This document shows, piece after piece, positions 1 through 25,523 of a DNA stretch of 25,523 bases. The notes under the pieces were generated by a model. That model had not been told where the DNA came from. It did not search any database and saw nothing but the letters and a program-made list of their open reading frames with translations. The stretch's first letter is position 1. The number at the start of each line of letters is the position of its first letter. The DNA is from a virus, in IMG/VR virus record IMGVR_UViG_3300042934_000688, positions 1 through 25,523 of that record, one strand, 5' to 3'. Position numbers and translations under genes: made by a program.

Positions 1-800
1 TAAGCTAGTCGATACTGTTCGATCTCGTTGCTTGCATCGCTAAGTGTGCGGTCATAGGCGTCAATCAGGCTTAATACCTTCTCTGCATCGCCCTTTTGCT
101 CTTGATTGTTTGGAACGCCAAACAAAGGGTTATAGTCAAATAGGTGTTCCTTTTGGTCTTTAAGCTGTAATCCGTCTGATTCATCATCAAAATAGTAGAC
201 ATCTGTTTCGTCGTAGAACTCCACATAAAGGTGTGATCCTTTGTCGGCATCATCCAATCGGTAATAGTAGAGTGAGTAATCCGGATGTGTGATGTCCTTG
301 CCGATGAATACCACATGCCAAGGCTCGATGTCCTCAATGTTCGGCTTACCTTCTGTGTCGATATAAGCAAGACGCGCCGCATATCCACAGATCGCCGCAT
401 ACTTTCCACATTCAGCATCTTGATCGGCTGAATTGCTCCGCAACAAAAAGTCTTGAATCTCCTGTTTCCACGTGTCCTTTGCGTTGTCTGCCCTATACGT
501 GATCGGATGACCAAACATATAGCCAACCTTGGTGTCAACTATCTCTGAATCAAAACTGTTATTGAGCATGTTATTTACTTTGTCATCAAGACGAAAGACG
601 TTTTTAGATGGCCCGGCTCCGTAATCGATCGGTGATCGATTAAAGATCTTCGGCCCGTCTTTCTGGTCAGCAATATAGCGATGATAAAGCCGCTTCATCC
701 GTTTATGATCGGCTTTGTGATCGCTGATGATTTCTTGTACTGTTTCAACCGTGATGCCATTTTCTTGAATTCTCTTGATATATTTAATAAATGGATTCAT
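1..800 (-). CDS. Phage portal protein, SPP1 Gp6-like (C-terminus outside window)
   Basis: The frame is open from an ATG at 800 to the window edge (266 codons), so only the N-terminal part is present. The protein begins MNPFIKYIKR and contains the stretch VDTKVGYMFGHPITY near residue 95, followed by an acidic Asp/Tyr-rich segment, as in SPP1 Gp6-type portals. Portals form the dodecameric channel at one capsid vertex through which DNA is packaged; the terminase docks on it. A strong AAGGAGG lies 7 bases before the ATG, and the start overlaps the end of terL by 17 bases, the usual terS-terL-portal order. The family call is from recognised sequence features, not from a search. A shorter open frame on the same strand at 71-538 is a shadow of this gene. 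Confidence 0.85.
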   Translation of the reverse strand, partial: MNPFIKYIKRIQENGITVETVQEIISDHKADHKRMKRLYHRYIADQKDGPKIFNRSPIDYGAGPSKNVFRLDDKVNNMLNNSFDSEIVDTKVGYMFGHPITYRADNAKDTWKQEIQDFLLRSNSADQDAECGKYAAICGYAARLAYIDTEGKPNIEDIEPWHVVFIGKDITHPDYSLYYYRLDDADKGSHLYVEFYDETDVYYFDDESDGLQLKDQKEHLFDYNPLFGVPNNQEQKGDAEKVLSLIDAYDRTLSDASNEIEQYRLA

Positions 801-2022
801 CGTTTTCCCTCCTTCCTATCCTGCGCTGTGCTGGACGATTATTCGTGTATATTCCGTATCTGAGAGCGTCGAGTACGTCGTCCCACAGCTTCACAGGTTC
901 GCCGGTCGTTTCGTTCCACACATACATATAAATTTCTTTTTTAAAACGCTGTACACGTTCATTGACGATAAATAGCTTGTTTTGTTTAAACAGTCGAGCG
1001 ACTTCTTCAATCCCTGCGATTCTCGACTTGTCTCCGTTAATTGCACGAATATGTTCCCGTCTTAACCGTTTAATGTGTTCTGGCCGCGCTGTATCGCAAT
1101 AAAAATGGATGTTGCCGTAGCGCTCTTTCACGCCCATTGCAACATCCACCCAATAATCAATTTCTTCATGCTGTTTTGCATGTTCTTCGATTAAATAAAA
1201 ATCTCCTTGATCATCTTCACCGATCACGACGATGGCGCCATAGTGCTCATAACCAAAATCGACACCAGCAAAATATTTTACAAAGTTTATATCTTTCAAC
1301 TTCGATTCGTTGACGTAATGAATTTTTTGATTGAAGTCCTTGTAGACAACGCCTTCAGCGGCGCACCAGACACCATTGATGTCGCGATCATAAAACATTC
1401 CGCTTGGTGTTGTGGCTTTTATGTTTTCCCTGTACCGTTCATTGAGAAATGTATTGTCATCAAGCACATAATGAAAATCAACAATGCTTTTATCTGGATT
1501 GTCAATGTAATCACGTTTCAACCAATGTTCTGGCTGATCCGGGTTGGTATCAATCAGAAGCCTTGCACCAGTCGCTGAACAGCGCGACTTAATTTCGTTG
1601 AATACTTCTTCGTTAGCCAATGACGCTTCGTTGACATATGCGCCATAAGCCGTCATACCACGAATACGGCTTAAATCATTGATCTTGCTGTGCCCGGTGC
1701 AGACAACAAGCACGCCGAATAACTTGAATCGGTTGTACTTGTCCATATGAAAGCCGATTCCGTACTTGTTAGTCAACTCAATCATGACGTTCTTCGCCAA
1801 GTTTCCCAAATTGGCACCAGCAAGAATATACTGTGGATTTTCTACTCCCTCATTTGTCGCTATTCGTTTGACACGCTTTAATTCATATAGGAATAGATCA
1901 TTGTCAACCACCGTTTTTCCCGTTCGCTTGGCGCCGTGATTAATCAGCATGAAAAAATCATGATTAAACGCATACCGGAGCACCTCTTGCTGTTTCGGCG
2001 TATATAGTTTATTCAGGCTCAT
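784..2022 (-). CDS. terL: Terminase large subunit, PBSX XtmB-like
   Basis: A 412-residue packaging motor. It hydrolyses ATP to translocate DNA into the prohead and cuts the concatemer. Walker A is GAKRTGKT (residues 30-37) and Walker B with the catalytic Glu is YVNEAS (Glu132). The coupling segment LIDTNPD follows at 156-162. The C-terminal RNase H-like nuclease domain has candidate metal-binding Asp residues in GVDFG (Asp255), YCDTA (Asp310) and DDVLDALRYG (381-390). I chose the ATG at 2022 rather than the upstream in-frame start at 2049 because AGGAGG sits 9 bases before it and the protein then starts MSLNKLYTPKQ, typical of the family. The start overlaps terS by 14 bases, consistent with translational coupling. 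Confidence 0.93.
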   Translation of the reverse strand: MSLNKLYTPKQQEVLRYAFNHDFFMLINHGAKRTGKTVVDNDLFLYELKRVKRIATNEGVENPQYILAGANLGNLAKNVMIELTNKYGIGFHMDKYNRFKLFGVLVVCTGHSKINDLSRIRGMTAYGAYVNEASLANEEVFNEIKSRCSATGARLLIDTNPDQPEHWLKRDYIDNPDKSIVDFHYVLDDNTFLNERYRENIKATTPSGMFYDRDINGVWCAAEGVVYKDFNQKIHYVNESKLKDINFVKYFAGVDFGYEHYGAIVVIGEDDQGDFYLIEEHAKQHEEIDYWVDVAMGVKERYGNIHFYCDTARPEHIKRLRREHIRAINGDKSRIAGIEEVARLFKQNKLFIVNERVQRFKKEIYMYVWNETTGEPVKLWDDVLDALRYGIYTNNRPAQRRIGRRENDESIY

Positions 2023-2755
2023 TAGTGAACGCCTCCTCGAGCTTGTCAAGGAGATTTCCTAGCTTGTCCTCTGTCTTTGCTCCGGTATCCGTTGTAGCCC
2101 GTATCTGGTCAATACGAGCCTGAACAAGTTCAAGCTTATGATGACGTTCGTCAAATTCGTCAGTGATCTGTAAGAACTGTCTAATGGATGTCCTTAACTC
2201 ACTAATCGCTCTGCTTTGAGCATTTAAAAAAGCTGCCTGTTTTTCATAGGCGAACCTTACTTCGTATTTATCAGCACCAGAATCACCCCATCCAGATTGG
2301 CTTTGCTCCTTAGATAAGTCATCAGCATTATTCACAAGCATAATTTTCTGTGAACGAATGATTGCAGTGTACTGAATAACAATTTGATCCCAAAGCAAAT
2401 CCTCTGGTTTTCTTCCAGCGATTGTTTCCATAATCTCTTTATATTCTTCCGGCAGATACTTGGAAAGAAAGCCGAATTTCTCAGCAGCTTTGTTCCGTTT
2501 GGCAAATTGGTTTTTCGGGTTATGGTTGCCACTTCTCTTGCTCGGCGCACGTGCCTGCTTCTTACCTTTCTGTTTCGGAGTACTCCGTTTATCCGTTTGG
2601 AGTACTCCGTTCCAATTGTCTTTTGACTTCCATCCTCCAATTGTCTTTTCGGGGACTTCTAACTGTCTTGCTATCTCACGATTCGTGATCTCGCCTTTAC
2701 ATTCTTTCCACATCTTAAAGGCTTCATCACGCCGGGGATCTCTTTTCCTTGGCAT
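2009..2755 (-). CDS. terS: Terminase small subunit, PBSX XtmA-like
   Basis: A 248-residue DNA-recognition subunit of the terminase. Residues 8-48 (RRDEAFKMWKECKGEITNRE onward, ending in GGWKSKDNW) form the helix-turn-helix seen in the XtmA family. A basic, Lys/Arg-rich linker follows (about 55-90), and the C-terminal half is helical and suited to oligomerisation and TerL contact. It binds the packaging site and recruits TerL. It is the first large gene of the late operon, and the next gene overlaps it. GGAGGTG is about 12 bases upstream of the ATG, rather distant, but a stop in the same frame directly upstream leaves no better start. Confidence 0.88.
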   Translation of the reverse strand: MPRKRDPRRDEAFKMWKECKGEITNREIARQLEVPEKTIGGWKSKDNWNGVLQTDKRSTPKQKGKKQARAPSKRSGNHNPKNQFAKRNKAAEKFGFLSKYLPEEYKEIMETIAGRKPEDLLWDQIVIQYTAIIRSQKIMLVNNADDLSKEQSQSGWGDSGADKYEVRFAYEKQAAFLNAQSRAISELRTSIRQFLQITDEFDERHHKLELVQARIDQIRATTDTGAKTEDKLGNLLDKLEEAFTNEPE

Positions 2756-2790
2756 TACATGTCACCACACCTCCATGATCGGATTGATGA

Positions 2791-3057
2791 TTATTTCAAG
2801 TTGTTCACGCCAGCATTAAAATAGATGTTCAGTGATACACCGACGATCATCAGTAAAATTCCAATTGCAATAAGCGTCAGCTTCAACCATACTTCAAGTT
2901 GAACAGTCAACGGAGAAAGTATTAATGCTGTTCCTAATGGAATCAAGACTATTGATATCATGAACACAATTAATAGCATCATTGTCTTTTCTCTGCTTTC
3001 CATCCATTCTTCTTCACACACCTCAGGAACGGGCACAGCCCTTCCCGATCCAACCAT
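2791..3057 (-). CDS. Small membrane protein, two predicted transmembrane helices
   Basis: An 88-residue protein of unknown function. It has a short hydrophilic N-terminus ending in ESREK, then two hydrophobic stretches, roughly residues 27-48 (MMLLIVFMISIVLIPLGTAL) and 57-80 (VWLKLTLIAIGILLMIVGVS), joined by a short loop. Two-helix topology resembles phage holin-like or superinfection-exclusion proteins, but nothing diagnostic is visible and its place before terS is not a lysis locus. Starts are possible at 3063 or 3057. The latter is better spaced from AAAGG. A start at 3003 (MESREKT) is also possible. It lies between a 35-residue membrane peptide and terS, downstream of the late promoter/terminator. 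Confidence 0.65.
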   Translation of the reverse strand: MVGSGRAVPVPEVCEEEWMESREKTMMLLIVFMISIVLIPLGTALILSPLTVQLEVWLKLTLIAIGILLMIVGVSLNIYFNAGVNNLK

Positions 3058-3078
3058 ATACATCCTTTACAGCCATGC

Positions 3079-3186
3079 TCAGGGTCTTTTATTTTCATTT
3101 CTCTGTCCTACAATTCCGGATACACATAAAAATATCCAAGTGATATAAAGTAGCGTTAGCCACGGGTGATCATAAATGGGTTCCAT
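3079..3186 (-). CDS. 35-residue putative membrane peptide
   Basis: ATG at 3186 is preceded by AGGTG at 9-base spacing and opens a 35-codon frame, starting MEPIYDHPWLTLLYITWIFL and ending in NENKRP. It has one hydrophobic segment (about residues 9-27) with a basic C-terminal tail. It is the first open frame after the terminator at 3204-3237 and precedes the two-helix membrane protein. No family is recognised. It is supported only by the ribosome binding site, its hydrophobic pattern and its position. Confidence 0.45.
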   Translation of the reverse strand: MEPIYDHPWLTLLYITWIFLCVSGIVGQRNENKRP

Positions 3187-3203
3187 CTTTATCAGCACCT
3201 TTG

Positions 3204-3237
3204 TATAAAATAAAAGGACACCCGAATAGGTGTCCTT
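3204..3237 (-). terminator. Rho-independent terminator before the late genes
   Basis: A perfect 9-bp stem (AAGGACACC at 3214-3222 with GGTGTCCTT at 3229-3237, loop CGAATA) is followed on the minus strand by TTTTATTTTAT. It would stop leftward transcription coming from the early operon, and also any transcript starting at the promoter just upstream (near 3258), before the packaging genes. Confidence 0.85.
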
Positions 3238-3257
3238 GTCCGTTCATATAATTCTCA

Positions 3258-3320
3258 CAATACAATCATAACAGGTTTTTCTTGCCATTAAGGTTCAACA
3301 TGAGACCGTTAATGGTTCAA
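3258..3320 (-). promoter_or_regulatory. Putative late-operon promoter with 22-bp-spaced direct repeats
   Basis: On the minus strand an extended -10, TGTTATGAT (3265-3273), lies downstream of two TTGAACC repeats (complement of 3314-3320 and 3292-3298), exactly 22 bp apart, about two helical turns. An inverted pair, CCATTAA/TTAATGG (3285-3291, 3309-3315), overlaps them. No good -35 box is present at 17 bp, which fits an activator-dependent promoter. ArpU, encoded just upstream, is the obvious candidate activator. The predicted start near 3258 is only about 20 bases before the terminator stem. Confidence 0.5.
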
Positions 3321-3327
3321 AAAAGTG

Positions 3328-3519
3328 TCATTTTTCTTCATATGCTTTTATAAGGCATGTATAAACAATGATATTCTGCATTGGAGATACCACAGGCTTA
3401 TAATCCAATTCAATGCCCCAACCATTATTCTGAAATTCACCAGATATTCTTGTTACTTGTTTTACAAACCATTCTGGATCATCAGATTTTATAAGCTCTA
3501 ATCGTTTATACCCTCTCAC
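3328..3519 (-). CDS. Short conserved-type phage protein, weakly Cse60-like
   Basis: A 63-residue protein starting at a GTG that overlaps the arpU stop (GTGA), with GAGGG 7 bases upstream. The pattern is charged with beta-strand-like hydrophobic residues near the end (ELDYKPVVSPMQNIIVYTCL). The length and layout recall the small Cse60-type proteins of Bacillus, which are of unknown role, but the similarity is only by eye. It is the last gene of the early operon before the terminator at 3204-3237. Confidence 0.6.
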   Translation of the reverse strand: MRGYKRLELIKSDDPEWFVKQVTRISGEFQNNGWGIELDYKPVVSPMQNIIVYTCLIKAYEEK

Positions 3520-3974
3520 GCGTATTCCCTCACTTCCTGATATTCTTCCATCTTCAGCGATACAGCCATCTTCACGAGAATAATTTTCTTCTTACGCTTG
3601 TACGTCGATGCGCTCATTCCCATGTTGATGTACGTCATCTTATCGTTCCAATCGGTCGGTGCCATGTAGCGCGCAATAATCAATTCTTGTTCCTCTGGAT
3701 ACAGTTGACTTTTCGCGTATTCTACTTTCTCTATAATTGCCTTCCTACGTGCCCTCTCGTCCACGTTATGTGCCGCACAGCTTTCTGTATCTGAATGATA
3801 ACCATTCGTCGCAGACGGCGGTGTGAGACTCCACGAGACAGTTATTTTCGGTTCTCTAATGTTCGGTTCACGCAGTCGCATCCATTGGTACTTCTCAAGC
3901 ATGGATTCCATTTTATTCTTTGTCTTTTTTATATCTATCTCTGGGAATAGTTCATATGCGGTTATCAGTTTCAT
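3516..3974 (-). CDS. ArpU-family late transcription regulator
   Basis: A 152-residue protein of the ArpU/RinA-type group. These proteins are usually encoded just before terS and switch on packaging and structural genes. The N-terminal half has a variable linker (about 50-75, with HSDTESCAAHNVDERAR). The C-terminal half (about 78-145) holds YAKSQLYPEEQELIIARYM followed by a sigma-region-4-like helix-turn-helix (INMGMSASTYKRKKKIILVKMA) that should bind DNA. GGAGGG lies 6-7 bases before the ATG. The position, last but one in the early operon and directly before the late promoter, supports the role. Activation of the 3258-3320 promoter is inferred. Confidence 0.82.
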   Translation of the reverse strand: MKLITAYELFPEIDIKKTKNKMESMLEKYQWMRLREPNIREPKITVSWSLTPPSATNGYHSDTESCAAHNVDERARRKAIIEKVEYAKSQLYPEEQELIIARYMAPTDWNDKMTYINMGMSASTYKRKKKIILVKMAVSLKMEEYQEVREYA

Positions 3975-3990
3975 GGTTATCCCTCCATTA

Positions 3991-4040
3991 TGTTAAAATA
4001 GTCGTATCAGCTACGGTCGGAGGGATCCGATCTTTTTTAT
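3991..4040 (+). ncRNA. Plus-strand mini-transcript cassette a
   Basis: An extended -10, TGTTAAAAT (3991-3999), points rightward, against the operon. It is followed by a 7-bp stem with one G-U pair (GGTCGGA 4015-4021, TCCGATC 4026-4032, loop GGGA) and TTTTTTATTT. The predicted RNA is only about 35 bases. It lies between arpU and the DUF1653 gene; the T-run overlaps the 3' end of the latter. No -35 box is seen. Confidence 0.4.
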
Positions 4041-4243
4041 TTGTAAAATTCACCGAGAAGTTGAAACCTGTCTACTTCTTGTCCGTTGACATTCACTTTT
4101 TCAAGAAACATTTTTGTTGGTCGGCACCACAGTTTTCCGTCTGTTCCTTCATACACAACAAGATCTTCCTCTGTCTCTGTGCGTTTTGCCATCCCAACAA
4201 CATTGTATATGCCGCCTTTGTAGTGCCTGTATATTTGTCCCAT
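4037..4243 (-). CDS. DUF1653 family protein
   Basis: A 68-residue protein that is essentially one DUF1653 domain. It begins with the hallmark IYRHYKGGIYNVVGMAKRTE, then LVVYEGTDGKLWCRPTKMF and a C-terminal DRFQLL. The biochemical role of the family is unknown. Members are small beta-rich proteins found both in phages and as stand-alone bacterial proteins. AAGGAGAG lies about 6 bases before the ATG. Its start codon is followed upstream by an intergenic gap containing mini-transcript cassette b. Confidence 0.85.
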   Translation of the reverse strand: MGQIYRHYKGGIYNVVGMAKRTETEEDLVVYEGTDGKLWCRPTKMFLEKVNVNGQEVDRFQLLGEFYK

Positions 4244-4325
4244 CCTTATCTCTCCTTCTCCATACTGTCAAAACACCAAAAACCCTTATACATCAAGCCG
4301 CCGGCAGTCGTCTCTTGACAACATG

Positions 4326-4386
4326 TGGTATAATGATCAATTTCACAGTAGCGTCGGACTATGCAGTAACCTTTTCCTTTTTTAAT
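4326..4386 (+). ncRNA. Plus-strand mini-transcript cassette b
   Basis: A perfect extended -10, TGGTATAAT (4326-4334), is followed by a weak bulged hairpin (GGACT 4356-4360, loop ATGC, AGTaaCC 4365-4371) and CCTTTTCCTTTTTT. The TTGACA at 4315-4320 is only 8 bases from the -10, too close to be its -35. The hairpin is weaker than in the other four cassettes, so termination is doubtful and some RNA could run antisense into the gene at 4359-4874. Confidence 0.35.
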
Positions 4387-4874
4387 TCCGCTTTGATTGC
4401 ATCTCTTAAGCGTGGCATCAATTCATCGCGAAGACGACGTACACTTATTGGAAGATCGTAAACAAGCATTTCAAACGCGTCCGTGAATGTTGTATTTTCA
4501 ATCCATTCATTTTCGTTGTCTTCGTCAGACAATCTATTTATCAAATCCCATTCGCTGCTTGCCTCGTCTTCAGTAAGACTGTCCTCATGACGTAAGCGTA
4601 GAATCCATTCTTTTATATTTTTAACGGTAGCCGTCCAATCCAATTCAAAACTATTACCGTTCGTAAAGTAAAGTTTTCGAACATGGTAATCAAAGGATTC
4701 ATCGAGGAAAAATTCTCGAAAATCGTTTTTTCCAGTTGTTCCCCAACGAAACGCATAGTTTCCAAAGTCAGTGACACACGAAAAAAATCCCGTACTATCA
4801 AGTAAAAATATTCCCCATCCGTCTAATCCATCTTTATCGGGCGGTATTGAATATCTCCAAAATTTAATTGACAA
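4359..4874 (-). CDS. Hypothetical phage protein
   Basis: A 171-residue acidic protein of unknown function. The N-terminal half is aromatic and probably beta-rich, with GWGIFLLDSTGFFSCVTDFG at about 20-39 and YAFRWG after it, a pattern I associate with an unnamed phage family. The C-terminal half is helical and charged, ending KAELKKEKVTA. GGAGAGG lies about 9-10 bases upstream of the ATG. It is a member of the early operon, upstream of DUF1653 in transcription order in the minus direction. No catalytic motif is visible. Confidence 0.7.
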   Translation of the reverse strand: MSIKFWRYSIPPDKDGLDGWGIFLLDSTGFFSCVTDFGNYAFRWGTTGKNDFREFFLDESFDYHVRKLYFTNGNSFELDWTATVKNIKEWILRLRHEDSLTEDEASSEWDLINRLSDEDNENEWIENTTFTDAFEMLVYDLPISVRRLRDELMPRLRDAIKAELKKEKVTA

Positions 4875-4937
4875 TTTGAACCTCTCCTTTACTTCACATT
4901 AGCTGTCACCTGCTTTGGTGTAGAGTCGGACTGCGAA

Positions 4938-5252
4938 TTACTTATTTTGTGATAACAAATCAGTAGTGGCAATAACACCAAGCAAAAAATCTGAACTAAA
5001 CTTAATCGCAACAAAATCTTTTTCGTGTATTTCGCCCGTTGAAAGTGATTTATCAACTGCAATTTTTATAATTAATTCCTCTACTTCATCACTAACTATA
5101 TTTTCATCGAATTTTGTATAGCCAAAGTCCTTGCCATGTTCAATAAATCCATAAGTGCCATTATCATTATTGTATAGATTTACTGCTAGACCTTTCATTC
5201 TTCCATTACTACTTGCTCCATATGATCTAAACTTAAATCCTTTATATTCCAT
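4938..5252 (-). CDS. Hypothetical phage protein
   Basis: A 104-residue protein with no recognised family. The N-terminus (MEYKGFKFRSYGASSNGRMK) looks beta-rich; the middle is acidic. The C-terminus contains a hydrophobic strand (DFLLGVIATTDLL). GGAG is present 10-13 bases before the ATG. It sits in the early operon among other short genes. The flanks share the short repeat ATTAGCTGTC (near 4900 and 5276), a possible trace of gene-cassette exchange. Confidence 0.6.
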   Translation of the reverse strand: MEYKGFKFRSYGASSNGRMKGLAVNLYNNDNGTYGFIEHGKDFGYTKFDENIVSDEVEELIIKIAVDKSLSTGEIHEKDFVAIKFSSDFLLGVIATTDLLSQNK

Positions 5253-5284
5253 TCTTCTTCTCCTTTCTATGTCATATTAGCTGT

Positions 5285-5413
5285 CTACTGTTTAACTTCC
5301 TTCCACCCGTCTGCCTTCATCCGCTCAACAATCCTCTGCTTGTTTGGCTCGTAACTCCAAACTTTGTGCCGTCCTTCTTTCCGGTAAAGCATGACCCAAC
5401 TTTTCCATGTCAT
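5285..5413 (-). CDS. 42-residue hypothetical protein
   Basis: ATG at 5413 follows GAGGTG at 5-base spacing and opens a 42-codon frame beginning MTWKSWVMLYRKEGRHKVWS and ending GWKEVKQ. It is Trp-rich and basic. The ribosome binding site, the close spacing to the neighbouring stop at 5423 and the filling of an otherwise empty 170-base gap support it as real. No function can be assigned. Confidence 0.55.
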   Translation of the reverse strand: MTWKSWVMLYRKEGRHKVWSYEPNKQRIVERMKADGWKEVKQ

Positions 5414-5422
5414 GTGATCACC

Positions 5423-5614
5423 TCATATTGGAAATTTTTGAATGCTAATCAGTGCTAATGTACGAAAGTCGCCATTTTCTCTTATTGTTTTTTCTACATC
5501 TCTTATTCCATCCAAATTTTTAATTTCACTTTTGCAGGTCACTGCAACATTACCAAAAAACGAATTACCGTTTTTATCAGTACCAGAGTACGAAACAAAA
5601 TAGTCTTTTTTCAT
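5423..5614 (-). CDS. Hypothetical phage protein
   Basis: A 63-residue protein. Its ATG overlaps the rusA stop as ATGA, implying coupled translation. The N-terminus (MKKDYFVSYSGTDKNGNSFF) is polar and probably beta-hairpin forming. The end is IRENGDFRTLALISIQKF. Small proteins with this layout recur in early regions of Bacillales phages, but I know no function. It is co-transcribed with rusA. Confidence 0.65.
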   Translation of the reverse strand: MKKDYFVSYSGTDKNGNSFFGNVAVTCKSEIKNLDGIRDVEKTIRENGDFRTLALISIQKFPI

Positions 5615-6039
5615 ATCGTCATCACCTCGTCTAGTTCAAATATTTTCGCTTCAATTCGTGGATCGTCGCTGTAATATTCTTTGGCGTTCAGCTCCACAAT
5701 CTGATTGTCATCTTCCCAAACAATTCCATTCATTGCATCGAGAATCAGCTTAATTTTGTTGTCGATATCCGGCTTAACCGTCGGACGAATGATTCCCTTC
5801 GCTTTAGCTTCTCTCTCCTTCTTGCTAAGGCTCTTTTGCATCTTTCGATAGATTGTAAGGTTAACGCTGATTGCTCCTGTAAGAGGCTTCTCACGCGTCA
5901 GAAAACGAATGAGCTTTTGCAGGTCTTTCTTCTCTTTGGCATTCGGATTGTAGGTCGTTGTCTTACGTGTAAACTTATTTGTTACAGTTCGCGGTCGTCC
6001 CTGTCCGTGATAGTCCCCTGGTATGATTAATTCAATCAC
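5611..6039 (-). CDS. rusA: RusA-family Holliday junction resolvase
   Basis: A 142-residue RusA-type endonuclease. The family forms dimers that cut four-way DNA junctions, which clears recombination and replication branches before packaging. The diagnostic block KPDIDNKIKLILDAMNG, followed by VWEDDNQIVEL, supplies the acidic catalytic residues (about Asp91, Asp93 and Asp110/111). The N-terminus has PGDYHGQGRPR, usual for the family. I chose GTG at 6039, which overlaps the previous stop (GTGA) and has AAGGAG at good spacing, over the GTG at 6048, which is too close to the ribosome binding site. It works with the Sak4/DUF669 recombination genes of the same operon. Confidence 0.9.
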   Translation of the reverse strand: MIELIIPGDYHGQGRPRTVTNKFTRKTTTYNPNAKEKKDLQKLIRFLTREKPLTGAISVNLTIYRKMQKSLSKKEREAKAKGIIRPTVKPDIDNKIKLILDAMNGIVWEDDNQIVELNAKEYYSDDPRIEAKIFELDEVMTI

Positions 6040-6350
6040 TGAATCCACTCCTTTTGACGCAGACGTTCAGGATACATTACCTTTCCAGCAGGACCGTATT
6101 TCTTGTGGCATTCGTCCAGATCCATAAAATAGATTTTAACTTCACCGTTTGCCTTGCTGTGATGGCGCTCAAATGGTCGTTTCTTCGGCCGTCTGTTCTC
6201 TCCCTTCGGCGTGCTCACTGCTTCCTCAAGTGTCCAGTGCTGCACGAGCACACGGTTTCCGATATTGTTCTTTGTTAATCCGTTTTTCTCACATTGCATC
6301 AGTAGTTCACCGTCAATACGTTGTCCACGTACATAAAATGGTTTTAGCAT
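6036..6350 (-). CDS. Hypothetical phage protein with possible DNA-binding repeat
   Basis: A 104-residue basic protein. Residues 23-48 (EKNGLTKNNIGNRVLVQHWT, then LEEAVSTPKG) match the short repeat seen in phage and adhesin-associated DNA-binding modules: a conserved Asn, an Arg-Val pair, Trp-x-x-Glu-Glu-Ala. It is followed by a strongly basic linker (NRRPKKRPFERHHSK). This suggests nucleic-acid binding but is not proof. The start overlaps the dUTPase stop (TGATG), and the stop overlaps the rusA start. Confidence 0.65.
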   Translation of the reverse strand: MLKPFYVRGQRIDGELLMQCEKNGLTKNNIGNRVLVQHWTLEEAVSTPKGENRRPKKRPFERHHSKANGEVKIYFMDLDECHKKYGPAGKVMYPERLRQKEWIQ

Positions 6351-6841
6351 CAGTAGTTTGCCTCCCAGCGCTTGTGATTTTTCTCGTGCTTTGCAAAATA
6401 AGCAGCTTCGATCTGATCATCAGTGATTCCTAGTGAGTATCCGAGTTTGATAAACTCTGTAAACAGTGTGATGTACGATGAATAGTCTTGGGTGTATGTA
6501 AAATCTGCGATGGATTCAAATACTTTGTTTAACTGTTGCATGATTGATCTTTCAACCAAACTTTCCGGATAAATTCCGATTGGATAATATCCGAACGCAT
6601 TACCTAAACTCAAAATGAAGTGAAGTCCGTCTGAATGCTCCTCAACGACCTTATTACGGTCAATACATGAATGCTCTTTCCAATATTTCCAATGTGGCTG
6701 AACCTCTTGAGCAAGTTCACCGACTTCGACGAACAGAGCTAGGATCTGATTTTGGATTATGTCCTCATGTTTGATGTCTTTCTTCGCAAAGAGATAACTA
6801 TCCAGTTCCTCTTGTTCTTTAAACAAGTTTGGTAGATTCAT
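6350..6841 (-). CDS. Dimeric (all-alpha) dUTPase
   Basis: A 163-residue dUTP diphosphatase of the dimeric MazG-like fold (dUTPase_2). It hydrolyses dUTP to dUMP and PPi, limiting uracil in phage DNA and feeding dTMP synthesis. The metal-binding motif VEVGELAQE is at about 38-46 and the second motif, VVEEHSDGLHF, at about 65-75. The C-terminal KHEKNHKRWEANY is also typical of the family. The ATG overlaps the preceding stop, and AGAG lies upstream. It belongs to the nucleotide/DNA metabolism part of the early operon. Confidence 0.88.
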   Translation of the reverse strand: MNLPNLFKEQEELDSYLFAKKDIKHEDIIQNQILALFVEVGELAQEVQPHWKYWKEHSCIDRNKVVEEHSDGLHFILSLGNAFGYYPIGIYPESLVERSIMQQLNKVFESIADFTYTQDYSSYITLFTEFIKLGYSLGITDDQIEAAYFAKHEKNHKRWEANY

Positions 6842-7143
6842 TGTTTATCGCTCTCCTTCTGTGCATCAATGGCTTCTTCAATCTTGTCAGGAGCGATTAA
6901 ATACAATATGTCTAAAAGTGCTTGGTTTGTGTTATTATCATCTCTCAACTGATCGTTCACTGCAGCTAGGTGTACCGCTCGTTTTTCGTACATTTTCACG
7001 CGATCAACTAAGCGATTATTATCTGCTCTCAACTGCTCAATCTCACCTACTGCCCACTCACCATCCGAATGTCTCAGGATAACAGCAGGACTTTTCTTGT
7101 ATTCCTCTAGCTTTTGTTTGATGTAGTCTAGGCGATCAGGCAT
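6838..7143 (-). CDS. Coiled-coil hypothetical protein
   Basis: A 101-residue protein. From about residue 40 it has heptad-like runs (EIEQLRADNNRLVDRVKMYE, then AVNDQLRDDNNTNQALLDIL) predicting a parallel coiled coil. The N-terminus is MPDRLDYIKQKLEEYKKSP. ATG at 7143 has AGGTGAT upstream and is preferred over GTG at 7152. The stop overlaps the dUTPase start (ATGA). Function unknown. Dimerisation is the only role the sequence suggests. Confidence 0.65.
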   Translation of the reverse strand: MPDRLDYIKQKLEEYKKSPAVILRHSDGEWAVGEIEQLRADNNRLVDRVKMYEKRAVHLAAVNDQLRDDNNTNQALLDILYLIAPDKIEEAIDAQKESDKQ

Positions 7144-7510
7144 CCTTATCACCTAGCCAATCTGTAACGTCTGGATGCTCTTTAGCGATCTGAATAATGA
7201 ACTCTTGCAGGGTATCCAGTACATATTGTTTGTGATATATTTCTACTGTTTTGTCCTTTGCTACATCATCATAAAGCCACTTTATTTTTTCCCTTGGCGA
7301 CATCGGATTGACGATCTTCTTACCGGACTTGAGAGCAGCGATCCAGTCACTAACTTTTTCTAGTGATGGATACATGTCAATGTTACTTACATCACGATAT
7401 TTACTAATTGCTCGATATAGGTTTCCGGTGGTTGTTCCATGATTTTTAGAAAGATTAAATAGCACTAGTTCATCAACTTTTTCCTTCAGCACATACACAT
7501 CTTCACTCAT
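7136..7510 (-). CDS. Hypothetical phage protein
   Basis: A 124-residue, mostly helical protein beginning MSEDVYVLKEKVDELVLFNL, with YPSLEKVSDWIAALKSGKKI in the middle and a C-terminus ending HPDVTDWLGDKDA. No family is recognised with confidence. ATG at 7510 has GGGAG about 9 bases upstream and is preferred over the upstream in-frame start at 7537, which would lie deep inside the previous gene. Both ends overlap neighbours by 8 bases, as elsewhere in this operon. Confidence 0.65.
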   Translation of the reverse strand: MSEDVYVLKEKVDELVLFNLSKNHGTTTGNLYRAISKYRDVSNIDMYPSLEKVSDWIAALKSGKKIVNPMSPREKIKWLYDDVAKDKTVEIYHKQYVLDTLQEFIIQIAKEHPDVTDWLGDKDA

Positions 7511-7829
7511 CGCTCTTGCTCCCTTCAATGATTTCAAGTGCTGCTTGGCAGATCGCTAATGGTGCTGTTTTACCCCATTCACGATATGGGCCACACGTAG
7601 CAAGCCAAGTTCCATCTGAAGAACTTTCTAGTCGTATAAGTCCGATATGTTCAGCTACTTCCCAAGCACTTCCCATATCCTCAGATGGGTTCCAGTCAAC
7701 TAATTCGTTTCCTTTAGGATCAACAAATTGTTTCCATGTTTTTTTAGTTTTTCCGTTGGTGACTGTTGTTAAGTACCATGAAGGATGAAGAAATTGTGCC
7801 AACTTCTTGTTGATCTCAAGATTAGTCAT
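7503..7829 (-). CDS. Phage ABA-sandwich domain protein
   Basis: A 108-residue protein matching the small phage ABA-sandwich family by pattern. The middle has WNPSEDMGSAWEVAEHIGL and the C-terminus has GKTAPLAICQAALEIIEG, the recognisable end of the domain. These proteins have no proven activity. ATG at 7829 has GAGGAGG 6 bases upstream and is clearly better than the start at 7844. It overlaps both neighbours by 8 bases, suggesting coupled translation. Confidence 0.75.
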   Translation of the reverse strand: MTNLEINKKLAQFLHPSWYLTTVTNGKTKKTWKQFVDPKGNELVDWNPSEDMGSAWEVAEHIGLIRLESSSDGTWLATCGPYREWGKTAPLAICQAALEIIEGSKSDE

Positions 7830-8025
7830 GTTGCGCCTCCTCAATCATCCGTTTGATATCGTCATATGATTCATCACAATAAATGCAAAATGTTCCATCA
7901 CCGTTTACATAAATTGATCCTTTAACTTTCGTTCCATCTAATTCATCCGTTTCAAAACAAGCTATTTGATTAACGTTAATCATTCGTTTCCGTCCATCAA
8001 TGCTTACTTCAATAAATCCCTTCAT
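7822..8025 (-). CDS. Small beta-rich hypothetical protein
   Basis: A 67-residue protein starting MKGFIEVSIDGRKRMINVNQ, followed by alternating hydrophobic strands and a C-terminal helix (DESYDDIKRMIEEAQ). The layout of a short beta sheet plus helix resembles FlbD-like small proteins, but this is only a shape resemblance. ATG overlaps the upstream stop (ATGA), and GGGG lies a short distance before it. Function unknown. Confidence 0.6.
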   Translation of the reverse strand: MKGFIEVSIDGRKRMINVNQIACFETDELDGTKVKGSIYVNGDGTFCIYCDESYDDIKRMIEEAQHD

Positions 8026-8300
8026 CCCAACAACCCCTTTTCTCGTGGCTCTATTTTCCCTTTTAATCTCAAATCGAGTATTAACACTGCTATATCCGTT
8101 TGTGTCCGTCTAAACGTCTGTGAGAGACGCATAAGCGATGCACCTGATTTCCATATCTTGATAAATTTTGCTACTTCATCAATTGACCACTGGAAGTCTA
8201 CTGATTCACACGCGATATACGTCTCACCGCGCTTGCGTGGCATCCACTGCTTTTCCAACTTAGCTGCCGTTTTGTAGTTGAACGGTTCTGCCATGGCCAT
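8022..8300 (-). CDS. Helix-turn-helix phage protein
   Basis: A 92-residue protein with a likely DNA-binding fold. The C-terminal two-thirds (VDFQWSIDEVAKFIKIWKSG, SLMRLSQTFRRTQTDIAVLI, LDLRLKGKIEPREKG) is a family I recognise from Bacillales phages, where it is annotated as a helix-turn-helix protein of unknown target. ATG at 8300 has AGGGGTG 7 bases upstream. It overlaps the end of the small gene at 8260-8427 in another frame. Confidence 0.65.
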   Translation of the reverse strand: MAMAEPFNYKTAAKLEKQWMPRKRGETYIACESVDFQWSIDEVAKFIKIWKSGASLMRLSQTFRRTQTDIAVLILDLRLKGKIEPREKGLLG

Positions 8301-8427
8301 CCGTAATCACCCCTATCTCACTCATAAACGCTTTGTACCACTGGTCAAATTCTTCCTTGGTCTCAATTGGTCCGTCTCCACCTGTTACTTGGATTACTCC
8401 TGGCATGATGTAATGGGCTTGGTTCAT
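8260..8427 (-). CDS. 55-residue hypothetical protein
   Basis: ATG at 8427 overlaps the dam stop (ATGA), and the frame stays open for 55 codons, filling the gap between dam and the helix-turn-helix gene. It begins MNQAHYIMPGVIQVTGGDGP and continues IETKEEFDQWYKAFM. The final 41 bases overlap the next gene in a different frame. Coupled translation and position support it; no family is recognised. Confidence 0.5.
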   Translation of the reverse strand: MNQAHYIMPGVIQVTGGDGPIETKEEFDQWYKAFMSEIGVITDGHGRTVQLQNGS

Positions 8428-9248
8428 TGGATTACCTCATCGAACAGCGATTCTTGATAAAATCCTGTCTGTGCTGCAATTGGGTTGATCCATAGTGTTT
8501 CTTCGCGTATCTGCCCAGATTCTGCGTGTGACCGCATTGTCTCTTTATGCCATTCTCGCAACTTGTCGTTATATAAATCATTTTCGTATCCACTCAGTAG
8601 CACTGGTCCAGGATGTTCACTTAATACCTGCAGTAATTCTATATGGTCATCGTCCGTCATTTCGTGGTCATACATTGTTGTCCGTCTCGTCGATATAAGG
8701 TAAGGTGGATCGGCGTAAATTAGCACGTTTGAATGCTTGTATTTCTTGATTAACTTGATCGCTTCGAGTTGCTCAATCTGCACGCCTTTCAATCGCTCGG
8801 CGATGATCTGTATTTTCTCTGGAAGCTTGTCCCATTCATGTGCTGGAGAAAGTGGACGAGTATTCCAATTAACTACATGCCTCCAGTCCGTCTTCTTATT
8901 TGTCTTAACCCACCGTGCCATCCAGCAACGGACTAAAAACCGTCGAGCTTTCTCTAAGTCGTCCGCTGACTGCAGATATGATTCCTCGTACTCTTCTCGG
9001 CTGTATGGCGTCCAAACAACTGACTCTATCAATTCATCTCGGTGATCACGTATTATACGGAAGAGGTTGACAACATTGCCGTCAATATCGTTGATCGTCT
9101 CCATCTTTGAGCGTGGTTTGTTAAAAAACACTGCTCCGGATCCGAAGAATGGTTCCAAGTAAGTTGAATGCTCCGGAATGTGGCTGATGATCCAGCTGGC
9201 CATGCTCCATTTACTGCCGGGATAGTGCAGAATTCTCGGTACATCCAT
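8424..9248 (-). CDS. DNA adenine methyltransferase, D12/Dam class
   Basis: A 274-residue N6-adenine methyltransferase that transfers a methyl group from S-adenosylmethionine to adenine in DNA. Motif X-like PGSK is at 10-13, the SAM-binding PFFGSGAVFF at 33-42, NDIDGNVVNLFRIIR at 53-67 and the catalytic DPPY at 180-183, in the order typical of the D12 class. The C-terminal LLSGYENDLY is also typical. The target site cannot be read from the sequence. ATG at 9248 has GGGGTGA about 6 bases upstream; a GTG at 9257 overlapping the previous stop is an alternative. No cognate restriction gene is nearby, so protection of phage DNA or regulation is likely. Confidence 0.9.
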   Translation of the reverse strand: MDVPRILHYPGSKWSMASWIISHIPEHSTYLEPFFGSGAVFFNKPRSKMETINDIDGNVVNLFRIIRDHRDELIESVVWTPYSREEYEESYLQSADDLEKARRFLVRCWMARWVKTNKKTDWRHVVNWNTRPLSPAHEWDKLPEKIQIIAERLKGVQIEQLEAIKLIKKYKHSNVLIYADPPYLISTRRTTMYDHEMTDDDHIELLQVLSEHPGPVLLSGYENDLYNDKLREWHKETMRSHAESGQIREETLWINPIAAQTGFYQESLFDEVIQ

Positions 9249-9253
9249 TCCGT

Positions 9254-9655
9254 TCACCCCTTTTGCTCAACCTTTACAATGATTTCAACATCCGATTTTT
9301 GGAATGATAGCGAACCCGGTGGCTCGTACTGTTCTGAATCCCAATCTTTATCAAACTGTTCACGCTCATTGACGTATGTTCCCATGAATGGGTCTTGTTC
9401 CAAGAGATAACTAAATTCCTTAAATTTGTCGTCATCTGACTTGTTCCAAATGATCAGCGTGTATGTGTCTTTACCGTAAAAACTATTTGAGACAACGACT
9501 TCAAGACCGTCGATTAAGTTGTAGGCTTTTATTATCCCTTGAACGACTTCATCACTTGGCGTCAGTCCGTCATAGCCTTTTAAAATTTGTTCCGGTGTTT
9601 TTCCTGCGGTATGCAGCTTTGCTTTATATAAGTCAATGTGTGGCGCTTCAGTCAT
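9254..9655 (-). CDS. Hypothetical phage protein
   Basis: A 133-residue protein beginning MTEAPHIDLYKAKLHTAGKT, with beta-rich VVVSNSFYGKDTYTLIIWN in the middle and a C-terminus ending EIIVKVEQKG. Function unknown. ATG at 9655, preceded by AAAGGGTG, is preferred over the longer frame from 9703, which would extend into dnaC. It lies between the helicase loader and Dam genes in the early operon. Confidence 0.6.
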   Translation of the reverse strand: MTEAPHIDLYKAKLHTAGKTPEQILKGYDGLTPSDEVVQGIIKAYNLIDGLEVVVSNSFYGKDTYTLIIWNKSDDDKFKEFSYLLEQDPFMGTYVNEREQFDKDWDSEQYEPPGSLSFQKSDVEIIVKVEQKG

Positions 9656-9660
9656 CCCAT

Positions 9661-10584
9661 TCACCCTTTCCCTCTCTGGCTCGGTCCTTCGACTGCATGG
9701 CACCGATCATAGGCCATTCCGTTTATCAGCCTGTCTGCTGCTGCAAATCCAATCCGTTCAGCTAGCGTTGCCCTATCTTCATTACTGCTGAAAATGATCG
9801 GCTTACGGTTCCGATAACGATAATCAATGATCTGATAATAAAGGCTCTCTTTGGCTTCTGACGGCTTCGCCTTGCCAATGTCATCCCATACCAGTACATC
9901 AACCTGTTCAGCACCATTTAAAAGCTGTCTGAGCCGTTCTCCGCTGTCATTCATCATCTTGGCTTGTGTAAGTTCATCCATCAATACCGCATCCGATACG
10001 ACCAAAACGCTGTATCCGCGCTTGAGTAAAAACTTTGATGTGGCGACCTGTAAATGCGTTTTGCCAATGCCGAAATTGTTATGATCTGCTTTGGCTTGCG
10101 CCTTATCTTCAAGCGTTTGCAGATTTCGTATGTTTTGTTCGCCAAAAGCAGCGATAAACCCGAAACTGTTATTCTTGCTGTCTTTAATAGATTCAAAATC
10201 TTTGAGGTAGTCAGAAATCAACTGGTACATATCCCTTTGCCATTGGTAATCTCGCCGAAAGTTTTTAAATTGTGCTTCTTTGAATTCGTCTGGGATCATA
10301 GATTCTTTAAAAAGCCGATCCATCCGCGCTCTCGTGACGCATGAACATGTCCCATACACTGGTGTGTACTTCCATTCACCATTGGGATACTGAACATTGT
10401 TTTCGATTTCAGCCCCTTCTTTAATCTTTACAAGTCCAGTGTCTCTACATTTTGGGCAATCATATTCATTTCCAGACGGCTTGTGCTGCTGCTGATTCTG
10501 CAAGTGCTTGTTCATAGCTACTTTTTTCTGGAGATCGGCCATGATAGCGTCGAATGTCTGAAACGTTGGTTCTCGCTTTGCCAC
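9661..10584 (-). CDS. DnaC-like helicase loader ATPase
   Basis: A 307-residue AAA+ ATPase expected to load the replicative helicase on the phage origin with DnaD. The N-terminal zinc-binding-like cluster is CPKC (43-46) plus CSC (80-82). Walker A is FGIGKTH (171-177) and Walker B is LVWDDIG (231-237), followed by FSSNED and a C-terminal Arg-rich segment. The P-loop is unusual: it is preceded by an inserted Asn/Lys-rich segment (about 148-170), a form I have seen in related phage loaders. The start is GTG at 10584 with AAAGGA about 10 bases upstream. This makes the first 119 bases overlap dnaD in another frame. Internal ATGs at 10542 and 10515 would shorten the overlap. Confidence 0.87.
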   Translation of the reverse strand: MAKREPTFQTFDAIMADLQKKVAMNKHLQNQQQHKPSGNEYDCPKCRDTGLVKIKEGAEIENNVQYPNGEWKYTPVYGTCSCVTRARMDRLFKESMIPDEFKEAQFKNFRRDYQWQRDMYQLISDYLKDFESIKDSKNNSFGFIAAFGEQNIRNLQTLEDKAQAKADHNNFGIGKTHLQVATSKFLLKRGYSVLVVSDAVLMDELTQAKMMNDSGERLRQLLNGAEQVDVLVWDDIGKAKPSEAKESLYYQIIDYRYRNRKPIIFSSNEDRATLAERIGFAAADRLINGMAYDRCHAVEGPSQRGKG

Positions 10585-11305
10585 CGGCAGTCATTCCTTT
10601 CTTCTCTTGCCATTTACGTTGGAATTCGCGTGCTTCCTCTAAGGTTGTTACGTTATCATCAAGCCATTTTTTTATGATTCCCTCTACATAGCTGATCCGT
10701 TTGTTGTCCTCTTTGAGTGCTACCTTCATAGCAGCAATCACGAGATCACTAGATGACTTGTCCACCAGTTCATCAAGAGCCTGTGCATTAATTGGTGATA
10801 AGAAGCTATGATAATTCTCTTGATAAAACTGTGATACTTGCTTGTACTTTTGAATATCATCATAGAAAGGATCTGGTTTACTACTACTACTTGATATATG
10901 TTGTTTAATATCTGTGTTTATATCTGGTATAGGTTCGCCCTTTTGGTCACATCCATCTGACCGTTTGGGCATTTCCATTTGCCCATTTGGGCAATGGCTT
11001 TTCTTATCTTCATCTGTTCCAAGTGCGTACCATTTGGTCCGGTCATACGCTTTTTTATTAAAGTTTCCAGTTACAATCGCTCTTGAATCCTCGAGATTAT
11101 TCAATATTCTCCTAATCTGTTTGTATGACCAGAATGGGAACAACTCTTCGAAAGCTTTCATCGAGTTAAATGTCCAATAACGACCTTCGTAAAAGTTAGT
11201 TCCGTTCGCTTTGTTTTTCAAAATCCAAAAACGGAAATTGCTGAGCATGATTGCTTCATCTACTCCGTACTTCTTAGCGTCATCGATGTTGAATGAGTAA
11301 TTCAT
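10466..11305 (-). CDS. DnaD-domain replication initiation protein
   Basis: A 279-residue protein with an N-terminal winged-helix region (MNYSFNIDDAKKYGVDEAIM, FWSYKQIRRILNNLEDSRAI) and, after a Ser/Pro-rich linker (about 120-150), a DnaD/DnaB C-terminal domain (about 160-240) with YVEGIIKKWLDDNVTTLEEA. It probably recognises or remodels the phage origin and recruits the DnaC-like loader. ATG at 11305 overlaps the HNH stop (ATGA) and is chosen over GTG at 11323. The last 119 bases overlap dnaC in another frame. The low-complexity linker could hold origin repeats, but I saw no clear iterons there. Confidence 0.88.
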   Translation of the reverse strand: MNYSFNIDDAKKYGVDEAIMLSNFRFWILKNKANGTNFYEGRYWTFNSMKAFEELFPFWSYKQIRRILNNLEDSRAIVTGNFNKKAYDRTKWYALGTDEDKKSHCPNGQMEMPKRSDGCDQKGEPIPDINTDIKQHISSSSSKPDPFYDDIQKYKQVSQFYQENYHSFLSPINAQALDELVDKSSSDLVIAAMKVALKEDNKRISYVEGIIKKWLDDNVTTLEEAREFQRKWQEKKGMTAGGKARTNVSDIRRYHGRSPEKSSYEQALAESAAAQAVWK

Positions 11306-11634
11306 AACAAACACCGATCCCACTCATCCCGGAAATAATCCGGTCCGTACCGTTCTTCAAATTCGCGCTGCCAGTGGTTAATCAAATTTTGGTGTGTCTG
11401 CACATTTCCATGGCATAGCCAGCAAAACAATATGCCATTTGTTACAACGCCCCTGCCACCTTGTCCGCGCCCTTTCACGTGATGAATCTGCAATCCCACA
11501 TGACTACCACATATTTGGCATTCGTCATGATCTCGCTCTCTGATTTGATTCCGTACTTTTTGACTAAATTCTGATCGCTGCCCCCATGTCGGTTTCAATC
11601 GTTTATACTTTGGCTTTGGTACGGCTATCCCCAT
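11302..11634 (-). CDS. HNH endonuclease
   Basis: A 110-residue nuclease with a complete HNH/zinc-finger core: CQIC (39-42), IHHVKGRG (His51, His52), NGILFC (Asn66) and CWLCH (71-75). ATG at 11634 with AAGGAG 8 bases upstream is preferred to GTG at 11643. It sits between the single-strand-binding protein and DnaD rather than next to the terminase, so it may process replication or recombination intermediates, or be a free-standing mobile nuclease. There is no sign that it interrupts another gene. Confidence 0.87.
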   Translation of the reverse strand: MGIAVPKPKYKRLKPTWGQRSEFSQKVRNQIRERDHDECQICGSHVGLQIHHVKGRGQGGRGVVTNGILFCWLCHGNVQTHQNLINHWQREFEERYGPDYFRDEWDRCLL

Positions 11635-11639
11635 CGGTT

Positions 11640-11768
11640 TCACTCCTTCTTAGTGCATAAGACGTAACGATTAGGTACTGTTTTTATTGGTGACATTCCT
11701 GATTCGTTCTTTTTCAAATATGACAAGGTATATTGTTGAAACTGATTGATTTTTCCGTCGTCAAGCAT
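11640..11768 (-). CDS. Short hypothetical protein, start uncertain
   Basis: An ATG-initiated frame of 42 codons fills the gap between the DUF669 and HNH genes. It begins MLDDGKINQFQQYTLSYLKK and ends NRYVLCTKKE. No ribosome binding site precedes the ATG. The frame is open about 15 codons further upstream (including PPYIWQ), where only ATT-type codons could start, so the real start may be non-standard or the gene may be an eroded remnant. The stop lies within the HNH leader. Confidence 0.4.
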   Translation of the reverse strand: MLDDGKINQFQQYTLSYLKKNESGMSPIKTVPNRYVLCTKKE

Positions 11769-11803
11769 CTGCCAAATATATGGTGGAATACTGATCGGAT
11801 AGT

Positions 11804-12292
11804 TTAGAATGGCAGATCATCATCCGAGATATCGATTGGTTTGCTGTTGTTTGCAAAAGGATCTTCAAATCCACTTGATGCCTTTTGATTAACAGGACCT
11901 GCCTGACTAACTAATGAATTTTTGAACATTTTAACCGTCGGGTAAGTATTTCCGTTATACGTTCTTTCCCCAACTACAATGCGCAGTGGACGATTGATCA
12001 TAGCTTTTGCCCACTCTTCTGGACTAGCGAAGTCAGTTCCTTCTGGAATACCTGCCGCTTTAGCTGCTTGATTAAATCTCCACAGCGAATTTTGTGTGAA
12101 CGTGAAGTTGTCATATCGAATTTCAGATCCTTGTGACGGCTGATCGACATCATCACGGATGGTGTAGTTCATGATTACGCAATCATTACCGCTTTGCGCC
12201 TTTCTTGCATCAAATTCAGTAGGATAAACTTCATATTCTCCCGGCTTTACTGGCGCACTTCCGACATTGTTATAATCAATTTTGAAACTCAT
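11804..12292 (-). CDS. DUF669 single-stranded-DNA-binding-like protein
   Basis: A 162-residue protein of the DUF669 family, which takes the place of SSB in many Firmicutes phages. Recognisable parts are PVKPGEYEVYPTEFDARKAQ near the start and PLRIVVGERTYNGNTYPTVK at about 101-120. The tail ends in the acidic ISDDDLPF, the SSB-type C-terminal motif that docks partner repair and replication proteins. It lies directly after the Sak4-like ATPase, a standard pairing for single-strand-annealing recombination. GGGG precedes the ATG at moderate spacing. Confidence 0.85.
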   Translation of the reverse strand: MSFKIDYNNVGSAPVKPGEYEVYPTEFDARKAQSGNDCVIMNYTIRDDVDQPSQGSEIRYDNFTFTQNSLWRFNQAAKAAGIPEGTDFASPEEWAKAMINRPLRIVVGERTYNGNTYPTVKMFKNSLVSQAGPVNQKASSGFEDPFANNSKPIDISDDDLPF

Positions 12293-12306
12293 TTTTCATC
12301 GACCCC

Positions 12307-13239
12307 TTATGCTGTTTGCTGGTTTTGTTTTTGCTGCTGATTTTTTACATAATTAAGTGCTCGCTCAAGCAATTTCAAACTCATGTCCGTGATGGAACAT
12401 TTTGCCTTGAATTCCAGTTGCTTCACCACATTTTCAATTGCTTCATCACTGCGCACATCATTTATATAGGTGATAATTTCTTGTCGCTTGGCTTCTTCTT
12501 CTGCCTTAACGTCAATACCTTCATCAAGCCATCTGAACAGCTTCGCTCCTTGTTCTGGCGTCAGACGTCCGGGATCACTTTCAAACAGATTAGAGTTATC
12601 CTTAACCGCTTGCGCCACGTGACTCTGGTCAATTCTCCAAACAATCATAAATTCATATTCAAGGTCATCTTTCATAACTGGTTTCAATCCGATTTTTTTA
12701 ATGTTAAGCTTTCCTGTGTCACCTGTTTCAACCTGATAATCTTGCTTAGTTCTCATGGATGCCAGCACATGAACATTGTTTGCTGTCAGATCACGTACGA
12801 ACTTTTCCATATAAGGCTTAACCTTTCGCCAAGAAGAGAATGTTCCCCCGAACTGTTCTTTAAGATCAAGCATCCCTCCCTGTCCCTCCCATGCGTGAGA
12901 TATCGAATCAACAATAACTACCTCACAACCGGCATTTTTGAGATCCATCATGGCTTCGCTATACCGCTCAACCGAATAAGGAGCTTGTAAATCGATATGA
13001 TAGAATGGCTCAATTTTTATTCCCGTAACGGTTGTTCCTGCGTATATCTGACCTCGGTTGTGTTCCGTGTCAATCATGCCAATCTTTTTAAATACTTCCG
13101 CGGATTCGAGCTCCGGATATTCTTCTTTCATCATTCCGTAGGCAACAAGCAGCATCGAAAGTGTTTTTCCACTGCCACTACTTCCGATGAATGCAACTGC
13201 AGCTTTCATCTTTTCACGTCGTGCTAGTGTTAATTCCAC
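12307..13239 (-). CDS. Sak4-like RecA-fold ATPase
   Basis: A 310-residue P-loop ATPase of the Sak4 recombinase type. Walker A is GSSGSGKT (19-26), IDTEHNRGQ lies at about 56-64, and Walker B is VVIVDSISHAWEG (107-119, Asp111). The C-terminal 70 residues are helical and Gln-rich. Phage Sak4 proteins promote single-strand annealing together with their SSB partner, here the DUF669 gene next to it. The start is GTG at 13239 with GGAGG 7 bases upstream. Family assignment rests on motifs and context; other phage NTP-binding proteins share the fold. Confidence 0.85.
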   Translation of the reverse strand: MELTLARREKMKAAVAFIGSSGSGKTLSMLLVAYGMMKEEYPELESAEVFKKIGMIDTEHNRGQIYAGTTVTGIKIEPFYHIDLQAPYSVERYSEAMMDLKNAGCEVVIVDSISHAWEGQGGMLDLKEQFGGTFSSWRKVKPYMEKFVRDLTANNVHVLASMRTKQDYQVETGDTGKLNIKKIGLKPVMKDDLEYEFMIVWRIDQSHVAQAVKDNSNLFESDPGRLTPEQGAKLFRWLDEGIDVKAEEEAKRQEIITYINDVRSDEAIENVVKQLEFKAKCSITDMSLKLLERALNYVKNQQQKQNQQTA

Positions 13240-13250
13240 GATGATTCCTC

Positions 13251-13736
13251 CTATCTGATTTGCAATGACTTAGTTTTTTGGAGATAAGCACCCTTGACGT
13301 TCTTTCCGTCAGGTGTTTTTAATAGCGCCGTCAGTCCGCTCTTGTCGATTGTTTCCACTGTTTTGATGAATTGTACTGGGATCATGTTTTCATCTGTTAT
13401 AACAACGTGTGGCGCGTTAAAACGTGTGCTAACCGTGAAACGTTGTCCTTTAACCTTTGGCATCTTTGCTTTCTCGAGGGAATTGAGAAGGTGCTGTTTC
13501 AACCGTTTCACGTTGTTTTCATAGGTCTGTTTCCGTTTGGATAGACGGTCAATTTCTACTTTCAATCCGGCAGCATCTTTTTCTATTTCCTTTATGACAG
13601 CTGCGGTTGCTTCTGCTTTAACTTCAATCGCATCATGAATACTTTCCAACGTGTCAGCTAATAAATCGCTGTCAACGTCCTCTGCAACGTCTAGGAGCTG
13701 TCTATATTTGTCGGTCAATTCGTACATCGTAGGCAT
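13251..13736 (-). CDS. Siphovirus Gp157-family protein
   Basis: A 161-residue protein matching Sipho_Gp157. The N-terminal helix is MYELTDKYRQLL, there is a long coiled coil (about 40-95, with KEIEKDAAGLKVEIDRLSKR), and the C-terminal beta region holds FTVSTRFNAPHVVITDENMI, VQFIKTVETIDKSGL. Gp157 was named from a Streptococcus thermophilus phage and was proposed to confer phage resistance, but its usual position beside Sak4/SSB suggests a recombination role. Its ATG overlaps the YopX stop by one base (TAATG). Confidence 0.85.
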   Translation of the reverse strand: MPTMYELTDKYRQLLDVAEDVDSDLLADTLESIHDAIEVKAEATAAVIKEIEKDAAGLKVEIDRLSKRKQTYENNVKRLKQHLLNSLEKAKMPKVKGQRFTVSTRFNAPHVVITDENMIPVQFIKTVETIDKSGLTALLKTPDGKNVKGAYLQKTKSLQIR

Positions 13737-14137
13737 TACGCACCAGCCTCCATAAGTTCAGAGTTTTCATAAACGTTGCCGATGACCTCGACTTCTTCGC
13801 AGCAGGTCAGATATTGAAAATCAGTTCCGTAATTTTCTTTTCCATTCGTTGCCTTGAAACCTAATTCGGATTCATCAAACACAACAATGCCCACAAACTC
13901 TTTTCCGTCATAGACAGTTCTAACAATGTCCCCTTCGTATACGTCCCGACCGTTCTTGTCTTTCAATCCGGTGTACTGCATAAGATGTATTTTTTCGCCA
14001 TCTACCCATCCTTCACCAACACCAGGGCCATAAAACTTAAGCCCGTTTCCGTCTAATTTAGGACCCATGCAATAATGTAATTCCGCTACTGTGTGCATTA
14101 TTTTTCCATCCCACGCCCGGAACTTAATCGGTCTCAT
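13736..14137 (-). CDS. YopX-family protein
   Basis: A 133-residue protein of the YopX family: MRPIKFRAWDGKIMHTVAEL at the N-terminus, then QYTGLKDKNGRDVYEGDIVR in the middle and CCEEVEVIGNVYENSELM near the end. All three blocks are diagnostic. The family is very common in phages and its role is unknown. ATG at 14137 has AAAGGAG 8 bases upstream, better than the start at 14158. The gap upstream contains mini-transcript cassette c. Confidence 0.88.
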   Translation of the reverse strand: MRPIKFRAWDGKIMHTVAELHYCMGPKLDGNGLKFYGPGVGEGWVDGEKIHLMQYTGLKDKNGRDVYEGDIVRTVYDGKEFVGIVVFDESELGFKATNGKENYGTDFQYLTCCEEVEVIGNVYENSELMEAGA

Positions 14138-14157
14138 TGCCTTGCTCCTTTCGCCCA

Positions 14158-14227
14158 TGCTATAATAGGCATATAAAATATTATTGTTGATTGTTAAAGA
14201 CTGCTGTCGTCATACAGCGGCCTTTTT
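14158..14227 (+). ncRNA. Plus-strand mini-transcript cassette c
   Basis: A perfect extended -10, TGCTATAAT (14158-14166), is followed 35 bases later by a 7-bp stem with one G-U pair (CTGCTGT 14201-14207, ACAGCGG 14214-14220, loop CGTCAT) and CCTTTTT. The predicted RNA is about 55 bases and A/T-rich before the hairpin. The minus-strand gene at 14210-14494 has its stop codon in the hairpin loop. No -35 box is evident. Confidence 0.5.
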
Positions 14228-14494
14228 GCTTTCAATTTCCTTTAGCGTTGTAAAAGTGACACCGTTAATTTCAGCAACAAATTCTTCATGCTCATCATCA
14301 AAAGGTAACTTTTTGTAGACGCTAAATTCTTCAAAGAAACGATCGTTTTTCAATTGAACTGATGGTTTCATTTCGTGTTCAAAGTCTGAAATTTCAATAA
14401 ATGAGTTGACACCAATCAGACCAGTTTCATCTGTGTACAGTTCATTAAATTTTTTTGCGAAATTTGAAAGTTCTTCAATATTTGCTTTTGCCAT
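14210..14494 (-). CDS. Hypothetical phage protein
   Basis: A 94-residue acidic protein: MAKANIEELSNFAKKFNELY, then FEHEMKPSVQLKNDRFFEEF and a beta-like C-terminus with FVAEINGVTFTTLKEIESKK. No family is recognised. GAGGAGGG precedes the ATG with good spacing, and the gene follows a 53-residue coiled-coil gene by 12 bases. Its stop codon lies inside the plus-strand terminator hairpin of cassette c. Confidence 0.65.
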   Translation of the reverse strand: MAKANIEELSNFAKKFNELYTDETGLIGVNSFIEISDFEHEMKPSVQLKNDRFFEEFSVYKKLPFDDEHEEFVAEINGVTFTTLKEIESKKAAV

Positions 14495-14506
14495 CTTGTT
14501 CCCTCC

Positions 14507-14668
14507 TCACATGTGGTTTAGTTCGTCTTGCATGTCCTCCAACTTTGCATCAATCTGATTCAGCTTTTCTTGCACCCGGTCTCGTTCTTCATTGAGATCT
14601 TCAATGATTTCATTCACCTGCCATTTACTCATGCCTGTTGGCTCCTTAAACCGGCTTAACAGCGGCAT
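14507..14668 (-). CDS. 53-residue coiled-coil protein
   Basis: ATG at 14668 has GGAAGGAGGG about 8 bases upstream, the strongest ribosome binding site of the area, and opens 53 codons. The protein begins MPLLSRFKEPTGMSKWQVNE and continues as one amphipathic helix (LNEERDRVQEKLNQIDAKLE). Function unknown. The pseudoknotted RNA at 14690-14835 ends about 10 bases before this ribosome binding site, so the gene may be controlled by that structure. Confidence 0.65.
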   Translation of the reverse strand: MPLLSRFKEPTGMSKWQVNEIIEDLNEERDRVQEKLNQIDAKLEDMQDELNHM

Positions 14669-14689
14669 TGCTTGTCCCTCCTTCCGGTG

Positions 14690-14835
14690 TCCTCATTGCC
14701 CACCGCACAGGCGTTGACCTAATCAATCGCCGAACTGTCCTAGACGGTTGCCAATTGACTATTCTTAGCCTGTGCGCTAGGTAATGAGCGAGTAAACTTG
14801 TTACCTGAGCGCGCATTTGTTTAGGTCAACCCGTG
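14690..14835 (-). ncRNA. Pseudoknotted structured RNA or 5' leader
   Basis: Read on the minus strand, a 10-bp closing helix is formed by GTTGACCTAA (complement of 14821-14830) and TTAGGTCAAC (complement of 14713-14722). Inside are a two-part hairpin (TGCGC with GCGCA, and AGGTAA with TTACCT, 14773-14815) and a second hairpin closed by TCAAT/ATTGA (14723-14758). GCACAGGC in the interior (14768-14775) pairs with GCCTGTGC just 3' of the closing helix (14705-14712), which is a pseudoknot. The pseudoknot shares three bases with the first hairpin, so two folds may alternate. No open frame of note crosses it. I recognise no named RNA family. Transcribed in the early operon, it could be a free RNA or a leader for the gene at 14507-14668. 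Confidence 0.6.
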
Positions 14836-15013
14836 AAGCAAAGTTATCTATTCTCCAAGATAGGAGAGTGTTCACCTCTTTCCATTTTTTATTTGACTTC
14901 CGCACTTATCAGCAATTGTAGGGGGCTACAACTCCTTTATTAGATTTGTACGTGGCTGCCATTCTCAAGCACCGAGCACCACCCCGGCACGACCGGATTG
15001 CTCCGGTTTCGGC
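14836..15013 (-). other. Noncoding stretch upstream of the structured RNA
   Basis: No gene is seen. On the minus strand it holds ACCGGA-GCAA-TCCGGT (complement of 14992-15007), a 6-bp stem with a GNRA loop. It also holds TTGTAG-CCCC-CTACAA near 14921-14936 directly after an AGGAG, and a small TCTCC/GGAGA hairpin near 14860. None is followed by a T-run. It is probably a 5' extension of the structured RNA. Confidence 0.4.
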
Positions 15014-15016
15014 TTA
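15001..15016 (-). repeat. 16-bp direct repeat, copy 1
   Basis: On the minus strand TAAGCCGAAACCGGAG. The TAA is the stop codon of the gene at 15014-15388. It is identical to copy 2 at 15400-15415, 399 bp away, so the repeat brackets that gene exactly. Confidence 0.85.
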
Positions 15017-15388
15017 ATAGATTCGTGGCAACTTGATTTGACCAATAACCCGATAGTTGGATTTTCTTATCAATTGTTTTGCTGTTTCTAAATGGACTGT
15101 TCCAATATCAAATCCACATTCGCTCTCATCAGTAACTGTTAAAACCTGATAAGAATCTTCATCATCACCTAATCTTCCAAAGACAACATCTCCGCGTTTA
15201 ACGGAAGTTGGATTAACAATTTCTTCGCCTGATTCAACAGCTTTAACAAAGTCATCAATTTGCACTAAACTTGGTATGAATCTTGTTTTGTTGATTGCTA
15301 AGTAAACGCGATGACCTGGGTCAATTTCACCGATGTTCAACTTTTTCAAAGCTTCTTCTGATATTTCTTCTTTCAATTCATAAACCAT
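15014..15388 (-). CDS. Hypothetical phage protein in a repeat-bounded cassette
   Basis: A 124-residue acidic, probably beta-rich protein: MVYELKEEISEEALKKLNIG at the start, GDVVFGRLGDDEDSYQVLTV in the middle and SNYRVIGQIKLPRIY at the end. No family is recognised. GGAGG lies 7 bases before the ATG. The same 16-bp sequence follows its stop codon and precedes its ribosome binding site, as if the gene were an exchangeable unit. Confidence 0.65.
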   Translation of the reverse strand: MVYELKEEISEEALKKLNIGEIDPGHRVYLAINKTRFIPSLVQIDDFVKAVESGEEIVNPTSVKRGDVVFGRLGDDEDSYQVLTVTDESECGFDIGTVHLETAKQLIRKSNYRVIGQIKLPRIY

Positions 15389-15399
15389 GTTCTTTCCTC

Positions 15400-15415
15400 C
15401 TCCGGTTTCGGCTTA
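15400..15415 (-). repeat. 16-bp direct repeat, copy 2
   Basis: Minus-strand TAAGCCGAAACCGGAG, where TAA ends the gene at 15413-15817 and GGAG is part of the ribosome binding site of the next gene. It is identical to copy 1 at 15001-15016. Confidence 0.85.
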
Positions 15416-15817
15416 GTCACACCATGAATATTCTTTTTTTAGTTCATCCAACCATCCGTATTTTTTTGCTGTTTCAACGAAAAGAGGTTTGCCATAATAT
15501 CCATATGAATCAAAATTTTCAAGACCTTCTTCAAGAATTTGATTCCACATACTGACAACATCGAACATTAATGAAGAAGATATACTGCGTTCATTTACTG
15601 CCTTTTCATATCCGAAAAAAACGTCTTTCTTTAACTGTTTCAAAACATTTTCGCGAATAAAAGGAATGTGTTCGTGCTTCCCTTTGTACTCATCTTTTAA
15701 TTTAATTCCGATATTTGGAAGCTGATCCTCTGGTACAAATTCAGCCAACCGTGAAGCATCGCGTCCGTCAATACATTCTGATTTGAAACTCTCAATTACT
15801 TGATTTATAGTTTTCGT
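15413..15817 (-). CDS. Conserved-type phage protein with apparent ACG start
   Basis: A 134-residue protein if translation begins at ACG (15817). The ACG stands 7 bases after a perfect AAGGAGG. The leader GGAGGAAAGAACACG is the same as that of the next gene except that the latter has ATG. The N-terminal residues in this frame (NQVIESFKSECIDGRDASRL) look like genuine protein and continue smoothly into AEFVPEDQLPNIGIKLKDEY. No ATG, GTG or TTG lies between the upstream stop and the TTG at 15748, which lacks a ribosome binding site and would remove 23 residues. The middle is FGYEKAVNERSISSSLMFDV, then a Trp-rich helix. It resembles an unnamed Bacillales phage family. Function unknown. Confidence 0.65.
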   Translation of the reverse strand, partial: TKTINQVIESFKSECIDGRDASRLAEFVPEDQLPNIGIKLKDEYKGKHEHIPFIRENVLKQLKKDVFFGYEKAVNERSISSSLMFDVVSMWNQILEEGLENFDSYGYYGKPLFVETAKKYGWLDELKKEYSWCD

Positions 15818-15842
15818 GTTCTTTCCTCCTTCACCTCATCTG

Positions 15843-15909
15843 TGCTAAAATGAGGTATATCCTAATTTTTGAGTTTGACGATCCTCATTGGCGTGAGGAT
15901 TTTCTTTTT
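15843..15909 (+). ncRNA. Plus-strand mini-transcript cassette d
   Basis: An extended -10, TGCTAAAAT (15843-15851), is followed by a perfect 7-bp stem (ATCCTCA 15881-15887, TGAGGAT 15894-15900, loop TTGGCG) and TTTCTTTTT. The predicted RNA is about 52 bases. The stem also encodes, on the minus strand, the last codons and stop of the 36-residue gene at 15885-15995. Confidence 0.5.
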
Positions 15910-15995
15910 GCCATCCAATCATCTACAAACCCATACACCGTACAGCACACCATAAAACCCACGATGCACATCCACTGTCCGACTGTTAGCTCCAT
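15885..15995 (-). CDS. 36-residue putative membrane peptide
   Basis: ATG at 15995 with GGGGTGA 6 bases upstream opens a 36-codon frame starting MELTVGQWMCIVGFMVCCTV and ending WMAKRKSSRQ. It has one hydrophobic helix with Cys residues and a basic tail, typical of small membrane peptides. The stop codon is in the loop of the cassette d hairpin. No function is known. Confidence 0.5.
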   Translation of the reverse strand: MELTVGQWMCIVGFMVCCTVYGFVDDWMAKRKSSRQ

Positions 15996-16291
15996 GGAAT
16001 CTCACCCCGAAACTCAACAACCCCAACTGTTTTCAAATGTTCACGAAGCTTCACAAACTGTTCTGTCGTCATCACAATGTCAGCTAGTTCTTTGTTTAGC
16101 GTCATCTGTTTAATAGACTTGAGGCTTTTCATCGTGTCGCGTGCATGTTCAATGGCGTCATCAACTTTCCCAAGTGCTAAAGCAAGTTCCGTCTGATTCT
16201 GCAGGATTACGATACAGTCGAGTTCTTGCCGGAGTCGTTCGCGTTCAATCGGCTTAACAGTGGCTTTTGCTTGCTCTGTGTACATGTTCAT
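15986..16291 (-). CDS. Helical hypothetical protein
   Basis: A 101-residue protein, nearly all helical: MNMYTEQAKATVKPIERERL, then ALALGKVDDAIEHARDTMKS and a C-terminus with FRGEIPWS. No family is recognised. ATG at 16291 overlaps the upstream stop, and GAGGATG is upstream; ATG at 16285 is an alternative. Expressed early, between two regulators and the recombination genes. Confidence 0.6.
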   Translation of the reverse strand: MNMYTEQAKATVKPIERERLRQELDCIVILQNQTELALALGKVDDAIEHARDTMKSLKSIKQMTLNKELADIVMTTEQFVKLREHLKTVGVVEFRGEIPWS

Positions 16292-16785
16292 CGCTGCTCA
16301 TCCTCCACATGCTTTCTGTAGCCCCTCAAAAACTCGTTATGATCAATTCCGGCTGAATCTTCATACACTGCGAATGCGGCCATTCCGTACATAATCACGT
16401 CATATATTTCATACAGCGGCTCCACGATTTCTTTTTTGCTGTTCCGTTTGTAGGACTTGAAGTTTTTCAATGCTTCGATAGCCTCCTGCATATTGGTGAA
16501 TAAGAGTTCTTTTAGACCGGGCTTCGACATATCCAACTTCTGAATAAGATTGAAAGCATTTAGAATGCGGTTGCCTGATTGCTTTTGAATGATTGCGTAA
16601 CACATGCCCCAATCCTTACGAGACAAGTCAGGTTCGATGTAGTCGGGAATGCTCGCTCGCCCGTGCTTAGCTTTGCTTATTAGTGAATGATGTATATGTA
16701 CTTCATCAGCCACCATTCGCATGGATTTTCCGGTACGGTTGCCATATTCAACAATGGCTTCTGCAACCGTTTCAACAGTGGACAT
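16288..16785 (-). CDS. Helix-turn-helix phage regulator
   Basis: A 165-residue protein. The N-terminal 45 residues form a helix-turn-helix (YGNRTGKSMRMVADEVHIHH, SLISKAKHGRASIP) of the Xre-like kind. The rest is helical, with IIQKQSGNRILNAFNLIQKL, and ends KHVEDEQR. It is probably a DNA-binding regulator or replication accessory. No target is seen. AAAGG is about 13 bases before the ATG, a weak arrangement. The gap upstream holds cassette e. Confidence 0.65.
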   Translation of the reverse strand: MSTVETVAEAIVEYGNRTGKSMRMVADEVHIHHSLISKAKHGRASIPDYIEPDLSRKDWGMCYAIIQKQSGNRILNAFNLIQKLDMSKPGLKELLFTNMQEAIEALKNFKSYKRNSKKEIVEPLYEIYDVIMYGMAAFAVYEDSAGIDHNEFLRGYRKHVEDEQR

Positions 16786-16837
16786 TTTTAATCAGCTACC
16801 TTTCAACAAAGTCATCTTTTTTGTTTCCATAGGTTCA

Positions 16838-16921
16838 TGGTTTAATAGAATAGTAGTCAGATAAGGCTACAAGGTTATCGGTTATCCCTACTTTGCCGGA
16901 TTTGGTAGATCCGGCTTTTTT
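16838..16921 (+). ncRNA. Plus-strand mini-transcript cassette e
   Basis: An extended -10-like TGGTTTAAT (16838-16846) is followed by a perfect 7-bp stem (GCCGGAT 16895-16901, ATCCGGC 16909-16915) and TTTTTT. The predicted RNA is about 69 bases. The hairpin lies just beyond the 3' end of the minus-strand gene starting at 17234. On the minus strand the hairpin is not followed by a T-run, so it does not serve that gene. Confidence 0.48.
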
Positions 16922-17234
16922 AAATAACTCGTTCAGCGTATTTGGGATACATTTCAGCGAGATAGTCAGAATGCTTGTCCACCCAGTCAATTAAGTTCCA
17001 AATCGGAACACACTTTTTCCCAACGTCAGGCACACGCGGAAATCCTTTAATATTCATGATCCGGTTTGCTGTTGGCTGGCTGCAACGGAAGAATTTCATG
17101 ATGTCATGATAGTCAAGCATTGCAGGCCAGTTAGCTGCTACTGCATATTTGGCTGACATGCCTTGAAGCACTTGTTCAGTGACCTGCTTGGCAAGATCAT
17201 TGGTGAATTGTGGATCGGTCTCGAGTTTAAGCAT
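16920..17234 (-). CDS. Helix-turn-helix (excisionase/AlpA-like) protein
   Basis: A 104-residue protein starting MLKLETDPQF. The C-terminal half, DYHDIMKFFRCSQPTANRIM followed by GFPRVPDVGKKCVPIWNLIDWV, has the winged-helix pattern of excisionase or AlpA-like proteins. It could act in excision with the integrase or as an early regulator. ATG at 17234 with AGGTG upstream and an 8-base overlap with the previous gene is preferred over the longer frame from 17309. Confidence 0.65.
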   Translation of the reverse strand: MLKLETDPQFTNDLAKQVTEQVLQGMSAKYAVAANWPAMLDYHDIMKFFRCSQPTANRIMNIKGFPRVPDVGKKCVPIWNLIDWVDKHSDYLAEMYPKYAERVI

Positions 17235-18015
17235 TCGATACACCTGCCTTTGGTACCGAAATGCCGTACTTAATGGCAAATTCTTTGACGACTGCGACAT
17301 AGATTTCAATTAATCGTTTGTCATCAGCGATTACATCCAACTTGCTGAGCTTATCCCGTTTCGATTTGTTGACACCTTCGTCCGCCATGCGACGACGTTT
17401 GTTTGTCAGTCGAGTTTCGAGGTTGAATCCACCACGGCGTTCGACTTCTTTGTAAATATCGTGGCGCACCGTTTGATGTGCTTCGTATCCACCTAGATTG
17501 CGGGCCATTCGGTTTATAAGATTAGTAGAATCTTTGCGCCATTGGACCGAGTTGAGAGCAACAACATTTTTGATTCCGTCTATTCTTATTTCAAGTTCGC
17601 TTTGCTTACGTTCAATGTTTGCAACCGCCGTAAACATGTGACCGAACATTTGCATCTGTGGACTTAAATCATCTAGTTTTACTTGGTTTGGATTGAAATA
17701 ATTCTCTTCAAGGTGATCAAATTGTTCCCAAGCTTTATCTGTTCCAAGAAGTTTGCAATGACGACTCGCACCACGATGCGTCCATAGATAAAGGCTTGAA
17801 GCATTTTTTCCAACGAGGTCGCTTTCAGATACCTCGTTCTTAAACTGTTTCAGTTGCTCACCAACTAAGAAAATAAAATGTTTTCCTTTTTCAAACTTTG
17901 ATGAATTACGATTAAAATTTTGTTTAATTCTTTCTGGTGTTGTTTCATATTGTTCAGCCAATTGATCCGTAGTTAAAACGCGCTTATTTTTGTAATTAAC
18001 AACCTGTGGTTCCAA
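17227..18015 (-). CDS. ORF6N/ORF6C antirepressor-like protein
   Basis: A 262-residue protein with an N-terminal ORF6N (KilA-N-related) domain (about 1-115; KNKRVLTTDQLAEQYETTPE, FEKGKHFIFLVG, LYLWTHRGASRHCKLL) and a C-terminal ORF6C domain (about 125-240; NRMARNLGGYEAHQTVRHDI, YKEVERRGGFNL). Such proteins are phage antirepressors or DNA-binding regulators of the lysis-lysogeny decision. The start is TTG at 18015, with GGAGG 8 bases upstream, directly after the cro-like gene. It is the second gene of the early operon, where antirepressors are usually found. Confidence 0.85.
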   Translation of the reverse strand: MEPQVVNYKNKRVLTTDQLAEQYETTPERIKQNFNRNSSKFEKGKHFIFLVGEQLKQFKNEVSESDLVGKNASSLYLWTHRGASRHCKLLGTDKAWEQFDHLEENYFNPNQVKLDDLSPQMQMFGHMFTAVANIERKQSELEIRIDGIKNVVALNSVQWRKDSTNLINRMARNLGGYEAHQTVRHDIYKEVERRGGFNLETRLTNKRRRMADEGVNKSKRDKLSKLDVIADDKRLIEIYVAVVKEFAIKYGISVPKAGVSNA

Positions 18016-18252
18016 TTAGATTGCCTCCCGTTCCATTTTGTTCTTTGTTTCTAAGAAGTTTTCATCAAAAAAATATGCTGTCGGCAAATTAAGTGCTTTA
18101 CAAATTTTTTCGTATTCATCGGTTTTAATCGCTTGCTGATTCGTCATCATCCTTGAAAATTTAGAATCATCAATTGATGAACGCTCCGCGATAAATCCGA
18201 ATTTTAGACCGTTTTCTTCGATATATCGGCGAATACGATTATTTATCTTCAT
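18016..18252 (-). CDS. Cro-like Xre-family regulator
   Basis: A 78-residue single-domain helix-turn-helix protein. The recognition segment is FGFIAERSSIDDSKFSRMMT, then DEYEKICKALNLPTAYFFDE. It is the first gene of the leftward early operon and is divergent from the repressor, the classical Cro position. GGGAGGTGATGAT places an ideal ribosome binding site before the ATG. It should bind the same TCTAAGAA-type operators between 18276 and 18389 and shut off repressor transcription. Confidence 0.83.
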   Translation of the reverse strand: MKINNRIRRYIEENGLKFGFIAERSSIDDSKFSRMMTNQQAIKTDEYEKICKALNLPTAYFFDENFLETKNKMEREAI

Positions 18253-18296
18253 ATCATCACCTCCCGATTCTTATTATCTAAGAACATTACATACAT

Positions 18297-18325
18297 AATA
18301 TAATTCTTACTTTCTAAGATGTCAA
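18297..18325 (-). promoter_or_regulatory. Leftward early promoter
   Basis: On the minus strand TTGACA (complement of 18320-18325), 17-base spacer, TATATT (complement of 18297-18302). This is a near-consensus sigma-A promoter for cro and the whole early operon. The operator-like repeat at 18312-18320 sits in its spacer, which would allow repression. Confidence 0.85.
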
Positions 18326-18353
18326 TACTTTATTCATATTTTCTAGGAATTTA

Positions 18354-18382
18354 TTCTTTACAACTAGGAATGAGGTTATAAT
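18354..18382 (+). promoter_or_regulatory. Rightward repressor promoter
   Basis: A TATAAT at 18377-18382 stands about 20 bases before the repressor ribosome binding site. The -35 is poor: TTCTTT at 17-base spacing or TTTACA at 14-base spacing. An operator-like repeat (18381-18389) overlaps the -10 and start point, consistent with autoregulation. Confidence 0.55.
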
Positions 18383-18403
18383 CTAAGAAACGAGGTGAAA
18401 CGA

Positions 18404-18850
18404 ATGTCTGTTCTATCTGAACGGTTAAAATCAGCCAGAGATCATAAAAATCTTAAGCAGACTCAAGTTAAGGAAAGAACAGGAATCAACAATAAAACTC
18501 TAAGTGGTTATGAAAATGGTGTTAGCATTCCTGATCCCGACACCTTAACAAGACTAGCTGATTTGTACGAAGTATCAACTGACTATTTATATGGACGCAC
18601 AAACGATCCAAGGCTAAGGGCTGACGGAATGCCATCTCTCAATGAAAAATATGAAAACGATATCGCAAAAAGAATGAAACAGATTAGGGAAGATTTAAAG
18701 AAAGGGAGTGATGGAGAATCAATAGCTTTTTATGGAGAACCTTTATCCCCTGAAGCAACCGAATCACTTTTGCAGTCATTAGAATTTATTGAAAGGCAAA
18801 CAAAACTAATTAACAAGAAATATATTCCTAAGTCACGCCGCCAGGAGTGA
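18404..18850 (+). CDS. Phage repressor, Xre family (ImmR/CI-like)
   Basis: A 148-residue repressor that keeps the early operon silent in the lysogen. The N-terminal helix-turn-helix domain (residues 1-65) contains LKQTQVKERTGINNKTLSGY and ENGVSIPDPDTLTRLADLYE, ending YLYGRTNDP. The C-terminal helical region is short, without a LexA-type Ser/Lys autoprotease. This fits the ImmR type, which is inactivated by a separate metalloprotease, encoded here by the next gene. ATG at 18404 with GAGGTG 6 bases upstream is preferred over the GTG inside that site. The stop overlaps the next gene's start region. Confidence 0.85.
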   Translation: MSVLSERLKSARDHKNLKQTQVKERTGINNKTLSGYENGVSIPDPDTLTRLADLYEVSTDYLYGRTNDPRLRADGMPSLNEKYENDIAKRMKQIREDLKKGSDGESIAFYGEPLSPEATESLLQSLEFIERQTKLINKKYIPKSRRQE

Positions 18851-18855
18851 TTTCA

Positions 18856-19275
18856 TTGTCAAAACACATTGATGACATCATCAGCGAATTAATTAAAAGG
18901 TACAATACAAATAATCCATTAGATATTGCAAAAAAAATGAATATAAATCTAATTGAATTTACTCTTGATAAAGAACTTTGTGGATACTACCGTTATATCA
19001 GAAGAAACAAATATATCGTAATCAACAATTCATTGGTTGATTCTATGAAATTATTTGTCATCGCGCATGAATTAGGTCATGCCATATTACACCCTAGAAT
19101 TAATACATACTTCTTACGCAGATACACCTTATTTCCAGTTGGCCGAATTGAAAATGAAGCAAATGAATTTGCAACAAAATTACTTATCAGGCTTTACGAA
19201 CTGCATGAAGGAATCACTAAAGAAAATTTATTAAAAAATTGTGGTATTCCGCCAGAAATGGCTAGATTCATATAA
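18856..19275 (+). CDS. ImmA/IrrE-family metalloprotease
   Basis: A 139-residue zinc protease. The HExxH motif is AHELGHAILHP (His71, Glu72, His75), and the downstream ENEANEFA (about 99-106) supplies the third ligand. In ICEBs1 the homologous ImmA cleaves the repressor ImmR on SOS or quorum signals, so this enzyme probably induces the prophage by cutting the repressor encoded just before it. A TTG at 18856, 8 bases after AGGAG, is preferred. GTG at 18847 overlaps the repressor stop but sits on the ribosome binding site. Confidence 0.85.
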   Translation: MSKHIDDIISELIKRYNTNNPLDIAKKMNINLIEFTLDKELCGYYRYIRRNKYIVINNSLVDSMKLFVIAHELGHAILHPRINTYFLRRYTLFPVGRIENEANEFATKLLIRLYELHEGITKENLLKNCGIPPEMARFI

Positions 19276-19287
19276 ATGGAGGGTTAA

Positions 19288-20880
19288 ATGTTGCAAATCA
19301 AGGATAAATGGTATTATTCAACACCACTAATATCTTTATTAATTGCGTTTTGGTTTTTAATCATACCCGGGATAATTGGAATTATTCTTCTTATTATACA
19401 AATTAAAAATCGAAACAAAGTCATGAAAGACATTGGACTTATTGATCTTGAAAACATTAATAAACAGATTTCGGATAAAGAAAAATCATCCCATAACTTG
19501 GAAGAAAAGATTAACAAGTTATCATCTGAACTCAAAGCTAAACAAAATGAATTAGAATCATCTAAGCGAGAAATAAAATTTATAAAAGATACATTGAATG
19601 ATTTAGAAAATGAAAAGAAAAACGAAATTAATATTGTAAAACAGATAAATTCCAAAAAAGAGCATCTTGATAAGTTAAAAAGTGACAATGATAAATTGTC
19701 TACTCAGATTAAAGAAAACGAAAAAATGATCCGAGAATTCACCTTAACAAACGACGAAATAACCTCAGCAAAAAACGAGTTGAAGGAATTAAAAGAGAAA
19801 ATCATAGAAATGAATGAAGAAATTCTTAGCCAATCATTCGGATTCTACGAGCCACATTATCATTTTGAAAACTCCGAACAATACCAAGAGAAATTAAAAG
19901 AAATAAGAACGCATCAGAAACAGATGGCTAAAACAAAAGAAGCTGTTGAATTCTATGATAACTGGACCCTTGATGGCAGCAAACAAAAGGGTCAGGCAAT
20001 GAATAACGATAATATTCGTCTTGCTTTACGGGCATTTAATAGCGAATGTGACACAGCAATTAACAAAGTTAAATTTAACAACGTTGAGACTTGTGAAAAG
20101 AGAATAAATGCATCTTACAAAACAATTAATAAAGCTAACCAACGAAACCGAATAGAAATCAAAAAAGAATACTTGGCTTTGAAATATGATGAACTTTATC
20201 TCGCTTATGAATATGAGCAGAAAAAGGAAGAAGAAAAAGAGGAACAGCGACAACTTAAAGAGCAAATGCGTGAAGAAGCCAAAGTCCAAAAAGAAATTGA
20301 ACGTGAGAAGAAAAAAATTGAAAAAGAAGAACAACATTTCAGTAACGAATTGAAGCGTTTGAGAACCGAAGCTGAGAGCGCTGAAGGCGAATCCAAGCTG
20401 GACTTACTCAATAAAATCGAAGAACTGGAAACTGATGTTCAAGAGCTCGCAAAAGACAAAGAAGATGTATTCAATCGTGAGAAGAACACACGCGCTGGCT
20501 ATGTATACATCATTTCCAACATCGGTTCTTTTGGCGAAGATGTTTACAAAATAGGTCTAACACGTCGCCTGGATCCTACAGAACGCGTAAAAGAATTAGG
20601 TGATGCATCCGTCCCATTCACTTTCGATATCCATGCAACCATATTTAGTGATGACGCTCCTGCCCTCGAAGCAGCATTACATAGAACGTTCGATGATCGA
20701 CGTTTAAATAAAGTTAATCATCGAAAAGAATTCTTTAGTGTTAATCTCGATGAAATAAAATCTGTAGTAGAAAAGAATCATAACAAAACGGTAGAATATA
20801 CAAAACTTGCAGAAGCACAAGAATATCGCCAATCCCTTGCCATTGCCAAAAAGAAAAATATCAGTCAAAACGTCGGATAA
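19288..20880 (+). CDS. Membrane-anchored coiled-coil DUF4041/GIY-YIG (T5orf172/MUG113) protein
   Basis: A 530-residue protein of distinctive architecture. Residues 13-40 form a hydrophobic hairpin (LISLLIAFWFLIIPGIIGII, LLIIQIK), probably two membrane helices with both ends cytoplasmic. A Lys/Glu-rich coiled coil follows (about 50-185), then a DUF4041-like region (about 190-320, with FGFYEPHYHFENSEQYQEKL) and a second coiled coil (about 310-390). The C-terminal T5orf172/GIY-YIG-type nuclease domain (about 405-500) has GYVYIISN, DVYKIGLTRR, PTERVKELGDASVPF, a candidate catalytic Glu in APALEAALH, and VNHRKEFF. GGAGG precedes the ATG. It is first in a three-gene operon between immunity and integrase genes. 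The domain pair is common in prophages. An anti-phage or superinfection-exclusion role is inferred. Confidence 0.8.
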   Translation: MLQIKDKWYYSTPLISLLIAFWFLIIPGIIGIILLIIQIKNRNKVMKDIGLIDLENINKQISDKEKSSHNLEEKINKLSSELKAKQNELESSKREIKFIKDTLNDLENEKKNEINIVKQINSKKEHLDKLKSDNDKLSTQIKENEKMIREFTLTNDEITSAKNELKELKEKIIEMNEEILSQSFGFYEPHYHFENSEQYQEKLKEIRTHQKQMAKTKEAVEFYDNWTLDGSKQKGQAMNNDNIRLALRAFNSECDTAINKVKFNNVETCEKRINASYKTINKANQRNRIEIKKEYLALKYDELYLAYEYEQKKEEEKEEQRQLKEQMREEAKVQKEIEREKKKIEKEEQHFSNELKRLRTEAESAEGESKLDLLNKIEELETDVQELAKDKEDVFNREKNTRAGYVYIISNIGSFGEDVYKIGLTRRLDPTERVKELGDASVPFTFDIHATIFSDDAPALEAALHRTFDDRRLNKVNHRKEFFSVNLDEIKSVVEKNHNKTVEYTKLAEAQEYRQSLAIAKKKNISQNVG

Positions 20881-20892
20881 GGAGTGATCAAA

Positions 20893-21831
20893 ATGCCCTC
20901 AGCAAAAGATGTTCGATCTTCTCTAAAACCATTTGTAGGAAGCATGACAGCATTCAATAATTCGGATGCTTTATCAAAAATATTATTTGATGATGAAAAA
21001 ATTGAATTAGCCGGTCAGTGGAAAGTCGGCAATATTGCCGTTCTTACAAAACAGAGACTAATATTTTTTGAAGGTACGTTTAAAGTAAAACAAGAATTGT
21101 ATGATCGGGATAAAATTAAGGGCTTTCACACCGAACGCACGACAAAGCATGATTATTTGAAATTCATCCATGACGAAATAGACATTGTGTATCCAGTTGA
21201 TCGATCAAAAAAGATAACTGACTTTGCAATAGCATTAGAAAAAACGTTAGGGTCTGTTCATGAGGATGATCATGGTATTAAAGAAAAAGTTGATTTAAAA
21301 GGTAAAACAAGCGTTGGTCTTGACATCATCAATGGTGCTGATCAATTAGAATTTAAAGCACAAATATGGTATGTAATGTATCAAGAGGTACCAGGTGAAG
21401 TTAAATTTGCAACCGAATCCAGATTACCATTAGGAGAATCCTTCAAACTGATCGGTTTTGATCGAACAGAGAATTTCAAACGAAGCATCAGCAATATTAT
21501 TGGTGCCGCTGCACTTGGAAGAATATACGGTACAGCAGGAGCGATAACCGGCGCTATAGCTGCTCAAAATATAGGAAAAGACTTTTCTACCGCATCCATT
21601 CTTTTACAACGTAAAGATGGTGTACAGTTTATACTTATTGTTAAGTGTAATCAAGATACATTGAAACAGCTTCAAACGTTCATTACTTACGTTGTCAAAA
21701 ACGAGGAAAAACAGCCATCACCTACCCTTTCCCCTGCCGATGAGATCAAAAAATACAAAGAACTGCTTGACATGGATGCAATCACTCAAGACGAATTTGA
21801 CGCTAAGAAAAAACAGCTATTGGGGTTGTGA
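20893..21831 (+). CDS. Bacterial PH-domain and SHOCT-domain protein
   Basis: A 312-residue protein. The N-terminal bacterial PH-like domain (about 25-118) has LAGQWKVGNIAVLTKQRLIF and FHTERTTKHDYLKF. A second beta-rich domain follows (about 130-260), interrupted by a Gly/Ala-rich hydrophobic segment (about 198-228, with IIGAAALGRIYGTAGAITGA) that could insert in or lie on a membrane. The C-terminal 32 residues are a SHOCT motif (DEIKKYKELLDMDAITQDEF, then AKKKQLLGL), usually an oligomerisation or anchoring element. ATG at 20893 has AAGGAG about 8 bases upstream. It starts 12 bases after the GIY-YIG gene, so the two are surely co-expressed and may work together at the membrane. Confidence 0.78.
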   Translation: MPSAKDVRSSLKPFVGSMTAFNNSDALSKILFDDEKIELAGQWKVGNIAVLTKQRLIFFEGTFKVKQELYDRDKIKGFHTERTTKHDYLKFIHDEIDIVYPVDRSKKITDFAIALEKTLGSVHEDDHGIKEKVDLKGKTSVGLDIINGADQLEFKAQIWYVMYQEVPGEVKFATESRLPLGESFKLIGFDRTENFKRSISNIIGAAALGRIYGTAGAITGAIAAQNIGKDFSTASILLQRKDGVQFILIVKCNQDTLKQLQTFITYVVKNEEKQPSPTLSPADEIKKYKELLDMDAITQDEFDAKKKQLLGL

Positions 21832-21833
21832 TT

Positions 21834-21968
21834 ATGGCAAAGAAAAGTGCCGAACCAGATGGATGTATGGGTTGTTTCACCGGAATATTAGCAATCCCCT
21901 TCTTGATTATTCCTGCAATCATCATAATGGCAGTATTATGGTCACTCTGGCATTGGATATTCGGTTAA
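21834..21968 (+). CDS. 44-residue membrane protein
   Basis: ATG at 21834, two bases after the previous stop, opens 44 codons: a polar N-terminus with CMGC, then one long hydrophobic helix (ILAIPFLIIPAIIIMAVLWS, ending WHWIFG). Translation is probably coupled to the PH-SHOCT gene, since only GGGG lies upstream. It ends immediately before a terminator, so it is the last gene of the accessory operon. The paired Cys could bind metal or be lipid-modified; no family is recognised. Confidence 0.6.
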   Translation: MAKKSAEPDGCMGCFTGILAIPFLIIPAIIIMAVLWSLWHWIFG

Positions 21969-21970
21969 TT

Positions 21971-21993
21971 GCCGCTCATGCGGCTTTTCTTTT
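21971..21993 (+). terminator. Rho-independent terminator
   Basis: GCCGC (21971-21975), loop TCAT, GCGGC (21980-21984), then TTTTCTTTT. It ends the repressor-to-accessory transcript before the integrase gene. Confidence 0.85.
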
Positions 21994-22034
21994 ACGCACG
22001 AAAAGAACATATATTCGTTATAGGAGATGATCTC

Positions 22035-23207
22035 ATGCCTTCTTTTAGCAAGTATAAAACAAAACAAGGTTGGCGATGGATGTTTAAACTTGAATTAGGT
22101 ACAGATCCGAAAACAGGAAAAAGACGAAATACAACGCGCAGGGGCTTTTTACACAAACCGGATGCCGAAGAAATATGTCGCGGTCTTCAGAGCAAGTTAA
22201 GGAACGGTGAGTCCATCGTTGAAAATAATGTGATCGTCAAGGATTACATGAAAGCTTTTCTTAACTATTATGCGTCAACTGGTAAGGTGAAGCAACAAAC
22301 GGTCAATTTGCGAAAAACGCAGGCAAAACACCTTAATAATCAGTTTGGATTTTTAAAAGTTCGGTTAATCACTCATGCCATGTACCAACAATTTATTTTT
22401 GATCTAAAAAATATTAATCACCTATCCAAATCATCTATATCCGGTATTCATGCACTTGGCAGTATGTTCTTTAAAAGAGCCAAGAAAGACGGTATTATCT
22501 CTAAAAGCCCTGCTGACGATACTGACCTTCCGGCATTTGAAGTATCCATTGAAGAGATTGAAACCATTTCTGAAAAGTATTTGGAAAAAGATGAAATCAA
22601 TCTTTTCCTCGACAAAGTAAAAGAAGAAAAATATAAGGATATGCCCAACTTTTTCTTTACACTTATTTGGACAGGCATGCGCATTGGTGAATTGATCGCA
22701 CTGACTTGGGATGATGTTGATCTTGATAACAGTGAAATCAATATTAGAAAAACATTCGTCAGCTCGTTACGCTCAACATCATCACCAAAAACAAAATCGT
22801 CAGTAAGAAAAATATCCATTGAGCCGGAAGTCATTCAAATGTTCAAAAAGCAACACGCACTGATAAGCGAAGTCGAACTTCAAGACGGCCATTTCAATAT
22901 CCACAATCTCATTTTCCCGAAACTCATTCATTTTGATCGTGGAAGTTACTATGATCAGAGTTTAATTGAACGAATAATGAAACGAGTGATGAAAAAAACA
23001 GGTATTAAAAAAACCCTAACCCCTCATTCTTTGAGACACACCCATGTTTCGCTGATGGCCGAAGCCGGAGTGTCACTAGAAGATATTATGGTTAGAGTTG
23101 GTCATCATAATGATGCAATTACAAAACAAATTTATATGCATGTGACGAAAAGCCGAAGAAAAAATACGTCGTATAAATTTGGTGAATTGATGCGAAAGAA
23201 AGGCTGA
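22035..23207 (+). CDS. int: Tyrosine-type site-specific integrase
   Basis: A 390-residue phage integrase. The N-terminal arm-binding domain (about 1-55; SFSKYKTKQGWRWMFKLELG) recognises short repeats such as GCGGTCA downstream. The core-binding domain is at about 65-165. The catalytic domain carries the Arg in GMRIGELIALTWDDVDL, a Lys in the beta-hairpin (KTKSSVRKIS), HSLRHTHVSLM (His-x-x-Arg), GHHNDAI and the nucleophile Tyr in KQIYMHV. ATG at 22035 with AGGAG 8 bases upstream is preferred over 21969, which runs through the terminator. The reading frame is intact. Confidence 0.93.
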   Translation: MPSFSKYKTKQGWRWMFKLELGTDPKTGKRRNTTRRGFLHKPDAEEICRGLQSKLRNGESIVENNVIVKDYMKAFLNYYASTGKVKQQTVNLRKTQAKHLNNQFGFLKVRLITHAMYQQFIFDLKNINHLSKSSISGIHALGSMFFKRAKKDGIISKSPADDTDLPAFEVSIEEIETISEKYLEKDEINLFLDKVKEEKYKDMPNFFFTLIWTGMRIGELIALTWDDVDLDNSEINIRKTFVSSLRSTSSPKTKSSVRKISIEPEVIQMFKKQHALISEVELQDGHFNIHNLIFPKLIHFDRGSYYDQSLIERIMKRVMKKTGIKKTLTPHSLRHTHVSLMAEAGVSLEDIMVRVGHHNDAITKQIYMHVTKSRRKNTSYKFGELMRKKG

Positions 23208-23219
23208 TTTTTTCATCAA

Positions 23220-23439
23220 GCGGTCATTTCGCGGTCAAAACAAATTTTCCCCTCTAAAAATTCCTTTGTTAAGCCATTTTATGTTATTTGCCTAAAATCC
23301 TTGACATTAATTGCTATGTAATTTCTATTATTGTCATTTATGCTCATGGATATGTTTGATAAAATATTAGTCAATTTTCGAGAACGTTTGTTCTATATAA
23401 TTCAGAGTGATTTTTAATCTTGCGGTCAAAATGCGGTCA
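23220..23439 (+). other. attP-like region with paired arm-type repeats on both sides
   Basis: Four direct copies of GCGGTCA occur: 23220-23226 and 23231-23237 on the integrase side, and 23422-23428 and 23433-23439 on the far side. In each pair the copies are 11 bp apart. Between the pairs are about 185 AT-rich bases that should contain the strand-exchange core. Having both arms together is the arrangement of attP, not of attL or attR. The core itself cannot be identified without the host site. Confidence 0.6.
23381..23394 (+). promoter_or_regulatory. LexA (SOS) box overlapping a promoter
   Basis: AGAACGTTTGTTCT contains GAAC-N4-GTTC, the core of the Bacillus LexA/DinR box. A TATAAT follows at 23396-23401, so the box overlaps the spacer of a rightward promoter reading to the ribbon-helix-helix gene at 23485. 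The -35 is poor. Confidence 0.6.
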
Positions 23440-23484
23440 TATTCCTCCACCTGCTTCATACCTATAAGACATGGAGGTGATGTG

Positions 23485-23655
23485 ATGGCAAAGCACGGAT
23501 TGAATACCACGTTTGATGCAGACATATACCAGTCTTTTAAAAGGAAGTGTGAATCGAATGGATTAGGCATGAATGAAGTATTGCAATTGTTTATGGTTGA
23601 GTACATCAACGGGAATTATGAGGTTGAGAAAACAATGTCATTGAAGAAAATGTAA
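23485..23655 (+). CDS. Small ribbon-helix-helix protein
   Basis: A 56-residue protein with the ribbon-helix-helix pattern: strand GLNTTFDADI, helix YQSFKRKCESNG, helix MNEVLQLFMVEYINGN. It is probably a dimeric DNA-binding repressor of the Arc/CopG kind. GGAGGTG lies 5 bases before the ATG. It lies downstream of the LexA box and upstream of structured DNA and the parM cassette. It may regulate those genes; the binding site is unknown. Confidence 0.75.
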   Translation: MAKHGLNTTFDADIYQSFKRKCESNGLGMNEVLQLFMVEYINGNYEVEKTMSLKKM

Positions 23656-23790
23656 AAGGCAACCCGATACCCTGCGACGGATCACGGATTGCCTACCTGT
23701 CAGCACGCGGGCCAACACGTTTATTATAGCTTATTCATTGGGAAAACCCAATGACCAATAAACCAAACGGCCCGCTGACCCAAAAACCCT
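23656..23790 (+). other. Highly structured noncoding region
   Basis: No gene is seen. AGGCAA (near 23658) pairs with TTGCCT (near 23688). Then GTCA and GCGGGCC (near 23699-23713) pair with GGCCCGC and TGAC (near 23768-23779), enclosing a perfect 8-bp hairpin, TCATTGGG-AAAA-CCCAATGA. Three ACC-starting units follow in it at 7-8 base spacing. It could be an RNA, a partition or replication site, or a transcription attenuator. A named RNA family was not recognised. Confidence 0.5.
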
Positions 23791-23806
23791 GATTTTAAGT
23801 TGCGTC

Positions 23807-23826
23807 TCGCGCGCACGTACGCGCGA
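23807..23826. repeat. CG-rich palindrome
   Basis: A 20-base near-palindrome with 7-base arms TCGCGCG and CGCGCGA around CACGTA, standing out in AT-rich surroundings about 30 bases before the start of the next gene. It is a candidate operator or protein-binding hairpin. Confidence 0.55.
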
Positions 23827-23856
23827 ACCATCAAGGGAGAGGAGCGGACTTTTGTT

Positions 23857-24189
23857 TTGAAAAAACACGATATCAAATTTGCTGTGAACGTTGACGACAA
23901 ACGAAAATTGATGTTGATGGCTTACGATGCTGATCTATCGCTGACTCAATTTTGCTCAAAGCTTGTCCGAGAAGAACTCGTGAGATATCGCGTGTATTCG
24001 AGAATAACTTACCCAACTAATGGAGTGCTTATACACGTCAAATTGGAGGATGATTATTTCAAGATGGTGCAGACGCTGTCTGTGCAGTGGCTTCTACCCT
24101 ATCGCCAAGTCGTGCATCGTCTCGTGACAAATTATCTTAAAGAACCGAATCCAATTGACGCAATGGTAATTTCTTATACGGATTTATAA
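23857..24189 (+). CDS. Ribbon-helix-helix-like hypothetical protein
   Basis: A 110-residue protein. Its N-terminal 45 residues (KKHDIKFAVNVDDKRKLMLM, AYDADLSLTQFCSKLVREEL) have the strand-helix-helix order of ribbon-helix-helix DNA-binding proteins. A second, similar segment (VLIHVKLEDDYFKMVQTLSV, QVVHRLVTNYL) may be a degenerate repeat of the same fold. The most likely start is TTG at 23857, about 12 bases after GAGGAG. The longer frame from 23800 crosses a CG-rich palindrome and is unlikely. It directly precedes parM and may control it. Confidence 0.6.
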   Translation: MKKHDIKFAVNVDDKRKLMLMAYDADLSLTQFCSKLVREELVRYRVYSRITYPTNGVLIHVKLEDDYFKMVQTLSVQWLLPYRQVVHRLVTNYLKEPNPIDAMVISYTDL

Positions 24190-24193
24190 AAAC

Positions 24194-24212
24194 TGTGGTC
24201 CAATGTACCACA
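24194..24212. promoter_or_regulatory. Inverted repeat before parM
   Basis: TGTGGT (24194-24199), spacer CCAATGT, ACCACA (24207-24212) lies just upstream of the parM ribosome binding site. It is a candidate operator for ParR or the preceding ribbon-helix-helix protein, or a weak attenuating hairpin. Confidence 0.5.
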
Positions 24213-24229
24213 AAATTGGAGGAGTCAGT

Positions 24230-25198
24230 ATGAATAGCTTGTCTTATATAGATTTAGGGTACGGATGGACGAAAGGAATCAGCAATGACAACCGATTTTT
24301 TGAACCGTCCGTGGTCGGAGACGCACGACCTTTAATGGATGAACAGCAGAGAGATGGGGATATGATTTATCGCGATGATGAGCAATCGCTATTCGTTGGT
24401 GGTCTCGCGCTCCGGCAAAGCAAGATTAGATATAACAGCACCGGCGAAAATAAAGCAGATACGTGGACGACGGCCGTCATACTCAAAACGGCATTAGCAC
24501 ATCTATCTCCCACTGGACCGGTTAATATCGTTACGGGGCTACCGGTGGACTATTATATGAAACAAAAAGCATCAATGGCACAGTTGATTGACGGGCTGAA
24601 CACTGCCGGACCGTATCAATTGGAGGTCGTCGGTCGTCGTCATCCTGTTCGTGCAAATCCGCTGATTGCCAACTATAAGATCGTTCCGCAGCCGTTTGGC
24701 AGTGCTATGGACTATCTATTAGATGAATATGGTGACGTTGTCAAGATGCATGATGCCAAGAAAAGTATATTAGTAATTGACGTTGGCTACTATACACTTG
24801 ATCTGCTCGAATTGGATGGTATGGAGATTGGCAAAAATAGCCGGTCGCCGCACGGACTTGGCGTGGATACTGCCTACAACCTCCTACATGGCTACCTCGT
24901 TGATATGGTCGGCCACGCTCCGGAACGCTTTGAAATGGATAGATACGTGCTTTCAGGTGAATATGCTGGATATGACATTCGTCCACTTATCAAACACGCG
25001 TTTCAGGCACTCGCACAGCAAATTTTATTAGAGATCGACAGTTTATCAAGTTATTACGAGTTATTTTTATTAACCGGTGGCTGCGCTCCGACAATTAAAG
25101 AGTTTATCGATCTGCCAAACTTAGTTGTGCTCGAAGATTCACAGTTTGGTAATGTTCGAGGCTATGAAAAAATCGGTGCTCGGTTATGGTCGAAGTGA
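24230..25198 (+). CDS. parM: ParM-like actin-type plasmid segregation ATPase
   Basis: A 322-residue actin-like protein. Phosphate-1 motif YIDLGYGWTKG is at 6-16; a central SAMDYLLDEYG helix is followed by phosphate-2 LVIDVGYYTLDLLELDG (about 180-196). SPHGLGVDTAYNLL lies near 205-218, and the adenosine motif LLTGGCAP near 280-287. Length and motif spacing fit the ParM/StbA group. ParM polymers push sister plasmids apart when bound to ParR on the centromere. GGAGG lies about 7 bases before the ATG. It overlaps the parR-like gene by 13 bases. The position next to an attP-like site is unusual for an integrated prophage. Confidence 0.88.
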   Translation: MNSLSYIDLGYGWTKGISNDNRFFEPSVVGDARPLMDEQQRDGDMIYRDDEQSLFVGGLALRQSKIRYNSTGENKADTWTTAVILKTALAHLSPTGPVNIVTGLPVDYYMKQKASMAQLIDGLNTAGPYQLEVVGRRHPVRANPLIANYKIVPQPFGSAMDYLLDEYGDVVKMHDAKKSILVIDVGYYTLDLLELDGMEIGKNSRSPHGLGVDTAYNLLHGYLVDMVGHAPERFEMDRYVLSGEYAGYDIRPLIKHAFQALAQQILLEIDSLSSYYELFLLTGGCAPTIKEFIDLPNLVVLEDSQFGNVRGYEKIGARLWSK

Positions 25199-25422
25199 TT
25201 CGGGTCCGGTTAAGAAAAAACAAAGATGATGACCTGCGCGCGGCGTTTGAAGGATTGGCTGACGACCGGAGCGATCTGATTCGTGCGGCGTTAAGAGCCT
25301 ATCTATTCAACCGATCAGAACAGCCGACAACAATTGCTAAGCCTGTCCCCAAATTGAAAAAGAAGGAAAAACCGGACGAAGCCGTCACAGGTGGGCTAGA
25401 TAATCTTTTGGGCAACTTTTAA
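25186..25422 (+). CDS. ParR-like ribbon-helix-helix adaptor
   Basis: A 78-residue protein. Residues 3-42 (VIRVRLRKNKDDDLRAAFEG, DRSDLIRAALRAYLF) form a ribbon-helix-helix DNA-binding domain. A Pro/Lys-rich linker then leads to the C-terminal LDNLLGNF, the type of short hydrophobic tail that ParR adaptors use to cap ParM filaments. It overlaps parM by 13 bases, so expression is coupled. GTG at 25195 is an alternative start. It should bind a centromere (parC), which is not obvious here, and probably represses its own operon. Confidence 0.82.
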   Translation: MVEVIRVRLRKNKDDDLRAAFEGLADDRSDLIRAALRAYLFNRSEQPTTIAKPVPKLKKKEKPDEAVTGGLDNLLGNF

Positions 25423-25427
25423 TGAAA

Positions 25428-25506
25428 TAGCAAAAATACACTGCATTTAGCATAGTACACGATAAAAAGTGACCATTTCGAGAACTTGTAACCGTTATTT
25501 TTGCTA
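25428..25506. repeat. 11-bp inverted repeat downstream of parR
   Basis: TAGCAAAAATA (25428-25438) and TATTTTTGCTA (25496-25506) are perfect inverted copies 57 bases apart, followed by a small GTGC-GATTT-GCAC hairpin at the window end. It is not a tight terminator. It could be part of a centromere or origin that continues outside. Confidence 0.5.
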
Positions 25507-25523
25507 AAAGTGCGATTTGCACG

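Follow-up and report, generated by a model that had tools for sequence, protein, structure and literature searches.

A temperate phage that integrates appears, on balance, to carry its own ParMRC system for the phase in which its genome is a free circle. The window, meaning the whole stretch of DNA analyzed here, is the entire IMG/VR record IMGVR_UViG_3300042934_000688 of 25,523 bases, and the record ends at position 25523. With a little more than even confidence, we read it as a fragment of a siphovirus-like temperate phage in its unintegrated form, with a partition cassette that belongs to the phage. The usual division is between phages that integrate and phages that live as plasmids and have partition genes. 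Here the integration and partition modules stand side by side. As judged from substitution rates, purifying selection acts on the cassette, while the integration module is exchanged (tyrosine or serine integrase, different target genes).

The window encodes both terminase subunits, DnaD/DnaC-like replication genes of the phage type, an integrase, and a CI-like repressor together with an ImmA/IrrE-type peptidase (Table 1), which identifies it as a fragment of a temperate tailed phage. A DNA similarity search of phage and plasmid collections with the window returned nothing similar. Close relatives were found in two IMG/VR contigs and as prophages in Sporolactobacillus, which is therefore most likely the host. 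The relatives encode lysis and tail genes. Such genes are also expected to the right of ParR in this phage, the right part of its genome being reconstructed from the relatives. Between the ImmA-like gene and the integrase, the plus strand codes for a 530-aa DUF4041/T5orf172 protein (19288-20880) that matches the PD-Lambda-1 anti-phage defence model at 1e-169. It is probably a prophage-borne defence against other phages.

Table 1. Positions of the features in the window, with strand and basis of assignment.
Feature	Position	Strand	Basis
Terminase, large and small subunits	784..2755	-	Profile matches
DnaC-like loader and DnaD/DnaB_2-like initiator, phage-type replication genes	9661..11323	-	Profile matches
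CI-like repressor and ImmA/IrrE-type peptidase, lysogeny module	18395..19275	+	HTH_3 4e-15, Peptidase_M78 6e-16
Tyrosine integrase, 390 aa	22035..23207	+	Phage_integrase 8e-27, Arm-DNA-bind_4 7e-10, PHROG integrase 2e-66
Left arm-type pair, GCGGTCA-N4-GCGGTCA	23220..23237	+	Equivalents behind the integrase in S. terrae, S. kofuensis and G015
attP centre, 184 bp between the pairs	23238..23421		Lies between the arm pairs; core position not located
Right arm-type pair, GCGGTCA-N4-GCGGTCA	23422..23439	+	Similarity to sister phage G004 restarts at 23436
Small gene 1, Arc/RHH-like, 56 aa, first of the cassette	23485..23655	+	PHROG Arc-like 1e-5; conserved in relatives
Six phased 8-bp repeats, RCC every 8 bp, candidate parC/operator	23745..23791	+	Conserved in relatives; shuffles
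Conserved near-palindrome CGCGCGCACGTACGCGCG in front of gene 2	23808..23825		Alignment of relatives
Small gene 2, 110 aa, TTG start, RHH-like by eye	23857..24189	+	PHROG 5779; 92% / 74% identity
ParM-like actin, 322 aa	24230..25198	+	ALP_N 2e-22; PHROG partition protein 4e-46
ParR-like adaptor, 78 aa, overlaps the end of parM	25186..25422	+	Position; C-terminal motif; RHH_1 weak

Arm-type sites in the window and its integrated relatives

The first-pass annotation had described an integrase followed by two pairs of GCGGTCA repeats, ribbon-helix-helix (RHH) genes and ParM/ParR. That layout is borne out, with the integrase followed by the two pairs (copies 11 bp apart, 184 bp between the pairs), two small genes, ParM and ParR; the RHH assignments are its weaker part. 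The four copies of the heptamer are at 23220-23226, 23231-23237, 23422-23428 and 23433-23439, and just two others are found in the window, at 48 and 8529. GCGGTCA is the sole heptamer of the window that gives two 11-bp-spaced pairs within 500 bp, and none of 300 Markov shuffles of the window produced a double heptamer pair. We also compared 30 tyrosine integrases, taken from viral contigs and from genomes of Sporolactobacillus. For a direct-repeat pair directly behind the integrase stop codon, 11 bp was the best or joint-best spacing in most of the 30, and the heptamer of the pair differed by integrase type. An 11-bp spacing is expected of arm-type sites, and the GCGGTCA pairs are supported as the arm-type integrase sites of the attachment site. 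Relatives of the window integrase in viral contigs reach 28-38% identity, no higher.

Three relatives from Sporolactobacillus provide the integrated form. The S. terrae prophage (124 kb contig) is integrated in comGA. Its GTGGTCA pairs (L002, 9185; L023, 75) are beside the two halves of that gene: one is behind the integrase and adjoins the front half of comGA, the other adjoins the back half and the partition cassette. When the host flanks are joined at their common CCGGATAT, they give a 363-aa ComGA open frame. In the other species examined comGA is an intact open frame, and the disrupted S. terrae copy loses similarity near residue 218. The interruption is at the Walker B region (L002, 8611-9057; L023, 20-796), and the strain has presumably lost competence. 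Insertion of a prophage in comGA is also known from Staphylococcus pseudintermedius (PMC7029219). The integrase of the S. terrae prophage has an in-frame stop codon (L022, 18461-18463) and its ParMR cassette is intact; this prophage may no longer excise by itself.

The S. kofuensis prophage uses a tRNA 3' end as its site. A 46-bp core from the 3' end of the tRNA occurs both in the phage contig and at the end of a contig from the chromosome, and both phage ends have arm pairs of the TTTGGGGCA type. A third Sporolactobacillus species (genome G015) carries its element in the 3' end of rpsI, with an rpsI-end core and an ATGGTCA pair at each end. The same genome has, to the left of attL, a second, diverged copy of the integrase 3' end, arms and rpsI-end core (L073, 11326-11502), perhaps the remnant of an earlier integration.

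The split of the two arms between attL and attR, which the first-pass annotation had predicted for an integrated prophage, is thus seen in S. terrae, S. kofuensis and G015, each with one equivalent pair per prophage end. As both pairs are joined in the window and split in these integrated relatives, we take the window to be unintegrated DNA, and its earlier description as carrying an intact attP is upheld. Joined arms alone do not indicate a plasmid state. Any temperate phage gives them, and virion DNA, an induced prophage and concatemers look alike.

The earlier proposal of a host attB matching part of this region found no counterpart in the 15 Sporolactobacillus genomes searched, where blastn with the window attP gave no significant match. 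A 20-bp segment (23210-23229) does match exactly an intergenic hairpin in S. terrae (C15) and in a further genome (G005, C30). We did not keep it as an attB candidate, since the matched site is in a hairpin between genes and the segment falls on one of the arms instead of the centre, where a core is expected; the match is probably due to chance.

Composition and ownership of the partition cassette

The ParM protein is clearly actin-like by its sequence, and ATPase activity is predicted. With a family profile it matches the pCBH ParM in the PDB at 1e-19. Its closest homologue is that of Bacillus phage vB_BboS-125 (54% identity), followed by those of lytic Bacillus phages (about 25-27%) and of plasmids (~27%, full-length matches). 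The putative ParR is assigned from its position and a C-terminal LD.LLG.F motif, which it has in common with G015 and vB_BboS-125 (variant LLNNF in S. kofuensis); its RHH_1 match (E 0.029) is below the cut-off. The gene 2 product is the most conserved protein of the cassette and has no Pfam match. By profile, the RHH assignments are weak. Structure predictions were uninformative for gene 2 (pLDDT 52) and ParR (pLDDT 60), and a PDB profile search with the two adaptors returned chance-level matches. The RHH-like gene 2 is upstream of ParM, the side on which an AlpAC-type system has its adaptor gene, but ParR is downstream, and this parM-parR order is that of plasmids. Among the relatives, dN/dS is about 0.04-0.14 for gene 2, ParM and ParR where it is not saturated, the signature of purifying selection on the cassette.

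Gene 2 is preceded by an array of perfectly phased 8-bp repeats, newly found here, that is a candidate parC. The array has six copies in the window, in its sister phage G004, in S. terrae and in S. kofuensis, and seven in G015; it is kept in all five although the surrounding sequence has diverged. None of 20000 shuffles of the intergenic stretch contained a six-copy array, and for periods from 7 to 11 the window has no other array with five or more copies. A centromere built of 8-bp units has precedent, since the parS of mycobacteriophage RedRock consists of eight copies of an 8-bp repeat (PMC7157519). Like the phage studied here, RedRock and other cluster A mycobacteriophages have a partition cassette at the integration locus, with 8-bp direct repeats as parS (PMC7157519). 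There, however, a ParA-type parABS replaces the integration cassette, whereas the window has both side by side and an actin motor.

S. terrae, S. kofuensis and the IMG/VR relatives have the same gene order, with the attachment site followed by small gene 1, gene 2, ParM and ParR, and then by other phage genes and the lysis/tail genes. All relatives have the cassette within the phage, beside the int-distal attachment site. G015 also has it next to the right arms, but inverted.

In the sister record G004 the two ends share an exact repeat of 127 bases, as is usual when an assembly is closed, and the record closes to a circle of 47,711 bp with lysis and tail genes beyond ParR. A closed circle with such genes beyond ParR had been proposed as a check on the window's parent sequence, and it holds in this sister phage. 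The two phages are 99.5% identical at 1-3286 of the window and 94% at 17225-21984, and similarity resumes at 23436 (91%). The block in between that holds the integrase and attP (21985-23435) is swapped, and G004 has the same partition cassette beside a large serine integrase (L004; Resolvase 6e-43). In other relatives the cassette is found with tyrosine integrases that differ in their arms and target genes. Because it stays while the integrase/att module is exchanged, the cassette is the phage's own and not part of a flanking replicon. The exchange itself is a clean one between close phages, a tyrosine integrase with its attP having changed places with a serine integrase and its site as a whole module.

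Possible roles of the actin system

In the reading that we lean toward, ParR, the RHH-like gene 2 product, or both would bind the 8-bp array as centromere and operator, and ParM filaments would push or position free circular phage genomes. This would keep a low-copy circle from being lost in the interval before an infecting phage integrates, or after excision until lysis or reintegration. The phage would then be an integrator with plasmid-style insurance and not a prophage borrowing plasmid genes, a view that we hold with the same modest preference. A known counterpart is srpMRC of the SXT/R391 integrative and conjugative elements, which acts on the excised form (PMC4489591). There too a ParM-type cassette adjoins int in an integrating element, and it is needed in the excised circle only (PMC4489591). 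Unlike the window, these elements are conjugative and Gram-negative and have srpMRC in one operon with int; in the window, which derives from a tailed phage, attP is between int and the cassette. The need for active partition in the short free-circle phase of integrating phages becomes testable, and the system is compact (the array, two or three small proteins and an actin) and comes from a harmless lactic acid bacterium.

The main rival is that the actin system serves the lytic phase, AlpAC-like filaments carrying excised DNA to the site of replication or packaging, with partition at division incidental. We give this a real though clearly minor share of the probability. Its model is AlpAC-alpS of the Corynebacterium glutamicum prophage CGP3, which is likewise chromosomal and combines an actin-like protein and a DNA adaptor with repeats before the operon; AlpC/AlpA raise phage copy number and bind those repeats (PMC4446434). 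The order alpA-alpC and the motif TTAAnnG of CGP3 nevertheless differ from the window, which has parM-parR as in plasmid systems, a phased 8-bp RCC array, and the cassette beside attP. A lone phased array before gene 2 resembles a centromere, which also counts against a purely lytic use. In favor of one, lytic Bacillus phages commonly encode ParM homologues, and in the relatives the cassette is near the lysis end. The closest homologues, those of vB_BboS-125 (MH884509; ParM 53-54% and ParR 51% identity), are encoded downstream of holin/endolysin genes. Unlike the window, that phage has no annotated integrase or repressor, and an array search found no phased 8-bp array in it. Since close homologues of ParM are encoded by this phage and more distant ones by lytic Bacillus phages, a role in the lytic cycle is possible.

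The first-pass annotation had called the element a probable phage-plasmid, a label that is supported only in part. Taken strictly, it would mean that the lysogen exists chiefly as a circular plasmid maintained by ParMRC and integrates seldom or never, and we find this improbable. The joined attP and the closed circular sister record on which such a reading can draw do stand, but virion or induced DNA also gives a joined attP and circular assemblies, and ParM/ParR genes are not proof. Bacillus plasmid prophages carry ParM and RHH genes (PMC8026635). Those of the Bacillus cereus group, such as vB_BtS_B83, are siphoviruses with ParM-like and RHH adaptor genes (PMC8026635), but they have Xer-type recombinases and a plasmid life, whereas the relatives of the window integrate with arm-type tyrosine integrases and, in one case, a serine integrase. 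All the isolate relatives examined (S. terrae, S. kofuensis and G015) are chromosomal, each with its own integrase. Phage-plasmids typically lack an integrase (PMC12977533), and the window retains a functional-looking tyrosine integrase with intact arm sites. Among the proteins searched from this partial genome, only the phage-type DnaD/DnaC-like genes were recognized and no plasmid replication initiator, although plasmid prophages without Rep exist (PMC7157519). As the isolate relatives are chromosomal and phage-plasmids typically have no integrase (PMC12977533), stable plasmid lysogeny is less likely than either an AlpAC-like lytic role or partition of the free circle. A lasting plasmid state is possible. 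A metagenomic contig should not be called a phage-plasmid just because it has a par cassette and an intact attP.

A related idea, which we also consider doubtful, is that there are two heritable lysogenic states, one integrated and the other a circle maintained by ParMRC. The position of attP would then help to switch par on only in the circle, through transcription reading across the joined site. In the window attP separates the repressor/integrase operon from the co-directional par cassette, and we found no terminator-like site between the int stop codon and gene 1, so read-through confined to the circle is possible. The inverted cassette in G015 means that such a switch is not general.

It is very unlikely that incompatibility is the reason for keeping the cassette, with its centromere and adaptor excluding or destabilizing related phages or plasmids. 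ParR specificity sets plasmid incompatibility in Clostridium perfringens (PMC9426499), and the cassette persists under purifying selection in integrated prophages. ParM, however, is conserved together with the adaptors, as expected for an active motor. As far as comparison with the relatives goes, we reject as barely credible the alternative in the first-pass annotation of a phage integrated in a plasmid beside that plasmid's par genes: ParM-type genes are typical of low-copy plasmids and the best full-length plasmid homologues have ~27% identity, but phage homologues are closer (54%), in the relatives phage DNA encloses the cassette, with the attachment site on one side and the lysis genes on the other, the cassette stays with phages that differ in integrase and site, and the integrated state would separate the two arm pairs.

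Few further relatives of the cassette were found. Of 397 genomes sampled from the order, one has it in addition to S. terrae and S. kofuensis, and wider searches yielded no new close viral contigs with the cassette. In a prophage-like region of another genome of the order (G399), holin/endolysin genes adjoin a more distant ParM-ParR pair (L078, 7708-9094; E 2e-61).
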